Of a stretch of DNA of 64,000 nt, positions 1 to 64,000 are shown in pieces. The notes below the pieces were generated by a model. That model ran no database searches and had not been told where the DNA came from. It saw only the letters and a list, made by a program, of their open reading frames with translations. Position 1 is the stretch's first letter; every line of letters starts with the position of its first letter. The translations under genes were made by a program, and so were the position numbers. Origin of the DNA: a virus; the IMG/VR virus record IMGVR_UViG_3300042197_003333, positions 1 through 64,000 of that record; one strand, written 5' to 3'.

Positions 1-94
1 TACCACCATCTTTGTCAATAATAATAAAATCCTGATTATCCAAGTACTTAAATATGATATTATCAAACTGACTTTCTGTTATAAGGTATTTCAT
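1..94 (-). CDS. MKYLITE-family paralog, 5' end only
   Basis: The start codon is at 94-92 and the gene runs off the left edge, so only about 31 residues are seen. They begin MKYLITESQFDNIIFKYLD and are nearly identical to the starts of the genes at 110-439 and 455-784, so this is at least a fourth member of a minus-strand tandem array. An ATAAATA box (TATTTAT on the coding strand, 101-107) lies just upstream, as for the other members. Function unknown. Confidence 0.75.
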   Translation of the reverse strand, partial: MKYLITESQFDNIIFKYLDNQDFIIIDKDGG

Positions 95-109
95 ATAATG
101 ATAAATATA

Positions 110-439
110 TTAGTTAGTTATTCTCAACCAATTTTGTGGACGATGTGCTCTCATTAGGGTGTCTTTAACCCTCATTTGTAGGGTATTTTCAACCCATCTA
201 CCTATAATTTGTTCAGAATCAGAAGTTTGCAAAGAAAAAAACTTAGAAATTTCATATATTAATTCGTAATAAATAAAACACCAACCATCGTCTTTATCGT
301 ATCTAATCTGCGCATATTCATCTTCTTCTGAATTAACAAAATATATATTGTCACCTTTTTCAATCTGAATAAAATCTTGATTATCCAAATACTTAAATAT
401 GATATTATCAAACTGATTTTTGGTGATAAGGTATTTCAT
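110..439 (-). CDS. MKYLITE-family small protein (tandem array)
   Basis: A 109-residue acidic protein of unknown function. Its first 20 residues (MKYLITKNQFDNIIFKYLDN) are shared with the genes at 1-94, 455-784 and 1087-1398 and resemble the tag found on many other proteins here (K-x-[IL]-[TS]-E-x-x-[LF]). The central part is also conserved with the neighbours (VNSEEDEYAQIRYDKD); the C-terminus diverges. The TATTTAT box at 446-452 on the coding strand sits just before the start. High DNA identity with 455-784 points to recent tandem duplication. Confidence 0.8.
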   Translation of the reverse strand: MKYLITKNQFDNIIFKYLDNQDFIQIEKGDNIYFVNSEEDEYAQIRYDKDDGWCFIYYELIYEISKFFSLQTSDSEQIIGRWVENTLQMRVKDTLMRAHRPQNWLRITN

Positions 440-454
440 ATAATGATAAATATA

Positions 455-784
455 TTAGTTAGGTATTCTCACCCCGCCTACATTTTCTTTACGTGCAGAT
501 TGAATATCCGTAACTCTCATTTGGAGGGTGTTCTTAACCCACATACCAATAATTTTTTTAGAATCAGAGTTTTTTAATGAAAAGAATGAAGAAATTTCTT
601 TGATTAAATTAAGATAAATAATACACCAACCAGCATCTTTATCATATCTAATCTGCGCATATTCATCTTCTTCTGAATTAACAAAATATATTTTATCACC
701 TTTTTCAATCTGAATAAAATCCTGATTATCCAAATACTTAAATATGATAGTATCAAATTGGTTTTCTGTTATAAGATATTTCAT
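455..784 (-). CDS. MKYLITE-family small protein (tandem array)
   Basis: A 109-residue paralog of 110-439, most similar over the first 60 residues and ending in a different tail. It starts immediately after the stop of the gene at 786-1070 on the same strand, so the two are probably co-transcribed. No catalytic or membrane motif is visible. The near-identical 5' halves of neighbouring copies with divergent 3' ends suggest unequal recombination within the array. Confidence 0.8.
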   Translation of the reverse strand: MKYLITENQFDTIIFKYLDNQDFIQIEKGDKIYFVNSEEDEYAQIRYDKDAGWCIIYLNLIKEISSFFSLKNSDSKKIIGMWVKNTLQMRVTDIQSARKENVGGVRIPN

Positions 785-785
785 A

Positions 786-1070
786 TTACTCAGGCCAATT
801 CATTATTTGAAAACTTATTCTACCACGAAAAGGTACTGACACCATAGTAAAATATTCTTTAACTTTTTCACCATAATTATCTTTTAACCATTTTTCGTAG
901 TTATATGCAAATTCTTTTGGTAACTTATTCCAATCAACGTCAACCATAACAACAAGCTCGGGGAATACACCCATATAGTTAACAAAAAAATCAATATCAT
1001 TAAATAAACCATTACCTATTTTAGTTAGGTATTTTTTTAATCCACTTTCTTGTCCTTTAGTTAATTCCAT
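786..1070 (-). CDS. hypothetical protein
   Basis: A 94-residue protein starting MELTKGQESGLKKYLTKIGN. I chose this start over an in-frame ATG 81 bases upstream because it follows a TATTTAT box (1077-1083, coding-strand sense) at the spacing seen for neighbouring genes, and because the upstream stretch overlaps the preceding gene. The C-terminal 'VSVPFRGRISFQIM' looks like a short beta region. It sits inside the MKYLITE array but does not share that N-terminus. Not recognised. Confidence 0.65.
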   Translation of the reverse strand: MELTKGQESGLKKYLTKIGNGLFNDIDFFVNYMGVFPELVVMVDVDWNKLPKEFAYNYEKWLKDNYGEKVKEYFTMVSVPFRGRISFQIMNWPE

Positions 1071-1086
1071 ATGATGATAAATATAA

Positions 1087-1398
1087 TCAATAACCAACAA
1101 TAGGGCTGGCAACTTCTGAATTGGTGGACTTCCTTCCAAATTTATTCTCAACCCATCTATTAATTACACTAATACAATCATAAGTGTCCAAAGAAAAGAA
1201 TTTGCCGATTTCATCAACCAAGTTATAATGTATGGTACAATAGCGTGCTATAAAATGATATCTAATTTGAGCATATACATCATGTTCGTGGTTAACAAAA
1301 TAAATATTATTACCCATTTTAATTTCAATAAAGTCCTGATTATTCAAGTACTTAAAAACTACTTTATCAAATTGATTTTCGGTGATGAGGTATTTCAT
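1087..1398 (-). CDS. MKYLITE-family small protein (tandem array)
   Basis: A 103-residue, more diverged member of the array: MKYLITENQFDKVVFKYLNN at the start, then 'IYFVNHEHDVYAQIRYHF' matching the paralogs. It is the first gene of the minus-strand run; its coding-strand TATTTAT box lies at 1405-1411. Function unknown; the N-terminal module is the only clue. Confidence 0.75.
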   Translation of the reverse strand: MKYLITENQFDKVVFKYLNNQDFIEIKMGNNIYFVNHEHDVYAQIRYHFIARYCTIHYNLVDEIGKFFSLDTYDCISVINRWVENKFGRKSTNSEVASPIVGY

Positions 1399-1860
1399 AT
1401 GATAATAAATATATAGAAATTACGAACTAAATAAACTCATTCCCCCATTCCACTTACGTGTCGTTCCGTTCCACTATCGTTACACTACACTAATGGGTTC
1501 ATTCGTTTATTTATTTCCTAATTTCCCCCACATATATAATGGACACAATGAAGGGACAATATGGTTTCCTTTGTTAATGTTCATATTTTATACCATATGG
1601 TATAATACCTAAAGGTATAATATAATGGTAATGAAATGATATGTGAATTATGTTATATAGTAAGTGGTTTGTTAAGGGGAGACATAACGAGTCATATATG
1701 AACCAAAACCCTAAGGGTTTATTTTTTTAATGACACATTATTATGTCTCCCACATTTTACCACTATTATAAATGTCCCATATAAATGGTGTCCATTTGAA
1801 GGGGGGAAAAGTTTAAGGTGTCCGTTGAAATGGTATTGTGAAAGGGTGTAATGTCCTCAT
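1399..1860. other. gene-poor intergenic region
   Basis: About 460 bases without a convincing gene. It holds a pyrimidine-rich stretch (1440-1530) and short AT-rich inverted repeats around 1590-1640 (for example ACCATATGGTA near 1593, a perfect palindrome), plus repeated 'tggtaat/tggtata' blocks. It lies upstream of the minus-strand array, so it could carry control elements, but no specific site is assigned. Confidence 0.5.
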
Positions 1861-2133
1861 TTAAAGGGGACTAACGTCCCTCACCGCTTCATAGATAATG
1901 TGTTTCATTTTTAGCTGGAAAATGTATATAGTAAAAAAATCCCTTATGGCACTATCACCATGACCACTTTTTTCACTTTTAATATTTACAATATGGTCAT
2001 TACAATACCTGTGGTGGTAATTTGTGGGAAAAACAACACTTGTCAATATAACAAAAACCACTATATTTATTGTGGTAAGAAGTGGCAAAACATGGGAAAG
2101 GGGATTATCCCCATCCCAAAGCTCAACTGACAT
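1861..2133 (-). CDS. doubtful small membrane protein
   Basis: An open frame of 90 codons starting MSVELWDGDN with one hydrophobic stretch (about residues 17-36, LLTTINIVVFVILTSVVF) and a basic, His-rich middle. Base composition differs from neighbouring genes and no family is recognised. It may be a real membrane protein or a chance frame in the gene-poor region. Confidence 0.3.
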   Translation of the reverse strand: MSVELWDGDNPLSHVLPLLTTINIVVFVILTSVVFPTNYHHRYCNDHIVNIKSEKSGHGDSAIRDFFTIYIFQLKMKHIIYEAVRDVSPL

Positions 2134-2165
2134 TTTGTCATTTCCAAATTTTTTAACATATATTT

Positions 2166-2468
2166 ATGAACAGAATTCCCCCTAACACCATTGTCAGCGA
2201 GGTTTACCCCTCAGATATGGTTATGTATTTAAAAGGTTTAAACTACCACATAGAAAGGTTTGATGAAGACGTAATTGTTTTTTTAAAGAACACGGATGGA
2301 AAAGAGGTGGGAAAACTAAACTATGTAATATACAAATCCCGTATTCAGGGGACAACATATATATTAAAAAGTTATGACCTAAAAGAAATACAAGGGGACC
2401 TAAATCAGTATAGAACTGAAATGGCCCCCATAGGTATTATAAATAATTTCTTCAAGGAGAAGTTATAG
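2166..2468 (+). CDS. hypothetical protein
   Basis: A 100-residue protein starting MNRIPPNTIVSEV with alternating charged and hydrophobic residues and no signal peptide. The ATG overlaps the end of an ATATATTTAT box, so the transcript would be leaderless if that box is a promoter; alternatively the next ATG near 2219 is used. Its end overlaps the end of the convergent metallopeptidase gene by six bases. Confidence 0.55.
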   Translation: MNRIPPNTIVSEVYPSDMVMYLKGLNYHIERFDEDVIVFLKNTDGKEVGKLNYVIYKSRIQGTTYILKSYDLKEIQGDLNQYRTEMAPIGIINNFFKEKL

Positions 2469-2846
2469 TTCGGACACCATCTTACTAATCACACCATAAT
2501 AACGTTCTGACTTTTGGTTGGCATCCACTTCAAAGGGGTTATTCTCATAACCATATTTAAGGTGATAGGCGGAATACTTGGAAGAAAGTCCACGTTGTTT
2601 GCAATGGGCATACTCATGAATGAAAGTTTTGATATAACTTTTAACGGTGGGGAGATTATGAGCATATAGATAAATGGTTTTTGTTTCATAGTCATATAGA
2701 CCCTTATACATAACCCCACGTTTTCTGACCTTAATAGATAGACCATTCTTTTTTCCAAGAAAGAATTCACATGACCTAACAAGTTTTTCGTTAAGGGAGG
2801 AAAGTTCCTTTGTGGTGAAAGACGATATGCGTTTATTCATTTTCAT
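2463..2846 (-). CDS. small zinc metallopeptidase-like protein
   Basis: A 127-residue protein with an HExxH zinc-binding motif in 'TFIHEYAHCKQ' (two His ligands and the catalytic Glu) and a downstream 'NPFEVDANQ' segment whose Glu could be the third ligand, as in gluzincin or SprT-like enzymes. No signal peptide or membrane segment. The start was placed downstream of the longest frame because a host-type promoter (2851-2882) ends only five bases before this ATG. The substrate is not evident. Confidence 0.65.
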   Translation of the reverse strand: MKMNKRISSFTTKELSSLNEKLVRSCEFFLGKKNGLSIKVRKRGVMYKGLYDYETKTIYLYAHNLPTVKSYIKTFIHEYAHCKQRGLSSKYSAYHLKYGYENNPFEVDANQKSERYYGVISKMVSEL

Positions 2847-2850
2847 ACCA

Positions 2851-2882
2851 CAAAGATACGAAGAATATTTCACATGGCAAAA
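2851..2882 (-). promoter_or_regulatory. Bacteroidota-type promoter
   Basis: On the minus strand, TTTTGCC (2882-2876) and TATCTTTG (2858-2851) are spaced as in the Bacteroidota -33 TTTG / -7 TAnnTTTG consensus. It would drive the metallopeptidase gene with almost no leader. Confidence 0.7.
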
Positions 2883-2910
2883 TTTATTATTTTATATATT
2901 AAAGCGTTAT

Positions 2911-3122
2911 GGAGTATACGCTCCAACTGTGAAACAACAGCAGCCCCTTATATGAGTTTCAATGATACAAAGATACGGCAAAGATTTCAAATAAAAAAAT
3001 TGTTTATTAAGTTTTTTTGGGGGATATTTGTGGAACTGTAACAATACGTTGGGACCGAGTATACTCCAACCTGCTTATATAAATTTAAAAAAGTATAAGG
3101 CACCAAGCTAATATACGGCAAA
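2911..3122 (-). repeat. two tandem leader-like units
   Basis: On the minus strand the same order of elements occurs twice: TTTGCCGTAT (3122-3113 and 2983-2974), then about 45 bases, then GTTGGAG[CG]TATACTC (3070-3057 and 2927-2911). The second element is nearly palindromic in the copy at 2911-2927. No gene lies in either unit. They could be duplicated promoter/operator regions or short untranslated RNAs upstream of the metallopeptidase gene. Confidence 0.45.
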
Positions 3123-3205
3123 TATTATTAATCCCCAAACATATTTATTAACATAAGCACATGATGCTTATTCATTGACACAACATGGAAACAGGATGAA
3201 TTAAT

Positions 3206-3227
3206 AAGGGGGAATTTGCTCCCCCTT
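3206..3227. terminator. bidirectional hairpin terminator
   Basis: AAGGGGG ... CCCCCTT stem with a short loop; lies just beyond the stop of the minus-strand lipoprotein gene. Confidence 0.6.
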
Positions 3228-3229
3228 GT

Positions 3230-3388
3230 TTATTTACTCCATCCACATCCACCATTTCTATGGACATCGTTTGAATGAACCGTACCTTTTGGCATGTATA
3301 CATTTTTTGGGGATGAACATGAACCAAGTGATACAAGTAGAAGAATTGTTAATAAGAATAGAACGAATGCTTTAAATGGATTTGTCAT
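3230..3388 (-). CDS. small lipoprotein
   Basis: A 52-residue protein starting MTNPFKAFVLFLLTILLLV with a lipobox (LGSC, Cys near residue 23), so it should be exported, lipidated and anchored in a membrane. The mature part is only about 30 residues, Gly/Asn/His-rich and ends GGCGWSK. The start follows a TATCTTTG promoter element (3422-3415). Small host-type lipoproteins in phages may act in superinfection exclusion, but that is a guess here. Confidence 0.65.
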   Translation of the reverse strand: MTNPFKAFVLFLLTILLLVSLGSCSSPKNVYMPKGTVHSNDVHRNGGCGWSK

Positions 3389-3414
3389 ATGGGTTATTGT
3401 TTTAATTGTGTGTA

Positions 3415-3422
3415 CAAAGATA
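3415..3422 (-). promoter_or_regulatory. -7 element TATCTTTG
   Basis: Matches the Bacteroidota -7 consensus TAnnTTTG, about 27 bases upstream of the lipoprotein ATG. A clear -33 TTTG is not seen. Confidence 0.5.
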
Positions 3423-3439
3423 TATGATATACCCCCCAC

Positions 3440-3723
3440 TCATATGTTAAAATATGTTAAACTCCTCCCCCTGTATGGGTGTAATAGGTGGGCACCCCCT
3501 CCCCCCTCCCGTATCCCCCCTTATATATGACATTTTGACAGGTAAATACCCCCTATAATCCCATCAATAAAATTTTCCAGAAAAAAATTATGGAACATGA
3601 CCCCCTTATATAAAATGCGTCGGAAAAGTTAAAATAAAATTTTTGGAAAAAATTTGAAAAAACAAACCCCCTAATTAAAGGGGGGAATTGTTCAAAAACA
3701 TAAAAAACAATACTTACAAAAAA
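3440..3723. other. intergenic region with C-tracts and a terminator
   Basis: No gene seen. Contains runs of C (3465-3520) and, at 3666-3687, an ACCCCCT ... AGGGGGG hairpin that would end transcription from the minus-strand gene at 3724-4881. Confidence 0.5.
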
Positions 3724-4881
3724 TCATTCAACCATTACCTTGAAACCTTTTCCTGAATCATAAACATAAATTTTATTTCTTGTGATTCCTTTGTTATATA
3801 CATCTCTAATTCTATCTAAAGAAAAGGAGATGGATTTTGAACTTGGGACTTGCCAATTTGAGTAAAGGATTTTTTCTTTGATTCTATCTATGTTAAGGTT
3901 CTCAACCATTGATAATTCAAATAGAGCTTTTAGATAATATCTTTTTCCAACTTCTTGTTTAGATATTTTATCAATATACTCGTTAAGAAAATTTAATTTC
4001 TCCAAAATCCATAGAGTATCAGTATCATCAAGTTCTAATTTACCATCTTTAAACATTTGATAAGTCATTCTTGTTCTGTCTGATTTTCCATTCATAACAT
4101 AGAATATAATCTCATGCTCAAATTTATCTCCATGGCTCATTTTAAGTCTTCGGTAATTTACATAACTCTTAACACCGAGAGTTGCCTTTGACATCATAAA
4201 TGCGGTGATGTCCCAAACTTGAGAGGCTGTATTAAGTAGTTCTACATCCCCAAGAGATTTTTCCAAAATGTTCATGTCAAAATCTTCCCATATTGTGTAT
4301 GTTATAGGTAGACCAAGTTCCTTAAGAACTTCATATCTATGTTGTCCATCAATAATTTTAAGTGGTCCTCCTTTTTTTGGGTTTGGGTCAAATCCAACTA
4401 AGAGACATGAGGGTTTTAGATGTTTTGTTTTTATAGATTCACGAATTCTATTGAGATTTGCCTTAACAAGGTCCCTATTCGCTTTTATCATTCCAAACAA
4501 GTCATAGTTTGTTGTCTCATAGATTTTTGAATACTCTGATGATTGGTTAATCACATCATCCAATGTAAACTTGGAATTATCAGGATAATCTCCATAAATA
4601 ACATAAGGGATAGTCAAATTCAAATCTTTGTAAGTTTGAAATCTTTGTTGCCCATCTACAATTCTGAAAATAGCTTCAGATGTTGGGTCAGGGTCATACA
4701 CCACGATTAATGGTGAAAACTTGTAATTTTCATAATCTTCATCAATTTCTTTTTTAATCCTTTCTAAATTTTCTTTTGAAAGATGTCTTACTGTTGAATT
4801 TGAGTTGTAAAACAAGTCATAATCTGTTGTCTCTTTGATTTGTGAGAATTGAGACAAATTCTCATTTAAAATTGTATTCAT
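3724..4881 (-). CDS. tandem ParB/sulfiredoxin-like domain protein
   Basis: A 385-residue protein with two copies of a ParB-like N-terminal fold. Each begins with a similar phrase (ETTDYDLF near residue 18, ETTNYDLF near 120) and ends in the hallmark 'IVDGQQRFQTYKDL' or 'IIDGQHRYEVLKELGLPI'. The remaining 180 residues are mostly helical. In ParB-like proteins the D/E-G-x-x-R motif binds nucleotide; family members range from DNA partition proteins to nucleases and host-takeover factors. Its role here is unknown. A host-type promoter (4968-4999) lies about 90 bases upstream of the start. Confidence 0.7.
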   Translation of the reverse strand: MNTILNENLSQFSQIKETTDYDLFYNSNSTVRHLSKENLERIKKEIDEDYENYKFSPLIVVYDPDPTSEAIFRIVDGQQRFQTYKDLNLTIPYVIYGDYPDNSKFTLDDVINQSSEYSKIYETTNYDLFGMIKANRDLVKANLNRIRESIKTKHLKPSCLLVGFDPNPKKGGPLKIIDGQHRYEVLKELGLPITYTIWEDFDMNILEKSLGDVELLNTASQVWDITAFMMSKATLGVKSYVNYRRLKMSHGDKFEHEIIFYVMNGKSDRTRMTYQMFKDGKLELDDTDTLWILEKLNFLNEYIDKISKQEVGKRYYLKALFELSMVENLNIDRIKEKILYSNWQVPSSKSISFSLDRIRDVYNKGITRNKIYVYDSGKGFKVMVE

Positions 4882-4967
4882 TTTTTAATAATTTTTTGGA
4901 GTCTATTCTCGGTCTCATGATTACCAAGCTTACTCCCTGTTTATATTATTTCCTTCGAAGGATAATA

Positions 4968-4999
4968 CAAATGTATGTATGGTGTTTTGATTAGTCAAA
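4968..4999 (-). promoter_or_regulatory. Bacteroidota-type promoter
   Basis: On the minus strand TTTGAC (4999-4994) and TACATTTG (4975-4968) match the -33/-7 consensus with good spacing. It drives the ParB-like gene with a leader of roughly 80 bases that contains a short hairpin (TTCGAA at 4954-4959). Confidence 0.7.
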
Positions 5000-5010
5000 T
5001 TATTTTGTAA

Positions 5011-5050
5011 AATTTTTTTTCCGTTTTATCAATCCCCCCAACCCCCCTTT
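5011..5050 (+). repeat. intergenic C-rich element, copy 1
   Basis: T-run, CCGTTTTATCAAT, then two C-runs separated by AA, then a T-run. Near-identical copies lie at 5430-5470 and 6762-6804, and a degenerate one at 7958-7998, each just upstream of a plus-strand gene. Confidence 0.6.
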
Positions 5051-5076
5051 TTTATTTTGATTGTATTTATTCTTAT

Positions 5077-5412
5077 ATGAATTTAACTGAATTATCTTTT
5101 GTTTTAAAAAAACTTTATAATAGTTTGGGGAATAATTATCTAACCAAAAACTTTATTACCGTACCATTTGAATTTGATGTTAAGGTAAGATATGATAGAG
5201 ATGATGCAATTGCTGATTATATAATTGAGGTTTATTCAAATCCCCCGATGCCAAAAAGTTTTGAATATGTTCCTGAAGTTAAGGAAAAAAAAGTTACCGA
5301 TGGGGTTCATATATCTGTAATTAAAACGGAGTTTAAAAAATTGTATGAATATGTTGAAACCGATAAATCAAGAAAAAGATTTGTTTCGGTTAAATTTATG
5401 AACCAAGAATAG
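5077..5412 (+). CDS. hypothetical protein
   Basis: A 111-residue soluble protein starting MNLTELSFVLKKLYNSL, with a Lys-rich C-terminal half. TATTTAT box at 5064-5070 immediately upstream. It contains 'EFDVKVRYDRDDAIADYIIEVYSNPPMP', a likely beta-hairpin pair, but no recognised family. Confidence 0.65.
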   Translation: MNLTELSFVLKKLYNSLGNNYLTKNFITVPFEFDVKVRYDRDDAIADYIIEVYSNPPMPKSFEYVPEVKEKKVTDGVHISVIKTEFKKLYEYVETDKSRKRFVSVKFMNQE

Positions 5413-5429
5413 TTTATTATTTTTATAAA

Positions 5430-5470
5430 ATTTTTTCCTGTTAATATAATCCCCCAACCCCCTTTTTTAT
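5430..5470 (+). repeat. intergenic C-rich element, copy 2
   Basis: TTTTTTCC ... TAATCCCCCAACCCCCTTTTTT, followed by the TATTTAT box at 5480-5486 before the next gene. See copy 1 at 5011-5050. Confidence 0.6.
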
Positions 5471-5490
5471 TTTATGATATATTTATTTGT

Positions 5491-6729
5491 ATGGGTAAAA
5501 GATTAATTATAACAGAAGAAGAAAGAAAAAGAATTCTTAATTTATATGAACAACGTATTTCGGATTTACCTCAAAATCAACAAACATATACAGGACCAAA
5601 ACCAAATATCGGAACCCCAAAAACCAAAGACTTAAGAACCACACTTTCACCACAACAACAGCAACAATATAAGGATATGACAAGAGGGCAAAAAGATTTG
5701 TTCAAAATATATTATGGCGGAAACAAAGAAATAAGTCCAATTGGAAAGGACCCTAGTTTGGTTGAAAAAGTTAGATTAATATTTCCTAAAGCTGATTGGG
5801 AAAAAATAGGTTTACGTTTTTTTAGTATGTTTAACATATTCTCTGGATATTTTACGTCGTTGGCTGATGCTTTGAAACTTGTTGGTAATTTAATTAACAA
5901 AGGAGTCAAAACGAAAGAACTTGTAATTGGTTCTCATGGTGGAGGAGAGCAATTATTGATGACAAAATCTGGTGAAAATTTTAGATTTGACAATTCATTT
6001 TTGGAAAGTATTAAAGAAATTGTGACTCCATCTACAAAAGTTTTTTTCACGGCATGTCATGGAGCGGATGACTTGGAAATGTTAAAAGATGCTGCCGAAA
6101 AGTTGGGAGTTGGAGCATATGCGTCCAAGGGGGTATATAACTATATAACAAATGAAAGCGAAAAAGGTTTTTATTGGTGTTCACCCAATTCTTATAATGT
6201 ACCAAGGGATTCTAAACCTGAAGAACCATTGAATCCTATTGAAGAACAAAAAAAATCTGCACAAGTACAGGTTAGGTTTTTATCTAAAGAAAAACCAACT
6301 GAAATTAACTATACAATAACTACGGAAATTTTTGGAATTCCTATTAAAACTATAAAAAAATTTAATTTTGAATCTAAAAATTATGGAGTGAGTAGTATTA
6401 ACAAGGGTGAATTTTTGATTGAGGGATGGATAGACATTAATTATGATTTGGAGGAATATATAGGTGGATACACTGATAACCCTCCAGCGAATCAAGACGC
6501 ATTAGCCAAATCCTGGTACAATCAAAGCAAGAAAACGCCAAATATGGAAGAATTTTTAGGTAATAAGTTCGTAAATGGAGAAATTAAAATAGAACTGGAT
6601 GGAGCTGATATAAAGACACTGAAACCTTTTTCATTACCTTTATCAGTAGATGATGATTTTTTATTGGAAAACAATCTTTGTAGAAAAGTTGAAAGTTCAC
6701 CGGTTAGTTGGTTTGAACCCATCAGTTAA
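5491..6729 (+). CDS. tagged protein with caspase/CHAT-like His-Cys motifs
   Basis: A 412-residue protein. Residues 1-20 (MGKRLIITEEERKRILNLYE) belong to the shared N-terminal module and end in LYE, a possible prohead-protease site. A central domain (about 110-225) has 'LVIGSHGGGEQ' and, 40 residues later, 'KVFFTACHGADDLEML': the His and Cys positions expected of a clan CD (caspase, CHAT or DUF4347-like) dyad, each after a hydrophobic strand. The C-terminal 180 residues are beta-rich and unrecognised. By its tag I infer a head-packaged protein; a protease role is plausible but not shown. Confidence 0.6.
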   Translation: MGKRLIITEEERKRILNLYEQRISDLPQNQQTYTGPKPNIGTPKTKDLRTTLSPQQQQQYKDMTRGQKDLFKIYYGGNKEISPIGKDPSLVEKVRLIFPKADWEKIGLRFFSMFNIFSGYFTSLADALKLVGNLINKGVKTKELVIGSHGGGEQLLMTKSGENFRFDNSFLESIKEIVTPSTKVFFTACHGADDLEMLKDAAEKLGVGAYASKGVYNYITNESEKGFYWCSPNSYNVPRDSKPEEPLNPIEEQKKSAQVQVRFLSKEKPTEINYTITTEIFGIPIKTIKKFNFESKNYGVSSINKGEFLIEGWIDINYDLEEYIGGYTDNPPANQDALAKSWYNQSKKTPNMEEFLGNKFVNGEIKIELDGADIKTLKPFSLPLSVDDDFLLENNLCRKVESSPVSWFEPIS

Positions 6730-6761
6730 ATTATTTGATATATTATTTTGGTTTTAAAATA

Positions 6762-6804
6762 AATTTTTTTCCATTTTATCAATCCCCCCAACCCCCTTTT
6801 TTTG
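6762..6804 (+). repeat. intergenic C-rich element, copy 3
   Basis: Matches copy 1 almost base for base, including the TTTTATCAATCCCCCCAACC core. Upstream of the gene at 6858. Confidence 0.6.
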
Positions 6805-6857
6805 TTTTTATATTAAAATTTATTTTATAGTTCATTTTTTTGTTATATATTTGTTCC

Positions 6858-7364
6858 ATGAATTTATCTGATTATACTTTTGACGAACTTGTTAAATTAA
6901 AAAACGAGATTGAATCCCATCTTTATTCGGTTTCCGATGGATATTTGTATTTATGTAATGTTCGTTCTTATGGAAGGAATTGGACTGAACGACCATTAAA
7001 TACTTATTCCCTTTCCGAATTATGTTATGGATATAATGGTGATGATGGAATTGTTGATGTTTATTCAACCAACCCTGATTTGAATATTGATAATTATGGT
7101 GATGTGTATTATATAAAATCTGAAGAAGATTATAAAGCTTGGAAAGAATGGAATTATTTAACAACCCAAATTCCATATATGGAAAAAGAACTTGAAGAAT
7201 GGGAAAACAGGGAAAATGTTCCTTTTAATATTCGTCCACGTTTTTCCCCATATTTTACCCGTGAAGACATTGATGAATATAAGAAACAACTTATTGAGTA
7301 TGACATGAGTTTTGTTGCTCCGGTTCGTATTTATGTAAGGAATGATGAAGATGGTGCATCTTAA
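6858..7364 (+). CDS. hypothetical acidic protein
   Basis: A 168-residue protein starting MNLSDYTFDELVKLKNEIES, with predicted helices at both ends and an acidic, Tyr-rich middle. The ATG was preferred to an upstream TTG because a TATATTTG element (6846-6853) lies just before it. It overlaps the next gene by 23 bases. Not recognised. Confidence 0.65.
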   Translation: MNLSDYTFDELVKLKNEIESHLYSVSDGYLYLCNVRSYGRNWTERPLNTYSLSELCYGYNGDDGIVDVYSTNPDLNIDNYGDVYYIKSEEDYKAWKEWNYLTTQIPYMEKELEEWENRENVPFNIRPRFSPYFTREDIDEYKKQLIEYDMSFVAPVRIYVRNDEDGAS

Positions 7365-7539
7365 TATATTGATTTCAATTCTTGCATATGTTTGGATTGG
7401 ATATTGCGCCATATCACATATTCAAATTGAAGCCAAAAAGAAAAACGAGGGTATTTCATTTAATGAACAAAAAATTGGATATATTGTTCAAGTTTTGTTT
7501 TATTGGTTGATTGCATCCGTTATTTTATATGTCATTTAA
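7342..7539 (+). CDS. small two-helix membrane protein
   Basis: A 65-residue protein with two hydrophobic segments (about residues 7-27, ILISILAYVWIGYCAIS, and 46-65, YIVQVLFYWLIASVILYVI) separated by a charged loop. It starts inside the previous gene, so the two are translationally coupled. It could be a holin-like or exclusion protein; nothing decides between them. Followed by a terminator. Confidence 0.6.
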   Translation: MMKMVHLNILISILAYVWIGYCAISHIQIEAKKKNEGISFNEQKIGYIVQVLFYWLIASVILYVI

Positions 7540-7572
7540 ATAACCCCTCTGATAATAGAATTGTCAGACCGA

Positions 7573-7600
7573 CCCCTTTTAATAAAGGGGTTTCTTTTTT
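7573..7600 (+). terminator. rho-independent terminator
   Basis: ACCCCTTTT ... AAAGGGGT stem followed by a T-rich run. Confidence 0.75.
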
Positions 7601-7636
7601 TGGTATATGATATATTTATATATAAAATAATATATT

Positions 7637-7951
7637 ATGAAAAAAGTTGTTAGATTAACAGAATCAGATTTGGTACGACTTGTTAAACGAGTTATTATGG
7701 AACAAACTCAGACATCATTTACACTTAATGGGGTTGAACTATTCCCGAATAGAACATATAATATGACACGCTCTATAGATAATAAAGTATATCAAGTGAC
7801 AATTAAAGAAATAATAAAGGATTCTACCGGTAAACTTAGTTATATTCTTGCTGATATTCCTAATTTAGGTGGTCAAAAAGAATTATCATTTATGCAAGAT
7901 GGAACAATTGGAGGTAATATGCAGTTAGGGAGCTTTTCAATCCGAAATTAA
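7637..7951 (+). CDS. tagged small protein
   Basis: A 104-residue protein. Residues 1-22 carry the canonical tag (RLTESDLVRLVKRVIME) followed by Gln, so a cut after VIME would release an 80-residue mature domain, a compact beta-rich unit ('FTLNGVELFPNRTYNM ... YQVTIKEII'). TATTTAT box at 7613-7619, after a terminator, so this is probably a separate transcription unit. Mature function unknown. Confidence 0.75.
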   Translation: MKKVVRLTESDLVRLVKRVIMEQTQTSFTLNGVELFPNRTYNMTRSIDNKVYQVTIKEIIKDSTGKLSYILADIPNLGGQKELSFMQDGTIGGNMQLGSFSIRN

Positions 7952-8016
7952 GAAAATAATTTTTTCAGTTAATTTAATTCCACCCAACCTTATTTTTTTA
8001 ATATATTTGCAGTTAT

Positions 8017-8295
8017 ATGGAAGAATCAATTAGAAGAATTGCCAAGTATATTTTGGATAATAAATTTCCAGGGTTTGAGGATGTTCTTGTTACAAAGGAA
8101 CAACTTGTTTCCAGTCGGTTTCATCACGAAAGCAATTTGGTCTATAATATCTTTTTGGTTATTAATTTTAAAGAGCACGGAATTGAGTATATTGACAAAA
8201 TGCATGATATTAAAAAACTAATTGAGGAAACAATTCGTGTTGGTGGAATTAAAAATAGAATTAAGTTCTATACCCATTATTCTGACGAAGATTAA
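8017..8295 (+). CDS. hypothetical protein
   Basis: A 92-residue soluble protein starting MEESIRRIAKYILDNKFPGF, of mixed helix and strand pattern. A TATATTTG element at 8002-8009 precedes it, and a degenerate C-rich intergenic element lies at 7958-7998. Not recognised; similar short 'RRIAKYILDNKFPGF' starts occur in other phage hypothetical proteins. Confidence 0.6.
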   Translation: MEESIRRIAKYILDNKFPGFEDVLVTKEQLVSSRFHHESNLVYNIFLVINFKEHGIEYIDKMHDIKKLIEETIRVGGIKNRIKFYTHYSDED

Positions 8296-8346
8296 TTTCC
8301 CCTTTTTTTATTCAAATTTTTTAATTATTATTGTTAAAAACAAATT

Positions 8347-8661
8347 ATGAAACACTTATTATTTTTTATTCTTACAATTATTTCACTTAATTTTATTTCA
8401 TGCAAAAAAGAAGTTGGTGGATGTATGGACCCAGTTGCAACAAACTATAATCCCGAAGCAGATTTTGCCGATAATTCATTATGCGCTTATGATTGTTCTT
8501 GCGGTTATATAACCAACGATGAAATTATTTATCCAAATTATACTTTAAGTGTTAAAAATATATGTTCGGGAAACATTCAAACATTCTATGTATCATATGA
8601 TGTTTGGATGGGAAATTATATTGGAGATTATATGTGTTTTTCAAATGTAAGTTCTTGGTAA
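8347..8661 (+). CDS. lipoprotein with GCMDPVATNYNP motif
   Basis: A 104-residue protein with a signal sequence (MKHLLFFILTIISLNFISC) and lipobox Cys near residue 19. The mature part opens with 'GCMDPVATNYNPEADFADN', a Cys-rich unit that in Bacteroidota surface proteins occurs as a repeat (GCTDPxAxNYNPxAxxDDGSC). Five more Cys follow. This points to an outer-surface location in a Bacteroidota host, possibly receptor masking. Followed by a terminator at 8684-8710. Confidence 0.7.
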   Translation: MKHLLFFILTIISLNFISCKKEVGGCMDPVATNYNPEADFADNSLCAYDCSCGYITNDEIIYPNYTLSVKNICSGNIQTFYVSYDVWMGNYIGDYMCFSNVSSW

Positions 8662-8683
8662 ATAGTTATTTTGTATTTTAATT

Positions 8684-8710
8684 ACCCCCATCTTTGTATG
8701 GGGTTTTTTA
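8684..8710 (+). terminator. rho-independent terminator
   Basis: ACCCCCA ... TGGGGT stem followed by a T-run. Confidence 0.65.
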
Positions 8711-8732
8711 TTTTCATTATATTTATTGTGAT

Positions 8733-9041
8733 ATGAGATATATCATAACAGAAGAACAAAATATTATGTTAAGTGTCCTGAGAAGAACTACTCAAGATTA
8801 TGATTTGATTAAAGATATTGTTTATGAGGGAATGGATTTATTTTTATGCCAGGCTAACTCATTTAATATATATTATGATTTAACATGTAGAAACTCGGCA
8901 ATGACTTATCTTTTAAATTATTTTGACAACCAAAATCAAGAAGGTTATTTAAAAATGGAAGATTATCTAACAGATTTTATTAAGGAAACATTTTTACAAC
9001 AAATTATTGATTATTGGAAAGAAAACAAAGAATTATGCTAA
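8733..9041 (+). CDS. MKYLITE-related small protein
   Basis: A 102-residue protein starting MRYIITEEQNIMLSVLRRTT, related at the N-terminus to the MKYLITE family of 1-1.4 kb and 10.8 kb. The start is the ATG after an ATATTTATTGTGAT stretch; the longer upstream frame runs through the terminator. The rest is helical and acidic. Its stop overlaps the next gene's start by seven bases. Confidence 0.65.
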   Translation: MRYIITEEQNIMLSVLRRTTQDYDLIKDIVYEGMDLFLCQANSFNIYYDLTCRNSAMTYLLNYFDNQNQEGYLKMEDYLTDFIKETFLQQIIDYWKENKELC

Positions 9042-9745
9042 CAAAATATAATGCATTTAATAAATTATTTCCAAAATTTATCAAAACATTGGATATTGAC
9101 GGAATTAAATTTTTAGACTCCGGCAAAACAACAAAAGTAGAAATTAGAAGTTGGAGATTTGAAAATCCTGAAATTGTTGAGGTTCCATTATTGAAAATTG
9201 TAAATCCAAAAAATATTCCATTTTCTTATAATTCATTACAAGATTTAATTGGTATTGAACTTGAATCACTTGGCAAAATAACATCGTCGCAACTTACACC
9301 AAATATAATATATAACTTAATTAAATTTGATGACTTTGAGTATAAGAATTATTATTTGCCTAATAATATTTTGGAAAGATTTAAAAATTGTGTAAATGGA
9401 CTTGACGCTGAAATTGTATATAGAAGTAAAAGTTACAAGACCACAATAAAATTAACTTATGTTATTGATAATGATTTTGATTTATATTGGGAGGACTCTG
9501 AAAGTTTTGCAATGGATATTGCAATAAAAATCCAATCAATTTTTATTGAAGATTCTGTTTTTGACCAAAGTTATTTTGTTGAAAGGGATAAACTTATTAA
9601 TGTTGCTAGAGAAACTATATATGACGAAACTTCTATATTCGAAGGGCCTATTTGGCATTGTGTGACAGATAATTTTACGGAATATGAAACATTTATTAAT
9701 ACTCAATGGCAATTCATAAACTTTAATTTTATACCAAAGATATAG
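9035..9745 (+). CDS. hypothetical protein
   Basis: A 236-residue protein starting MLTKYNAFNKLFPKFIKTLD, overlapping the preceding stop so probably coupled to it. It has two similar halves in style: a strand-rich region, 'IIYNLIKFDDFEYKNYYLP', then 'IKLTYVIDNDFDLYWEDS'. No catalytic motif recognised. Confidence 0.6.
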   Translation: MLTKYNAFNKLFPKFIKTLDIDGIKFLDSGKTTKVEIRSWRFENPEIVEVPLLKIVNPKNIPFSYNSLQDLIGIELESLGKITSSQLTPNIIYNLIKFDDFEYKNYYLPNNILERFKNCVNGLDAEIVYRSKSYKTTIKLTYVIDNDFDLYWEDSESFAMDIAIKIQSIFIEDSVFDQSYFVERDKLINVARETIYDETSIFEGPIWHCVTDNFTEYETFINTQWQFINFNFIPKI

Positions 9746-9756
9746 TATTTATAGTT

Positions 9757-10065
9757 ATGCAAACAGAATTTGAAGAAGACCATAACTCCCTTGAAAAGTC
9801 AATTAATAGGTTTATGAAAACTCAATTTTCATGGGTAAAAAAGATTGATATTGATAAAGAAAATTTTTTACAAAACAAACAATCAAAAAGTAAATTTAAA
9901 AACTATGATGTTTATGTCGGTGTTTCAAGAGAAGACCTTCCATTTTTAAAACAAAATAAGGATGCTCTTGATACCGCTGAAGAACAATTGACTCTTTTAT
10001 TTAATGCTCTCATAAAAGATAGTGGTAATATAAGTGTTAATATAATTCCAAAAGTAATTGAGTAA
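9757..10065 (+). CDS. hypothetical protein
   Basis: A 102-residue Lys-rich protein starting MQTEFEEDHNSLEKSINRFM, with N- and C-terminal helices. TATTTAT box at 9746-9752. Not recognised. Confidence 0.6.
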   Translation: MQTEFEEDHNSLEKSINRFMKTQFSWVKKIDIDKENFLQNKQSKSKFKNYDVYVGVSREDLPFLKQNKDALDTAEEQLTLLFNALIKDSGNISVNIIPKVIE

Positions 10066-10067
10066 AA

Positions 10068-10099
10068 TTTGACATAATCAATTTTTTATTTTACATTTG
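10068..10099 (+). promoter_or_regulatory. Bacteroidota-type promoter
   Basis: TTTGAC (10068-10073) and TACATTTG (10092-10099) with consensus spacing; the small gene at 10107 starts eight bases downstream. Confidence 0.75.
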
Positions 10100-10106
10100 T
10101 AAAATT

Positions 10107-10184
10107 ATGAAAAAAACTTATTCTTATTTCTTTATCGGTGTTACACTTTTGATTATTGCAACAATGCTTGAAAGATGTAGTTAA
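10107..10184 (+). CDS. 25-residue membrane micropeptide
   Basis: MKKTYSYFFIGVTLLIIATM then LERCS: one hydrophobic helix after a short basic start. It is easy to miss by size, but a well-formed host-type promoter ends just before it and nothing else can be the target of that promoter before the tagged gene at 10226, which has its own TATTTAT box. Could be a short lipoprotein-like or toxin-like membrane peptide. Confidence 0.5.
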   Translation: MKKTYSYFFIGVTLLIIATMLERCS

Positions 10185-10225
10185 TTTTTTATAAATTAAT
10201 AATATTTATATAAAAAAATATTATT

Positions 10226-10513
10226 ATGAAAAAAACAATTAGACTAACAGAAAGAGATTTAACAAGACTTGTTAAAAAAATACTTAGCGAGCAACCAGAG
10301 TTATATGACATGGAGTTAGATGCAATGAAAGAAATAAAACATGAAATTGAAAAGTTAATTGATTTCGCCGAAGGTAAGTGCATGGAAGTATATTCTGATG
10401 AGACAAGATGTGAAAATTTTTTAAAGGTTATGTCAGAAACACCTCTAAAAGATATAGTAATCGACTACAAAAATATTTTTAACAACTTACGACCTGATAA
10501 AGTAAAATATTAA
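10226..10513 (+). CDS. tagged small protein
   Basis: A 95-residue protein with the tag RLTERDLTRLVKKILSE then Gln-Pro; predicted cut after ILSE (residue 22). The mature 73 residues are acidic and helical (EIKHEIEKLIDFAEGKCMEVYSD), with two Cys. TATTTAT box at 10203-10209. Confidence 0.75.
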   Translation: MKKTIRLTERDLTRLVKKILSEQPELYDMELDAMKEIKHEIEKLIDFAEGKCMEVYSDETRCENFLKVMSETPLKDIVIDYKNIFNNLRPDKVKY

Positions 10514-10567
10514 AAGCCAAAAAAACTCGGGTATTCTTTGTCCGATTAATTAATAAAGTAAAAAATA

Positions 10568-10795
10568 TTAATCTTTTGTTAGTTCAAAGGTCATTCCTCC
10601 TGAATTTTCTGATGGAAAATTATTTTTTCCAGGACCGCAAGAAGCGCAACTTTTAGTTCTGTCAAGAGTAATTCCTCTTGCTGCAAGTTCTTTTGAAAAT
10701 TTGTGAGGACTCATTCCGTACAACCTTGCAATTTCTTCTAATCTTCTATTTTGAACAAAATATAGTGTTAAAACATCTTCTTTGCGTATATTCAT
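10568..10795 (-). CDS. helix-turn-helix protein with CxxC
   Basis: A 75-residue protein starting MNIRKEDVLTLYFVQNRRLE. Residues 18-42 ('RLEEIARLYGMSPHKFSKELAARGI') form a clear helix-turn-helix of the homeodomain-like/resolvase type. It is followed by 'SCASCGPGK', possibly half a zinc site. A phage transcription regulator is likely. It is divergent from 10818, and the short gap (10796-10817) must hold both start regions, with TATTTA[T/C] boxes on both strands. Confidence 0.6.
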   Translation of the reverse strand: MNIRKEDVLTLYFVQNRRLEEIARLYGMSPHKFSKELAARGITLDRTKSCASCGPGKNNFPSENSGGMTFELTKD

Positions 10796-10817
10796 ATCTA
10801 GTAAATATTTATGATAT

Positions 10818-11147
10818 ATGAAATATTTGATAACAGAAAGTAGATATAATAAAGTAATTAAACAATTTATTGAATCAAGATATGATAATATTGTATCCGT
10901 TAGTTTTGAAGATACTTCTGTTTGGCTTGCAAGTGAAAATAAATCCCATAGTAGAACACTTATTAAAATAATAATTGACCCTCATAAAATTCTTGATGGT
11001 AACATTAATGGAAATTTTATAGGTTATAACAGGAATTTAAGAATAGACATTTGGAATGACCTTAATAAATTATTTAATTTAAAACTTGATAAATATGGGT
11101 CAGATTGGGACATTGCAATATATGGAGTTAAATTAGAACCTATTTAA
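10818..11147 (+). CDS. MKYLITE-family small protein
   Basis: A 109-residue protein starting MKYLITESRYNKVIKQFIES, same N-terminal module and length as the array at 1-1398, with conserved placing of 'FEDTSVWLAS ... RTLIKIII' strands. TATTTAT box at 10806-10812. Directly followed after two bases by a second member. Confidence 0.7.
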   Translation: MKYLITESRYNKVIKQFIESRYDNIVSVSFEDTSVWLASENKSHSRTLIKIIIDPHKILDGNINGNFIGYNRNLRIDIWNDLNKLFNLKLDKYGSDWDIAIYGVKLEPI

Positions 11148-11149
11148 AA

Positions 11150-11593
11150 ATGGAATATAGAATTACAAAAAAACAATATGACGCTCTTGTAAATAAATTA
11201 TTAAAGTCTTACTTGGGCGCTGTCAGTTCTGTAGAAAGCGAAAGCTATTATGAGTTATTTTCAGGGAAAGAGCAATCTTCAAATTTTGCGGATATATGGA
11301 AAAGAAAAAAACACGAATTTGGATGCAAAAAAGAATTAGTGTTCCATTTTGATACTAGCTCATATTTAACTAGGTTTGTTCCTGTGATTAAGAAAAAAAG
11401 ATTTGGAAAATTATTAATAGATTACATTTATAAACAAACTGGTATTTTGGCAGATTGTGTTGACTATGACTATGATTTTAAACTAGAAAAGAAACAAGAC
11501 CCAACTGACTCCGATTATGACGCCGATTATGATGACTTTGACTATCGTTCTAAAAATTATAGTAGAAAATTAATAAAAAAGAAAAGGAAATAA
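11150..11593 (+). CDS. MKYLITE-related protein with acidic tail
   Basis: A 147-residue protein starting MEYRITKKQYDALVNKLLKS, alignable with the gene just upstream (IT-x-x-x-[YF]-x-x-[VL] spacing). The C-terminal 35 residues are an Asp/Tyr run (DSDYDADYDDFDY) followed by a basic end (KLIKKKRK), a charge pattern suited to binding another protein or DNA. Function unknown. Confidence 0.65.
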   Translation: MEYRITKKQYDALVNKLLKSYLGAVSSVESESYYELFSGKEQSSNFADIWKRKKHEFGCKKELVFHFDTSSYLTRFVPVIKKKRFGKLLIDYIYKQTGILADCVDYDYDFKLEKKQDPTDSDYDADYDDFDYRSKNYSRKLIKKKRK

Positions 11594-11597
11594 TTTT

Positions 11598-11626
11598 TTT
11601 TGGTTTCAAAATTTTGTATATCTTTG
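11598..11626 (+). promoter_or_regulatory. Bacteroidota-type promoter
   Basis: TTTGG near 11599-11603 and TATCTTTG at 11619-11626. Drives the lipoprotein gene at 11639. Confidence 0.7.
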
Positions 11627-11638
11627 TAAAAAAAAGAT

Positions 11639-12082
11639 ATGACAAGATTATTCATTATTTTACTATCAATTTTGTTTACAGGTTGTTATAAAGAAACAGA
11701 TAGACCTGAACCAAAAAAATACTATATAACATGTATGGCTCATCATAATTGGAACCAAGTTAATGAGCTCGGAACTGGAATGGGAGAAGCTTCTTTTGGA
11801 TTTACAATCTTGGATGAATATAATCATTTAATTTGGGAAAAAACAGGATACATTCAAAACCAAACTTTATATTTTGATGCTATTGGGTCATCAGGTCAAT
11901 ATTTAACTATGTATGTTTCAGTAACCGATGTTTGGGATTACGCTTCCGCAACTATTGAAATAAATGGACAATTGGAGGGATTTATATCTACCAATGACCA
12001 GTTTATAAATCAAAGTGCGGGATTTTACTTTAAAAACATTAATGGAAAAGAATTTTTGGTAAAAGAAATTAAACTATCTTGA
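11639..12082 (+). CDS. lipoprotein
   Basis: A 147-residue protein with signal sequence and lipobox (MTRLFIILLSILFTGC, Cys at 16). The mature domain is beta-rich and resembles an immunoglobulin- or lipocalin-like sandwich, ending in two 'GF.F..ING.EFLVKEI' strands. No family recognised. Probably surface-exposed on the host; it is followed by the T9SS-type secreted protein. Confidence 0.7.
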   Translation: MTRLFIILLSILFTGCYKETDRPEPKKYYITCMAHHNWNQVNELGTGMGEASFGFTILDEYNHLIWEKTGYIQNQTLYFDAIGSSGQYLTMYVSVTDVWDYASATIEINGQLEGFISTNDQFINQSAGFYFKNINGKEFLVKEIKLS

Positions 12083-12109
12083 TTATTCAGGGTAAAAGAA
12101 CTAAATTTG
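12079..12109 (+). promoter_or_regulatory. Bacteroidota-type promoter
   Basis: TTG (12079-12081) and TAAATTTG (12102-12109) upstream of the secreted-protein gene at 12139. Confidence 0.6.
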
Positions 12110-12138
12110 AACAAACAAATAAAAATTAAATAAAAATT

Positions 12139-13233
12139 ATGAAAAAAACATTTCTTTCTTTCTTCGCATCGTTGTTGAGCATTTTCGCAATCGGGCAACC
12201 ACTTAATTTTAATCAGATAATGAGAGTAACTATTATAGATACTAATCTGACCGCTTCCTGTGATTTCCAAGTTTATTTTACATATTCGTTGCCGGATGAT
12301 TCTGTATCATACACCACTAATTGCGTTTTTGATTCGGTAGATATTGATTTGACTGAATCTGAAACATTTTATACATGTACAGTTGAGCATTTTGATGTTG
12401 ATACTATTGAATCTTACAATTGGACAATTTGTATTGATGCTATTTTTCCTTGCACTCCATCCGCCGATACGTGTAGAAGTGGTATACTTTATCCAAATAT
12501 GGGTTCTGGAAGTATATATGGACAAATTTTTTATGTTGATGATAATTTAATTGATTACGACCAAGATGGATACCCTTCAAACTTTGATTGTGACGATAAT
12601 AATCCTATTGTATACCCAACTGCGCCAGAACTATGTGATGGTATTGACAACAATTGTGATGGTATTTCAGATTCATTAAATTACCCAACAATTGACATGC
12701 ACTTTGTTGATGACTCACTTGTTGAGGACACCTCATCAATTTATGTGGTTTGTCAAGTAGAGGGGGGTGATTCATTTATGTGGGATTTTAATGGACAAAT
12801 GGTTGATTCACTTTATACTGAAGTGTCATTCGTAGATACTGGTCTTTATACCATTTGTCTTTACGCTTCGGCTAACGGAGGGTGTGTGACTGACTCTTGT
12901 CTATCTTTTGAAATTGATTCAATGGGTTCGTGGTCGCCAAACGGAATGCCAACTGCATATACATTATATGTTGTACCTGAATATATTACAAATTCGGTAT
13001 CTGAAATAACAAATACTCTTGTCGTGTATCCAAATCCTGTATCAAACAACATCACAATTCAAAACAATAATTCGGTTAATATTCAAATTACATCTTTATC
13101 TGGCGGTTTGGTTTATTCACAAAAACATAATGGATTAATCAATATTAATGTTGAAGACCTATCTAGTGGAATTTATATTCTTAATATGAATGATGGTCTG
13201 ACAAATAAAGTTTGTAGGTTTGTAAAACAATAA
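12139..13233 (+). CDS. secreted protein with type IX secretion C-terminal domain
   Basis: A 364-residue protein. Residues 1-19 are a signal peptide (MKKTFLSFFASLLSIFAIG). Residues about 147-184 hold a MopE-like putative metal-binding unit (DQDGYPSNFDCDDNN ... ELCDGIDNNCDGISD). A 70-residue immunoglobulin-like region follows. The last 75 residues match the Por/T9SS sorting domain: 'VVYPNPVSNNITI', then 'SLSGGLVYSQ', then 'LSSGIYILNM'. Proteins of this type cross the outer membrane of Bacteroidota by the host's T9SS and are attached to the surface or released. It has its own host-type promoter and a terminator, so it behaves as a single-gene unit, possibly acquired from a host. Confidence 0.85.
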   Translation: MKKTFLSFFASLLSIFAIGQPLNFNQIMRVTIIDTNLTASCDFQVYFTYSLPDDSVSYTTNCVFDSVDIDLTESETFYTCTVEHFDVDTIESYNWTICIDAIFPCTPSADTCRSGILYPNMGSGSIYGQIFYVDDNLIDYDQDGYPSNFDCDDNNPIVYPTAPELCDGIDNNCDGISDSLNYPTIDMHFVDDSLVEDTSSIYVVCQVEGGDSFMWDFNGQMVDSLYTEVSFVDTGLYTICLYASANGGCVTDSCLSFEIDSMGSWSPNGMPTAYTLYVVPEYITNSVSEITNTLVVYPNPVSNNITIQNNNSVNIQITSLSGGLVYSQKHNGLININVEDLSSGIYILNMNDGLTNKVCRFVKQ

Positions 13234-13259
13234 TATAAAAAGTAACTATAATTTAAAAA

Positions 13260-13288
13260 CCCTTCCATATTAGGAGGGGTTTTTTGTT
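13260..13288 (+). terminator. rho-independent terminator (duplicated cassette, copy 1)
   Basis: CCCTTCC ATATTA GGAGGGG stem then T-run. The stretch from here through the TATTTAT box (13297-13303) is repeated almost exactly at 14607-14650. Confidence 0.75.
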
Positions 13289-13317
13289 TTTTGATATATT
13301 TATAAAAAAAAAGAATT

Positions 13318-13851
13318 ATGTCAAAAAAATTTATAATTTCAGAAGAAGAAAGAAAACATTTAAAATCACTTTACGAGAATAAGGGTATTTTAAATGAACT
13401 TGAGACAAATACCGCTAGCGGAGTTGATTCCGCTTCTGCAAGGCAAAATTTGCAACCACAAGGTGATAAAGGTACATATACTTGGGAGTCAGCACTTAAA
13501 AAATTTCCTTGTCTTAATACTTATGCGACAGATAAAAAGATTTATAATAATGGAAGTTACGATTATGTAAAAATTAAATATGAAAATAACCCATATAATG
13601 CGTTTTTAAACGATGGTCATTTGTATGATATGAAAACAAAAGAATTTACTCAAAAATATTTGGGTAAAGAAGTTCCTTGTAATAAATCAAGTAGTGATGT
13701 ATCGGGTGTTAAATCAAGTAGTAATGTATCGTACAATAACAAATATATTGATGAACTATCTCAAAAATTGCAACTACAAGGAAAAACTGAACAGGAAAAA
13801 ATAAATCAAATTATGGCTGAACTGAATAAACTAACACCAAAAACGGCATGA
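13318..13851 (+). CDS. tagged protein
   Basis: A 177-residue protein with the tag MSKKFIISEEERKHLKSLYE; predicted cut after LYE (residue 20). The middle contains 'YTWESALKKFPCLNTYATDK ... YDYVKIKYENNPYNAFLNDGHLYDM', a small domain also recalling other tagged phage proteins. Direct repeat 'KSSSDVSGVKSSSNVS' near residue 120. Stop overlaps the next start (ATGATGA). TATTTAT box at 13297-13303. Confidence 0.7.
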   Translation: MSKKFIISEEERKHLKSLYENKGILNELETNTASGVDSASARQNLQPQGDKGTYTWESALKKFPCLNTYATDKKIYNNGSYDYVKIKYENNPYNAFLNDGHLYDMKTKEFTQKYLGKEVPCNKSSSDVSGVKSSSNVSYNNKYIDELSQKLQLQGKTEQEKINQIMAELNKLTPKTA

Positions 13852-14585
13852 TGAAACATATTTTAAACGAAGAAATAAATCAAATAAAATATCTTTTTAA
13901 TTACAAAAAAGGTATTGTAATATCTGAACAAAGTGCGGACAAAGTTACCAATTTTACCGTAAAAAATATTCAAGACAAATTAATTCAATTAGGGTATAAA
14001 GATATTTTATCTAATCAAGGTAAAATTAAAAACCCATCGGATGGTAAGTTTGGTCCGGCAACTATGGCAGCAATTACAAAGGCGATACAAGATTCAAAAA
14101 CGCAGGCACCAGTATCAACAACCGATACCGCCAAAACAACTCCCACTACAACAACTACAGCAACTGCGGATACTACAACTGCTACAGCTCCTACAACATC
14201 ACCAACAACTGCTACAGCTCCTACAACATCACCATCAACTGCCGCCACAACTCCTGCAAATACTACTAAACCAACACAAACAGAACAATGGTGTGAAAAA
14301 AATACAATATTAGATGATGAAAAATGTTATTCTGTTGTAGGTATGAAATATGAAGACGCCGAAAGAAAAGTTCGCAATGACGCTAAAAAAGATGGGGAAC
14401 ATAGATTTAAAAGAGATGAATTTTGGGATGATAACTCTAAAACATTAATTAGAATATATGGAAGTAAGAGTCGTACATCAAAAGAAATTGAAAAAAGAAA
14501 TATTCAAAAACAACAAACTAATGTTGTTCCGAAACCCAGCTATAGTACTAGAGATGTAAAACAATCATTAGATGATAATGTTTAA
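13848..14585 (+). CDS. tagged protein with peptidoglycan-binding-like domain
   Basis: A 245-residue protein (start at 13848 or the next codon). Residues 1-27 form a longer variant of the tag ending in VISE followed by Gln. Residues 33-80 ('VKNIQDKLIQLGYKDIL ... DGKFGPATMAAITKAIQ') match PG_binding_1 with its usual D-G-x-F-G-P-x-T motif. A Thr/Ala/Pro linker with repeats of TTATAPTTSP follows, then a charged C-terminal domain with two Cys (WCEKNTILDDEKCYS). It could bind peptidoglycan during entry or lysis; the tag suggests it travels in the virion. Confidence 0.7.
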   Translation: MMKHILNEEINQIKYLFNYKKGIVISEQSADKVTNFTVKNIQDKLIQLGYKDILSNQGKIKNPSDGKFGPATMAAITKAIQDSKTQAPVSTTDTAKTTPTTTTTATADTTTATAPTTSPTTATAPTTSPSTAATTPANTTKPTQTEQWCEKNTILDDEKCYSVVGMKYEDAERKVRNDAKKDGEHRFKRDEFWDDNSKTLIRIYGSKSRTSKEIEKRNIQKQQTNVVPKPSYSTRDVKQSLDDNV

Positions 14586-14606
14586 CAATGTAAAATAACT
14601 AAATAA

Positions 14607-14636
14607 ACCCTTCCATATTAGGAGGGGTTTTTTGTT
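14607..14636 (+). terminator. rho-independent terminator (duplicated cassette, copy 2)
   Basis: Same hairpin as at 13260-13288, again followed by GATATATTTATAA and the start of a tagged gene. Confidence 0.75.
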
Positions 14637-14656
14637 TTTGATATATTTATAAGGTA

Positions 14657-15550
14657 ATGAGAGAATTAATCAAAAGAATACTAAAAGAAGAGGCCGAAAT
14701 GACAGAAATGGGAATTAGTCTAAAAAGACTAAAAACACTTCAGCCAAAACAATATTTGGTTAAATCATCAGCAAAGGAAAAAAAATCAGCAGAAAAAAAA
14801 GAAGTATTAAAAGATATTACCAAAGATGTTAATTCATTATATGTAAAAATTACTGAAGATTTAAGAAATATTAATTGGCAAGATTTGACTCTTAATAAAC
14901 AAATGTTAAAAGGAACCAATTTTTATCATGTCATTTTTCCAAGTAAAATAATGAACAACATAGATGAACTTGTTTCTTTATATACAACATTAGAAGAAAA
15001 TAACTACACTAATTTAATTACTCCTTCAGATAAGATACAACAACTTGTCGATGATTATTTTGACGTTATTGAAGACGAAAACATTTATGTATATGTTGAC
15101 GAACCAAGAAATAGAAGTCATTTTCCTCAAGGCCTTCCATCATCGTTATTGGGTTATAATTTGGGTTTAAAAATATATAAAAAACTTCTTGATGATTTAT
15201 CATTTATTCAGTCTGACCCACTTGCAACAAAAGAAGTCCAAGCGATATATAAAAAATTAATTTCTTCACCTGACGTAAATACAATATTATATAAAGAATC
15301 AACTATCTTAATTGATAGACAGATAGACAGATATTACAAGATAAGAATTTTAGAAGAAAGTATATACGAAAAATACCTACAAAATAATACATCACGAAAA
15401 CTTATTTTAGATAGAACAATAATTCTTGACTCAAGTTTAAAAAAAGAAATTGGAGTAAATAGGATACAGAAAATGATTGATGACATATATTATTATGCAA
15501 AAGAAAATACAAGAACTCCTTTTGCTGACCTTGACTCAGATTTTTATTAA
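14657..15550 (+). CDS. tagged protein, minimal tag
   Basis: A 297-residue protein starting MRELIKRILKEEAEM. Its tag is short: ILKE at residues 8-11, like the T4 internal-protein targeting sequences of about ten residues. The rest is mainly helical, Lys-rich near the start then acidic; 'RNRSHFPQGLPSSLLGYNLGLKIYKKLL' is the most distinctive stretch. Also found in style among other phage hypotheticals; function unknown. TATTTAT box 14644-14650. Confidence 0.65.
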   Translation: MRELIKRILKEEAEMTEMGISLKRLKTLQPKQYLVKSSAKEKKSAEKKEVLKDITKDVNSLYVKITEDLRNINWQDLTLNKQMLKGTNFYHVIFPSKIMNNIDELVSLYTTLEENNYTNLITPSDKIQQLVDDYFDVIEDENIYVYVDEPRNRSHFPQGLPSSLLGYNLGLKIYKKLLDDLSFIQSDPLATKEVQAIYKKLISSPDVNTILYKESTILIDRQIDRYYKIRILEESIYEKYLQNNTSRKLILDRTIILDSSLKKEIGVNRIQKMIDDIYYYAKENTRTPFADLDSDFY

Positions 15551-15559
15551 ATTTGTAAA

Positions 15560-16072
15560 ATGAATTACGACGAACTAATCCAAAAGTATGTTAAATCGTT
15601 TTCAAAAGGCAAAGATTTTGAAGTTAAAGCCGATAAATACGATTGGTTTACCGAAATTGTTTTTGTAATTGATACTGAAAAAATTGATAAAAATAGTAAA
15701 AGATATGACCCAACTTATAGTAAAAAATTTTTTGATGAAAAAAATTTAAATAGGAGAATGGTTGCTGGAATTAGAATATCACTAAGAAATTGGGCAATTA
15801 CTCATTTTATACGTGATATGAAAAAAGTTCTTTCTTTACCTAAAATGGAGATTAGACCAAAATTTGAATATATAAATTATGATTATTTAAATCAATTTGA
15901 AACTAAAATAAATAAAGCAATAAAAAAAACATCAAGTCCCAATACAAGAATTGAATTTTATTTGGACGGAGACGCTCCAAACGCAAAAATTGAAATTACA
16001 AATTTTACTTATAATAATAAAGATGAAATATTTAATTTTGTTGAGGAGATTCAAAAAAAAAATAGACATTGA
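15560..16072 (+). CDS. hypothetical protein
   Basis: A 170-residue basic protein starting MNYDELIQKYVKSFSKGKDF, nine bases after the preceding gene and so likely co-transcribed. It has alternating strands ('WFTEIVFVIDTEK', 'RIEFYLDGDAPNAKIEITNF') and an Arg/Lys-rich helix. Not recognised. Confidence 0.6.
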   Translation: MNYDELIQKYVKSFSKGKDFEVKADKYDWFTEIVFVIDTEKIDKNSKRYDPTYSKKFFDEKNLNRRMVAGIRISLRNWAITHFIRDMKKVLSLPKMEIRPKFEYINYDYLNQFETKINKAIKKTSSPNTRIEFYLDGDAPNAKIEITNFTYNNKDEIFNFVEEIQKKNRH

Positions 16073-16121
16073 CCTTTCTATCTATCCTTGGTCTGTAAAA
16101 AATTAATAAAAAATAAACATT

Positions 16122-16307
16122 ATGACACAACAAGAAAAAGCGCAGATGTATTCATTTCTTCTGTCCGAACATGACAAAATTTCAAATCAAATTGCATCAA
16201 TTAAAGGTGAATCAATTGACTTAAATGCAGAACAATTGCAAAGAATTTCAAAACTTCAATCACGACTTGGTGGAATTTCAAATCAAATGATGTCAATGAT
16301 GAAATAA
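16122..16307 (+). CDS. small coiled-coil protein
   Basis: A 61-residue, fully helical protein (MTQQEKAQMYSFLLSEHDKI ... QMMSMMK) with heptad-like hydrophobic spacing. Immediately followed by a terminator. Unknown function. Confidence 0.6.
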   Translation: MTQQEKAQMYSFLLSEHDKISNQIASIKGESIDLNAEQLQRISKLQSRLGGISNQMMSMMK

Positions 16308-16313
16308 AAAAAA

Positions 16314-16336
16314 ATACCCCTTATATTAGGGGTATT
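16314..16336. terminator. bidirectional terminator
   Basis: AATACCCCT ... AGGGGTATT stem flanked by A- and T-rich runs, between convergent genes. Confidence 0.7.
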
Positions 16337-16359
16337 TTGATTTTAATTAACTTTTCTGA

Positions 16360-16785
16360 TTAGTTAATTGATACTACTTCCAAATCAAAGATTAATTTTT
16401 TTCCAGCGAGTGGATGATTCATATCAAGCACTACCGATGAATCTTTGACTTCTTTAACCACAACTTGAAATGGTCCTCTTTCATTTTGACCTTGCAACTG
16501 GTCTCCAACTTTTACTTCTTGAGGTACTTTATCTTTTGGAACTTCCTGAATTAACGTTTCGTTAACTTGTCCATAAGCTTCAGATGGCTCAATTTCAATT
16601 GTCTTTTTTTCTCCGACTGCCATTCCGATGAGACCACTCTCAAAACCTTTAATTAACTGCCCTTGACCTAGTTTGGCGTTTAGGGGAGTTCTTCCTTCCT
16701 GAATTGATGTGTCAAATACAGTTCCATCTTCAAGTTTTCCAGTGTAATTAACGGAAACACTATCACCGTTTTTAATTTGTGCCAT
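16360..16785 (-). CDS. FKBP-type peptidyl-prolyl isomerase (SlyD-like)
   Basis: A 141-residue protein. 'VSVNYTGKLEDGTVFDTS', 'LIKGFESGLIGMAVGEKKTI' and 'PSEAYGQ' are FKBP hallmarks, and the insert 'VPKDKVPQEVKVGDQLQ' followed by 'VVKEVKDSSVVLDMNHPLAGK' is the SlyD-type insert-in-flap arrangement with the conserved NHPLAGK. The His-rich metal-binding tail of E. coli SlyD is absent. It isomerises X-Pro bonds and can act as a chaperone; with the Clp ATPase and tmRNA it adds to a phage proteostasis set. Confidence 0.92.
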   Translation of the reverse strand: MAQIKNGDSVSVNYTGKLEDGTVFDTSIQEGRTPLNAKLGQGQLIKGFESGLIGMAVGEKKTIEIEPSEAYGQVNETLIQEVPKDKVPQEVKVGDQLQGQNERGPFQVVVKEVKDSSVVLDMNHPLAGKKLIFDLEVVSIN

Positions 16786-16806
16786 TTTATTTTTTTTATA
16801 ATGATA

Positions 16807-17295
16807 TTAAACTTTTTCCAATATATCAATAAGCCATTCAGGTTTATATCCATTTTTCCATACCGCAAATTTCATTTTTGCTCCACGATAATAGTTCCTA
16901 TATGACTCAACAACATCAACTACCTTATATTCATCGGGCATTGCTTTTGGTGGTTCAGTAAACCCTATATCTTTTATTTTTGGTTTGTTGGTTAAACACC
17001 ATTCAATAACATCTTGTGATTTATGTCGTTTATTGTATCTATTGGTGTATTCTTCACAAAGAGCAAGTCCGAGTTCACAAAGATAAAGATAATTGGATAA
17101 TGAGGTTCTGGTCCATATAGAACAGGGGTGATTTTTGTGAGCGAGCTTGTACGGTACTTGGTCGGTTACTTGGTCGGTCATATGGTGAGCGGAACAAAGA
17201 AGTTGAGCTGTTTCAAGAATCATTTTGACCACATGTTTATCACAATGGTCTTTTGCGCATTTTTTTACATCCAAATCTAAAAAAAATATATTCAT
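16807..17295 (-). CDS. conserved phage protein, MNIFFLDLDVKKCAKDHCDKH type
   Basis: A 162-residue protein. I start it at the ATG 60 bases inside the longest frame because residues MNIFFLDLD ... AKDHCDKHVVKMILETAQLL are the typical start of a family frequent in tailed phages, and a TATATTTG element (17308-17301, minus) lies five bases upstream. Conserved features: HCDKHVVKM, 'HKNHPCSIWTRTSLSNYLYL' and a C-terminal 'SYRNYYRGAKMKFAVWKNG'. His/Cys conservation suggests an enzyme or metal site, but the family's function is not known to me. Confidence 0.75.
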   Translation of the reverse strand: MNIFFLDLDVKKCAKDHCDKHVVKMILETAQLLCSAHHMTDQVTDQVPYKLAHKNHPCSIWTRTSLSNYLYLCELGLALCEEYTNRYNKRHKSQDVIEWCLTNKPKIKDIGFTEPPKAMPDEYKVVDVVESYRNYYRGAKMKFAVWKNGYKPEWLIDILEKV

Positions 17296-17346
17296 TTGAG
17301 CAAATATACGAAATGATGAAGTATTTATAAAAAAAAAGAAAAAAAT

Positions 17347-18063
17347 ATGAAACAACTTTTTAAAATAGACGAATCGGAAAAAAGACGAATTCTAGAAATG
17401 CATGAAAATGCGACAAGAAGAAATTATTTGATGGAACAGGGAACTCCTGCACCTGCAACAACAGGAAACCAAAAAACACTGCCAAAAAAAGAAACCACAT
17501 TTAATACAATCACTGATTTTTACGGTATAGATATGCCAGTTAAAACTAGCTTATTGAAAATGAAATCTGCGGACGATATAAATAAATTAACAAGTATGAT
17601 GCCACAAAACCAAGAATTAGTAGATGAGATAAATAGTAAAGTTAAAGCTATGGGTTCTTTAGGTAAAGAAACTACAATTGGATTTCCTTCGGCAACTGAT
17701 GAGAATACAAAAAATTTAACATATAAGTATTTAAATGTTTTAATGACGGCCCCAATATGGAATATTGTTACTAGAATATGTGGTGAAGTTGTTAATCTAC
17801 CCGAAGATACGGGTAAAGCTATGGCTTGTACTTCAGGTATTAATTATGAGGTCTATAAAAAAGCTATGGATTTTTTGCTTACAAATAACCAATGGAAAAA
17901 CATATCAGAAGATGCTTTAGCGTCGTTCAAAGATGCTTATAATATGTTAGGGACTGGAGTTAAAAATGATTCTGGTTACCAAAAAATATTTGTACAAATT
18001 CAAAAAGCTCCACTCATCACAGCCCTATCTTCAATTGCAAATGAAAAATATCAATCTTTTTAA
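17347..18063 (+). CDS. tagged protein (duplicated cassette, copy 1)
   Basis: A 238-residue protein. Its first 33 codons and short leader (about 17337-17444) are identical base for base with 19179-19286: MKQLFKIDESEKRRILEMHE ... LMEQGTPAP, a tag variant ending in LME then Gln. After a Pro/Thr/Lys linker the body (DMPVKTSLLKMKSADDINKL onward) is unrelated to the partner at 19189. It therefore shows the tag as a movable 5' module. TATTTAT box 17322-17328. Confidence 0.75.
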   Translation: MKQLFKIDESEKRRILEMHENATRRNYLMEQGTPAPATTGNQKTLPKKETTFNTITDFYGIDMPVKTSLLKMKSADDINKLTSMMPQNQELVDEINSKVKAMGSLGKETTIGFPSATDENTKNLTYKYLNVLMTAPIWNIVTRICGEVVNLPEDTGKAMACTSGINYEVYKKAMDFLLTNNQWKNISEDALASFKDAYNMLGTGVKNDSGYQKIFVQIQKAPLITALSSIANEKYQSF

Positions 18064-18073
18064 AAAAACTAAT

Positions 18074-18106
18074 AAAAAAAAAGGGAATTAATTTCCCTTT
18101 TTTTAT
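18074..18106. terminator. bidirectional terminator
   Basis: AAAAAAGGGAATT / AATTTCCCTTTTTT, between convergent genes; overlaps the stop region of the minus-strand gene. Confidence 0.7.
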
Positions 18107-18537
18107 TTTGTAATATAAACATCTTCTTTATCTCCAATCCATATAAATCCATCCATCATGCCATCAATTTCAAATTCAAATATATAAATGAATTGCGATT
18201 CGTCTTCAGTTCTTGCCAATTTTTCATAACAAACCCAATCATTATCATTTACTGTAATACTATAGAGTAGATTAGTTTTTTCAATAGTTAATATTTTATC
18301 TTCAAAACCATTAAAAATTACTTTTTTATTATTCAAATCTGTTACCATTTTTATTGGTCCTTTATCGGATATTGAACTAGTTGTTACATTGAGGCTGTCT
18401 TTTTTAAATGCCTCTATAGCGTCCATACCAATTGGATGAATAAAATTGTAAACAGTATCTATATAAAAACTAATAACCTGTGAAGAACAAGTGATACTTG
18501 ATACGATAAATGCGATTGTTACGATAATGGTTTTCAT
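18103..18537 (-). CDS. secreted protein (duplicated cassette, copy 1)
   Basis: A 144-residue protein with signal peptide MKTIIVTIAFIVSSITCSSQ and a beta-rich mature domain. Its leader, signal peptide and upstream promoter (TTG ... TATATTTG, minus, 18590-18558) are almost identical to those of 19925-20344, and the ends align weakly (YIFEFE...GFIW versus YLFEYR...GFFT). Unknown function; exported by the host Sec system. Confidence 0.7.
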   Translation of the reverse strand: MKTIIVTIAFIVSSITCSSQVISFYIDTVYNFIHPIGMDAIEAFKKDSLNVTTSSISDKGPIKMVTDLNNKKVIFNGFEDKILTIEKTNLLYSITVNDNDWVCYEKLARTEDESQFIYIFEFEIDGMMDGFIWIGDKEDVYITK

Positions 18538-18557
18538 AGTGTTTAAATTTTAGAGTA

Positions 18558-18590
18558 CAAATATACGTAAATTTAAGTTATCAATCCAAA
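18558..18590 (-). promoter_or_regulatory. Bacteroidota-type promoter (copy 1)
   Basis: TTGG (18590-18587) and TATATTTG (18565-18558) on the minus strand; the same sequence recurs before the paralog at about 20365-20397. Confidence 0.65.
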
Positions 18591-18684
18591 TTTTTTAATA
18601 TATTTTCCACAATTGAATTCAATTATTTTTTCTTTATATTAAATTTTATGTTTTTTGCATTCCAATTAAGCTCCCCTTTTTATT
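18590..18684 (-). pseudogene. remnant of a GIY-YIG endonuclease gene
   Basis: About 90 bases match 20502-20594, which is inside the intact GIY-YIG gene, with roughly ten differences and small gaps that break the frame. The rest of the gene is gone and the lipoprotein gene at 18692 follows. This is a decayed copy left after the cassette duplication. Confidence 0.7.
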
Positions 18685-18691
18685 TTAATTA

Positions 18692-19051
18692 TTAGTATTT
18701 AATACTAACCGAGAAATCTTTTTCTTTTGCAAATCGGCCCTCAATTTCATCGGGTAGGTCATAGTATTCAATTAAAAAGATTTTTTCTTTAGTGTCAGTT
18801 TTGTTTGTAATCAAATACGTGGTACCTTCTTCTGTTGTAATGTCAAGATTGTTACCATTTTTGTAAAAAATAACCCCAACGTGAGTCAAATCTGAATTTG
18901 TTGCCATTTGAAGCATTTTACTTTGAGATGACTTAGATGTGTGAAAAATGATGTCACCATCTTTAAATTTGGTAGTATCATTTTCTAAAAGTTCTGACTT
19001 ACAACTAGTTAATGAAACTAACAAAGAAAGTAATACAAGTAATTTTTTCAT
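18692..19051 (-). CDS. lipoprotein with YiiX-like permuted NlpC/P60 domain
   Basis: A 119-residue protein with signal sequence and lipobox (MKKLLVLLSLLVSLTSC, Cys 17). Residues 30-66 ('FKDGDIIFHTSKSSQSKMLQ ... NSDLTHVGVIFY') carry the DGDIIF and THVG motifs of the YiiX/YebB family of permuted papain-like hydrolases, including the His. The family normally runs to 180-200 residues with a later catalytic Cys/ Asp region; that part is missing, so the protein looks shortened and may be inactive or a binding module. Host-type promoter at 19112-19081. Confidence 0.7.
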   Translation of the reverse strand: MKKLLVLLSLLVSLTSCKSELLENDTTKFKDGDIIFHTSKSSQSKMLQMATNSDLTHVGVIFYKNGNNLDITTEEGTTYLITNKTDTKEKIFLIEYYDLPDEIEGRFAKEKDFSVSIKY

Positions 19052-19080
19052 TTTGTATAGGGTTATTGATTATTGTGGTA

Positions 19081-19112
19081 CAAATATAAATACTTTTTTT
19101 TGTTTTGCCAAA
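19081..19112 (-). promoter_or_regulatory. Bacteroidota-type promoter
   Basis: TTTGGC (19112-19107) and TATATTTG (19088-19081) on the minus strand upstream of the lipoprotein gene. Confidence 0.65.
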
Positions 19113-19188
19113 TTTTTATATATAAAAAATATGGATTTATTTATAAAATATTAAATTTTTGATGTATTTATAAATAAAAGAAAAAAAT

Positions 19189-19875
19189 ATGAAACAACTT
19201 TTTAAAATAGACGAATCGGAAAAAAGACGAATTCTAGAAATGCATGAAAATGCGACAAGAAGAAATTATTTGATGGAACAGGGAACACCCGCACCTAACA
19301 CTCCACAACCGACATCTCCACCAGCAAGACAGGAAGTACAACCTTCGGGAAATGTTGTAAATGGTAAAACTTATAAAATTCAAAATATTACGGATGACAG
19401 TTCATTATACTTATTTACTAATTTTGGTTTACTAAATACTGAGACAGCAGGAACCCCTTTTGGCCCAAGGAGTCATAGTAACTTAGGTTGGATGGCATCG
19501 ACAGTAGGTTCTACAGTTGGGAATGAAGTTTATAAATTAGAACAATCAAATAAATTTCATGAAAAAGACCTTGGAACTGAAAAATTTGAACAGTTAAAAA
19601 AACAAGCGGAAACCGATGTTATGAAAATTGTAAATGAGTTAGATATTATTGCACAAAATTATACTTTACCTGAACTATGTAATAAAACAGAAAAACCTCT
19701 ACCTCAAGGAGTAAGCTCAAAAGCTTTAGCTATTGCTCAACAAAGAGTAGGGCCCGATATGGGACGACTCAGTTTAAATTGGTGTGGTCAACAAAAAACA
19801 GGAACAAACGCTAAAAATAAAAGAGAACAAATTCAAAAAGATAGAGAGTTTGCACAACAAAGAGCAAAGGCTTAA
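19189..19875 (+). CDS. tagged protein (duplicated cassette, copy 2)
   Basis: A 228-residue protein sharing its leader and first 33 codons exactly with 17347-18063, then a different Pro-rich linker and body ('NGKTYKIQNITDDSSLYLFTNFGLLN ... LGWMASTVGSTVG'), ending in a charged helix (KNKREQIQKDREFAQQRAKA). Predicted cut after LME. TATTTAT box 19165-19171; terminator directly after. Confidence 0.75.
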   Translation: MKQLFKIDESEKRRILEMHENATRRNYLMEQGTPAPNTPQPTSPPARQEVQPSGNVVNGKTYKIQNITDDSSLYLFTNFGLLNTETAGTPFGPRSHSNLGWMASTVGSTVGNEVYKLEQSNKFHEKDLGTEKFEQLKKQAETDVMKIVNELDIIAQNYTLPELCNKTEKPLPQGVSSKALAIAQQRVGPDMGRLSLNWCGQQKTGTNAKNKREQIQKDREFAQQRAKA

Positions 19876-19905
19876 AAAAAGGGACAGAAAGTCCCTTTTT
19901 ATTTT
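19874..19905. terminator. bidirectional terminator
   Basis: AAAGGGAC AGAAA GTCCCTTT stem followed by T-rich DNA, between convergent genes. Confidence 0.7.
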
Positions 19906-19924
19906 TTAAAATTATTTGATAATT

Positions 19925-20344
19925 TTATTCTATTGTAAATTTAGGATTTTTAGTAAAAAAACCTTTGATTAACTCTCCGTCTCTGTATTCAAAAAGATAC
20001 ATAATACCACCCTCATTAGTTTGTCCCAAAATTTCTAAACATTCATTACCATTATCAGAAACAACAACATCAATAATGTTATTTGTTTGATTAACTTTAA
20101 GTATGTCGTAATTTTTACAGTTAAATGTTTCAGTCATTTTGTTTAAATCACAAGTTATAACAAGTTTTGGATTGTGTTCATACAAATTTTTATATACTAT
20201 TTTGTTTAACTTAATAGCTTGAGGAGTACTCATTAATACTGGGTGTTCAAAAACTTGACAAGTGTCCAATTCAATTGTGATAATTTGTGAAAAACAAGTG
20301 ATACTTGATACGATAAATGCGATTGTTACGATAATGGTTTTCAT
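19925..20344 (-). CDS. secreted protein (duplicated cassette, copy 2)
   Basis: A 139-residue paralog of 18103-18537 with the same signal peptide (MKTIIVTIAFIVSSITCFSQ) and near-identical promoter and leader, but a strongly diverged mature part. The contrast between conserved 5' ends and diverged bodies matches that of the tagged partner genes. Confidence 0.7.
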   Translation of the reverse strand: MKTIIVTIAFIVSSITCFSQIITIELDTCQVFEHPVLMSTPQAIKLNKIVYKNLYEHNPKLVITCDLNKMTETFNCKNYDILKVNQTNNIIDVVVSDNGNECLEILGQTNEGGIMYLFEYRDGELIKGFFTKNPKFTIE

Positions 20345-20387
20345 AGTGTTTAAATTTTAGAGTACAAATATACGTAAATTTAAGTTG

Positions 20388-21182
20388 TCAATCCAAATTT
20401 TTTAAAAAAATTTCTTTTGTTTTTCCGTTTTTAAAAAGACCATCATAACTATATCTGTCCTTATAAGATAAATTTAGTTCATCATTTAAATCATTTAAAA
20501 ATTTTTTAATATATTTTCTACAATTGAATTCAATTATTTCTCCTTTATATGAAATTTTATATTTTTTTGCATTTCCATTAAGTTCTCCTTTTCTATTTTT
20601 TGACATTTTTTGTTTAGTTTTTGTTGTATGTTTTCTGGTACCAAATTCTTTTATCCTTTTTCTAACCCCTTTTTTAATTTTCTCAATGTCTTCTAATTTT
20701 CGCGGAATTCCCTTGTTATGTCCTTCGTGGCCTATTAATGATTTGCTTAATTTTTCTCTATATTCTTTACTTTGAATGGTTTTTTTAAACTTTTCAGAAT
20801 TTTTCAAAGACTCACTTATTTTCTTTTTTGTTTTTTCTGAATGTTTTTTTCTCATACCATCACCTCCCTCAGTCAAATTTAAACCATTTTTACCCATATA
20901 AGAATTAAATTTTTTAATATAATAAATTTCTTTTTTACTCAATAAATTAATTAGTTCATTAATTTCTATAATTTCTATAATTTCTATTATTTCAACTGAA
21001 TGAGAATCAAATCCGTATTTTAAAAATGAGTTATATAGTTTTTTTTGTTTCTCGCATAATAATCTTGAATATTTTAAAAATCTTTGTTTGATATTTTGTG
21101 TTTTACCAATGTATACTTTATTGGTGGGAGAAATTATTTTATAAATTCCTGCTTTTTTAGGAAGAGACTCTATATTTATCAT
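20388..21182 (-). CDS. GIY-YIG homing endonuclease
   Basis: A 264-residue protein. Residues 10-95 hold the GIY-YIG nuclease domain ('AGIYKIISPTNKVYIGKTQN', catalytic Arg in 'IKQRFLKYS', later 'NLTEGGDGMRKKHS'). The C-terminal part has NUMOD3-like and Lys-rich DNA-binding segments ('KHSEKTKKKISESLKNSEKF', 'HTTKTKQKMSKNRKG'). A 9-base tandem repeat in the gene gives IIEIIEIIEINE. Such enzymes mobilise their own genes in phages. A TATTTAT box (21212-21206) precedes it. A decayed relative lies at 18590-18684. Confidence 0.85.
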   Translation of the reverse strand: MINIESLPKKAGIYKIISPTNKVYIGKTQNIKQRFLKYSRLLCEKQKKLYNSFLKYGFDSHSVEIIEIIEIIEINELINLLSKKEIYYIKKFNSYMGKNGLNLTEGGDGMRKKHSEKTKKKISESLKNSEKFKKTIQSKEYREKLSKSLIGHEGHNKGIPRKLEDIEKIKKGVRKRIKEFGTRKHTTKTKQKMSKNRKGELNGNAKKYKISYKGEIIEFNCRKYIKKFLNDLNDELNLSYKDRYSYDGLFKNGKTKEIFLKNLD

Positions 21183-21224
21183 TGTATTTATATTTGTAGT
21201 TATATATAAATATCAAAAAAACAA

Positions 21225-21255
21225 AAAAATCCCTCAACGGAGGGATTTTTTTATA
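21225..21255. terminator. bidirectional terminator
   Basis: AAAAAATCCCTC AACG GAGGGATTTTTTT. Confidence 0.75.
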
Positions 21256-21269
21256 AGATAAATAGTATA

Positions 21270-22127
21270 TTAAATTTCTTGTAATTGTTCTTGTTTTAAA
21301 AGTTCATAAGCCCTAAGTAACCGACTCATACCAATACCACATCCAACTCTAGGGAAAAAATTGTAACTTAAAAAATCTTCCAATTCCTCTTCAACTCTTT
21401 CTTTTCCAAAAAGTTCAAATAGTTTTCCACAATATTTTCCATCTTCTATTTTATAAAACATTTCCCTCATTTCTTTAACATCACAACTTCTTTCAGCTGA
21501 ACCAAAAGTTTCCTGTCCGTATAAAATAACGTCAACTTTTTTAAATAAATTATTATTATTGTGTTTCATATTCCAAAACGGATTAGTTCTTAACGGGAAG
21601 TTTTGTAACGAAATTACTGAACCTTTTTCTTTCCACATTTTTGTTTCATGCTCATCTTCTAAAATTGATGTGTCATATTCATTACACATATCTTCATAGT
21701 TTACCTCAATTTGTTTATCAAAACCTAAATACTCTAAAAGTTCAGATTGTAGTTTTATTAAATCTTGCATGTCCCCTTTTGTTTCAAATTCAAACATTTT
21801 AAAAACTTTTTTATGTCTACCATCAATTGGTTTTTTTTCATCTCTGTATGATGTTGTTATACAAAAAACACCATCCCAATCAGGATTTTCTAATAGTTGT
21901 TCTTCCAAAACCATTTGATTTGTTTGTTGTAATGGATATGTAATAGGATTACCATCTTCACTTGTTAAAGAATATGACACGATTGAATGCGGGTTTTCAC
22001 ATGCCGCCAAAATTGATAATCGTATTCCATCAGGAACTTCTTTAAAATTTTTATTGAGAAAAAAAGTCCTCATTTTTTGAATAAGTTCAGAATAGATTTC
22101 TGTTTTTACATTTTTAGTGTTTTTCAT
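21270..22127 (-). CDS. class II aminoacyl-tRNA synthetase-like protein (Asx type)
   Basis: A 285-residue protein. 'VFCITTSYRDEK' fits class II motif 2 (Arg binding ATP), and 'FFPRVGCGIGMSRLLRAYELL' fits motif 3 (G-x-G-x-x-R). 'VFKMFEFETKGDMQDLIKLQ' and 'QETFGSAERSCDVKEMREMF' resemble the catalytic core of aspartyl/asparaginyl-tRNA synthetases and their paralogs. No N-terminal anticodon-binding domain is present, as in AsnA-like amino acid ligases and other stand-alone cores, so it may not charge tRNA. Bordered by terminators on both sides. Confidence 0.7.
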   Translation of the reverse strand: MKNTKNVKTEIYSELIQKMRTFFLNKNFKEVPDGIRLSILAACENPHSIVSYSLTSEDGNPITYPLQQTNQMVLEEQLLENPDWDGVFCITTSYRDEKKPIDGRHKKVFKMFEFETKGDMQDLIKLQSELLEYLGFDKQIEVNYEDMCNEYDTSILEDEHETKMWKEKGSVISLQNFPLRTNPFWNMKHNNNNLFKKVDVILYGQETFGSAERSCDVKEMREMFYKIEDGKYCGKLFELFGKERVEEELEDFLSYNFFPRVGCGIGMSRLLRAYELLKQEQLQEI

Positions 22128-22170
22128 TTTTGTTTTTTTATTTTTTATTGTTTATTAACAGGGCAAAAAA

Positions 22171-22193
22171 AATCCTGACAAATGTCAGGATTT
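22171..22193. terminator. hairpin terminator
   Basis: ATCCTGACA AA TGTCAGGAT perfect stem between divergent transcription units; on the minus strand it lies upstream of the synthetase-like gene, so it most likely ends readthrough from elsewhere or acts as an attenuator. Confidence 0.55.
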
Positions 22194-22324
22194 AAATGAA
22201 AATGAATTTATACAATTCATCCGTAGTTTTGTTTTGTTTTTTTTCATTTTCATTAATTTTAAATATACCAACTTTTATAAAAGTAATCAAGAGTTGTATA
22301 ATATTTATAAAAAAAGTTTTGTTA

Positions 22325-23437
22325 ATGAAAAAATTAATTCTTGAAGTAGAAAAAATTAAATCACTTATTGGGTTGCCAATCAACGAAATGGCAAAACCAA
22401 GTGAACAACATATAAAATCAATTCAAACAATTTTAAGTACAAATAATTTACTTAAAAGGGAAGCGGAATCACTTCTTAATCAAATTATTGATTTGGCGGA
22501 TGACCAAATTATAAATTTTGATTTATTGGAGCATGGTGTCAAAAATACGTTGCTTAAAAAAGGAGATAAGTATAAATCAATTGTTAAGTACTTTGAAAAA
22601 GTATTAGGGTCTTTAAGACGCAGGGAGCCGGATTCATATGAGATTGAGCCAGAAATGAATGATTATAGTTTTGAACCTGAAGAACCATCAATCCTAAAGA
22701 AAAAAATATTTAGAAAAGAGTTGTATTATTTACAAGTTGAACTACTCAAATTACAAGAATGGTTAATAGAAACAGGCAAAACCGTAATCATAGTTTTTGA
22801 AGGAAGAGATTCGGCGGGTAAGGGCTCCACAATTAAAAAATTCACAGAAAATTTAAATCCAAGATATTTTAACATTATTGCTCTTGGAATACCAACACCC
22901 GAAGAAAGACAAGATTGGTTCGGTAGATACAAAAAACATATAAAACCAGGTATGATTAATTTCTTTGATAGGAGTTGGTATAACCGAGGACTTGTTGAAC
23001 CTGTTATGGGTTATGGCTCTGAAGAGGAATACCAAGATTTTATGGACAATGTTGAAAATTTTGAAAATGAACTTGTTGAACAAGGTGATTATTTATTTAA
23101 ACTTTGGTTTTCAATTGATAAGGAAACTCAAGCGAGAAGATTTGAAATGAGACAAAAATCACCACTTAAATATTGGAAGTATTCGCCCAACGATGCTAAA
23201 ATGCAAGATATGTGGGAAAGGTTTACCGAATTTAAACAACGACTATTTGATAAAACATCTACAATAAACCATCCTTGGATTGTTTTGGATGCGAATGATA
23301 AGAAAGTATCGGGATTGAACGCAATTAGATATGTATTGCAGAATATTCCATATGAAAATAAAAATGAAGAATTGCTGGATAAAGAATTTCCTGAAGCGAT
23401 GACCGTATTAAGACCTGAAACAAATGAAAATTCCTAA
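22325..23437 (+). CDS. ppk2: polyphosphate kinase 2 with N-terminal tag
   Basis: A 370-residue protein. Residues 1-21 (KKLILEVEKIKSLIGLPINE) belong to the tag family; a second, helical region of about 110 residues follows, and the PPK2 domain runs from about 130 to 350: Walker A 'FEGRDSAGKGSTIKKF', 'PTPEERQDWFGRYKKHI', 'INFFDRSWYNRGLVEPVMGY', and 'RFEMRQKSPLKYWKYSPND'. PPK2 transfers phosphate between polyphosphate and nucleotides; the class (ADP or AMP acceptor) cannot be told here. The ATG was chosen because it opens the tag and follows the TATTTAT box at 22302-22308. If packaged, it would be delivered to the cell at infection. Confidence 0.9.
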   Translation: MKKLILEVEKIKSLIGLPINEMAKPSEQHIKSIQTILSTNNLLKREAESLLNQIIDLADDQIINFDLLEHGVKNTLLKKGDKYKSIVKYFEKVLGSLRRREPDSYEIEPEMNDYSFEPEEPSILKKKIFRKELYYLQVELLKLQEWLIETGKTVIIVFEGRDSAGKGSTIKKFTENLNPRYFNIIALGIPTPEERQDWFGRYKKHIKPGMINFFDRSWYNRGLVEPVMGYGSEEEYQDFMDNVENFENELVEQGDYLFKLWFSIDKETQARRFEMRQKSPLKYWKYSPNDAKMQDMWERFTEFKQRLFDKTSTINHPWIVLDANDKKVSGLNAIRYVLQNIPYENKNEELLDKEFPEAMTVLRPETNENS

Positions 23438-23449
23438 TATTTATACATT

Positions 23450-23770
23450 ATGAGAAAGCAAATTAAAATAACAGAAAGTCAATTAGATAGAATTGTTAAA
23501 AATCTTTTAAATGAAGATGCTCGTTATGTTATGTCATTTGACGAGTTTATGAGACATAAGAACAAAGACCAACAATATAAATGTGGATACGAAAATTTAT
23601 GTTTTTTGGTTCACGATGGAAACTACCAAATTGATTTGGGTGAAAAATTCCATGAAAAACATAAAATTCCTAATGGTGTAGGTGGAACAATCTATCACGA
23701 TGGAAATAATGTTTATTTCTGTCCTGATTTTGGTGACGATAGACCACAAAGAACAATTCAAGTGTTTTAA
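23450..23770 (+). CDS. tagged small protein
   Basis: A 106-residue protein with the tag RKQIKITESQLDRIVKNLLNE followed by Asp; cut predicted at residue 22. The mature domain has His/Cys/Asp-rich segments ('YKCGYENLCFLVHDGNYQID', 'GTIYHDGNNVYFCPDFGDD') that could bind metal. It follows PPK2 by 12 bases, with its own TATTTAT box inside that gap (23438-23444). Confidence 0.7.
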   Translation: MRKQIKITESQLDRIVKNLLNEDARYVMSFDEFMRHKNKDQQYKCGYENLCFLVHDGNYQIDLGEKFHEKHKIPNGVGGTIYHDGNNVYFCPDFGDDRPQRTIQVF

Positions 23771-24432
23771 ACCTTAACATTTAAAAGGTCAAACCCATTA
23801 CGTTCTTCAGTGTTCCAAACGTGATTAATGGTAACAGTATTATTATCTAAATTAAATACAATATTACCTTGTGAGCCCTCATTTATTTCCCAACCACCGA
23901 AATGTGTTAAAGCGTTATAACATGAGTCTTTAATATCTGCCGAAGTATTTTCTGATTCACCGTTAACATCCATACTTCCTTCTATATAACCACTATCGCC
24001 ACCACCAGTATAAGTGCAAATTATTTCACTAACTCCTTGTTCTATATAAGTTTCAAATGGAGCTAAATTTGTAATTTCATCTTCACTACTAACCTCCTCG
24101 TAACCCATAGTAGTATAAGAGCAAGAAACTCTAATTTCTTTTTCTTTTGCCAAAAATTCTATTTCTATTGTATAATAATCAACATCATTATCATGAAAAT
24201 TACTCTCAAAATCATCTGAATCAACTTGTTCTAAAATTCTACGTATAATATCATCAATACCTGGAAAAAGTTCAATTTTTCTATGTCCATCACCATGTAA
24301 TCCTGAATTCCAAGTAATATCTTCATATTCGTAAGAATAATCAATTGATGCGCTATCGGTGCCAAAACTTCTAATATAGATAAAAAATTTATTTAATAAT
24401 TTTTTTTCGTTATCTGTTAATTGTAATTCCAT
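23767..24432 (-). CDS. hypothetical acidic protein
   Basis: A 221-residue, strongly acidic protein with beta-rich character ('EIEFLAKEKEIRVSCSYTTM', 'VSEIICTYTGGGDSGYIEGSM'). No signal peptide. The TATTTAT box lies at 24443-24437. The 'CTYTGGGDSGYIEGSM' segment recalls the Gly-rich tail of the protein at 40679-41434. Not recognised. Confidence 0.6.
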   Translation of the reverse strand: MELQLTDNEKKLLNKFFIYIRSFGTDSASIDYSYEYEDITWNSGLHGDGHRKIELFPGIDDIIRRILEQVDSDDFESNFHDNDVDYYTIEIEFLAKEKEIRVSCSYTTMGYEEVSSEDEITNLAPFETYIEQGVSEIICTYTGGGDSGYIEGSMDVNGESENTSADIKDSCYNALTHFGGWEINEGSQGNIVFNLDNNTVTINHVWNTEERNGFDLLNVKV

Positions 24433-24443
24433 ATCAATAAATA

Positions 24444-24794
24444 TTAATCTTTTTTTATTTTTTTTGTTTTAATCATCCAAATCGGTCTTTCATTTTTTTC
24501 AATTGCTGTGAGCCACTCCTTTGCTGTTGGAACATATCCATTACAATCTTCTCTTACATGTAATTCTCCCACGTATCTTGTGTAAACAACTTTCCCATCT
24601 GAATTTATAAAAGAAGCTCCAAACAATTTTTCAAGTTCAAATATTCCTTCGCTATGATGTCTAAAAAGTCTGTGATGTGAATAACATACCCATCCTTTTG
24701 TCTCGTCAAGCCAATTATGCATTGGAAGATAATCTTCAATTTTTCCACCCCAAGTTTTTACTGATGATTCTGCGTGTTCAATCGGATGCGCCAT
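24444..24794 (-). CDS. DUF6915-like protein
   Basis: A 116-residue protein starting MAHPIEHAESSVKTWGGKIE. The pattern 'HAESS...GG...DYLP.H.W.DE.K', 'HHRLFRHHSEGIFELEKLFG' and 'YVGELHVREDCNGYVPTAKEW' matches a small conserved family annotated DUF6915 in bacteria and phages. The many conserved His/Asp residues suggest a metal site. It overlaps the gene upstream (24778-25065) by 17 bases, so the two are coupled. Confidence 0.7.
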   Translation of the reverse strand: MAHPIEHAESSVKTWGGKIEDYLPMHNWLDETKGWVCYSHHRLFRHHSEGIFELEKLFGASFINSDGKVVYTRYVGELHVREDCNGYVPTAKEWLTAIEKNERPIWMIKTKKIKKD

Positions 24795-25065
24795 TTTCTA
24801 ATTCTTTTATTGAGCTTATTATTTGAATTTCTTTTCCAAATGAAAATAATCTAAATGAATCCATAATCAATTGTTCAAGGGCAAATGGAAATAATTCAAG
24901 TGATGAATTAACATCTTTAACATATAAACTAACTGAACAATAATAAAATTTGCCGTTTGTTGAATAGTTAAATTCTTCAACAATAACTTTTGCGTCTTTA
25001 CCAAAAAATTCAGTTAATTCACGTTTATGTACTTTGTTTATGGTTGTTTGTAAGTGTTTCTTCAA
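24778..25065 (-). CDS. hypothetical protein
   Basis: A 95-residue protein starting MKKHLQTTINKVHKRELTEF, overlapping both neighbours on the same strand (41 and 17 bases). Alternating strands and a final helix; not recognised. Confidence 0.55.
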   Translation of the reverse strand: MKKHLQTTINKVHKRELTEFFGKDAKVIVEEFNYSTNGKFYYCSVSLYVKDVNSSLELFPFALEQLIMDSFRLFSFGKEIQIISSIKELENGASD

Positions 25066-25420
25066 TTTTCAAATTCATTTCAAATAAATTAATTCTTTTG
25101 TATATGATAATTTTTATATAATGTTTAATTTCTTTTTTTAACTTATCAAAACTTATATTTTTTGATTGTTTAAAAATCGGTGAACTTAAATATATAGAAC
25201 TAATTATGTTGTCAGGTCTAATTATTAACATATCTTCCAAAACTCCTGTTAACAAAAACTCGTCATCAAATTTGTCTTTATCACATACCACAAGTAATTT
25301 TACGTTAATTCTTTCATTATTCATGTGTTCAATATTCACAACTTCAATTCTTTTAAATAAAATATATGATGGTACAAGATATTTATTTAAATAAAACTCA
25401 AGCAAAATTTTCCGATTCAT
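25025..25420 (-). CDS. hypothetical protein
   Basis: A 131-residue protein starting MNRKILLEFYLNKYLVPSYI. The longer frame from 25498 would overlap the divergent gene, so I start it at 25420, five bases from the opposite-strand start at 25426. The first residues loosely recall the tag (K-I-L-L-E). Lys/Ile-rich helix near the end. Not recognised. Confidence 0.55.
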   Translation of the reverse strand: MNRKILLEFYLNKYLVPSYILFKRIEVVNIEHMNNERINVKLLVVCDKDKFDDEFLLTGVLEDMLIIRPDNIISSIYLSSPIFKQSKNISFDKLKKEIKHYIKIIIYKRINLFEMNLKIEETLTNNHKQST

Positions 25421-25425
25421 TCCAC

Positions 25426-25725
25426 ATGAACTATAATGAAGAATTTTTAAAATATCAAAAAATTTATGAAAGAACTTTAAAAAAAAAATATAGTTCAATA
25501 AAAAAAGTTGAGTTAAGTGATTTAGATACTTTTATTTCTATTTTGGAAAAAGGTTATAATTTTCCTTTAGAAAGAATGGATGCGGATATTACTTGGAATG
25601 TTAGAGAGGCCATTCAAAAAGGAGAGTCTTTTGAAAAACTAGGAGAAACAGGAGAAAATATTTTTAAAATTATGTTTGGATTATCTGGCGTATTTCCTTG
25701 GGTTAATTTAATAACAATAGATTAA
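25426..25725 (+). CDS. hypothetical protein
   Basis: A 99-residue protein starting MNYNEEFLKYQKIYERTLKK. An in-frame ATG at 25366 exists, but a TATTTAT box lies between the two, favouring the later start and avoiding overlap with the divergent gene. Helical N-terminus, hydrophobic C-terminus (FGLSGVFPWVNLITI). Not recognised. Confidence 0.55.
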   Translation: MNYNEEFLKYQKIYERTLKKKYSSIKKVELSDLDTFISILEKGYNFPLERMDADITWNVREAIQKGESFEKLGETGENIFKIMFGLSGVFPWVNLITID

Positions 25726-25727
25726 AC

Positions 25728-26054
25728 ATGAAAATTAATTTAAAAAATAATAGCAACATAAGTTCAGAAAAATATTCCGCAATTTCTGACTTTTTAAAAT
25801 TTAGTCAATCAAGGTCAAGACTAAAAAGACCTATTGATATTGTTTTAGTTGATAATTCAAAAATTTTAAATTTAGAAAACAGATATTTTATTATGACAAA
25901 AGATATTCCATTTTCGGATGTGATTAATATTCTTTCTGAAGTTTGGATTACAGAATTTTCGTCACAAAATAAAATACCATGTACTGGAAGAGAATCAACA
26001 CTTTTAAGTCAATATTTTTTTAAAAATAATCCACAATACCAAAATTTATTATGA
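25728..26054 (+). CDS. hypothetical protein
   Basis: A 108-residue protein starting MKINLKNNSNISSEKYSAIS, two bases after the previous stop and overlapping the next start by four bases, so a three-gene coupled run (25426-26239). 'RPIDIVLVDNSK' is a typical buried strand. Not recognised. Confidence 0.6.
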   Translation: MKINLKNNSNISSEKYSAISDFLKFSQSRSRLKRPIDIVLVDNSKILNLENRYFIMTKDIPFSDVINILSEVWITEFSSQNKIPCTGRESTLLSQYFFKNNPQYQNLL

Positions 26055-26239
26055 ACAGAGAATACTCAAAAATTACAAATTGCATTGAAAGCTCAAAAAC
26101 TGAAAAACAATTTGAATCTTGTGACAGATTAATTGACATTTTTGAAAAAAGATTTTACAAACCAACTGACACTGATACTGAATTTATGCTTTCAAATCTT
26201 AAAGTAAGATTGTATAAGAAAAAACTTTTAGTTAATTAA
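26051..26239 (+). CDS. small hypothetical protein
   Basis: A 62-residue helical protein (MNREYSKITNCIESSKTEKQ ...), charged with two Cys; start overlaps the previous stop (ATGA). The pattern 'C...DRLIDIFEKRF' is often seen in small phage helical proteins. Unknown function. Confidence 0.6.
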   Translation: MNREYSKITNCIESSKTEKQFESCDRLIDIFEKRFYKPTDTDTEFMLSNLKVRLYKKKLLVN

Positions 26240-26250
26240 TATTTATTTGT

Positions 26251-26877
26251 ATGGGTTCAGATTTAGAAGAAATATCGGATAGAGTTATACATAAATTGTT
26301 TTATCCATTATTACGGGAATATAGTTATAGTAGTAGGTTTGTTGAAATGTTGTTAAACGAAAGAAACGAAAAAACTAGAGATGAAGTTAGTTCAATTTTA
26401 AAATTTGCTGGTTTATCAAGAGAATTGATTGATATTGATTATATCGCACAAATTGCTGAAGATAATTGGGACGCTCTAACATCCCCTAATAAATTATCCG
26501 CTCCATTAGAAAGACCAAAATTGAAATCGTTTAATGTTAGTTTTCGTGTGTCAATGACAAAATACGGAGTTGAATATTGGAGACTAAAAACTGAATCATA
26601 CTCTGAAAGAAATTGTTATAAGATTTCTGAAATTGAAGAAAGGGATGGGGTTTTAAATTATTGGGACGGGGAAATGTACGATGAAGATACACACGACTCA
26701 GAAAGTCATAATACGGAAATATTTAGTGTTGATGAAATACTTGCGGAGTCATCAAGAAAAAAACCCCTAATTGAAGGGGTTTCTAATACTATTAAATCAA
26801 AAAGTTTAGACGAGTTATTTGAAATGAGGTCACTAATTGAAGAACAAATTAAATTAAAGATTAATTCTTCTTTCTAA
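26251..26877 (+). CDS. hypothetical protein
   Basis: A 208-residue protein starting MGSDLEEISDRVIHKLFYPL, mostly helical at both ends with a beta-rich middle ('LKSFNVSFRVSMTKYGVEYW'). An internal hairpin in the DNA (AAACCCC ... GGGGTTT, 26761-26782) lies inside the gene. TATTTAT box 26240-26246. Converges with and overlaps 26861 by 17 bases. Not recognised. Confidence 0.6.
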   Translation: MGSDLEEISDRVIHKLFYPLLREYSYSSRFVEMLLNERNEKTRDEVSSILKFAGLSRELIDIDYIAQIAEDNWDALTSPNKLSAPLERPKLKSFNVSFRVSMTKYGVEYWRLKTESYSERNCYKISEIEERDGVLNYWDGEMYDEDTHDSESHNTEIFSVDEILAESSRKKPLIEGVSNTIKSKSLDELFEMRSLIEEQIKLKINSSF

Positions 26878-27385
26878 TTCTTGGTAATAATACCAAAATC
26901 CCTTCCCCAACTATTACTCCTATCGCCGCTGGTATAATTGCTCCAGTTACAATTCCTGTCGTTACACCCGCAATTAATATGCCTTCACCAACCGCAACTC
27001 TTCTCCAAATTCTTTTATTTTCATTTTCAACTCTTAAGCTGTCTCTTGCATCTTTTTTCATTTGAGCTTCATCATCAGCCCTTTTTTTCTGTTTTTCAGC
27101 GTATACATATAAAGAATCAAATTGTTCTACACATAGAAAAAATGCTCTTCTTGATAAAATAAGAGCGTCCGTACAATAAGACGCATATGAATACATACTA
27201 TCTAGGTTTTCTAGGTATATCTCCTTGAACTCCAAGCCCTCTAATATTTTTTCCTCCTGTTTTCTGTTCAAGAATATTCCAGTATCCTTTTGGTATACTA
27301 TCCTTTTTGGAGTTAGATTTACTTGCCCATACACTATCACGTTGAGCATCAGTATACTTAGGAATAATAATAATTTTCGCATCAC
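26861..27385 (-). CDS. exported coiled-coil membrane protein, lysis-module candidate
   Basis: A 174-residue protein with a signal peptide (MMRKLLLFLSILMLNVIVYG), a charged coiled coil (about 95-125: EKQKKRADDEAQMKKDARDS) and a hydrophobic C-terminal segment (VGEGILIAGVTTGIVTGAII). It overlaps the 27198-27629 gene in another frame by 188 bases, as Rz1-type genes overlap Rz. An outer spanin-like or auxiliary lysis role is an inference. Confidence 0.55.
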   Translation of the reverse strand: MMRKLLLFLSILMLNVIVYGQVNLTPKRIVYQKDTGIFLNRKQEEKILEGLEFKEIYLENLDSMYSYASYCTDALILSRRAFFLCVEQFDSLYVYAEKQKKRADDEAQMKKDARDSLRVENENKRIWRRVAVGEGILIAGVTTGIVTGAIIPAAIGVIVGEGILVLLPRIRKKN

Positions 27386-27629
27386 TTTTTTGATTATTTT
27401 GATTTATGTTGTTTATTAATTCACTTTGTTTTGAGTCATATTTTGTTTGCCATTCAATGGTTTGTTGAACAAGCAAATCAACTGAATCCCTTAAATTTTT
27501 TAGTTTAGGGTCTTCTACGTAAATTTTTGGTTTTTCTAATTCAGTTATTTTCTTATGTTGAAAAAAACACAAAATTGCCAAACCTAAAATTACAAATATG
27601 TACCAAAATTTTGCAAAAAAATTAACCAT
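27198..27629 (-). CDS. Rz/i-spanin-like protein
   Basis: A 143-residue protein starting MVNFFAKFWYIFVILGLAIL: an N-terminal membrane anchor, then a periplasmic coiled coil ('NLRDSVDLLVQQTIEWQTKY ... ELINNINQNNQK') and a basic tail. This is the layout of inner-membrane spanins. The start overlaps the stop of the holin-like gene upstream by eight bases. Confidence 0.6.
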   Translation of the reverse strand: MVNFFAKFWYIFVILGLAILCFFQHKKITELEKPKIYVEDPKLKNLRDSVDLLVQQTIEWQTKYDSKQSELINNINQNNQKSDAKIIIIPKYTDAQRDSVWASKSNSKKDSIPKGYWNILEQKTGGKNIRGLGVQGDIPRKPR

Positions 27630-27891
27630 TTTGAGGTGTTTCTGTATTTGGTTCCCCTTTACCAGGTTTTTTAAATATCGCCTCAATTACAGTTAGTCCA
27701 AGACCACCACCTGATATTAAAGATAGTGCGTCAAACATATATTCCGGTAATTCAAATTCTGTGAATGCCGCAATATAACAAAATGCAATTAAGTTTAACA
27801 TTGTAAACATGCTTACTACTCTTTTAGAAGATACGTTTCCTTCGGATGACAACATACTTTTAAACCATCCTGATTTTTTTTGTTTTTCCAT
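27622..27891 (-). CDS. holin-like protein
   Basis: An 89-residue protein: a basic cytoplasmic start (MEKQKKSGWFKSMLSSEGNV), 'SSKRVVSMFTMLNLIAFCYIAAF' as the first membrane segment, 'LPEYMFDALSLISGGGLGLTVIEAIF' as the second, and a polar tail. The SSxKRVV and PEYMF..L patterns are typical of small putative holins in phages of Bacteroidota. It would form the membrane lesions that start lysis. Confidence 0.7.
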   Translation of the reverse strand: MEKQKKSGWFKSMLSSEGNVSSKRVVSMFTMLNLIAFCYIAAFTEFELPEYMFDALSLISGGGLGLTVIEAIFKKPGKGEPNTETPQNG

Positions 27892-27896
27892 AATTT

Positions 27897-28034
27897 TTAC
27901 CTCCCTTGACCTTTATAAGGTTTTTTATAATTTTTTGAACGTTTATTTGATGTAAATTTTTTTGTAGCCTTACCTGTTTTTTTTGTTCCAAAGGTAAGTT
28001 TTTGTGAGCCTCCAGATACAGATTTTCCTGCCAT
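27897..28034 (-). CDS. small very basic protein
   Basis: A 45-residue protein (MAGKSVSGGSQKLTFGTKKT ... KNYKKPYKGQGR) with about 16 Lys/Arg and few acidic residues. It starts after a TATTTAT box (28059-28053) and ends five bases before the holin-like gene. Such composition suits nucleic acid binding, either in the head or in regulation; nothing further can be said. Confidence 0.6.
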   Translation of the reverse strand: MAGKSVSGGSQKLTFGTKKTGKATKKFTSNKRSKNYKKPYKGQGR

Positions 28035-28127
28035 AATTTTTTTGTTTTACTTATAAATATCCAAGTATTTATAATTTGAGGTTAAGCTCATTTGCGAGCA
28101 TAAAAATTAAATCCAACTAAATGGATA

Positions 28128-28334
28128 ATGGGAATTTGGAAAAAAACATTGAACGGAAACATTGCTACAATATTCCTTGTCGCGGCAACTTTTTTCAATC
28201 CTCTTGGATTCGACGTATTGTTCAAAATGACAATGGACTTGACGGGTTCTTATTGGGTGTCTACTTCAATTTTTTATTGCGTTTCAGTATTCTTTTTTGG
28301 GTTGTATTTTTTATTCAAAAAATTATCTAAATGA
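28128..28334 (+). CDS. small two-helix membrane protein
   Basis: A 68-residue protein: MGIWKKTLNGNIATIFLVAA..., hydrophobic segments at about 12-30 and 43-64 and a Lys-rich end. The alternative overlapping frame (from 28121) lacks these features. Its stop overlaps the start of the next gene (ATGA). Adjacent to the divergent lysis-like cassette, so an antiholin or second holin is possible. Confidence 0.6.
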   Translation: MGIWKKTLNGNIATIFLVAATFFNPLGFDVLFKMTMDLTGSYWVSTSIFYCVSVFFFGLYFLFKKLSK

Positions 28335-28960
28335 AAAATATTAATTTATTAGTAAAAAAAATTCTAAAGGAAGCATCATCTTCCAAAAACACTATGGTAT
28401 TAACTGAAAATGTTGAAGTTACAAAAAATTTACAATACCACCTTGATAATAAAATTCCGTTATTTAATAATATTTTTAGAAGTCATTCTGAAGCCTTTTT
28501 TGATTTAATTAACGAGGTTAGGTTTCTATATGAAAATAGAATGATTGAACTATCTAATCAAGATGCGGAAATAGTTGAAAGTGATTTAGGAAAAAAAGTA
28601 ACTTTAACAAATGGAAAAGAAGTTTATTTGGATATTCCTGTGATTGAAGAAGAATTGTCGGAAGCGGAATATAAAGGTAGAAAAGTTCAGGTTGGAAGAC
28701 CTATGAGAAATACAGGTGGTGGAAAAAAATATGTTGTATATGTTAAAAATCCGTCAACAGGTAAAATTAAAAAAATATCATTTGGTGATGTTCATGGAGG
28801 ATTAACTGCAAAAGTTTCAAACCCTAAAGCAAGAAAAGCATTTGCTTCACGTCACCAATGTGCAAAAAAGAAAGACAGAATGACTGCGGGGTACTGGGCT
28901 TGCAGAATTAATCGCTATGGTCATTTATGGGGAGGGAAGACCTACGGAGGTTATTGGTGA
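28331..28960 (+). CDS. tagged protein with conserved RHxC/YWxCR virion domain
   Basis: A 209-residue protein. The tag is short (MKNINLLVKKILKEASS; cut after ILKE at 14). The C-terminal 85 residues form a domain often seen at the end of T4-like phage proteins: 'KKYVVYVKNPSTGKIKKISF', 'RKAFASRHQCAKKKDRMTAG', 'YWACRINRYGHLWG', with conserved His, Cys and Trp that could hold zinc. The middle is acidic and helical. Likely a head protein. Confidence 0.7.
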   Translation: MKNINLLVKKILKEASSSKNTMVLTENVEVTKNLQYHLDNKIPLFNNIFRSHSEAFFDLINEVRFLYENRMIELSNQDAEIVESDLGKKVTLTNGKEVYLDIPVIEEELSEAEYKGRKVQVGRPMRNTGGGKKYVVYVKNPSTGKIKKISFGDVHGGLTAKVSNPKARKAFASRHQCAKKKDRMTAGYWACRINRYGHLWGGKTYGGYW

Positions 28961-28961
28961 T

Positions 28962-29237
28962 ATGGAACTACCTTTTCAACAAAAAAATATATCGGACAAT
29001 ATTAAAATCAGAACTTTTAGTCCTGAAACGGACCCTGGTGAATTTACTTGGCACAGAGACAGAGAAGACAGGGTTGTAGAATTAGTTGAAGGGAATAATT
29101 GGTATTTTCAATTAGATAATGAATTACCAATAAAATTAGTTAAAGAAACTAAAATATTTATACCAAAAGGTGTTTACCATAGAGTAATAAAAGGAGACGG
29201 AGAACTAAAAGTAAAAATTGAATTTGTAAATGTATAA
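28962..29237 (+). CDS. cupin-like protein
   Basis: A 91-residue protein. 'FTWHRDREDRVVELVEGNNW' and 'IFIPKGVYHRVIKGDGELKV' give the two cupin motifs with His and Glu ligand positions (H in WHRD, H in YHRV). Small single-domain cupins of this kind are frequent in phages, with unknown substrate. It starts one base after the preceding stop and overlaps the next gene by eight bases. Confidence 0.65.
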   Translation: MELPFQQKNISDNIKIRTFSPETDPGEFTWHRDREDRVVELVEGNNWYFQLDNELPIKLVKETKIFIPKGVYHRVIKGDGELKVKIEFVNV

Positions 29238-30261
29238 CGAAAGTCAATTAAAAGTTGCCAATTTAATAATTAAGAACAAAGTTTTTAGTTATGATAAAAA
29301 GATTGGAATGCTCTCGGGATTTAAATTTTATTTTACTGCAAAAGTTACAGGACAAAGAGTTATGTATCATGCAGGGGAACCATACCATACAATACAATTA
29401 GATGTAGAAGTTGTTAAAGTTTCAGGTCCATTAGCATTTAGAATTTTTGACTCTAGAAAAGGGATAAATTTTAATAGAATTGAAATGATTGAAGATAGGA
29501 GTCACCAAGCTGGATTTGATTATCTTATGAGAGATATGGCTCGGGTATTAGAAGATTTTTTTAAAGTTTTGGACTCTAATGTAACCACTCAAGTGGAGAA
29601 TTTAAAAATCTCAGAAAATCTTGAGACTGAAGACCCATTAAATTTTGGTCAAATTTCTGAGGCGAAAGTTAGCCGAAATATGACAAGAACAATTGTTAGA
29701 GATATTGTTGACGTATTAAAACTAAAACAAGAATCAGAATTTCATTTACCTGGAGCGTTAAGAAATGAAGATAGATATTCTTTTATTGGTTTTTCCGATT
29801 TTAATGTAATTGTTGATGTTAATTTCCAAGATGAAAATAAATTTGGAACTGACTACAGAATTGAAGCTGGATTTCAAACAACCGAAAATACTTTGCAATT
29901 TATTTTTGAAATAAATCCTGAAAGATTGGAGAAAAATTTGTATTCTATTATTGGTGAACTAAATGATTATGTTGCCCACGAATTGCAGCATTTAAGACAA
30001 CAAGATGAAGGAAGAATATCAAAAGAAGATTTTATTGGTTCAAATTTTGAATACTTTATGCAACCAGATGAAATTGAAGCTCAATATTATGGATTAAAAC
30101 GAAAGGCGAAACTTATGAAATTACCCTTAAAAGATGTTATTGATGATTATTTTGCATTCAAACAAGATTTGTTTGAATTGACTAATAATGAAATTAATCA
30201 AATTAAGAAAGCGGTTCTGTCTTTTCGTCCTGACTCTTTATCCTTGAAAAAAACTGCTTAA
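29230..30261 (+). CDS. zinc metallopeptidase-like protein
   Basis: A 343-residue protein. 'DYVAHELQHLRQQ' (HExxH) and, about 30 residues on, 'YFMQPDEIEAQYYGLKRKA', whose Glu is placed as a third zinc ligand, indicate a gluzincin-type peptidase at the C-terminus. The N-terminal 200 residues are beta-rich and unrecognised. It does not carry the tag. The gene overlaps the convergent gene's 3' end by 59 bases, an unusually long tail-to-tail overlap. Confidence 0.7.
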   Translation: MYNESQLKVANLIIKNKVFSYDKKIGMLSGFKFYFTAKVTGQRVMYHAGEPYHTIQLDVEVVKVSGPLAFRIFDSRKGINFNRIEMIEDRSHQAGFDYLMRDMARVLEDFFKVLDSNVTTQVENLKISENLETEDPLNFGQISEAKVSRNMTRTIVRDIVDVLKLKQESEFHLPGALRNEDRYSFIGFSDFNVIVDVNFQDENKFGTDYRIEAGFQTTENTLQFIFEINPERLEKNLYSIIGELNDYVAHELQHLRQQDEGRISKEDFIGSNFEYFMQPDEIEAQYYGLKRKAKLMKLPLKDVIDDYFAFKQDLFELTNNEINQIKKAVLSFRPDSLSLKKTA

Positions 30262-30853
30262 GAAAGTTTCTTAAACTAACGGCACTTAACGAAGTTATTC
30301 CCGACAATACAATTCTTTCCGCAATTTCCTCAATATTATCAGGTGTTATTATTCCTGATGTTGCATAACCATTTAAAATACTTAATATTGGTATCATAAA
30401 TGTAAAACTTGAAATTAATAAAATACTTGTGGTAGTAACTCCAATTGACTCCAAAAAATTAACAAGAGCCGACTTTAATTCTTTTCCTTTTTCTAACGCA
30501 GATTCAAATGCGGATATTAATCCTTTTTCTTTAATTTTTGCAATAAATTCTGTTATTAATTTTTCATTATTATAAAACAGCATTGAACAAACGCCAACGG
30601 AAATAAAATTAATATCACTTTGAGTAAGTTCAGGAAATTTATCATTAACAAATGAATTTAATGGTCCCATAAAACCGGCAATTGTTGAACTCCATGTTAA
30701 TAAAAACTTTAAATCAAATTTTAAAACTTTTTGAGTATCAACAAGATTTTGTTTTGCCGTCTTAATTAGATTTGACAAAATTTTTGATAAATCACCCATA
30801 AGTGATTCTGTTATAAGTTTTTTTTGTATTTCTTCGGAGATTGTAATTTCCAT
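30203..30853 (-). CDS. membrane-segment protein with tag-like start
   Basis: A 216-residue protein starting MEITISEEIQKKLITESLMG, resembling the ISEEE variants of the tag and with LITE at 13-16. Several hydrophobic helices follow (FLLTWSSTIAGFMGPL; TTTSILLISSFTFMIPILSIL), so it may be membrane-associated. Start set after a coding-strand TATTTAT box (30868-30862). Not recognised. Confidence 0.6.
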   Translation of the reverse strand: MEITISEEIQKKLITESLMGDLSKILSNLIKTAKQNLVDTQKVLKFDLKFLLTWSSTIAGFMGPLNSFVNDKFPELTQSDINFISVGVCSMLFYNNEKLITEFIAKIKEKGLISAFESALEKGKELKSALVNFLESIGVTTTSILLISSFTFMIPILSILNGYATSGIITPDNIEEIAERIVLSGITSLSAVSLRNFLKQFFSRIKSQDEKTEPLS

Positions 30854-30926
30854 AATATTTAATAAATATATTAATGATTTAATTAACCCAAAATTAAAAA
30901 AAGGAGATAGAGTAGTTTGCATTTTT

Positions 30927-31520
30927 ATGCCAGGGGAAACATCAGTTATGCCTGGAGACAGAGGAACTGTAACTTCTATTGGAAACGGACCCGGATTTAC
31001 TCAATATATGATGAAATGGGATAATGATTCAACACTTGCTCTTATTGAAGATGAATCAGGACCAACTCAAGACAAGTGGATGTATGAGTCGGACTATGAA
31101 ATGCGTTTTAAAAAAAGAAAATCTAATTTGAAAGAATCAGATAATAAGTCACCACAACAAAAAAACATGGAACATTTAATGAATAATATAAATGTTTTTA
31201 GGTTATTTGACAGAAAATTTTTATTTGAATATTTGGAGAAAGTTAGAGAGTCTGGAATTGTAAATATGTTTGGAGCGGCTCCATTTCTTTATATGGGAAG
31301 TGATAGAATTGAGAGCGAACACAAGTATAACGAAAATAAGGATGAGGACGCATTTGAACAAGTTGTTGAAATGGCAGACGAAGCAAAAGATAAAATGATT
31401 CAAGGTGCAATGAAGGTCCTTGAAAAAGAGGGAAAAGAACTTGATATTAACAGACTTTCAAGACTAGTACAAACATATTCAAAAAAAGTTTTGGATATGT
31501 TTATTACAACATATCATTAA
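30927..31520 (+). CDS. hypothetical protein, probably starting further upstream
   Basis: The first in-frame ATG gives 197 residues, but the frame is open upstream and reads 'NPKLKKGDRVVCIF' directly before MPGETSVMPGDRGTVTSIG, together a KOW/SH3-like barrel pattern (KGDRV ... PGDRGTV). The real start is therefore likely a non-ATG codon, for example ATT at 30870 or 30882. The rest is helical and acidic. It overlaps the divergent promoter region of 30853. Confidence 0.55.
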   Translation: MPGETSVMPGDRGTVTSIGNGPGFTQYMMKWDNDSTLALIEDESGPTQDKWMYESDYEMRFKKRKSNLKESDNKSPQQKNMEHLMNNINVFRLFDRKFLFEYLEKVRESGIVNMFGAAPFLYMGSDRIESEHKYNENKDEDAFEQVVEMADEAKDKMIQGAMKVLEKEGKELDINRLSRLVQTYSKKVLDMFITTYH

Positions 31521-31522
31521 AT

Positions 31523-32110
31523 ATGAAAAAAATTATAAGATTAACAGAATCAGATTTGGTTAAAATAATTAAAAGAGTTATTAGTGAACAACCTACTCCG
31601 CCAGCAAATCTTCCATGGATAGATAATAAAGGAAATTATAAAAACATTTCCACAAAAGAAGATGTTGTTAAGGCTAACAAAAAATATTTAGGTCTTCCCG
31701 CCGATGATGCAAATCTTACAACAAAATATTTGGGCGAAGTAAAACAAAAATTAAAACAAGCAGGTATTGGTGATTCAGAAATTGAACTTTTAGGTAATTT
31801 GGCAGGTTTTATACCCTATTTTGAGACCGCAATTGATTTAGAATCAATTGTAAGTGGAATTATTAATAATGATAAAGAACAGGCCAACTCTGGCATTGTG
31901 GGGATGGTAGCCCCTTTTGCGGGAAAATTAGTTTTAAATTTAGTGGACTACTTTAACGAAAAAACTTTTGGTAGAGAAAAAGGACAAGAAGTTTCTGGCA
32001 AAAGAAAAGATATAATTAATATGACAGACTCTGAAAGAATTAAATTATACCAAAAATATGGTATGGGTGGATACGATAAGTGGGTTGCTGACGGCAAACC
32101 AAAACTCTAA
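31523..32110 (+). CDS. tagged protein
   Basis: A 195-residue protein with the model tag (RLTESDLVKIIKRVISE, then QPTPP). Cut predicted after VISE at 22. The mature part has a short basic/acidic region and then glycine-rich hydrophobic helices ('IELLGNLAGFIPYFETAIDL', 'GIVGMVAPFAGKLVLNLVDY'), a pattern of pore- or membrane-active proteins, and ends with a charged tail. It starts two bases after the upstream gene. Confidence 0.75.
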   Translation: MKKIIRLTESDLVKIIKRVISEQPTPPANLPWIDNKGNYKNISTKEDVVKANKKYLGLPADDANLTTKYLGEVKQKLKQAGIGDSEIELLGNLAGFIPYFETAIDLESIVSGIINNDKEQANSGIVGMVAPFAGKLVLNLVDYFNEKTFGREKGQEVSGKRKDIINMTDSERIKLYQKYGMGGYDKWVADGKPKL

Positions 32111-32628
32111 ACTATATTCACAAACTTTTCTTTAAATTCTTCGAGTGTTATGCCTTCCTTATCTTTTGAACTAATTGTCAAATTAATTAGAGTTCCGGCC
32201 ATATATTTAAAAATTATTTCAGACAATTCATTTATTGACGAATATTTTATGCAAACCTCACTTTCTTTATTATATGGTTTGTCAACAAGATAGTTAACAA
32301 TCGTTCCAGATTTTAATGTTAAAAATCCGTGAGCAAAATGATTTGGCACAATAAGTGTTTCGCCCTCATTTAATACAAATGAACTAAGTTTACCAAATGT
32401 TTCTTTTCTTAAATCAACAACAAAATCAACAATTTTTCCTGAAACAACTGATACTTTTTTGGTTTGAGAAAACTCACCAAGTTGGGTATGCATTCCTCTA
32501 AATGTAAACAAATTATCATTAACACTTATGTTTGATTGAATCCATTCTTTTGATAATGGAATTGGAGCAAATAGTCCTCTATTGTCTTTAAAGACAGGTG
32601 TTGTTAATAATTGTGGTTCTGAAATCAT
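32107..32628 (-). CDS. rmlC: dTDP-4-dehydrorhamnose 3,5-epimerase-like (RmlC)
   Basis: A 173-residue cupin-fold enzyme. 'FKDNRGLFAPI', 'FRGMHTQLGEFSQTKKVSVV', 'GKIVDFVVDLRKETFGK' and 'VPNHFAHGFLTL' are the RmlC hallmarks, including the catalytic His in FRGMH and the GFAHGF-like loop. It converts dTDP-4-keto-6-deoxyglucose to dTDP-4-keto-rhamnose; no other rhamnose genes are visible here, so it may complement or alter host surface sugar synthesis. Convergent with the gene upstream, overlapping by four bases. Confidence 0.85.
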   Translation of the reverse strand: MISEPQLLTTPVFKDNRGLFAPIPLSKEWIQSNISVNDNLFTFRGMHTQLGEFSQTKKVSVVSGKIVDFVVDLRKETFGKLSSFVLNEGETLIVPNHFAHGFLTLKSGTIVNYLVDKPYNKESEVCIKYSSINELSEIIFKYMAGTLINLTISSKDKEGITLEEFKEKFVNIV

Positions 32629-32693
32629 AAACAATAGTAAATAAAAATTTGATAATTGAAAATACCAATATATTTATTGCAAAAAATATTATT

Positions 32694-33101
32694 ATGGGAG
32701 CATACTTTTTAAACATATCTGAAGAAGAAAAAAAATCAATTCAAGAAAAACAAAGAAGTCTTTATGACGGATATAAGACAATGGCACCAAAAGTTGAAGG
32801 TGAAACACCCCTTAAAGTTGAAGATTTAGCTTTAGATAAAGGTGGAGTAACTGTAAATAATCAAAATGAAGTTTCTGAATATAAAAATACAGGAATTAAT
32901 AAAAAAATGGAAGAAGATGCTCCTGTATGTGAACAATGTGGTTCAACATTGGCCGAAGGTAAGATGTGTGAATGCGGACCAATGAAATATTCTATGGAAG
33001 AACTTGAAGAATCAATTAAAGTTAAAGGTAAAAAAAATCAAGTAAAAGAACAAATTAATGAATCATTAAATTGGTTTAAGAGGTTCAATAACTACCTATG
33101 A
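32694..33101 (+). CDS. tag-like N-terminus with zinc ribbon
   Basis: A 135-residue protein starting MGAYFLNISEEEKKSIQEKQ, a variant of the ISEEE-type start without a clear [L/I]xE end. The middle has 'PVCEQCGSTLAEGKMCECGP', a four-Cys zinc ribbon. The end is charged and helical ('KKNQVKEQINESLNWFKRFN'). Start preferred over an ATG 45 bases upstream because the TATTTAT box (32671-32677) lies between. Common domain order in phage hypotheticals; likely virion protein. Confidence 0.65.
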   Translation: MGAYFLNISEEEKKSIQEKQRSLYDGYKTMAPKVEGETPLKVEDLALDKGGVTVNNQNEVSEYKNTGINKKMEEDAPVCEQCGSTLAEGKMCECGPMKYSMEELEESIKVKGKKNQVKEQINESLNWFKRFNNYL

Positions 33102-33433
33102 AAGTAAAAGAAATTATTGATTACTATTATGCTCCGGCAACTGAAACTATTGAAGTTAGTTTTAGAATGAAGGGAGACCCTGAAACTCAAATGAGAGAAG
33201 CTGAATTTGATTTATCAACAACAAAGGATTATGGATATTATATTTTGGATACAGATTTTCCTGAATCAAAAGATTATAAATATGAATATTCCGAATATAC
33301 AGATGATATAGTAATTGGTGAAGACCTTGACTATGATGAAGATGTCAAAATTGACAAAAGTGAATTAAGAAATTTTATTTCAGAATATTATTCAAATAAC
33401 GAGGACTCACTTCCTGAACTCGTTCCATTCTAA
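33098..33433 (+). CDS. hypothetical acidic protein
   Basis: A 111-residue protein starting MKVKEIIDYYYAPATETIEV, rich in Asp/Glu/Tyr. Its start overlaps the previous stop (ATGA), so it is coupled. Not recognised. Confidence 0.6.
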   Translation: MKVKEIIDYYYAPATETIEVSFRMKGDPETQMREAEFDLSTTKDYGYYILDTDFPESKDYKYEYSEYTDDIVIGEDLDYDEDVKIDKSELRNFISEYYSNNEDSLPELVPF

Positions 33434-33482
33434 TTATTGAATTTTATTATTTTTTAAGTATTTATTGTATAATCATGCCCAT

Positions 33483-33734
33483 ATGAACCACGACATTGAT
33501 TTATACATATCAATCCTAAACGACCTATCGGGAAGTTCATCCAAAATTGAAATGGGAGAACAAGACGCTGCGGCTGGCGGAGGAGGAGAAAGTGCAACAA
33601 AAAACCCAAATAAAAGAGGAACAAATTGGAATGAACTTTATACATTAAAAAGAGGTAAAGCCAATATGCTTGGAAAAAAAGGAGAAAAATGGACAACTGG
33701 ACTTACAAGAGGAACCGCAAATCAAGTTTGGTAA
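33483..33734 (+). CDS. small Gly/Lys-rich protein
   Basis: An 83-residue protein starting MNHDIDLYISILNDLSGSSS. The middle is a Gly run (DAAAGGGGESATKN) and the end is basic with 'RGKANMLGKKGEKWTTGLTRG', which resembles the tails of small virion proteins conserved among T4-like phages. TATTTAT box 33459-33465. One base separates it from the large tagged gene downstream. Confidence 0.6.
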   Translation: MNHDIDLYISILNDLSGSSSKIEMGEQDAAAGGGGESATKNPNKRGTNWNELYTLKRGKANMLGKKGEKWTTGLTRGTANQVW

Positions 33735-33735
33735 T

Positions 33736-35790
33736 ATGAATAGAGAACAACAAGAAATATTGAATAGGGTTAAACTTCTTATGAAGTATGACACAAAAAA
33801 TACTTTGAATGAAAATTTTCAAGTTATCAGTGAACAATATGCGCCAACCAATGAAAAATTGTGGCAAATGGTAAACGGGGGAGACCAAGATTCAATTTTA
33901 GCATATGCGTGCGGTCTTAAAGAAATGAATTTCAGACAATTAGTAAATCTTTGGAAAACTATGTCCCCAAAATCGGGAGTGATTACTCCAGATTTACAAG
34001 GATATGGAATATATAATAGTCCAACCGCAGCAAGTGTTATTTTAGAAAATGAAATTTATTTAAGGAGAAAAAAAAATGAAAATGATTTTGCAAAAATATT
34101 AATTCCATTAAAAGAAATTTTGAGTACAAAAAGATATGGATGGCAGGCAAAAGACACATCTAATCAGGTTGGAAAAACTGCAGTTATGCCAGAATCAACA
34201 TTATTATCACCAGGAAAAGTTGACCCAAAGAAAGGAGGATTTGTTGGAAATACGATAATGTTTGCAAATAGACCTGCGACTTTGATTTGCGACGAAAAAA
34301 GAGTTTTACCAAAGGCAACTCCAAAAGAAAAAAAACAAGTAGAAAAAGGAATGGACTTTACAAACATACCTAACAGAAAAACTATGTTTGATAAGTTTAA
34401 ATTTTATTATGAAAAGAAAAATCCAAGTCAAACATTTGACACTCTTGATTTGAGAAAAGATGGAGAAAATAAAGATAAGTACGGAGTTCCTCCTGAAAAT
34501 TCAATTAAAAAATTTATAGAACAAAATTGGCAATATCCATCTGACGCTGGGACCAATATATACGATATTGCAATATCTGTTGGGTACAATAAAACCCAAT
34601 CAAAACAAATTTTAGAAAAGTTTGGAACACAAAACGAAAAGGGGGAAATTTATTGGAAAAATAGAACTGAAAAAGAAAAAAAACAGGAGGAAATAAAAAA
34701 ACAAGAAGGTGAATACGATAAACAATTATCTGATAAACAAGGAGATTTAATAAAAAATAAATTAGTACTTCGTGTTTTTCCTAATGCCGCAGAACTAGTC
34801 AAAGACGAAGATTGTAAAAAACAATATTTAAAATTTTTCCAAGCAATTGTAGATGGTTCTGTAAAGAATAAAAATAATAAAATTGTTGGTAAAGCGTATT
34901 ATAATAGTAAAGGTCAGATGTATTACGCAAAATGGAATGAATCCACTCCACCTTGTTCTGATGAATGGTGGGATGAGTATGGTATGTACGTACAAATTGG
35001 GGGGATGTTAGCTGTAAGTATATTAACTGGAGGTATGGGAACGATAGGTACAATTATAGAGTTAATTGCCGATGCTGGATTGAACTTATATTCACTTAAA
35101 AAAAACTATAAGGCTCAGAATGAAGACGCAGTTAAATTAGATTTTGCATATTTAATTTTACCATTTGCAATGGCTAGCGGGCCAATTAAACAAATTTTAA
35201 AAAATGCAAAATTTGGTGAAGAAACTTTAAAATCTGTTGAATCAAAAATAAATAATCTAGGTAAATATGCTAACTCAGATGATGTGAAACGAGTTTTAGA
35301 TGGAATGAGTGAACAAGAAAAAAGAGTTATTAAAGAATTGTCAAAAGATGAATATAAACCAATACTTAAAAAAGTAGGTGAAGAATATATTACCGGTTTA
35401 AAAGGAAATGCAAAACCTATAAGAAAAATATCAAATCCATTAATTCATCTTTTAGTTTATGGAACACCAGCCGCCGCATACACGTTGAAAAAAGTGAGCG
35501 AAATCAAAAATATATATTCAAAAAATAACAAACCTATAAATGTGGAAGAAGAGGCAGTTTGGACATCAATTTTTTCAAAATTAGGTGAAACAAAAAGTAA
35601 TGAATTAATTAATAATTTAAATGAAAATAAAGAATCTATTGAACAAATAACAAGTAACGTAAATTTTATAAATGCAGTTAAAAAATTACAAGGAATTAGT
35701 AATGAGGACGAGATAAAACAAATTGCGGATGATTTTGAAACTTATATGAATAATTTAGTTAATCAAATAAGAAAAGAACAAAATTTATAA
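33736..35790 (+). CDS. large tagged virion-type protein
   Basis: A 684-residue protein. The tag is the long form: MNREQQEILNRVKLLMKYDT ... VISE then Gln at about residue 34. Residues 35-150 ('TNEKLWQMVNGGDQDSILAY') and 260-290 look like regular phage structural domains; 'PPCSDEWWDEYGMYVQIGGM' precedes a hydrophobic Gly-rich region ('LAVSILTGGMGTIGTIIELI') that could insert in membrane. Lys/Glu-rich linkers join the parts. Start chosen at this ATG because it opens the tag just after the upstream stop. Function unknown. Confidence 0.7.
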   Translation: MNREQQEILNRVKLLMKYDTKNTLNENFQVISEQYAPTNEKLWQMVNGGDQDSILAYACGLKEMNFRQLVNLWKTMSPKSGVITPDLQGYGIYNSPTAASVILENEIYLRRKKNENDFAKILIPLKEILSTKRYGWQAKDTSNQVGKTAVMPESTLLSPGKVDPKKGGFVGNTIMFANRPATLICDEKRVLPKATPKEKKQVEKGMDFTNIPNRKTMFDKFKFYYEKKNPSQTFDTLDLRKDGENKDKYGVPPENSIKKFIEQNWQYPSDAGTNIYDIAISVGYNKTQSKQILEKFGTQNEKGEIYWKNRTEKEKKQEEIKKQEGEYDKQLSDKQGDLIKNKLVLRVFPNAAELVKDEDCKKQYLKFFQAIVDGSVKNKNNKIVGKAYYNSKGQMYYAKWNESTPPCSDEWWDEYGMYVQIGGMLAVSILTGGMGTIGTIIELIADAGLNLYSLKKNYKAQNEDAVKLDFAYLILPFAMASGPIKQILKNAKFGEETLKSVESKINNLGKYANSDDVKRVLDGMSEQEKRVIKELSKDEYKPILKKVGEEYITGLKGNAKPIRKISNPLIHLLVYGTPAAAYTLKKVSEIKNIYSKNNKPINVEEEAVWTSIFSKLGETKSNELINNLNENKESIEQITSNVNFINAVKKLQGISNEDEIKQIADDFETYMNNLVNQIRKEQNL

Positions 35791-35833
35791 AAAAACTTCA
35801 TCAATATGATATTTATAAAAAAAAAGTTAAGAT

Positions 35834-36994
35834 ATGAAAAAAGAAATTTTATTAGAAATAAATAGATTTAGAGAGATAATTGGGTTGAAAATAATTAAGG
35901 AAAGTTGGATAGATGATTTAATAAGAAAAGTAATTCCAGATTTTGATACGGCGTTAACTAAAACAGCAACTGACCCATCATTGACATCAGTCACAACTAA
36001 ACTTGAAGCCGATGCAAGTAATAGTTTGTTAAAGACTGCAAACGGAAAGTCAATTGACGATTTAGCGTCTTTAAAAAATGCTATTGAGTCGGACGATTTA
36101 TCTGACGAAACTTTAGAATTAATTTTAAAAAGATTTGTAGAAAATGATAGCGCACTATCTTCAAAACTTACCGATGAAATTATAAACTCAAGTCCGGGTT
36201 TACAACAAATTCAAAATAGTATTAACAAAATTGATATTAGTGGATTAAATTCAGAAGGTTTAATGAAAATTAAAAGTGGTTTAGAAAGAAAATTAGATAA
36301 CTTGACATTTGATAATGGTCAAAAATTACCTGACGATGTTGTTAAAAAATTTAAAGATGATATATCAGAAAAATTTGGCACGGCTGAAGCAAAAGTTAAA
36401 AGGACAGAAAAGGTTCAAACGACAACAAACATAGATAATATAATTGATGAATTACAAACTAGAACGGATGTCCAAAATGGAATTAAAGGTTTGATAAGGA
36501 AAGGAAAATATGGCGAGTTCAAAAGCAGACTGAATAAATTAGAAAATTTATTACAAGATGAAGAAAAATTAAAAAAACTTTTAGGGGATGTCGACTATGA
36601 TAAATATATAAGAGAATTAGAAGATTTCAGAGGAATGAGTAAGAACATATTTCAACGACTTGGAATCCGTGGATATGACTTCGCACAAAAACATCCTTGG
36701 TGGTCGGCGATTATTGTTCTTGCTGTTGTTTCTTATTTAAATAAACAATTAAATTTGATTGACGCAGGTGTTGCCCCCAGAATCGCTAAATTAATCAGTG
36801 ATGCTTGGAGTGGTTTTACTGGAGGCGAGAAAGAATACGGTATGAGTTTGGATGAATTTAAAAAGTTTTTGGAAGATAATAAATTGAGTTCTAGTGACGC
36901 AAAAAATGACACGGAGGGGTCAGGTTTTTGGAAAGCAGGAGGTAAAAATTATGAATATATCAAGGATAAAAAAACATACATAGAAGATAAATAA
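35834..36994 (+). CDS. tagged protein with membrane segment
   Basis: A 386-residue protein. Tag: KKEILLEINRFREIIGLKII then KES (cut after IKE at 23), the same subtype as PPK2 and the peptidase at 41463. The body is a long, acidic helical region (ESDDLSDETLELILKRFVEN...), then one membrane segment near residue 295 ('HPWWSAIIVLAVVSYLNKQL') and a soluble tail of about 75 residues. Could be an ejection protein that spans the cell envelope; that is inference from layout. TATTTAT box 35810-35816. Confidence 0.7.
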   Translation: MKKEILLEINRFREIIGLKIIKESWIDDLIRKVIPDFDTALTKTATDPSLTSVTTKLEADASNSLLKTANGKSIDDLASLKNAIESDDLSDETLELILKRFVENDSALSSKLTDEIINSSPGLQQIQNSINKIDISGLNSEGLMKIKSGLERKLDNLTFDNGQKLPDDVVKKFKDDISEKFGTAEAKVKRTEKVQTTTNIDNIIDELQTRTDVQNGIKGLIRKGKYGEFKSRLNKLENLLQDEEKLKKLLGDVDYDKYIRELEDFRGMSKNIFQRLGIRGYDFAQKHPWWSAIIVLAVVSYLNKQLNLIDAGVAPRIAKLISDAWSGFTGGEKEYGMSLDEFKKFLEDNKLSSSDAKNDTEGSGFWKAGGKNYEYIKDKKTYIEDK

Positions 36995-37005
36995 GATTAA
37001 TATTA

Positions 37006-38532
37006 ATGAAAAACATTATTATTTTAGAGAAAACAAATGCTGACTTAGAAAAAGAAGGTTATAGTAGATGTTCTGAGTCAAAATATAATGACTATAAGAA
37101 AGATAGTGCAAACTACTATACCGCAGTATCTGATGAAGGAAAATATTACTATAAGAAAAAAGAACCGCCTAAAAAAGAAGAAGATAAAAAAGAACCGCCT
37201 AAAAAAGAAGAAGGTAAAACTACTGAAAAACCAAAACTAACTTCTTGCCCAAACACTCCATTTACAAACTCAACTGAAAGCGACGCATTTAGAACTTGGT
37301 TATTAGGAAAATATCCTGAATATAAAACAAAAGACAAACCTTATAACGTCAACACACCACCTCAACCAAAGTATATAAACACAACCGCTTTAAGATGTGC
37401 TTATAAAGACAAAGGTAAAGAGTATGAAGAGTTTTTAAAAGGAAAAACATCGGAAACAAAACAAAAAACGGCTGACGAAATTAAAACTGACTATGAAAAA
37501 ATAGCTAAAGATTATGAGATAGGCAAATCATTATATATGGAGCAACTTTGCAGTCCTTGGGAAGATGAGAACAATTTTGAAAAAGATTTTCCAGGAGAAG
37601 AAAATGCAATGGCAAAAGATTTTGTGGACTTTATATATATTAGAAACAGATTTGCTCAATTTAAAGATGATAAAACTTACAGAGTCGGAGACCCACTAAA
37701 AAGAGCTTTAAAAAAATACTCCCAGTGTGAAAAAAAACACGATGATTATGTTGCTGAAAATATGACACATAAAAGTCCTTGGTTAAGGGACTACGTTGAT
37801 TATAATGTCGTATGGGGACAACTAGAATTTATTGAAATTTATAAAGCTTGGAAATCAACTTTAGGACTTAGAAAAGAAAACACAATAATAAGAAAAAAAC
37901 TAGTAGAATATAAGAATATGAAAACAATTAAAGAATCAATCACAAGAAAATTATCAAACAAAACAAAAAAAGTTGACGTAATTTCTGAAAATCTATATAA
38001 AGTTGCTGGTAATTTCTATAACGAAAACTATAACGATTTTTTCAAAAAATTTGAAAAACTAACCGAAAACTACAAAAAATCAAAACTATTCTTAAATGAG
38101 GACTCTTCAGAAAGTTTTAATAGAGCAATCACCAAAGTATTTAAAGGTGATGAAGAAAAGTTAAAGAACGAAGCTATTCCATTTTTTATGAATAAACTTG
38201 GTCTTGAAGGTGAAGTTAAAACTCAGGTTGAAAACGAACTTAATAGAAAATACAATTCAGATAATATTGGAGATATGTTTCTTGATTGTTGGGCCGATAT
38301 TGTTGTTCAGGCATTTAAGGATAATGCAAAATCAGATATTTCAGAACCATCTAGTGTAATGGATGCAATTGAAAAAATTATGGTATCAAAAATTGATTCT
38401 TCTGAATTTGATTATCAATTAAAGAAAGAAATTTGCAAAATGTTAAAACCAGCTCAAGAAGAAAAACAATCAAAAGTTCAAGATTTGGCAAAAAAACTAG
38501 CCCAATCAATTATTGATTCATCTGAAGCTTAA
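37006..38532 (+). CDS. large tagged-like helical protein
   Basis: A 508-residue protein starting MKNIIILEKTNADLEKEGYS, a minimal tag with IILE at 5-8. Residues 48-70 have two copies of KKEPPKKEE. The rest is helical and strongly charged, with a conserved-looking 'CSPWEDENNFEKDFPGEENA' and, after residue 305, a second internal segment 'MKTIKESITRKLSNKTKKVD' that itself looks like a tag start. It overlaps the convergent HNH gene by 15 bases. Not recognised. Confidence 0.6.
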   Translation: MKNIIILEKTNADLEKEGYSRCSESKYNDYKKDSANYYTAVSDEGKYYYKKKEPPKKEEDKKEPPKKEEGKTTEKPKLTSCPNTPFTNSTESDAFRTWLLGKYPEYKTKDKPYNVNTPPQPKYINTTALRCAYKDKGKEYEEFLKGKTSETKQKTADEIKTDYEKIAKDYEIGKSLYMEQLCSPWEDENNFEKDFPGEENAMAKDFVDFIYIRNRFAQFKDDKTYRVGDPLKRALKKYSQCEKKHDDYVAENMTHKSPWLRDYVDYNVVWGQLEFIEIYKAWKSTLGLRKENTIIRKKLVEYKNMKTIKESITRKLSNKTKKVDVISENLYKVAGNFYNENYNDFFKKFEKLTENYKKSKLFLNEDSSESFNRAITKVFKGDEEKLKNEAIPFFMNKLGLEGEVKTQVENELNRKYNSDNIGDMFLDCWADIVVQAFKDNAKSDISEPSSVMDAIEKIMVSKIDSSEFDYQLKKEICKMLKPAQEEKQSKVQDLAKKLAQSIIDSSEA

Positions 38533-39009
38533 TTTAAAATTTTCCCAAGCAACAAGAAGGTCATTGTTAATAATGTCCGAAAACATTGTTGGTTCTTTTG
38601 GATAAACGGAAACAAAACCGGCTTCTTCTGGCGTTCTATCACCTTTTTTATGATTGCATTTTCCGCAAGATGTCACCATATTTGCCCAAGTATTTTTTCC
38701 CCCTCTTGACCTTGGAATTACGTGGTCAATTGTTAAATCCCTCTGACTTCCACAATAAACACATTTGAATTTATCTCTTTTTAATATTCTATGTTTGGAT
38801 ACACTTATCTTGCTTATTTTGTAAGATACGTATTCCAAAAGACGTATTATGATTGGTCTTAAAAACGTTCCAAATGATGTTATAATTGGTTGACCTTGTG
38901 ATTGCACAACTTCGGCCTTACCTTTAAAAACAAGGTTAAATCCCCTTTTAAAACTGGTTACATTAATTGGGGAATAATCCGAATTTAAAACCAAAACTCC
39001 TGTGTTCAT
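38518..39009 (-). CDS. HNH endonuclease
   Basis: A 163-residue protein. The C-terminal half is a zinc-bound HNH domain: 'FKCVYCGSQRDLTIDHVIPR', 'SRGGKNTWANMVTSCGKCNH', with two CxxC pairs and the DH..P..RGG..W.N motif. N-terminal part starts MNTGVLVLNSDYSPINVTSF, a typical lead-in of chromosomal and phage HNH proteins that are often stand-alone nucleases rather than homing enzymes. Promoter at 39046-39015, leaving a leader of only a few bases. Confidence 0.85.
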   Translation of the reverse strand: MNTGVLVLNSDYSPINVTSFKRGFNLVFKGKAEVVQSQGQPIITSFGTFLRPIIIRLLEYVSYKISKISVSKHRILKRDKFKCVYCGSQRDLTIDHVIPRSRGGKNTWANMVTSCGKCNHKKGDRTPEEAGFVSVYPKEPTMFSDIINNDLLVAWENFKLSFR

Positions 39010-39014
39010 TTTAA

Positions 39015-39046
39015 CAAAGATATGCAATAGATTTATGAAACTCAAA
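39015..39046 (-). promoter_or_regulatory. Bacteroidota-type promoter
   Basis: TTTG (39046-39043) and TATCTTTG (39022-39015) on the minus strand, five bases before the HNH start codon. Confidence 0.7.
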
Positions 39047-39081
39047 TTTTTTTTATTTGAATTTTTTACTATATTTCTATT

Positions 39082-39294
39082 GTGACGGACGAAATCAAAG
39101 AAAAAATAAAAAAATCTTCATATTATAAACTTACAGGAAATACTCCTGAAGGTTTTGTTATGGTTCATCAAAAAGTACTGGAAGACCTTAAAGATTTTGA
39201 TAATTGGAAAAATTTTAAACATTCTCCAAATTATATAATTGAAAAAAATATTGATATTTGTCTGTCTGATGATTATGATAGTGGAGTTATATAA
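39082..39294 (+). CDS. small hypothetical protein, GTG start
   Basis: A 70-residue protein (MTDEIKEKIKKSSYYKLTGN ...) starting with GTG; no earlier or later ATG fits. Helix then an acidic end (SDDYDSGVI). Divergent from the HNH gene. Unknown function. Confidence 0.5.
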   Translation: MTDEIKEKIKKSSYYKLTGNTPEGFVMVHQKVLEDLKDFDNWKNFKHSPNYIIEKNIDICLSDDYDSGVI

Positions 39295-39710
39295 ACAGGC
39301 GTTCTCTAAAATAAAATAAAGGAGAAAAATTTATGGAAACAATTTATTTCGTTTTAGGTGTTCTCTCGGTAATTGCGGTTATATTTGTATCCGTAGTTGT
39401 TTGGGGTTTACTTAAGATAAAAAAACAAGAAGTGATTATTCGTGATTTAATGTCACGAATTGAGGATGACAGAAGACAATACTATGACGATGTAAGAAGT
39501 GTACATCAAAGTATTGACAGACGTGTTGAAGATGTTTGGGGTGGTTTTAAAGATTTAAGAACTGAAATGACTGAACTCGCTAAAGATTGTAATAATGTAT
39601 CAAAATCTTATACCGATTCACGAATTGATAAGTTAATTGACAATTACTTTGATGTAATTGCGGAAAAAAAACAAATAATAAAATAAACAATTAAAACAGA
39701 GGACGCCTGT
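39293..39710. repeat. inverted repeat around a membrane-protein gene
   Basis: AACAGGCGTTCTCT at 39294-39308 and its near-complement AGAGGACGCCTGTT at 39697-39711 flank the gene at 39333-39686 (13 of 14 positions complementary). Confidence 0.5.
39333..39686 (+). CDS. membrane-anchored coiled-coil protein
   Basis: A 117-residue protein: one N-terminal membrane helix (ETIYFVLGVLSVIAVIFVSV), then a charged coiled coil (RDLMSRIEDDRRQYYDDVRS ...). AAAGGAG eight bases before the ATG is one of the few good Shine-Dalgarno sites in the window. Located between the two arms of an inverted repeat and just upstream of the tRNA. Unknown function. Confidence 0.6.
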   Translation: METIYFVLGVLSVIAVIFVSVVVWGLLKIKKQEVIIRDLMSRIEDDRRQYYDDVRSVHQSIDRRVEDVWGGFKDLRTEMTELAKDCNNVSKSYTDSRIDKLIDNYFDVIAEKKQIIK

Positions 39711-39720
39711 TTTAAAATAT

Positions 39721-40004
39721 ATCTCCGTAGCTCAGTTAGGATAGAGCAACAACCTCAAAGGGGGCGTTTAATTAGAAATGATTAGATGGAACTTCTCGAA
39801 TTCCGTGAAACCTTCCGAGTAATGTCGATGGTAATACCGAGCCAAACCTCAAAAATGAGGAAGTGTGTAGAGACTAAGTGGGAAGCACCTTAACAAGTTA
39901 AGTTGAAGGTGATGATATAGTCCAGACCACAAACCTAAAGGGTAGTGAAAACTATAGTGGTATGTCTAAGTTGTGGGTCACAGGTTCGAATCCTGTCGGG
40001 GATA
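39721..40004 (+). tRNA. tRNA-Arg(UCU) interrupted by a group I intron
   Basis: 5' exon 39721-39755 and 3' exon 39965-40004. Acceptor ATCTCCG pairs with CGGGGAT (one T-G pair); D arm GCTC/GAGC; anticodon stem ACAAC pairs with GTTGT across the intron; T arm ACAGG TTCGAAT CCTGT; discriminator A, CCA not encoded. Joining the exons after T39755 and G39964 gives the loop CTTCTAA, anticodon TCT. A short variable loop excludes Leu or Ser. The AGA codon it reads is frequent in this AT-rich sequence. Confidence 0.85.
39756..39964 (+). other. group I intron, 209 bases, no internal gene
   Basis: Inserted after U33 of the tRNA. The exon end CCT can pair with GGG at 39760-39762 (U-G at the splice site) to form P1. 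The R-type segment GTGTAGAGACTAAG (39864-39877) and S-type segment GATATAGTCC (39914-39923) pair as P7 (GACTA with TAGTC), and the intron ends in G. These are the core signs of a self-splicing group I intron. Confidence 0.85.
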
Positions 40005-40532
40005 CACTGAGTTCATCTGCTCACCGTGAATTTCACGGTGGCAGTTTGAGCACAGTAGAATACACTTATCCAATTCATCTATCATAACTTCATTGAATGA
40101 ATATCTTTTCAGTTGAGATAGACTGAAATCTTTTTCTTCAGGATTTAAGTGATGAAACTCTAATGCACCTATGTATTTATCATAACCACATTGTTGACAT
40201 TTACCACCTTTATAGTCTACCATTTGTTTTTTCAATTTTCTTTGTCTTTCTACTGTTTGTAGCCCTGTGCATTTTTTACAGTAAACAGATGAATTATCCT
40301 TTCCCCTTCTACTATAAAATTCTGATATATTACAATTTTCTTTACATCTTGGGCAAAATCTACTTTCTCCATAATCTTTTTTTCCCATCACATTAAATGG
40401 TTTATTTGGAAATTCTACTTTGTGTTTCTTTGCCCAATATCTTACTGTAGTTAGTCCTTTACCGGCCTCTTTACTTATTTGATTAAGGGACATCCCCTTA
40501 CCAATCATTTCAATTAAATATTCTTTAGTCAT
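39978..40532 (-). CDS. HNH homing endonuclease abutting the intron-containing tRNA
   Basis: A 184-residue protein starting MTKEYLIEMIGKGMSLNQIS. Order: helix-turn-helix (about 1-40, 'LNQISKEAGKGLTTVRYWAK'), zinc finger (CPRCKENCN ... VYCKKC), HNH domain ('CQQCGYDKYIGALEFHHLNP', 'CILLCSNCHREIHGE'). The last residues, YPRQDSNL, are read from the antisense of the tRNA 3' exon, where the gene ends. I start it at 40532 because a TATTTAT box (40554-40548) lies upstream. It may cut intronless tRNA genes and so spread the neighbouring intron. Confidence 0.8.
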   Translation of the reverse strand: MTKEYLIEMIGKGMSLNQISKEAGKGLTTVRYWAKKHKVEFPNKPFNVMGKKDYGESRFCPRCKENCNISEFYSRRGKDNSSVYCKKCTGLQTVERQRKLKKQMVDYKGGKCQQCGYDKYIGALEFHHLNPEEKDFSLSQLKRYSFNEVMIDELDKCILLCSNCHREIHGEQMNSVYPRQDSNL

Positions 40533-40678
40533 ATGGATACTTTTTATATAAATATCCATTAAGTTATTTTTAGAAAAACTTTTATACTGTATTATGTTTA
40601 ATCACAACACCAACCTTTGCTCAGAAATTTACACATTTTAGATTATTTTGACAAGATATATAAACAAAAAAATTAATT

Positions 40679-41434
40679 TTAAACAAAATCTTTTAAATCC
40701 ATATCTCTAATCTCATAGCGTCTTGTAGATATGTTAGGATTGGTATTAAAATCGCCAAGAATATACTCATCCGCACTATAATCTTCAAACTCACCTGACT
40801 CTCCCGATATATAATATGTTGTAAATGTCCATGCGCTAAAATCATCACCATCTTTTAACACGTCTCCTTCATCCATTAGTTCAAGTTCTTTAAATAAACT
40901 TGTGTCAATTGAAAAATATTCTGTTTGTGAAACTATATGTTGTGAATAATCTTCAATTTCTCCGTCGCCGCCACAATTTTGACAAGTCATTTCTCCGTCG
41001 CCGCCACAATTTCCACATTGAGTTTTTCCATCTCCTTCGCAATTGTCACAATCTTCACCATCAATTTTTCCATCTCCATCACATTGACCACAATTCATAT
41101 TTCCTATTCCATCACATTCATCACACGAAGAGTAACCACTTCCACCACATTCATCACAATCTGAGTAAGGTCTATCGTCACTAATATATATAACTGAAAA
41201 AGAAAACAAATTGGCTAAACATTCTTCATAAGCTGGTGCTAATTCATTTCCTCTTTTATAATTTAAAAGTAAAAAAACTAAATAAACAACTTCTTCAGGT
41301 TTAAGTGATTCTCTTATTTGTTTTAAAAATCTGTCTTTTTGCAAAAAACTAAAAATTGATTGCGAGGTCTCTGAAACATCTTGTAACTTTAATCTTGGCC
41401 CTATCAAATTGGCCAACCTAATTAATTTTTCCAT
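40679..41434 (-). CDS. protein with six CxxCxGxG zinc repeats
   Basis: A 251-residue protein starting MEKLIRLANLIGPRLKLQDV. Residues 97-167 contain six CxxCxGxG repeats (CDECGGSG, CDECDGIG, CGQCDGDG, CDNCEGDG, CGNCGGDG, CQNCGGDG), the motif of the DnaJ zinc domain, which has four. There is no J-domain. The C-terminal 80 residues are acidic and beta-rich. Six motifs could hold three zinc ions. A chaperone-like or RNA-binding role is possible. It shares a palindromic promoter region with the divergent peptidase gene. Confidence 0.7.
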   Translation of the reverse strand: MEKLIRLANLIGPRLKLQDVSETSQSIFSFLQKDRFLKQIRESLKPEEVVYLVFLLLNYKRGNELAPAYEECLANLFSFSVIYISDDRPYSDCDECGGSGYSSCDECDGIGNMNCGQCDGDGKIDGEDCDNCEGDGKTQCGNCGGDGEMTCQNCGGDGEIEDYSQHIVSQTEYFSIDTSLFKELELMDEGDVLKDGDDFSAWTFTTYYISGESGEFEDYSADEYILGDFNTNPNISTRRYEIRDMDLKDFV

Positions 41435-41450
41435 ATATTTATATAAATAT
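41435..41450. promoter_or_regulatory. palindromic TATTTAT box between divergent genes
   Basis: ATATTTATATAAATAT is a perfect 16-base palindrome, presenting the TATTTAT box to both the minus-strand gene starting at 41434 and the plus-strand gene starting at 41463. Confidence 0.55.
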
Positions 41451-41462
41451 AATTATCTTAAA

Positions 41463-42848
41463 ATGATTAATAAAAAACTTATTTCTGAAATTAATAGAAA
41501 TAAAGAGTTAATGGGTATTGAATTATTGAACGAAACTCTTGATTTTGTTCACGTTGCTGGCGGAAAAAAAGCAAGAATTACTTCACCATTTGGACCAAGA
41601 GGAGGAAGTATACATTATGGTCTTGATTTGGGAGTTCCTTCTGGAACAAAAGTGATTGCTCCTGCTGATGGCACTATTACTGATGCGGTGATTAGAAAAG
41701 ACGCCTGTGGGGGAACATTAAAAATTGACCACGGAAAAATTGACGGAGATGATTATGATACAAGATTTTGTCATTGCAAAGAATTTTTAGTAAATATCGG
41801 AGATAAAGTCACTCAGGGGCAAGTTATTGCATACTCTGGTGGAGGAGCAAAAGACATAGGAAGAGGACGTTCTACAGGCGCCCATATTCATTTTGAATTA
41901 TATAAAAATGGAACACCCATCAACCCTAAAAGTTATTATGATAATTTTGTTGAATTAGATGGAATGTCTCAAATTCAAACAAAAAAGATAAATAAAAAAA
42001 TAGAGTCATTTGATGACATACCTGAAGATTTAAAAAAGATATATTCAAAATTAGAATCAAAATCAGGTAGAAAATATAAAATAGAAAAAGAAAATATTGA
42101 TTTTGAATTTAAAAATGAAGGGGGAATTTATAAAGACGCTGGAAGTGTAAATTCTGAGGCCAAAAAACAAATTATGAAAATGATTGAAGATATGATTATA
42201 ATTTTTCCAGAGTTAAAAAGTGAAACAAAACTTGTTTCAGATTATAGAGGATACGAAAAACAAATTTCGGCTTTTTTAAATAATATAGGCCAATATGCTA
42301 CAACTCTTGACAGGCAAAAATGGTCGGCGTTACCTGGATTTTCACAACACCATACAGGAAAGGCTTTTGATATTTTTAGTGTTGAAAAAAGTTGGTGGAA
42401 ATCAAGACCTGAAATAAAAAAATGGGTTGAAGAAAATTGTAAAAATTATGGATTTGAAGTGTCTTATCCCACTGATAGGGGTTCAAATTTTAGAGGAGCC
42501 GAACCTTGGCATTTGAAATATGTTTCAGGAGCAAAAATTGATTCTTCAGACTTTTTATCTAAAGAAGTGATTGACAATTCAGAAAACAACGCAACATATT
42601 CAGAAAAAAAAGATGTAGAAAAACTTTTAGATAAAATTGGTTTAAAACAATTTGCCGATTCGGAAAGTTTGGATGATGTTGTTCAAAAAGTAAAAGATAT
42701 GGTTCCTGACGAGGTTATAAATAAAACTCCTGAAGGTGATATTGAAATTTTTGGGTATTCTTTATCTGATTTATGGGATAACGCAAAAAGTATATTTGAA
42801 CAACGATTAAATGAAGATATTAATAAAATGAAAAAACCCCTAAAATAA
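41463..42848 (+). CDS. tagged dual peptidase: M23 plus M15
   Basis: A 461-residue protein. Tag: MINKKLISEINRNKELMGIE then LLNE (cut at 24). Residues 40-145 are a LytM/M23 zinc endopeptidase: 'PFGPRGGSIHYGLDLGVPSG' (HxxxD) and 'RSTGAHIHFELYKNG' (HxH). Residues 240-360 are an M15/VanY-type peptidase: 'WSALPGFSQHHTGKAFDIFS' (HxxxxxxD) and 'AEPWHLKYV' (WH). Both cut peptidoglycan peptides. It could be the lysin or, given the tag, a virion enzyme used on entry. A terminator overlaps its end. Confidence 0.85.
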   Translation: MINKKLISEINRNKELMGIELLNETLDFVHVAGGKKARITSPFGPRGGSIHYGLDLGVPSGTKVIAPADGTITDAVIRKDACGGTLKIDHGKIDGDDYDTRFCHCKEFLVNIGDKVTQGQVIAYSGGGAKDIGRGRSTGAHIHFELYKNGTPINPKSYYDNFVELDGMSQIQTKKINKKIESFDDIPEDLKKIYSKLESKSGRKYKIEKENIDFEFKNEGGIYKDAGSVNSEAKKQIMKMIEDMIIIFPELKSETKLVSDYRGYEKQISAFLNNIGQYATTLDRQKWSALPGFSQHHTGKAFDIFSVEKSWWKSRPEIKKWVEENCKNYGFEVSYPTDRGSNFRGAEPWHLKYVSGAKIDSSDFLSKEVIDNSENNATYSEKKDVEKLLDKIGLKQFADSESLDDVVQKVKDMVPDEVINKTPEGDIEIFGYSLSDLWDNAKSIFEQRLNEDINKMKKPLK

Positions 42849-42860
42849 GGGGTTTTTTTG
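42832..42860. terminator. bidirectional terminator
   Basis: AAAAAACCCCTA AAA TAAGGGGTTTTTTT, between the peptidase gene and the 3' end of the convergent tmRNA. Confidence 0.8.
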
Positions 42861-42861
42861 T

Positions 42862-43246
42862 TGGTGGAGGCGGGGGTAGTCGAAAACCCCGTCCAGATAC
42901 TCATAAAAGATAGGACTACACGCTTAGGTCAATAATTGTTCTAATTATTCCGAAATATTTCGTTTTTATTTCCCTTCCACACGAACAAAAAAGGGTTTGT
43001 TTCTTTTCGGGTAGAAACCACACCACAGTACGAGCTTCTGTTCCAAGGTTATATGCTTACCGACCCGTTTCGTAGGCTAATCCCAGATTAGGCTACTGTT
43101 ACATCAGCAGTACGGATTAAACCGATTGTCTGAAGTTTTGCGAAAGTTTCGCCATTTACGTTTGTTACCATAGTTTAAAGTGATAGGAAACGTCTCACTG
43201 CGTGCCCCGGCTCCCAAGATGTAAATGTCAAATCCAGCTCGCCCCC
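42862..43246 (-). ncRNA. ssrA: tmRNA (transfer-messenger RNA)
   Basis: A 385-base RNA rescuing stalled ribosomes. The 5' end GGGGGCGAGCTGGATTTGAC and 3' end GGACGGGGTTTTCGACT ... CCGCCTCCACCA make the tRNA-like domain: acceptor GGGGGCG pairs with CGCCTCC, a T-arm, and CCA is encoded. The tag frame reads GETFAKLQT ... RTADVTVA then TAA (43154-43089), with the stop inside a helix (GTAGCCTAATC/GATTAGCCTAC, helix 5-like). The tag opens like Bacteroidota tags (GE-) but is about 21 residues and does not end in ALAA. One-piece form. Downstream pseudoknots were not modelled. Confidence 0.93.
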
Positions 43247-43320
43247 ATATTTCAAATAACTTATGTACAAATATATAAATACTTTAATATTACTCCAAGT
43301 ATTTATAAAAAAAAAGTTTA

Positions 43321-44376
43321 ATGTCATTATATAAGGCTTTAATTGATTTTAGAGACAACGAAAATAACCCATTTTGGGTAGAAAGGGCTGACGATGATAA
43401 TATTGTTAGTGTAAAAACTGTAGTCAAAACAAATAGAGGTAAATCTTTAGTTGCATTAAAATTTGACTTGGAAAGTTTTTCAGAACTTTTTTTACCTGAA
43501 AATGAAGAGAATAACAATAAATTTTTAATATCAGTTTCTTTTGGAAGAGGGTATTATGGTGATTCTGTTTTTGTAGATACAGGTTATTTTGGTGAAGAAG
43601 AAATGAAAGAAGGTTATATCTTCAGACATTTTTCAGATGAAAGTTTAAAAAAGTTAAATGAAATTTTAATTATGGCAAGACCTGATTTGGCAAATAAAGG
43701 AAGTGAGGTTTATGATGAAGTCGGACCTTGGTTGTTAAGTAATTTTAGTAGACAGGCTTTAGAAATATGCTCTACATATTCATATGAATATGATGAATGT
43801 CTTGTTGCAGGTGTAAAAGACTATGTTATAGGTAAACTATGTAAACGTTTATCGGAATTTATGATGATTGAAAGTAAATGCGGTAGTTTATATTATACAA
43901 CAGTAAACAACCTTCTAAAATTATGGGATAAATCAGAATTAAATAAAGATGCAACAATGACTGAAGTATTAAAGAAACTTATATTGGATTCAAATTTGGA
44001 ACTAGATGAAGATTTATATGATGATTATTACGCATATTGGGATAATGATAATTTTGACCAACCTAGCTTTAATAGAACAGTAGATAGAGAACTAGATAAA
44101 ATAGAAGAAATAATAACCGACCAATTAGAAACAGGTGAATTTGCAGAAAATAAAAAAATGTATGATTTTATTATATCAAAAAAATTACAATTTGATAGTT
44201 GGAATAGTTTCCCAAAAGAAAAAACTTTTGGAGAAAAAAATAAAATGAAGTTTAGATTAGAAAAAGTTGAGGATGGTAAAGTTCATATTATTACTAATTT
44301 CCCCACAGGTACCAGAGGAGCGTATCTTGATTTAGAACAATTTAAAAATTTTTTATATCAACCTGAATTATTTTAA
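43321..44376 (+). CDS. hypothetical protein
   Basis: A 351-residue acidic protein starting MSLYKALIDFRDNENNPFWV. N-terminal beta-rich part, then helices; 'FTNFPTGTRGAYLDLEQFKN'-like end. No tag, no signal. The ATG follows a TATTTAT box (43300-43306). Not recognised. Confidence 0.65.
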   Translation: MSLYKALIDFRDNENNPFWVERADDDNIVSVKTVVKTNRGKSLVALKFDLESFSELFLPENEENNNKFLISVSFGRGYYGDSVFVDTGYFGEEEMKEGYIFRHFSDESLKKLNEILIMARPDLANKGSEVYDEVGPWLLSNFSRQALEICSTYSYEYDECLVAGVKDYVIGKLCKRLSEFMMIESKCGSLYYTTVNNLLKLWDKSELNKDATMTEVLKKLILDSNLELDEDLYDDYYAYWDNDNFDQPSFNRTVDRELDKIEEIITDQLETGEFAENKKMYDFIISKKLQFDSWNSFPKEKTFGEKNKMKFRLEKVEDGKVHIITNFPTGTRGAYLDLEQFKNFLYQPELF

Positions 44377-44412
44377 AAAAGTTTTGTATATTTGCCCATA
44401 ACTTTTAAACAA

Positions 44413-45225
44413 ATGAATAATTTAGATTTTTTCAAAACATTACTTTCAGTTCCTACGAAAACATATCAGGAAGATAAAATGATTGATTTTTTGGTTTCAT
44501 ATTTTGAATCAAAAAATTATGAGTTCTTTGTTGATGAACTTGGAAGTATATATGTTACAAAAGGAGTTGTAAAACCTGGTGAATACTTCCCCTGTGTTGT
44601 CGCTCACACCGATACGGTACATAAACTTGACACAATTAATGTGATGGAAGAAACTCTTCCTAATTCAAAAGGTGAAGACTCACTATGTCTTAAAGCTTAT
44701 AATGATTTTAATGAGCCAACGGGAATTGGTGGGGACGACAAATGTGGAATATTCGCTTGTCTTGAGCTTCTTGAAAAATTTGATGTTATAAAAGCGGCGT
44801 TTTTTGTTTCAGAAGAAGTCGGTTGTATTGGGTCAAATAATTCTGATGATAGATTTTTTGATAATGTTGGTTATGTTATTGAATTTGATGCTCCTGGCGA
44901 TTATTGGGTGACTGAATATTGTTTTGGAGTTAAACTTTATGACAGGGAGTCAGAGTTTTTCAAAATTTCAAATAACATTCTTTCTGAAAATTTGTTGTCA
45001 AAACCATCTTATGGTGTTCACCCTTATACTGATGTATATGCGCTGAAAAAGAAATATAATTTTGCTTGTATTAACTTTTCAATTGGGTACCATAACTATC
45101 ATACCAAAAATGAGTATATCTGCATTGAAGAGGTTGAAGCGGGAATTAAAGCGGGTGGTGAGTTAATTAAATCTTTGGGTAATGTTAAACACTTTTTTGA
45201 CCACCCATCAAAAGTTAATCTATAA
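44413..45225 (+). CDS. zinc-dependent M20/M28/M42-type peptidase
   Basis: A 270-residue protein starting MNNLDFFKTLLSVPTKTYQE. 'PCVVAHTDTV' (His and Asp), 'GIGGDDKCGIFACLELLEKF' (bridging Asp), 'AFFVSEEVGCIGS' (EE: catalytic and ligand Glu), 'YVIEFDAPGD' (Asp ligand) and 'INFSIGYHNYHTKNEY' (His ligand) give a complete two-zinc site in family order. The dimerisation insert of M20 is short. It likely acts as a di/aminopeptidase, perhaps recycling peptides from proteolysis. A TATATTTG element (44387-44394) precedes it. Confidence 0.85.
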   Translation: MNNLDFFKTLLSVPTKTYQEDKMIDFLVSYFESKNYEFFVDELGSIYVTKGVVKPGEYFPCVVAHTDTVHKLDTINVMEETLPNSKGEDSLCLKAYNDFNEPTGIGGDDKCGIFACLELLEKFDVIKAAFFVSEEVGCIGSNNSDDRFFDNVGYVIEFDAPGDYWVTEYCFGVKLYDRESEFFKISNNILSENLLSKPSYGVHPYTDVYALKKKYNFACINFSIGYHNYHTKNEYICIEEVEAGIKAGGELIKSLGNVKHFFDHPSKVNL

Positions 45226-45248
45226 AAAAAGGGGGATTATTCCCCCTT
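45224..45248. terminator. bidirectional terminator
   Basis: AAAAAGGGGGAT TATT CCCCCTTTG, between convergent peptidase and Clp genes. Confidence 0.7.
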
Positions 45249-46490
45249 TGTTTTTCTTGCCCTTTTTGTCTTCTTATATTCCGAGTAAAGCACTTTTTCA
45301 TCTTCAATTCTCATAACGTAAAGTGTTTCTTCTTTAAGATTTTTTCTTAAAACTTCGTCGGAAATAAAATCTTCAATCTTTTCTTGAATTGCCCGTTTAA
45401 GCGGTCTTGCTCCATATACCTCATCAAACCCAACTTTTGAAATAAAGTCAATAACTGATTCATCAAAAGTAATATTAAGTTTCAACCCCTCAAGTCTTGA
45501 CTGCAATTTGTTAATTTCAACTTTAACAATCTTTTTAACATCTTCATCGTTTAATGTATTAAAAACAATTACCTCATCAATACGATTTATAAATTCGGGG
45601 GCAAAATGATTTTTTAATTCTTTATTCAACATTTGTTTTTTAACCTCTTGGTCAGCATATACGTTGTTTGTTTTGGAAAATCCAATCCCCGCTCCAAAAT
45701 CTTGCATTTTTTTGACCCCAATATTTGATGTCATAATGATAAGACAATTTTTAAAGTTAATTTTTCTTCCAAAACTATCTGTCATATAACCTTCATCCAA
45801 AAGTTGGAGGAGTGATGAAAAAATATCACGATGAGCCTTTTCAACTTCATCAAAAAGAACAACCGAATATGGTTTTGTCTTAACCTGTTCTGTTAATTGA
45901 CCCCCTTCTTCATATCCAACATAACCTGGAGGTGAACCAATCAATCTTGAAACCGAGTGTTTTTCTTGAAATTCACTCATATCAACCCTAATTAAATTTT
46001 CTTCACTTCCAAATATCTGTTTTGCCAATTCTTTCGCTAAAAGAGTATTGTGAGATAAAATACCATTAGTATAATATCTTCTATTAGAACCTTCTTTTAA
46101 TTCTAAATCAAACATAACTTCTTCGTACCCTAAATTAGTTATTGATACAACTTCACATTCTTCTAATTTATCATCACCAAATACACATATTTTATCACCA
46201 ACATTTAAATTCTTCACAAAAACTTCTTCCATATTGTCAATATAAAAAACAATATGATTATCGGCGCATTTGAGTTCTTTACCATCAGATAATTTAAGGT
46301 GATAAACCTCATAAGGTATTGTTTCATGTAATGCCTCAATATCAACAAAACCGGTGTCGGTTAATATTTCATAATCTGATATTTTAGTTGTTTTAGTAAA
46401 TTTTTTTAATGAATCTAATTCGTGTTTATCAAATAAAAAAACATTATCTAATTTCTCAATTCGTTTTTGTATTTCTTCAATTCCATTCAT
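45237..46490 (-). CDS. clpC: Clp ATPase, C-terminal piece, fused to split-intein C-half 2
   Basis: A 417-residue protein. Residues 1-148 are an intein C-half (ending YYTNGILSHN). The extein begins at TLLAKELAKQIFG, completing Walker A of the second AAA+ domain (GSTGVGK + T), then Walker B 'SVVLFDEVEKAHRDIFSSLL', 'SFGRKINFKNCLIIMTSNIG' (sensor 1), and 'VYGARPLKRAIQ' (sensor 2), so the second ATPase domain of a ClpC/ClpB unfoldase. An IGF/L-type ClpP-binding loop is not evident. It must be joined to the 47759-49270 product by trans-splicing. Start codon lies two bases after the upstream endonuclease stop. Confidence 0.9.
   Translation of the reverse strand: MNGIEEIQKRIEKLDNVFLFDKHELDSLKKFTKTTKISDYEILTDTGFVDIEALHETIPYEVYHLKLSDGKELKCADNHIVFYIDNMEEVFVKNLNVGDKICVFGDDKLEECEVVSITNLGYEEVMFDLELKEGSNRRYYTNGILSHNTLLAKELAKQIFGSEENLIRVDMSEFQEKHSVSRLIGSPPGYVGYEEGGQLTEQVKTKPYSVVLFDEVEKAHRDIFSSLLQLLDEGYMTDSFGRKINFKNCLIIMTSNIGVKKMQDFGAGIGFSKTNNVYADQEVKKQMLNKELKNHFAPEFINRIDEVIVFNTLNDEDVKKIVKVEINKLQSRLEGLKLNITFDESVIDFISKVGFDEVYGARPLKRAIQEKIEDFISDEVLRKNLKEETLYVMRIEDEKVLYSEYKKTKRARKTKGE
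46047..46490 (-). other. split-intein C-half 2
   Basis: 148 residues. Block B-like 'DGKELKCADNHIVFY', then 'NVGDKICVFG', and block F/G 'YEEVMFDLELKEGSNRRYYT' ending GILSHN with Thr as the +1 residue. Its partner N-half is at 47762-47854. Confidence 0.85.
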
Positions 46491-46491
46491 A

Positions 46492-47712
46492 TCATTTGTT
46501 TTTTAAAAATTTTATACATTTATTTATTATCTCTTGCTTATTCCCCCACCTATATTCAGAGTCCCATATTACTAAAACTTCAAAACCACAATTTTTGGCC
46601 ATGCATAATTTTAATTTATCCTTATCCCAAATTTCTTGTGCAGTTATGTTTTGTTTAAATGGATTTGGGTAATCTGTTGATTTATATTTTGTTGGGTTTG
46701 CGTGAAATGAATCTCCATGAAACTCAATTATTTTTTTATTAATAGTGTCAGTAAAATCGTATAACCAAACTCCGCCATTTTCTTTTTCTAACTTGAATTC
46801 TTTATTATGTGTTGCAAAATAAATTTTATCTTTATCAACAATATCATATTTTTCTAAAAGTTTATAAAATAAATCTTGTGAAATTTTAGAAAACCCAATA
46901 ACCATACTACCATTTTTTATCAAAGAATTTAACCATTTATCCTGTCTTTCATTAAATCTTTTTTTACCTTGTTCTTCACCATATTTTTTTATACATTTTT
47001 CTAATGAAAAAGTTGATTGGTGTTTAGATACTTTTTCTTTTGCTTCTTCTTCAGATAATCCAGTTTTTGTCCAATATTTAATATTAGAAGGTATTAATCT
47101 TTTTTGGAAATCTACTTGTTTAGCCGATTTTTTTTGATTTTTAGAAATAATTTTTTTAGCCTCAAGTTCTGTTTTACCTTTATTAATCCAAAATTCAACT
47201 TTTGAAGGAGTTAAACAAATTTTATTTATTTCTTCTTCAGTATATCCTTTTTCTATTAGCATTTTTTTAGATTTACCATGATGAGTTTTAACACATTTAG
47301 AAGATTTTTGCTGTTGTTTTGAAATTTCTTTAGTCGCTAATTCTTTTGGGTAACCTTTATTTATCCAATACTCTTCACATAAACGATTTCTTTTTTTAAT
47401 TTCATAATTTCTGTTTTCTAATTCTTTTAAAGCTTCTTTTTCATCCCAACCACGCTCAATAAAATATTCTATTTTGCCCCATTTTTTAGTTTTAAAGCTA
47501 TAATTTTTTACCAACCACCCTCTCATTAATGAATATGAAATAGTACCATCTTGTTCTTCTAATTTATTCATCAAAGATTGCATTTCTTTTTTTATTTTTT
47601 CATTATTGTAACGTATGTTCTTATCTAATTTTAAAACATAATTTTTAAATGTTTCTAAATCTGGAAAAATTTCGTTTATTTCTTTAGTTCCTTTGTTTGT
47701 TTTTATTTTCAT
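46492..47712 (-). CDS. Vsr-like (EDxHD type) homing endonuclease between intein halves 2
   Basis: A 406-residue protein. The C-terminal domain has 'KKIIEFHGDSFHANPTKYKS' and 'TAQEIWDKDKLKLCMAKNCG' then 'FEVLVIWDSEYR', the pattern of the Vsr-like endonucleases found with fractured, split-intein genes. Before it are three copies of a W-x-x-K-G...EEA...IS..Q module (about residues 118-230), probably DNA-binding, and 'CIKKYGEEQGKKRFNERQDK'. It sits exactly between the two halves of intein 2 and carries its own TATTTAT box (47734-47728). Confidence 0.85.
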   Translation of the reverse strand: MKIKTNKGTKEINEIFPDLETFKNYVLKLDKNIRYNNEKIKKEMQSLMNKLEEQDGTISYSLMRGWLVKNYSFKTKKWGKIEYFIERGWDEKEALKELENRNYEIKKRNRLCEEYWINKGYPKELATKEISKQQQKSSKCVKTHHGKSKKMLIEKGYTEEEINKICLTPSKVEFWINKGKTELEAKKIISKNQKKSAKQVDFQKRLIPSNIKYWTKTGLSEEEAKEKVSKHQSTFSLEKCIKKYGEEQGKKRFNERQDKWLNSLIKNGSMVIGFSKISQDLFYKLLEKYDIVDKDKIYFATHNKEFKLEKENGGVWLYDFTDTINKKIIEFHGDSFHANPTKYKSTDYPNPFKQNITAQEIWDKDKLKLCMAKNCGFEVLVIWDSEYRWGNKQEIINKCIKFLKNK

Positions 47713-47758
47713 AATATCTATTTTATAATAAATATCGTAAAGTTTAAAAAAGTTAGGA

Positions 47759-49270
47759 CTAATTGGTGTCGGTAATGATATTTTTTATTTTTATTGTCTT
47801 TATTTCACCAGTAAACTTGTTTCTAACTATAATTTCAGTATCTTCACAAACACATTTTCCAACACCTGTTGAACCCAAAAATATGAATGAACCAATTGGT
47901 TTATTTGGGTCTTTAATACCCAACCTATTTCTTCTTATTGATTTTGATATTGTTGTGATTGCTTCAATTTGGCCTATAACTGATTTTGACAAATTATCTT
48001 CCATATTTATCAAATTTTCTGTATCATCAACTGATAATTTGGTAACTGGAATTTTTGTCATTATTGAAACAACATCATAAACAAGTTCAATTGAAATGTC
48101 TCTTCTTTTTGTTAATAAATCTTGTTCAAATTTGGTTCTTTCAGCATCTAATTGACTCAAAATCTTTTTTTCCCTGTCTCTTAATTGTGCTGCCATTTCA
48201 TAATTTTGCCTTTTGACAACAAGTAATTTTTCTTCCCTAATTTTTTGTGATTCTTTCTTTAATTCCTCAATAATTTCGGGATTTTTAACATCAACTTGAG
48301 CTCTTGCTCCAACTTCGTCCAAAATATCAAAAGCCTTATCAGGAAATTCTCTATCTGTTATATATCTGTCGGCCAAATCAACACATGCGTTTAAAATTTC
48401 ATCTGTAAAATTAACCTTGTGATGAATTTCGTATTTTTCTTTCAAATTTTGAAGAATTTGAAGAGTTTCTTCTTTTGTTGATGGTGAAACAATTACTTTT
48501 TGGAACCTCCTGTCAAGAGCCCCGTCTTTTTCAATATTTTTCTTAAATTCATCAAGTGTTGTTGCTCCAATGCACTGAATTTCACCTCTTGATAATGCGG
48601 GTTTTAGAATATTTGATGCGTCAAGTGAACCAGATGCGTTTCCAGCCCCAACAAGGGTATGAATTTCGTCAATAAAAAGAACTACATTTGGATTTACCGT
48701 AATTTCGTCAATTATAACCTTTAATCTTTCTTCAAATTGACCCCTATATTTTGTTCCCGCAACAATTGAATTTAAATCAAGTGATAAAATTCTTTTGTCA
48801 ACCAAATTTCTTGGGCAATCTCCTTGAAATATTTTCATTGCAAGACCCTCAACTATCGCCGTCTTTCCGCAATTATGGGAAACAACTCCATTTGATATAT
48901 ATTTTCTTTCATCGTCTAAAACTTCTAAATCATAGGTATTATTAATTCCTATTTCAGTATATTCTATAACATCAACCAATTCATTATTTTCAGTCCAAAC
49001 AAATTCACCTTCTGTAATGTTACCTAAACTTAACCAACAAGAATTATTTTCAAAAACAACATTTGGATTTAAAGAATTTTTAGAAACTTCAACCAAATGT
49101 TCGTCAGAACCTGATAATTCTAAACCATTTGATAGTTTAATTCTAATACAATTTTTATTGTTTTTTTTGTATAAATTACCAATTAATTTATATCCTGATG
49201 GTGTTTTAATTTTGTAAGTCCCACCTTTTTTTTCAACAAGGTCAAAAAAATCTTCTATTTTTATTTTCAT
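47759..49270 (-). CDS. clpC: Clp ATPase, middle piece, with intein halves at both ends
   Basis: A 503-residue protein in three parts. Residues 1-133: intein C-half 1 (ends ISNGVVSHN). Residues 134-472: extein, starting CGKTAIVEGLAMKI (rest of the first Walker A), Walker B 'NVVLFIDEIHTLVGAGNASG', arginine-finger region 'DRRFQKVIVSPSTKEETLQI', a UVR-like coil 'KRQNYEMAAQLRDREKKILS' typical of ClpC, and the lead to the second AAA+ domain ending GSTGVGK. Residues 473-503: intein N-half 2. It needs splicing at both ends. Its start overlaps the stop of the upstream endonuclease (ATGA). Confidence 0.92.
   Translation of the reverse strand: MKIKIEDFFDLVEKKGGTYKIKTPSGYKLIGNLYKKNNKNCIRIKLSNGLELSGSDEHLVEVSKNSLNPNVVFENNSCWLSLGNITEGEFVWTENNELVDVIEYTEIGINNTYDLEVLDDERKYISNGVVSHNCGKTAIVEGLAMKIFQGDCPRNLVDKRILSLDLNSIVAGTKYRGQFEERLKVIIDEITVNPNVVLFIDEIHTLVGAGNASGSLDASNILKPALSRGEIQCIGATTLDEFKKNIEKDGALDRRFQKVIVSPSTKEETLQILQNLKEKYEIHHKVNFTDEILNACVDLADRYITDREFPDKAFDILDEVGARAQVDVKNPEIIEELKKESQKIREEKLLVVKRQNYEMAAQLRDREKKILSQLDAERTKFEQDLLTKRRDISIELVYDVVSIMTKIPVTKLSVDDTENLINMEDNLSKSVIGQIEAITTISKSIRRNRLGIKDPNKPIGSFIFLGSTGVGKCVCEDTEIIVRNKFTGEIKTIKIKNIITDTN
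47762..47854 (-). other. split-intein N-half 2 (31 residues)
   Basis: CVCEDTEIIVRNKFTGEIKT... to the stop: intein block A with Cys1 directly after extein GVGK. Very short compared with the usual 90-100-residue N-halves. Confidence 0.85.
48872..49270 (-). other. split-intein C-half 1 (133 residues)
   Basis: Starts MKIKIEDFFDLVEKKGG; block B-like 'SNGLELSGSDEHLVEV'; block F 'NNTYDLEVLDDERKYISNGV'; block G VVSHN with Cys as the +1 residue (extein CGKTA). Confidence 0.88.
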
Positions 49271-50439
49271 AATACATTTAATATTTTATCATATAGTTTA
49301 GTAAAATCTGTCTCATAAATCAATTTAATTTTGTTTTCATTACAAAATAAAATTTTTTTATTCATTTTATCGTAATATTTAGATTGTTTTTCGTCTAATT
49401 TGTTAAAATTTTTTCCGTCTAAAATACCAAAATATTCAATATACACATCGTAATCAGGTAGATAAAAATCACATTTAAAATGCGAATTCGGGTACCCAAT
49501 CTCATATGAATAATTAATTTTTTTAAATTCAAATAAAAGACAAAGTTTATATTCTTTAACGCTTTTAAATCTAATCCCATTATGATATACAGGGGTACCA
49601 TATAAGCCACACTTTAACTCATAAGGAAATGATGAAAAAAAAGTTTTTTTAATTGTGTCTTTATTAGTATTGTACCTATTTGAAATGATTGAGCTATTAA
49701 TGTAAGGGATAATATCTGAAATAGTTTTAACGTCTATTTTTGTTAAAACACACAAAACAAATTTTGAAATAGAATCACAATCAATACATTCTGTTATAAT
49801 TTTTTTTGTACTATCTAAAAAAGATGTTCTTACTATTAAATCTTTTATTGGTACTTTATCAAAAGAATATGAGTTCTTTTTTTTATTAATTTCATTAATT
49901 TTATTATTTGTGTGAAGACTATTAATCCATTTTTTTTGTCTTTTTTGGAAAATTTCAACTCCTTCCTCTTCACCATATTTTTGAATACAAATTTTTTTGC
50001 TAAAAGTTTTTTGACTTTCAGAAATTAAATTTTTTGCCTCTTCAGAACTAAATCCTTTTTTTACCCAATATTCAATTCTTTTAGGGGATTTGTCATAAAA
50101 TTTTTCAGGATTTATTTTCTTTTTGTCTGAAAGAATTTTAGAATTTTTTTTCTGTTGCTCACTAATAAATTGAGTTATTTCTGATTTTTCCCATCCCATC
50201 ATAAATAAAAAGTCTTCATTATATACACTTTCAGGGTAATTAACTATTTGTCTATACCACTTCTTAATTTCCTTAAAATTAATTTGAGTCGTATTTTTAA
50301 TTTGATTATTAACTTTATCAATACAAGAGTCGGGTATTTTTTTAAAGAACTTAAAAAAATTATTATTTAAAATAAAATTTTCTAAATCAATATGATTTGA
50401 TATAGTTAATAATTTTTTTCTTTTAAAGAAAACATTCAT
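49267..50439 (-). CDS. PD-(D/E)xK-like homing endonuclease between intein halves 1
   Basis: A 390-residue protein. C-terminal domain: 'IRFKSVKEYKLCLLFEFKKI' (Glu), 'SHFKCDFYLPDYDVYIEYFG' (D...E..G), then a Lys, a restriction-enzyme-like core. N-terminal half carries the same W-x-x-K-G...EEA...IS..Q module ('YWVKKGFSSEEAKNLISESQ') and 'CIQKYGEEEGVEIFQKRQKK' as the endonuclease at 46492, though the nuclease domains differ. TATTTAT box at 50478-50472, right after the stop of the N-piece. Confidence 0.75.
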   Translation of the reverse strand: MNVFFKRKKLLTISNHIDLENFILNNNFFKFFKKIPDSCIDKVNNQIKNTTQINFKEIKKWYRQIVNYPESVYNEDFLFMMGWEKSEITQFISEQQKKNSKILSDKKKINPEKFYDKSPKRIEYWVKKGFSSEEAKNLISESQKTFSKKICIQKYGEEEGVEIFQKRQKKWINSLHTNNKINEINKKKNSYSFDKVPIKDLIVRTSFLDSTKKIITECIDCDSISKFVLCVLTKIDVKTISDIIPYINSSIISNRYNTNKDTIKKTFFSSFPYELKCGLYGTPVYHNGIRFKSVKEYKLCLLFEFKKINYSYEIGYPNSHFKCDFYLPDYDVYIEYFGILDGKNFNKLDEKQSKYYDKMNKKILFCNENKIKLIYETDFTKLYDKILNVL

Positions 50440-50478
50440 AGTTAATCAGGTTAAAGTAATTACCTTTACCTATAAATA

Positions 50479-50772
50479 TCAGATAGTTTCAATATTATGG
50501 GTATTTACAACTGAAATTTTTTCAACTTCAATAATAGTGTCCCCAAGTACGCAACCCGGCTCACCAATAATAATTGGGTTATTTTTTTTCCTTCTTGATA
50601 AAATTTGAGCGATTCTCAAAATTTCTTGTTCTCGTCCAACAACTGGGTCAAGTTTTCCTTCTTCTGCCAATTTAATTAAGTCCCTTGAAAAATTATCAAG
50701 TACAGGGGTTTGACCTTCTTGTGTTCTTTGGTTTCCACCACCTTTTTTTCCTTCGTCTGGAGTTTCTGTCAT
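50479..50772 (-). CDS. clpC: Clp ATPase, N-terminal piece, with split-intein N-half 1
   Basis: A 97-residue protein. Residues 1-73: a Gly/Gln-rich start, then '[20 protein letters not shown]' and '[20 protein letters not shown]', the start of the first AAA+ domain, ending [10 protein letters not shown], the first half of Walker A. Residues 74-97: intein N-half 1 from Cys. The usual Clp N-domain is missing, so the phage enzyme begins directly with the ATPase core. Joined in trans to the product of 47759-49270. Confidence 0.9.
50482..50553 (-). other. split-intein N-half 1 (24 residues)
   Basis: [20 protein letters not shown] then IETI and stop: block A with Cys1 and the D-T-x-I motif. Partner C-half at 48872-49270. 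Confidence 0.85.
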
Positions 50773-50864
50773 AAAAATCGTTTTTAAAAATCTAAATGAT
50801 TTTTCAAATTAATTCAATAGATTATTAAAGTTGACATTTTTTATTTGTTCAATATAATTTGGTT

Positions 50865-51107
50865 ATGGCGATTACAAACGAAAAAATATCAGGAACAAAA
50901 ATTATCAATAAAGTTGAATCAAGCAATTTGGTTGAAACTGAGTATGATACTACAACAAAAAAATTAATTGTTGAATTTAAAAATGGGGTAAAATATGAAT
51001 ATGAAGACGTTCCCCATCAATTATATACAAGTTTCCGTTCATCTGAATCACAAGGTAAATTTTTTGTTTCTGAAATATCAAAAAAATTCAAATACAAAAA
51101 GTTATAA
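50865..51107 (+). CDS. KTSC-domain protein
   Basis: An 80-residue protein starting MAITNEKISGTKIINKVESS. 'VETEYDTTTKKLIVEFKNGV', 'YEYEDVPHQLYTSFRSSESQ' and 'GKFFVSEISKKFKYKK' match the KTSC domain, found alone or fused in phages and bacteria and of unknown biochemical role (some are linked to RNA or lysyl-tRNA synthetase). TTGACA (50831-50836) and TATAATTTG (50853-50861) form a host-type promoter directly before it. Confidence 0.85.
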   Translation: MAITNEKISGTKIINKVESSNLVETEYDTTTKKLIVEFKNGVKYEYEDVPHQLYTSFRSSESQGKFFVSEISKKFKYKKL

Positions 51108-51128
51108 TTTGTTAGATATTTATAACTT

Positions 51129-51848
51129 GTGAAGAACGATGAAATAATTAAAAGTTTTGTAACAAGAGATGAATTAAACCCAAAAGTTTGGGAAAATGAG
51201 GATACGCTCAATAAAGAAGTTAGGGAAAAACTTCTGTCTACCGCAAGTGAATTTATTGATTTTATAGGTGTTCCAATTTTAATTAGTGATATTATTTTTA
51301 CAGGGTCATTGGCTAATTATAATTGGTCAAAATACTCGGACATTGACTTACATATAGTTGCTGACTTTAATCAATTTGATGATACTGTACTTCCCTTATA
51401 TGAAGAACTTTTTAAAGTTAAAAAAACTTTATTCAATACCGACCACAACATTAAAATATTTGGATATGAGGTTGAACTTTACATTCAAGATTTACATGCC
51501 GCCCATTTTAGTAGCGGAGTGTATTCTGTATTAAATGATGAATGGAACAACAAACCAAAAAAAGAAAAAGTTGAAGTTGATAAAAATCTTATCAAACAAA
51601 AATCTAATCAGTGGATGGAAATTATTGACACTGCGCTTGAAGCAGCATCAGATGTAACGGCTGACGATGCTAAAGATATTATTAAAAAATGTAGAGAAAA
51701 ACTTAAAAAATATAGAACTTGCGGACTTGAAAAAGAAGGTGAGTATTCAGATGAAAATTTGGTTTTTAAAGTTTTAAGAAGAAATGGTTATATTGAAAAA
51801 CTTGTAAATTTTGAAAATAAAGTTGTAGATAAAGAATTATCTATATAA
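51129..51848 (+). CDS. nucleotidyltransferase-fold protein
   Basis: A 239-residue protein with GTG start (MKNDEIIKSFVTRDELNPKV). 'DIIFTGSLANYNWSKYSDID' then 'LHIVADF' is the GS...DxD signature of pol-beta-type nucleotidyltransferases, with a third acidic residue in 'YEVELYIQD'. The C-terminal half is helical. Frequent in large phages of this kind; it may modify RNA, protein or a small molecule. TATTTAT box 51117-51123. Confidence 0.75.
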   Translation: MKNDEIIKSFVTRDELNPKVWENEDTLNKEVREKLLSTASEFIDFIGVPILISDIIFTGSLANYNWSKYSDIDLHIVADFNQFDDTVLPLYEELFKVKKTLFNTDHNIKIFGYEVELYIQDLHAAHFSSGVYSVLNDEWNNKPKKEKVEVDKNLIKQKSNQWMEIIDTALEAASDVTADDAKDIIKKCREKLKKYRTCGLEKEGEYSDENLVFKVLRRNGYIEKLVNFENKVVDKELSI

Positions 51849-51909
51849 GTTTTTTGCCGTAAATAGAAAAAACGTAATAATTAATATATTTATTGTAAAA
51901 AACTGCGCT

Positions 51910-52095
51910 ATGGCAATATTATCGTCGGGAACTTATACTTATAAAATAATAAATTTTACAGGTGCCACTAATTGTGAGGCATGTACATCAACATTGCAAC
52001 CACATCCGATTTATAGTAGTATAACAAATTCAGCTGATACAGTTGTTCAGTTGAATGCCGTAACAATCGGTGGTTTTAATGGATTAAACAATTAA
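51910..52095 (+). CDS. small hypothetical protein
   Basis: A 61-residue protein starting MAILSSGTYTYKIINFTGAT, with two Cys (NCEACTST) and polar beta-prone sequence ending IGGFNGLNN. Leads the structural run; TATTTAT box 51887-51893. Possibly a small virion protein. Confidence 0.55.
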   Translation: MAILSSGTYTYKIINFTGATNCEACTSTLQPHPIYSSITNSADTVVQLNAVTIGGFNGLNN

Positions 52096-52111
52096 TAAAA
52101 AAAAATTAAAA

Positions 52112-53359
52112 ATGAGCAAACTTAAACCAATTGGTAGTGAAAAATTAAAAGGTCAAGAACAAATTAAAAGAATTCTTGAAATTGCTAAATACAAGGAACA
52201 TCTTCCTAATTCTATAAATGAATCTGCAAGAACAGATTATAATACCAAACTTGTTGATGGTAACGTTTATTTTATCGTCAAAGAAAAGATGGGTTACACA
52301 ATTAAAAAAGGGTTAAATGAGTCAACAGCTGATTATATTGAACCTATGAAAAATAGAAAATATTTTGATTCATATGCTGACGCAATGAAAAAACTTAACT
52401 TGGTTGCTCAAGAATTAAATAGAGTTAATCATATTAATGAAGGTATTTCTTTATTTACTGAAGATAAAAAGTATTTCCTTAAAACACCAAAACCTGAAAC
52501 AACAGATGAGGCGGCGCCTGAAATGGCTCCACCTCCTCCACCACCTGCTCCTTCACCTGAAGAAATGCCAGCTCCACCTGCTGAAGATGAAATGCCGTCT
52601 GAAGGTCCTGACGCTCCTGAAGGAGATATGTCACCTGAAGACTCAATGCCTGATGAACCAACTGACGAAATGCCGGATGAAGGTCCTGAGGAAGCTGATG
52701 ATGAGGTTCCAACATATAAGTCAATTCAAAAATTGACTGGCAAACTCGCTCAAAAAATTAGAGATTTTAAAGGTGGTGACGAAGAAATGACATCAAAAGA
52801 CGCAAAATATGTAATTAATTCAATTTTATCTTCAATCACAGATTTACTTGATGACGAAGATAAAGAAGACATCATAACAAAACTTGAAGATAGTGAAGGT
52901 GAAGAAGATATGAGCATGGGAATGGAAGATGAAGAAGAAATGCCAACTGATGAAATGCCGGCCGAAGAAGGTGGAGAAGAAGAAATGCCATCAGAAGAAC
53001 CAAAAGAAATGACAGAGGAAGAAATGAATGAAAAGTATGTTGAAAGAGCACTTCAAAGTATATTCAAAGAATCAACTGTAGATAAAGTTCTTTCACAATA
53101 TTTTGTTATAAATGAAAATGAAAAGAAATTTACAGAAACAAAAAAACAAAATAAAAAAACTTACTTGAAAAATAAGAAAAATTCAGACAAACAAAAAATC
53201 AGACAATTATCAGAAAGCTTAAAACAAAAAAATGTCGCAAGTGAAATTATTAGCAGTTTTCCTGAAATGAAATTTGTTGGAAAAACAAATTTAGGTAATT
53301 TAGTTTTTGAACATAACAACAAACAACTTAAAGTATCGCCAAAAGGTGAGTTGTTATGA
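52112..53359 (+). CDS. acidic Pro-rich protein, scaffold/core candidate
   Basis: A 415-residue protein. Residues 1-125 are basic to neutral; 130-200 and 270-310 are Glu/Asp/Met/Pro-rich repeats (EMPSEGPDAPEGDMSPEDSM; EEEMPTDEMPAEEGGEEEMP) around a helical domain (KSIQKLTGKLAQKIRDFKGG); the C-terminal 110 residues are Lys-rich. Strong acidity, helices and position among head genes fit a prohead scaffold or core protein, but no family motif proves this. Confidence 0.55.
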   Translation: MSKLKPIGSEKLKGQEQIKRILEIAKYKEHLPNSINESARTDYNTKLVDGNVYFIVKEKMGYTIKKGLNESTADYIEPMKNRKYFDSYADAMKKLNLVAQELNRVNHINEGISLFTEDKKYFLKTPKPETTDEAAPEMAPPPPPPAPSPEEMPAPPAEDEMPSEGPDAPEGDMSPEDSMPDEPTDEMPDEGPEEADDEVPTYKSIQKLTGKLAQKIRDFKGGDEEMTSKDAKYVINSILSSITDLLDDEDKEDIITKLEDSEGEEDMSMGMEDEEEMPTDEMPAEEGGEEEMPSEEPKEMTEEEMNEKYVERALQSIFKESTVDKVLSQYFVINENEKKFTETKKQNKKTYLKNKKNSDKQKIRQLSESLKQKNVASEIISSFPEMKFVGKTNLGNLVFEHNNKQLKVSPKGELL

Positions 53360-53775
53360 GTTATTTGATTTTTGTAAACGGATTAGGACCAAACTATAAA
53401 GGGAACAAGATTTACGAATTTATTTTTTCAAATAGTTTGGAAGTGTGGGGAGACGATTGGGACAGCGAACCAGCGAATTCAAACCCAACACCACCTGAAT
53501 CCGAATACATTAAAAAAGTGGGAGTTTTAAATAGAGAAGGAATTGATATGGAACTTATACAAAACTCCGATTTTTTTTCTATGAAAGATGCGGTTGATAA
53601 AGTGGTTGCACTTGGATGGGAAAAAGATAAAGACCTTGATAATAGACTTGTTTTTCATTTTGGAGACACAGAAGAAGAAGTAAAAAACAAACTATACGAA
53701 AAGGACATAATATTAGAATTTTATAAAGAATTTGAAAATGGACAGAAAAAAACAAAACTTGTTGGAAATGCGTAA
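53356..53775 (+). CDS. hypothetical structural-region protein
   Basis: A 139-residue protein starting MSYLIFVNGLGPNYKGNKIY. 'LEVWGDDWDSEPANSNPTPP' and 'SDFFSMKDAVDKVVALGWEK' are typical of a small conserved family near the head genes of T4-like phages. Its start overlaps the previous stop by four bases. Role unknown. Confidence 0.65.
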   Translation: MSYLIFVNGLGPNYKGNKIYEFIFSNSLEVWGDDWDSEPANSNPTPPESEYIKKVGVLNREGIDMELIQNSDFFSMKDAVDKVVALGWEKDKDLDNRLVFHFGDTEEEVKNKLYEKDIILEFYKEFENGQKKTKLVGNA

Positions 53776-54568
53776 ATTGGGGTTTTCAACTCAAACAATT
53801 TCATTGCTTTCTGAATCACAAATTAAAATGATTTTGGAAAAAATTAAAAATAAGAAAAAAGAAGCGAAAGAAGCTCAAGTAACAACAACAACTACTAAAA
53901 AATATGGTAAAGATGAACCATTAAATATGACTCCGTCACAATTAGCCCAGGTTGAGCCTAAAAAAAATACAGACGGTTCAATTGAAATTACTACAACAAA
54001 AACAGAAACAACTGAAGGTAAAAAGAAAAAATACAATCCTTGGGCAGTTTGCACAGCGTCTGTAGGTAGAAAGAACAAAAAGAAATATGAAGATTGTGTA
54101 ATGGGTGTTAAGAAAAAATTAAAAGAAGGAAAAAACCCATACGAATATATTATTGAATCTAAAATTGAAGAGATTGTTGAAAACAACTTATCACCAAAAT
54201 TAAGTAAGTCAGAAATTCTTAGTATCATTGCAGAAAAAAAGATGATAAAAAAAGAAACTATGGAGGCGAATACAGAAACCGCACCAGTTAAAGCACCACC
54301 AAAAACAAATCCTGATACAAGACCATCACATCCAGGTAGAAAAGACAAAGAACAACCAAATCCAAGACCAAGAGCGGGAACTGAAACGGCGCCTGTTAAA
54401 GCTCCGCCAAAACCTAATACAAAGCCCGATACAAGACCATCACATCCAGGTAGAAAAGACAAAGAACAACCAAATCCAAGACCAAGAGCTTCAAGTTCGG
54501 AAATGGAATCCAAAAAAAGTGAAATAATAACAGCGATTTTTAATTTAATAGATAAAGAAAACAAATGA
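53738..54568 (+). CDS. repeat-containing basic virion-type protein
   Basis: About 276 residues from ATG 53738; ATG 53768 (MRKLGFSTQTISLLSESQIK) is an alternative that reduces overlap with the upstream gene. 'GFSTQTISLLSE' recalls the tag. The middle has 'YNPWAVCTASVGRKNKKKYE' and a Lys-rich region; residues about 190-260 contain two copies of a 30-residue unit (ETAPVKAPPK ... RPSHPGRKDKEQPNPRPRA). Low complexity, very basic; may bind DNA in the head. Coupled to both neighbours. Confidence 0.6.
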   Translation: MDRKKQNLLEMRKLGFSTQTISLLSESQIKMILEKIKNKKKEAKEAQVTTTTTKKYGKDEPLNMTPSQLAQVEPKKNTDGSIEITTTKTETTEGKKKKYNPWAVCTASVGRKNKKKYEDCVMGVKKKLKEGKNPYEYIIESKIEEIVENNLSPKLSKSEILSIIAEKKMIKKETMEANTETAPVKAPPKTNPDTRPSHPGRKDKEQPNPRPRAGTETAPVKAPPKPNTKPDTRPSHPGRKDKEQPNPRPRASSSEMESKKSEIITAIFNLIDKENK

Positions 54569-55845
54569 AAAAAATAAGATTAACCGAAGCTGATTTAACG
54601 AGAGTTATTAAAAGGATTGTAAAAGAAGCTCCAATTGATTATGGAGATTATCCTGAAAGAATGGACCCAAGACTTGAAAGAAAGTTTGGAGACCCTGAAG
54701 GTATGTTTGCAAAAAATCCTGCATTTAGAAAAGGAGCTGCTGATATAGAAAGATTGGCTGGTGGAAGATTTAAAGAAATTGTAAATAGAGTTAGAAGTGC
54801 ATTTAATCAACCTAATGTAAGTTCTAATCAAGTTAGACAACAAATTATGCAACAAATGATGATGACAACTGGTCAAATTATGAGCATTGAAAGTCAACAT
54901 AACGATGAGTTAAAAGATTTAGCCTTAGAACTTGCTCTTGAAGAGACAGGAACTGACAGAGATTGGTATGAATTTGATTTGACACTTGGTCAAGCGGACT
55001 CAGGAATGGGAGAGTTTAGAATGAAACCTGAAGAAAAACCAAAATTTGAAACACCTCAATCTTTTGATATTGACGATGAAACTGATGAAGAACAATTTCA
55101 ATCTGAAGTTGATAAACGAAATATAATTAATCTTATTATACAAGGTGAGGCAAAAAAAGGACACTATTCTTTTATGAAACCATCTTATATGCAAAGATTG
55201 GCACAAATTGATTCAGAATTACCAAATTTGTATAGACAAGTAATGGCGGCAAATGACCTACTTTATTTTACTATGGAACAAATGATTGAAATGATGAGCG
55301 AAACAGGTAGTGGAGTTGCAGGAAAAATGGAACTACAAGATGCCGATGACGATGATGATGAAGGAGGTGAAGGTGAAGGTCCTGATACAAAAATTGTTGC
55401 AGCAGGTATTATATTTCCAATTCTTCTTCACGAAATTATTAAGGGGCTTGAGGAAGCTCCGGCAAGACAACAATTTTCACAAATGGACCCAGAAAGAGCA
55501 TCAAAAATTATGGGTCAAACTGATGTATTGGCGTATGAGCCAATGCAATTAAGATTGGGGCCTCCTGTTGTTGAACTTATTAAATTTTCATTACCTGATG
55601 AAATGTTTGACCCTGAAAATTCGGGACTTAATCCTTGGTTCAAAAAGGAACTTTATAAAATTCCAGCAAAAGAATTTCTTGATTTGATTGGAGACGCAAT
55701 GTCAGAAAACAAAACAGAAAAAGATAGAGCCAAAAAAAGATTTACTGAAGTAATGAGAGCGGCGCAAGCGGCAAAAAGAGAGTATGACGAATATAATTCA
55801 GGAAAAGACCAAGAAGACCTTGACGACTTTTTAGCGAGTTTATAA
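54565..55845 (+). CDS. tagged structural-region protein
   Basis: A 426-residue protein with the tag KKIRLTEADLTRVIKRIVKE then Ala (cut after 21). Long helical, acidic body, Met-rich around residue 90-110 (QQIMQQMMMTTGQIMSIESQ), an Asp/Glu run near 265 (DADDDDDEGGEGEG), and 'QFSQMDPERASKIMGQTDVL' after it. Placed directly before the terminase, so probably a head protein. Starts four bases before the upstream stop; ends at a terminator. Confidence 0.7.
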   Translation: MKKIRLTEADLTRVIKRIVKEAPIDYGDYPERMDPRLERKFGDPEGMFAKNPAFRKGAADIERLAGGRFKEIVNRVRSAFNQPNVSSNQVRQQIMQQMMMTTGQIMSIESQHNDELKDLALELALEETGTDRDWYEFDLTLGQADSGMGEFRMKPEEKPKFETPQSFDIDDETDEEQFQSEVDKRNIINLIIQGEAKKGHYSFMKPSYMQRLAQIDSELPNLYRQVMAANDLLYFTMEQMIEMMSETGSGVAGKMELQDADDDDDEGGEGEGPDTKIVAAGIIFPILLHEIIKGLEEAPARQQFSQMDPERASKIMGQTDVLAYEPMQLRLGPPVVELIKFSLPDEMFDPENSGLNPWFKKELYKIPAKEFLDLIGDAMSENKTEKDRAKKRFTEVMRAAQAAKREYDEYNSGKDQEDLDDFLASL

Positions 55846-55867
55846 AATATAAAAATAACTTTTTTGT

Positions 55868-55898
55868 AAACCCCCTCCACCAAAAGGGGGTTTTTTCA
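55868..55898 (+). terminator. rho-independent terminator
   Basis: AACCCCCTCC ACCA AAAGGGGGTTTTTT. Followed at once by the TATTTAT box (55899-55905) of the terminase gene. Confidence 0.75.
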
Positions 55899-55918
55899 TA
55901 TTTATTAAAAAAAGTTTA

Positions 55919-57670
55919 ATGTCCTTAACAAAAGAACAAATCTTATTGGAATATGCAAAGTGTATGAAAAGCACTCCATATGCCCTAAAAACATATTTGC
56001 AGACATATGATAATACAGTATCAAAATATGTCCCGTTGGAATTATTTCCCGACCAACTTGGACTTTTGGAGGACTATGAAAAATATAATGAAAATATTGC
56101 ATTAAAATATCGTCAGGCGGGAGTATCAACCGTAACCGCGGCATGGGCATCAAAAAAACTCGCATTTGCATCAAAAAATAAACCTGAAAAAATATTGATT
56201 ATTGCAAACAAACTTGACACCGCAGTTGAGATGGCAAATAAAATAAGAGGGTTTACAGAACAATGGCCAAAATGGACTGGCATTGATTTTTCAGCGGAAA
56301 AAAACTCACAAAGACATTTTAAACTTAATAATGGATGTGAAGTTAAAGCGGTTGCAACATCAAAAGACGCATTGAGGGGATATACTCCGACAATATTGGT
56401 ATTTGACGAAGCGGCATATATTGAAGCCGACTCAGACTTTTGGGCGGCTTGTATGGCGTCATTATCAACAGGAGGTAAAGTTATTGTAATATCAACTCCA
56501 AATGGTTTTGATGCAATATATTATGAAATATACGACCAAGCATTAAGAAATATGAATGAGTTTAAAATTTCAGAAATGGTTTGGTTTAAAGACCCAAGAT
56601 ACACAAAAGATTTATCATTAATTAATGTTAATGATATAATTCATTATTATTTAAATAGAGAAGAATATCCATCAATTCAATCTGTAGATTATTCATCAAT
56701 TCCATTTAAAGAAAGAAATTTTGAAGATATAAAAGTATTAATGACTCAAGGATATAAACCAACTTCTTCTTGGTATGAGTCAATGGTTAAAAAATTAAAA
56801 TACGATAGAAGAAAAGTTAATCAGGAATTGGAATGCAAATTTCTTGGTTCGGGGGATAATGTATTTGACGCCGAAATGCTTCAGAATTTTAGAGAAAATA
56901 TGATTAAAGAACCCCAAAATAAAATGATGGGAGGGTCAATATGGATTTGGAAAGAGCCAATTATTGGTCATAAATACATAATGGGAGTTGACGTTAGTCG
57001 TGGAGACAGCGAAGATTTTTCTTGCATTCAAATTATTGATTTTGATACAAGAGAACAAGTGTTGGAATATGTTGGAAAAATGCCACCTGACACATTGGCT
57101 GAAGTATGTTATAAATGGGGGAGCATGTATTCGGCATTTATTGTGGTTGATATAACAGGAGGAATGGGTGTTACAACCTCAAGAAAATTGCAAGAATTGG
57201 GATATAAAGATTTATATGTTGATGGTGTTGACCACTTTAATAAATGGAAATATGACCCAAAGACAAGTGAAAAAATACCTGGAATGAACTTTAATGCAAA
57301 AAGAGTTCAAATTATTGCGTCTTTTGAGGAAGCGTTAAGACATGGGTTTAAGATTTATTCATCAAGATTGTTAAATGAAATGGGGACTTTTATTTATGTA
57401 AATGGAAGACCTGACCACCAAAAAGGACATCACGATGATTTAATTATGTCTTTATCTATGTGTACATATGTGTGTGAATCATCTTTTTCATCGGTTTCAA
57501 AAGTCACCCAACACACAAAGGCAATGCTTGAATCTTGGCAAGTTTCAACAAATACGGTTAAAACTTCAAATTATTTTAATCCTGTTATAATAAATAATGA
57601 ACAACCTAATAATCAGCCTACAAAAAATGATTATATGAACTATAATTGGCTATTCGGAGGACGTAGATAA
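55919..57670 (+). CDS. terL: terminase large subunit (T4 gp17-like)
   Basis: A 583-residue DNA-packaging motor. ATPase: deviant Walker A 'KYRQAGVSTVTAAWASKK' (Lys ahead of RQxGxST, common in phage terminases), Walker B 'PTILVFDEAAYIEADSDFW', motif III 'GKVIVISTPNGFD'. Nuclease (RNase H fold): 'YIMGVDVSRGDSEDFSCIQI' (first Asp), 'FIVVDITGGMG' (second), 'KGHHDDLIMSL' (third). Length and order fit T4 gp17. It translocates DNA into the prohead through the portal encoded at 61821. No intein here, although terminases are common intein sites. Confidence 0.95.
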   Translation: MSLTKEQILLEYAKCMKSTPYALKTYLQTYDNTVSKYVPLELFPDQLGLLEDYEKYNENIALKYRQAGVSTVTAAWASKKLAFASKNKPEKILIIANKLDTAVEMANKIRGFTEQWPKWTGIDFSAEKNSQRHFKLNNGCEVKAVATSKDALRGYTPTILVFDEAAYIEADSDFWAACMASLSTGGKVIVISTPNGFDAIYYEIYDQALRNMNEFKISEMVWFKDPRYTKDLSLINVNDIIHYYLNREEYPSIQSVDYSSIPFKERNFEDIKVLMTQGYKPTSSWYESMVKKLKYDRRKVNQELECKFLGSGDNVFDAEMLQNFRENMIKEPQNKMMGGSIWIWKEPIIGHKYIMGVDVSRGDSEDFSCIQIIDFDTREQVLEYVGKMPPDTLAEVCYKWGSMYSAFIVVDITGGMGVTTSRKLQELGYKDLYVDGVDHFNKWKYDPKTSEKIPGMNFNAKRVQIIASFEEALRHGFKIYSSRLLNEMGTFIYVNGRPDHQKGHHDDLIMSLSMCTYVCESSFSSVSKVTQHTKAMLESWQVSTNTVKTSNYFNPVIINNEQPNNQPTKNDYMNYNWLFGGRR

Positions 57671-60600
57671 TGGGTAATAGACAAAGAGGTAAATCAGGTA
57701 GAATTTTTGATGGCTCAAAATTGGTTGTAAATAATAACTGAATTAAAAACGTTAAAAAAGAATCAAAAGTCATTAAAAATTTGGACATTGGGGTTGGTTT
57801 TATTGAAACTCCTCCCCCAACCCCATCAATTACACCGACTAACACCCCGACAATATCATTAACACCATCAAACACCCCTACTCCGTCAATTACGCCATCA
57901 AATACTCCTACCCCATCAATTACGCCTACAAACACTCCAACTAATAGCGTTACGCCAACTAATACTCCAACAAATACACAGACCCCAACTAATACTAAAA
58001 CACCAACACAAACAAGAACTCAAACACCAACAAATACACAGACCCCAACTAATACTAAAACACCAACACAAACAAGAACTCAAACACCAACAAATACACA
58101 GACCCCATCAATTACGCCGACTAGTACTAAAACACCAACACCTACAAAGACCCAAACACCCACTAATACCGTAACTCCTTCGGAAACACCGACCAATACT
58201 CCAACAAGGACATTAACAAAAACTCCAACACAGACCCCGTCAATTACCCCAACTAATACTCAAACTCCAACAAATACTAAAACTCCAACTCCAACAAGAA
58301 CTGAAACTCCGACTAATACCCCAACAAACACACAAACTCCAACAAATACTAAAACTCCAACGAATACTAAAACTCCAACCCCGACAAATACAACCACGCC
58401 ATCAGAAACTCCAACTAACACTCCAACAAGAACATCCACAAAAACACCAACGCAGACTCCATCAATTACACCAACAAATACAACAACACCATCAGAAACT
58501 CCAACTAATACTCCAACAAGAACATCCACAAAAACCCCAACCCCTACTTCAACTATAACTCCAACAAATACTAAAACTCCAACGAATACTAAAACTCCAA
58601 CACAAACAAATACAAACACCCCATCAGAAACCCCAACCAATACCCCAACAAGAACATTAACAAAAACTCCAACAAATACCCCAACACAATCACCGCAATT
58701 TTCTCAATCACCGACTCAAACTCCAACAAAAACTCCAACTAATACTGCCACAAATACCCCGACTAGTACCGTTACTCCAAGTAACACCACCACAAATACC
58801 CCAACTAATACTGCAACAAAAACCCCTACCACAACATCAACTCCTGCGGCTAGTGCTTCACCAACTTCAACTCAAACTCCAACAAATACCCCAACATCGT
58901 CTGTAACTCCAACAAATACAAAAACTCCTACTAATACACAAACTCCTACTAACACACAAACTCCAACTAGAACTTCAACTCCTACTAATACACAAACTCC
59001 TACTCAAACATCTACTAATACTCAAACTCCTACTAATACACAAACTCCAACTAAAACTTCAACTCCAAGTCCAACTCAACCATCGTGTTTTTGTTATCAA
59101 TTCCAAATTACTACTAATGGTACAACTGTTCAATCAACAAATTGTAATGGTAATATAACTCGGAGCGCATATTCAATTGGTTATTACTCAATTTGTTCTA
59201 GAGTTACACCGACATTTATTGGTGGTTCGTATTCAAATTTAATTCAAGCTGCAAGTTGTTTAAATGGAGGTGACGCCGCTTGTATCGCAGTGAGCCAATC
59301 ACCGACTCCGACTCCGACAATTACCCCAACTAAAACACTTACCCCTACTCAAACTCCTACTAATACTCAAACTCCTACTAACACAATTACCCCTACCAAC
59401 ACCCAAACTCCAACAAATACTCAAACACCTACTAATACTCAAACTCCAACTCCTACTTCAACTCCTTTGGCAAGTCCTTCCCCAACCTCAACAGTTACTC
59501 CAACTAATAGTGTTACCCCAACTAATACTCCAACTAATACTCAAACTCCAACACCAAGTATTACACCGACTAATACTCAAACTCCAACTAATACTCAAAC
59601 CTCAACAAACACACCAACTAATACTGTAACACCAACAAACACGCCTACTAATACTCAAACCCCAACAAATACACAAACCCCAACAATTACGCCGACTAAT
59701 ACTATAACTCCAAGTATTACTCCTACTAATACTCAAACCCCAACAATTACACCAACAGTAAGTCCAAGTAGTCCAGTCTTATTAGAATTTTTAAGTTTTC
59801 CGGCGTCAAGTGGGATTTCATTTTCATTTGGTAACTCAACACAGGTCAGACAAACAACTGTTGAACTAACAGACACTAATTCTGCCAGTACTATTTATAA
59901 TTTTAATAATACAGGCGATACGACATTTGTGTCGTTAGGTAGTTCGGTGGCTAATTTTACCTATACACCCACTACCTCAAATGGAGAGCTATTACTCTTT
60001 AAAAATCCTGTAGGATTTATACATTCTTTTAAAACAAGTAGTGTTAGTACGTCTTTATTTATACAAGGTTTTTCGGCTATAACAAAAAATCAAAATTACG
60101 CACTTAAACAGAGTTATTTTGGAAAAACCCTTCTTACTATAAGTGGCTTCTCAGGCTCATTAAATTTACTTGATTATAATGGTTTTGAAGGCGCAAGGCT
60201 TTACATTTTTAATTATATTGCAACAGGAACAAATGCAAGTAATGCTGAATTATTAGATAATTCTTGGTTACCCAAAAATTATACGGCAAGTACTACCGCT
60301 CAACAATTTTATTTTAACGTTAGCGCGACTACAAGAGCCAGTGTAAATTTTAATTTGACTGGAATGACAAATTTATCGTATCTAGTAAATGACGATGTTA
60401 ACCACGAAATAAATGGGGTAACTTCAATAACATTGGCGTTACCTCAAAATTTTGGTAGAACTACTACTTTTGGCCCGGTAAGTGCTGTTGACCCTGCAGC
60501 TGGAATTTTTATACGAACAACTAGTTCTAGTCCTAACCCTTTAACCGCCGTCACAATAACAAACGGGCCGTCAGTTGTGTCCAATTTTAGTAAATTTCAA

Positions 60601-61761
60601 TTAAGACTTATACCTAGTTTGGTTTCTCTAACAACAAGTTACCAAAGAAATTTGGCAATATATTCTTTGGAAAGAATGTCATCTTTAACTGCAGTAACCG
60701 ACGATTTTAGTGTATATACTGGTTTAACTTATTTTAACATTACTACTTGTCCTAATTTAAGTAATTTCACTGCGAATACTTTATCTGGATTATCTAATTT
60801 TCAACACTATTTGTTAAACGATTGTAAACAATTTAATTGGCCTATACTTCCCACTTTTAATCAAAACCCTTACAAATTACAATTAACAAATTGTCTTCTT
60901 ACTTCACCTCCCCCATCATCGCCATTTTATTTTAAAACAAATCTTAAAGACATATATTTAGGAAATTTTGTTAGTACAAGCACAAATGAAATTGCTATAC
61001 ATTCAAATAAAAATGTAATTAATTTATGGGATTATAATCTTACGAGTTTGACAGGTTTGACTACGTTTAGTCTAAATCATTGTGAATTGACAGGAATTAC
61101 AAATTCAAATATATTCCCGACACAAGTTAAGACCATTAATTTTATATCTAATCGTTTAAGTGGTTTATCTTTTTCACATTTTAGTTCGGTAACTGGATTC
61201 TCAATGAATATTTCAAATGGTAGTAGTGCAAATGATAGGAACACCATTTCAGCGTTCACTGATTGTAATTCTGCGTCGGGACTAACAGCATTAACTTATA
61301 CTAATGGTACTTTCCAACCAACTGGAGGATTTCAGCCATTTTTTCCTACGGGATTAACTTCATTAAATATTAGTAGTAGAGTAAATGGTAGAAATGCTAC
61401 TCCATATGTAAATATTGTATTTTCATCAAACACTGTATATTCAGGATTTAATAACTCTTTAAAAACTTTAAATATCAGTAATTTTTCTTTATCTGCCGCT
61501 AGTATGAATTACATAATTTGTTGGCTCGCAACGGCTCAAACGTATAGCACATCAGTTACTGGAGGCACATTAAATGGGGGTAATGAATTTATATCATCAA
61601 CTACTAATCCTACTGGTAACGCCAAAATAGACACAACTTCAGGTGGATTAAATGGAATTGTCTGTAGAGATATTTTAACAGGTACTGTAGGTAATACAAT
61701 AACAGTTAACACTATTCCTTACCCAGGTAAAGGTTGGACTGTAACAGGTACTTTTGCTTAA
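57670..61761 (+). CDS. Thr/Pro-repeat adhesin-like protein with in-frame TGA
   Basis: The frame opens at ATG 57670 (TAATG overlap with the terminase stop): [20 protein letters not shown], then TGA at 57739-57741, then continues open to 61761 (about 1340 more codons). Parts: 57811-59081 and 59302-59766 encode [15 protein letters not shown] repeats; between them a Cys-rich domain ([10 protein letters not shown] ... [10 protein letters not shown] ... DAACIA); the last 660 residues are Ser/Thr/Asn-rich with leucine-rich-repeat-like spacing ('[20 protein letters not shown]'). A receptor-binding or head-decoration fibre is likely. The alternative start TTG 57781 lacks a ribosome site. Confidence 0.65.
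57811..59766 (+). repeat. degenerate Thr-Pro coding repeat
   Basis: Short direct repeats around the unit ACTCCAACAAATACT (T-P-T-N-T), in phase with the reading frame, interrupted at 59082-59301 by the Cys-rich domain. Expected to be prone to slippage and recombination, changing fibre length. Confidence 0.85.
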
Positions 61762-61820
61762 CAAATAACAATTATTATTTTCAAACTATTTATAACTTAA
61801 ACATTAGTTATTAAGATTTA

Positions 61821-64000
61821 ATGATGGAAAATAATAAAATGACAGTATGGCAAAGATTGTCCCAAGCTTTTGGTCCAAATTCATTGCTCGGACAAGATTA
61901 TCCAACATACAAATACGATAAAAAAGAACTTTTAAGGACAACATCCAAAAAAGAATATGACCTTGAAAAACTTCAAGCTCAACAAAATTACTATCTTGCA
62001 AACCAATGGTCAAAGATTGAACACAATCTTTATACCCAAGCAGTGTATTACGAACCAACAAGATTATCATCTTTTTATGACCTAGAAAGTATGGAGTTTA
62101 CTCCAGAAATATCTGCAGCTTTAGATATTTACGCCGAAGAATCAACGACAGTAAACGAAGATGGTTATATGCTTCAAATTTATTCTGAATCAAAAAGAAT
62201 AAAATCAATTTTGGCTGACTTATTTAACAACGCTCTTGATATTAACACAAACCTTCCGATGTGGACAAGAAACACATGCAAGTATGGTGATAATTTCGTT
62301 TATTTAAAACTTGACCCCGAAAAAGGTATAGTTGGATGTATGCAACTTCCAATTATTGAAATTGAAAGATTGGAAGCGGGAATGGGAGGAAAATCTGCCG
62401 ACCCTGAAACAAACCCAACAAAAAAACATACAAGATTTAAATGGAAACAAAAGGACTTGGAGTTCAATACTTGGGAAGTTGCTCACTTTAGATTACTTGG
62501 TGATGATAGGAGACTACCGTATGGAACTTGCCTAAAATTTGATACTAAAATTGATACTGAATATGGAGTTAAAGAAATTAAAGATATTGTAAAAGGGGAT
62601 AAAGTTTATTCATTTGATTTAAATTCAGAAGAAAAAGTATTGTCTGATGTTTTAGATACTGTAAATTCAGGAGTTAAAATTTGTTACCAAATACATACTA
62701 AACATAATTTTATTGAAGCTTCAGAAGAACACAAAATATTAATTTTTGATGGAAATAAATTTACATATAAAAATACATTAGAATTAAATATTGGTGATTT
62801 ATTAGTTATTGACAATTCAAAAAATAAAACTAAAAAAACTTTGATTAATAAAACACAACCTGAAGATAATAAAAACGGATGGTTTAATAGTGTTGATTTA
62901 ATACCTGAATATATAAATGAAGAATTTGCTAGATTTTTTGGATTTATGTTAGGTGATGGCTGGATTAGTAATAATGGTGTTTATTTTGCATTATCTGAAT
63001 ATGATGATTTAAATGATTTTTATATTGGGATATTAAACAAATATTCCAAAAATCCAGTAAAAATTATTGAGGTTGATGGCAAAGAAACACAATGCATGGT
63101 GTGGTCAAAGTGTTTAAAGACAATTTTAGAAAGAATGGGTTTTAATGGTAAGGCCTCAACTAAAAGATTACCTAGTTGGATATACAGCTCGGATGTAGAA
63201 ATACAAAAGGCTCTTTTAGAGGGACTAATAGACTCAGACGGATGGATAACACAAGATAAATGGTCAACACATCTTAATATTGAATTATGTAATGAAAATT
63301 TAGTAAAAGACGTTAAAACTTTATGCCAAAAGATTGGATATAAATCAGGTTCAATTAGAAAAAGAGAACCAAGAAAAAATGTGGTAATTGAAGGTAGAAA
63401 AATTAAATCGGTAAAACCAAGTTATTCTTTGACTTTTTATGATACCTTATTAACTCAAACGAAAAAATATGACAACCAATTTAGAAAAAATGAAAATTAC
63501 ATTTTAGAACCAATTACAAAAATTATTGACATTGGAGAACATGAAACTTTTGATATATACGTTGAAAATCAAAATCATAATTTTTACGCTAATGGAGTCG
63601 TTGTACATAATTCAATGTTAGAAAAAGCTCGTCGTATTTGGAAACAATTATTATTATCCGAAGACGCAATGTTAATTTATAGAACATCAAGAGCTCCTGA
63701 AAGAAGAGTATTTAAAGTATTTGTTGGAAATATGGATGACGCAGATGTTGAACCTTATATCCAAAGATTTGCAAATAAATTTAAACGAGACCAAGTTGTT
63801 GACTCTAAATCAGGAAATGTTGATATGAGGTTTAATCAAATGGCGGTTGACCAAGATTATTTTGTTCCCGTTAGAGACCCAGCTCAAGCTTCCCCAATTG
63901 AAACATTAGCAGGTGCCACAAACCTATCGGAAATCGCGGATATTGAATATATTCAAAAGAAATTGCTCACCGCAATTCGTGTTCCAAAAGCGTTTTTAGG
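61821..64000 (+). CDS. portal protein (T4 gp20-like) containing an intein; 3' end outside window
   Basis: Opens MMENNKMTVWQRLSQAFGPN and is still open at the window end. Extein parts 61821-62528 and from 63612 join as 'DDRRLPYGT' + 'SMLEKARRIWKQLLLSEDAM', matching the conserved gp20 segment, followed by 'YRTSRAPERRVFKVFVGNMD'. 'YYEPTRLSSFYDLESMEFTP' and 'ALDIYAEESTT' near residue 80-110 are also portal-typical. The portal ring is the DNA channel and terminase docking site. TATTTAT box 61787-61793. Confidence 0.93.
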   Translation, partial: MMENNKMTVWQRLSQAFGPNSLLGQDYPTYKYDKKELLRTTSKKEYDLEKLQAQQNYYLANQWSKIEHNLYTQAVYYEPTRLSSFYDLESMEFTPEISAALDIYAEESTTVNEDGYMLQIYSESKRIKSILADLFNNALDINTNLPMWTRNTCKYGDNFVYLKLDPEKGIVGCMQLPIIEIERLEAGMGGKSADPETNPTKKHTRFKWKQKDLEFNTWEVAHFRLLGDDRRLPYGTCLKFDTKIDTEYGVKEIKDIVKGDKVYSFDLNSEEKVLSDVLDTVNSGVKICYQIHTKHNFIEASEEHKILIFDGNKFTYKNTLELNIGDLLVIDNSKNKTKKTLINKTQPEDNKNGWFNSVDLIPEYINEEFARFFGFMLGDGWISNNGVYFALSEYDDLNDFYIGILNKYSKNPVKIIEVDGKETQCMVWSKCLKTILERMGFNGKASTKRLPSWIYSSDVEIQKALLEGLIDSDGWITQDKWSTHLNIELCNENLVKDVKTLCQKIGYKSGSIRKREPRKNVVIEGRKIKSVKPSYSLTFYDTLLTQTKKYDNQFRKNENYILEPITKIIDIGEHETFDIYVENQNHNFYANGVVVHNSMLEKARRIWKQLLLSEDAMLIYRTSRAPERRVFKVFVGNMDDADVEPYIQRFANKFKRDQVVDSKSGNVDMRFNQMAVDQDYFVPVRDPAQASPIETLAGATNLSEIADIEYIQKKLLTAIRVPKAFL
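62529..63611 (+). other. LAGLIDADG intein in the portal gene (361 residues)
   Basis: Starts CLKFDTKIDTEYGVKEIKDI (block A), 'KHNFIEASEEHKILIFDGNK' (block B), endonuclease motifs 'ARFFGFMLGDGWIS' and 'ALLEGLIDSDGWI', block F 'HETFDIYVENQNHNFYANGV' and ends VVVHN with Ser as +1. A complete cis-splicing intein, unlike the two split inteins in the Clp gene. Confidence 0.93.

Follow-up and report, generated by a model that had tools for sequence, protein, structure and literature searches.

Does the 412-residue gene near the start of this viral DNA encode a cysteine protease that travels in the phage head and acts in the infected cell? The preliminary description had proposed a tagged, caspase- or CHAT-like protein, delivered by the virion, that could disarm host defence proteins on entry. 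The window analysed covers positions 1 to 64,000 of a virus record (G000) that is 80,245 bases long. The open reading frame was found exactly as first described, with an ATG start and with both quoted motifs, IGSHGGGEQ and FFTACHGADD, inside it. Its parts are listed in Table 1.

Table 1. Features of the candidate peptidase gene (positions in the window).
Feature	Position	Strand	Basis
Whole gene, tagged caspase-fold cysteine peptidase candidate, 412 aa	5491..6729	+	ORF, homologues, model
N-terminal capsid-targeting sequence MGKRLIITEEERKRILNLYE, residues 1-20; predicted cut after LYE, mature protein from Gln21	5491..5550	+	T4 gp21 motif L/I-X-E (PMC9026906)
Low-confidence linker, residues 21-85	5551..5745	+	pLDDT mostly <56
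Caspase-fold (clan CD-like) core, residues 86-240	5746..6210	+	Alignment, core model, structure searches
G-S-H-G motif, putative catalytic His149 (codon 5935-5937)	5929..5940	+	Invariant in 9/9 homologues
F-T-A-C-H-G-A motif, putative catalytic Cys189 (codon 6055-6057)	6046..6066	+	F, T, C, G, A invariant in 9/9
Cys230, further invariant cysteine, last core strand	6178..6180	+	Homologue alignment
C-terminal domain, residues 241-412, beta-rich, conserved LCxKxxxxPxSW motif at end	6211..6726	+	Alignment, full-length model

Eight further homologues were identified on other IMG/VR contigs (L082/L092, L083, L084, L085, L087 with its equal copy L088, L089, L090 and L091), by scanning IMG/VR with the core domain and with alignments of it, and by searching phage records that share the terminase. 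Core identity between members was 24-63%. Sixteen positions were invariant in all nine sequences: P99, G147, S148, H149, G150, L171, K175, V184, F186, T187, C189, G191, A192, L195, Y210 and C230. The two motifs place His149 and Cys189 40 residues apart, each closing a predicted strand (residues 141-148 and 178-186 of the full model, or 56-62 and 93-101 by core-model numbering). Among the nine homologues the His-Cys spacing was 40-48, a range into which the spacings of caspases and legumain also fall. Retention of GSHG and F-T-x-C-x-G-A in cores this divergent is, as judged from the alignment, beyond chance. In alignment and models alike, His-Gly ends one strand and Cys ends the next core strand, as in clan CD peptidases. 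The original placement of the motifs behind strands, at clan CD-type spacing, therefore held.

In T4, the prohead protease gp21 cleaves after L/I-X-E, and capsid-targeting sequences, N-terminal propeptides of 10-19 residues, bring internal proteins into the head, to be injected later (PMC9026906). The gene studied here begins with a short N-terminal stretch ending in such a site (LYE/Q, residues 18-20). All nine homologues carry [ILV]xE[QNS] within the first 30 residues (LYEQ, INEQ, LKEQ, VNEQ, INES, INEQ, LTEQ, ISEQ and LYEQ), with a chance probability of about 1.8e-12 at the rate seen in protein bodies, and the word 'tagged' was thus well chosen. The same record encodes an S77 (T4 gp21-type) prohead protease (G000:66327-66758, E 2.4e-26) and a gp23-type capsid protein (E 3e-63) with FLINE/A near its N-terminus. 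Both head genes also occur in G045, G046 and G047, the other large carrier records, and in G028 (22 kb); neither was found in G043 (36.7 kb) or G044 (70 kb), which may be fragments.

Simple patterns describing the tag classes matched the starts of 55/419 genes (about 13%, three genomes) as against 1/1312 internal Met positions, a contrast made somewhat flattering by the patterns having been written after the data were seen. G044 and G046 use a different tag type (MKNNVKRFGQFINE, MKKLYNFKTWEKINES), and it is this local type that their caspase-like proteins bear; the pattern for these is looser, matching 13/311 internal Met positions. Because the general [ILVM]xE site statistic is weak by itself (2.4-6 fold), the argument rests on the tag classes together with the nine homologues. 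An identical 31-residue tag, MKQLFKIDESEKRRILEMHENATRRNYLMEQ, was seen on two genes with differing bodies, at 17347-18063 and 19189-19875, which at the sequence level is direct evidence of tag copying. In L121 (70-4551, G047), seven consecutive ORFs share the near-identical tag M[KR][IV]II[NS]E.Q[YL][RK]QIIE[SN] and look like one family of injected proteins arranged in tandem.

Other tagged proteins included an M23+VanY peptidase (a cell-wall enzyme with both domains, at 41409-42848), phage lysozymes, an SLT transglycosylase, peptidoglycan-binding domains, PPK2, a RimK-like ATP-grasp enzyme and a GDSL lipase. The tagged cargo is thus of both envelope and cytoplasmic types, so the place of action of the protease could be either. 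It may be a peptidase ejected into the periplasm, where it would aid entry alongside the tagged lysozymes, M23/VanY enzyme and transglycosylase. The richness of the cargo in cell-wall enzymes and peptidoglycan-binding domains would suit this, as would a weak PG_binding_1 match (E 0.13) in one of the nine homologues, probably L084, at its C-terminus by reading. However, most homologues carry no peptidoglycan-binding domain, and PPK2 and the RimK-like enzyme are cytoplasmic in type. Action on the envelope appears unlikely on this balance.

The distribution of the gene was patchy. Carrier records had one copy each. Of the 42 records related through the terminase, some of them fragments, the majority had none, the 294 kb and 223 kb records among them. 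Searches with tblastn, using four members against 50,697 isolate phages and one member against 72,556 plasmids, returned nothing credible, and a pattern scan of GTDB contigs with the core alignment found no relatives. A second scan of genome contigs, with the PPK2 gene as query and aimed at host genomes, was likewise without success, and further viral scans started from divergent members gave no new members. The gene appears to be carried by a number of giant phages, from lakes and from other habitats. Compared with the 430 kb phage G046, this phage showed 24.1% identity in the capsid protein and 47.5% in the caspase core; compared with G028, the values were 76.5% and 28.3%. These identities run in opposite directions, which indicates that the history of the domain differs from that of the head genes. 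The sequence pattern is that of traded cargo refitted with local tags.

These data also bear on whether the protein acts on the phage itself, as an accessory head-maturation protease or a processor of other packaged cargo. The tag would put it in the prohead beside the S77 protease, and well-conserved phage peptidases mostly process virion proteins (PMC7824862). Set against this, the gene is missing from the large sister records and from most of the related ones, fragments included, and has been exchanged between distant phages in a way that head genes have not. A role confined to phage proteins therefore seems quite improbable.

The fold of the core was predicted with AlphaFold2 from the nine-row core alignment (pLDDT 81, pTM 0.79). 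The model comprised a strand (8-12), a helix (17-27), a short strand (34-35), a helix (39-51), a strand (56-62) immediately before SHG, a hairpin (73-75/78-80), a helix (84-92), a strand (93-101) immediately before TAC, helices (105-120) and two further strands (124-127 and 142-145). The predicted topology, b1-a1-b2-a2-b3(His)-hairpin-a3-b4(Cys)-a4-b5-b6, matches the layout of clan CD peptidases. Absence of a caspase-like sheet, or a wide separation of His and Cys, had been named beforehand as grounds for dropping the proposal, and the predicted topology, judged by its order of strands and helices, gave no such grounds. The full-length model gave an uninformative Foldseek result, most matches (TEAD etc., TM about 0.13) being to the C-terminal beta domain.

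With the core model, the best Foldseek match among BFVD viral models was an uncharacterised Myoviridae protein (E 1e-3, prob 1.00), followed by a peptidase C14 of Dasosvirus, a clostripain of Tupanvirus and pithovirus and ascovirus caspases; eight of the first 16 matches were of this kind by name. No match in either structure search went below E 0.001, and in the PDB list clan CD members were interspersed with receiver domains and dehydrogenases, which are built on a comparable alpha/beta plan. Clan CD members among the first 26 included the C11 protease 6n9j (prob 0.91-0.93), the Raptor caspase-like domain and CED-3. In a profile search of PDB sequences, caspase-3 (6wi4) came first at E 0.2 and 0.27, below significance, with SHG aligned over THG, FFTAC over FFQAC, and both catalytic residues in register. 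The 6wi4 chain appeared again with L083 as a single query (E 0.13, not significant); L090 alone and L084 alone gave no caspase-3 match against the PDB sequences. Each of these structure and sequence matches is weak, and jointly they point one way, to clan CD. By our estimate a caspase-like fold is very likely.

The core could instead have a different three-layer alpha/beta architecture (receiver- or flavodoxin-like) in which the His-Cys pair arose by chance. Response-regulator domains do occur among the PDB matches with similar TM-scores, but receiver domains are set apart from the core model by its hairpin after the His strand and its extra last strand b6. GSHG and TxCxGA are also invariant at the strand ends, and the viral matches are rich in caspases; such a fold has only a small chance of being the right one. 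Clan CD-like folds include pseudo-enzymes, and a caspase-like binding or scaffolding module without protease activity, as the Raptor match might suggest, is very unlikely given that, across all nine members, conservation is highest at the two catalytic residues and immediately around them.

Profile libraries (Pfam, PHROGs, NCBIfam and PADLOC) gave no family match. For Peptidase C14, no Pfam or NCBIfam match was found across the nine members. Pfam likewise detected no CHAT (PF12770), Peptidase C11 (PF03415) or DUF4347 match among them, and the CHAT and C11 models were negative in six phage records in which the controls were positive. One candidate, Pfam Phage_tail_C_2 at residues 290-347 (E 0.0026), was below the cut-off and in one member only, and was rejected. 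Membership in a named clan CD family (C14, C11, CHAT or DUF4347) is therefore not supported by sequence. The initial 'caspase/CHAT-like' interpretation was supported in part: the caspase-like predicted fold, the conserved His/Cys dyad and the N-terminal capsid-targeting tag stood, while assignment to CHAT, DUF4347 or C14 fell away in the profile scans and genome searches.

The resemblance to known peptidases is correspondingly partial. Caspases and metacaspases (C14) have in common with the protein the predicted fold order, the HG and C motifs, the FF[TQ]AC block and the spacing; the protein differs in being tagged, phage-borne and unmatched by C14 profiles. Thr, not Gln, stands two residues before Cys here, so there is no sign of a caspase Asp pocket. 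Clostripain-like C11 provided the top-ranked clan CD structural match in the PDB, in spite of the negative PF03415 result. CHAT and DUF4347 proteins have the same strand-SHG and strand-C pattern, again with no profile match here.

Several other genes stood out. At 12139-13233 lies a phage gene with a C-terminal type IX secretion sorting domain (Por_Secre_tail, E 3.6e-13) and a MopE metal-binding motif; the sorting domain indicates that the host is probably a member of the Bacteroidota, and the sequence suggests export of this phage protein to the host surface. Adjoining the caspase-like gene, 3724-4881 (-) encodes a protein whose two 'DGQ[QH]R' halves are alike and whose GmrSD_N-like domain scores 33.0 bits, just short of the Pfam cut-off of 33.2. 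A ClpA/B-like ATPase at 45237-50772 (-) lies in three ORFs (50479-50772, 47759-49270 and 45237-46490), split at both P-loops. From the sequence, the breaks look like two split inteins (...VVSHN/CGKT; GSTGVGK/CVCEDT..., ...ILSHN/TLLAKE), each gap holds a free-standing ORF, perhaps an endonuclease, and the layout resembles the 'fractured gene' split-intein arrangement of environmental DNA. A T4-type portal protein (L103 1821-4718, G000 61821-64718, past the window end; Portal_T4 E 9.8e-68) is interrupted by an intein with a LAGLIDADG-like domain, and a tmRNA gene was predicted at 42862-43246 (-).

Taken together, we read the product, with a probability of about 0.6, as a caspase-fold cysteine peptidase that a jumbo phage with a T4-type head carries as one of its internal head proteins, and that is injected and cleaves host protein(s) early. 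The 20-residue N-terminal tag would dock the precursor in the prohead core, and the phage's own S77 prohead protease would cleave after Leu-Tyr-Glu20. The released protein would remain in the head and be ejected with the DNA at infection, when His149 and Cys189 would serve to cut one or more host proteins. Backed by computation are the conserved dyad, the predicted fold, the tag, the S77 protease with the gp23-type capsid protein, and the repeated fusion of the domain to different tags; packaging, tag cleavage, injection and proteolysis are what we infer. Packaging in the head is highly probable, and an active protease is probable. A target in the host is modestly favoured. The target is the least certain part: host defence proteins are plausible by analogy, since the injected Ip1-3 of T4 are anti-defence proteins, and remain a tentative choice that we would expect to prove wrong rather than right.

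T4 Ip1, Ip2 and Ip3 are injected, each blocking one GmrSD type (PMC12373910). They resemble the present protein in having a short N-terminal tag cut after L/I-x-E, a gp21-type protease in the genome, and accessory, variable genes. They are inhibitors of GmrSD restriction enzymes and, to our knowledge, not enzymes themselves, whereas the product here is a putative protease, and the tags here are of other types (LIITEEER, EELNRIKE, ITKNQF). In the jumbo phage phiKZ, too, inner-body and ejection proteins are packaged in the head and processed after Glu, but the motif is S/A-x-E and the protein families are different. A survey of 224 jumbo phages suggested host proteins as the substrates of those phage peptidases whose distribution is patchy, and mentioned neither caspases nor CHAT (PMC7824862); a 2026 review makes no mention of caspases (PMC13282480). 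Our search of openly licensed papers found no description of a caspase-fold protease among injected head proteins, and an earlier description elsewhere is possible.

Injected head proteins as such are already known, among them Ip1-3 and Alt of T4 and the inner body of phiKZ, and as one more of this kind a head-delivered caspase-fold protease is the best reading. Should it be true, the virion brings in a regulatory-type protease that is active before transcription, and the tag offers a simple route, needing nothing but sequence, to a list of the proteins that uncultured phages inject. More speculatively, and with the odds against it, there may be a mobile family of head-packaged caspase-fold proteases, traded among jumbo phages that supply their own capsid tags, and injected to cleave host defence or cell-death proteins before phage gene expression.
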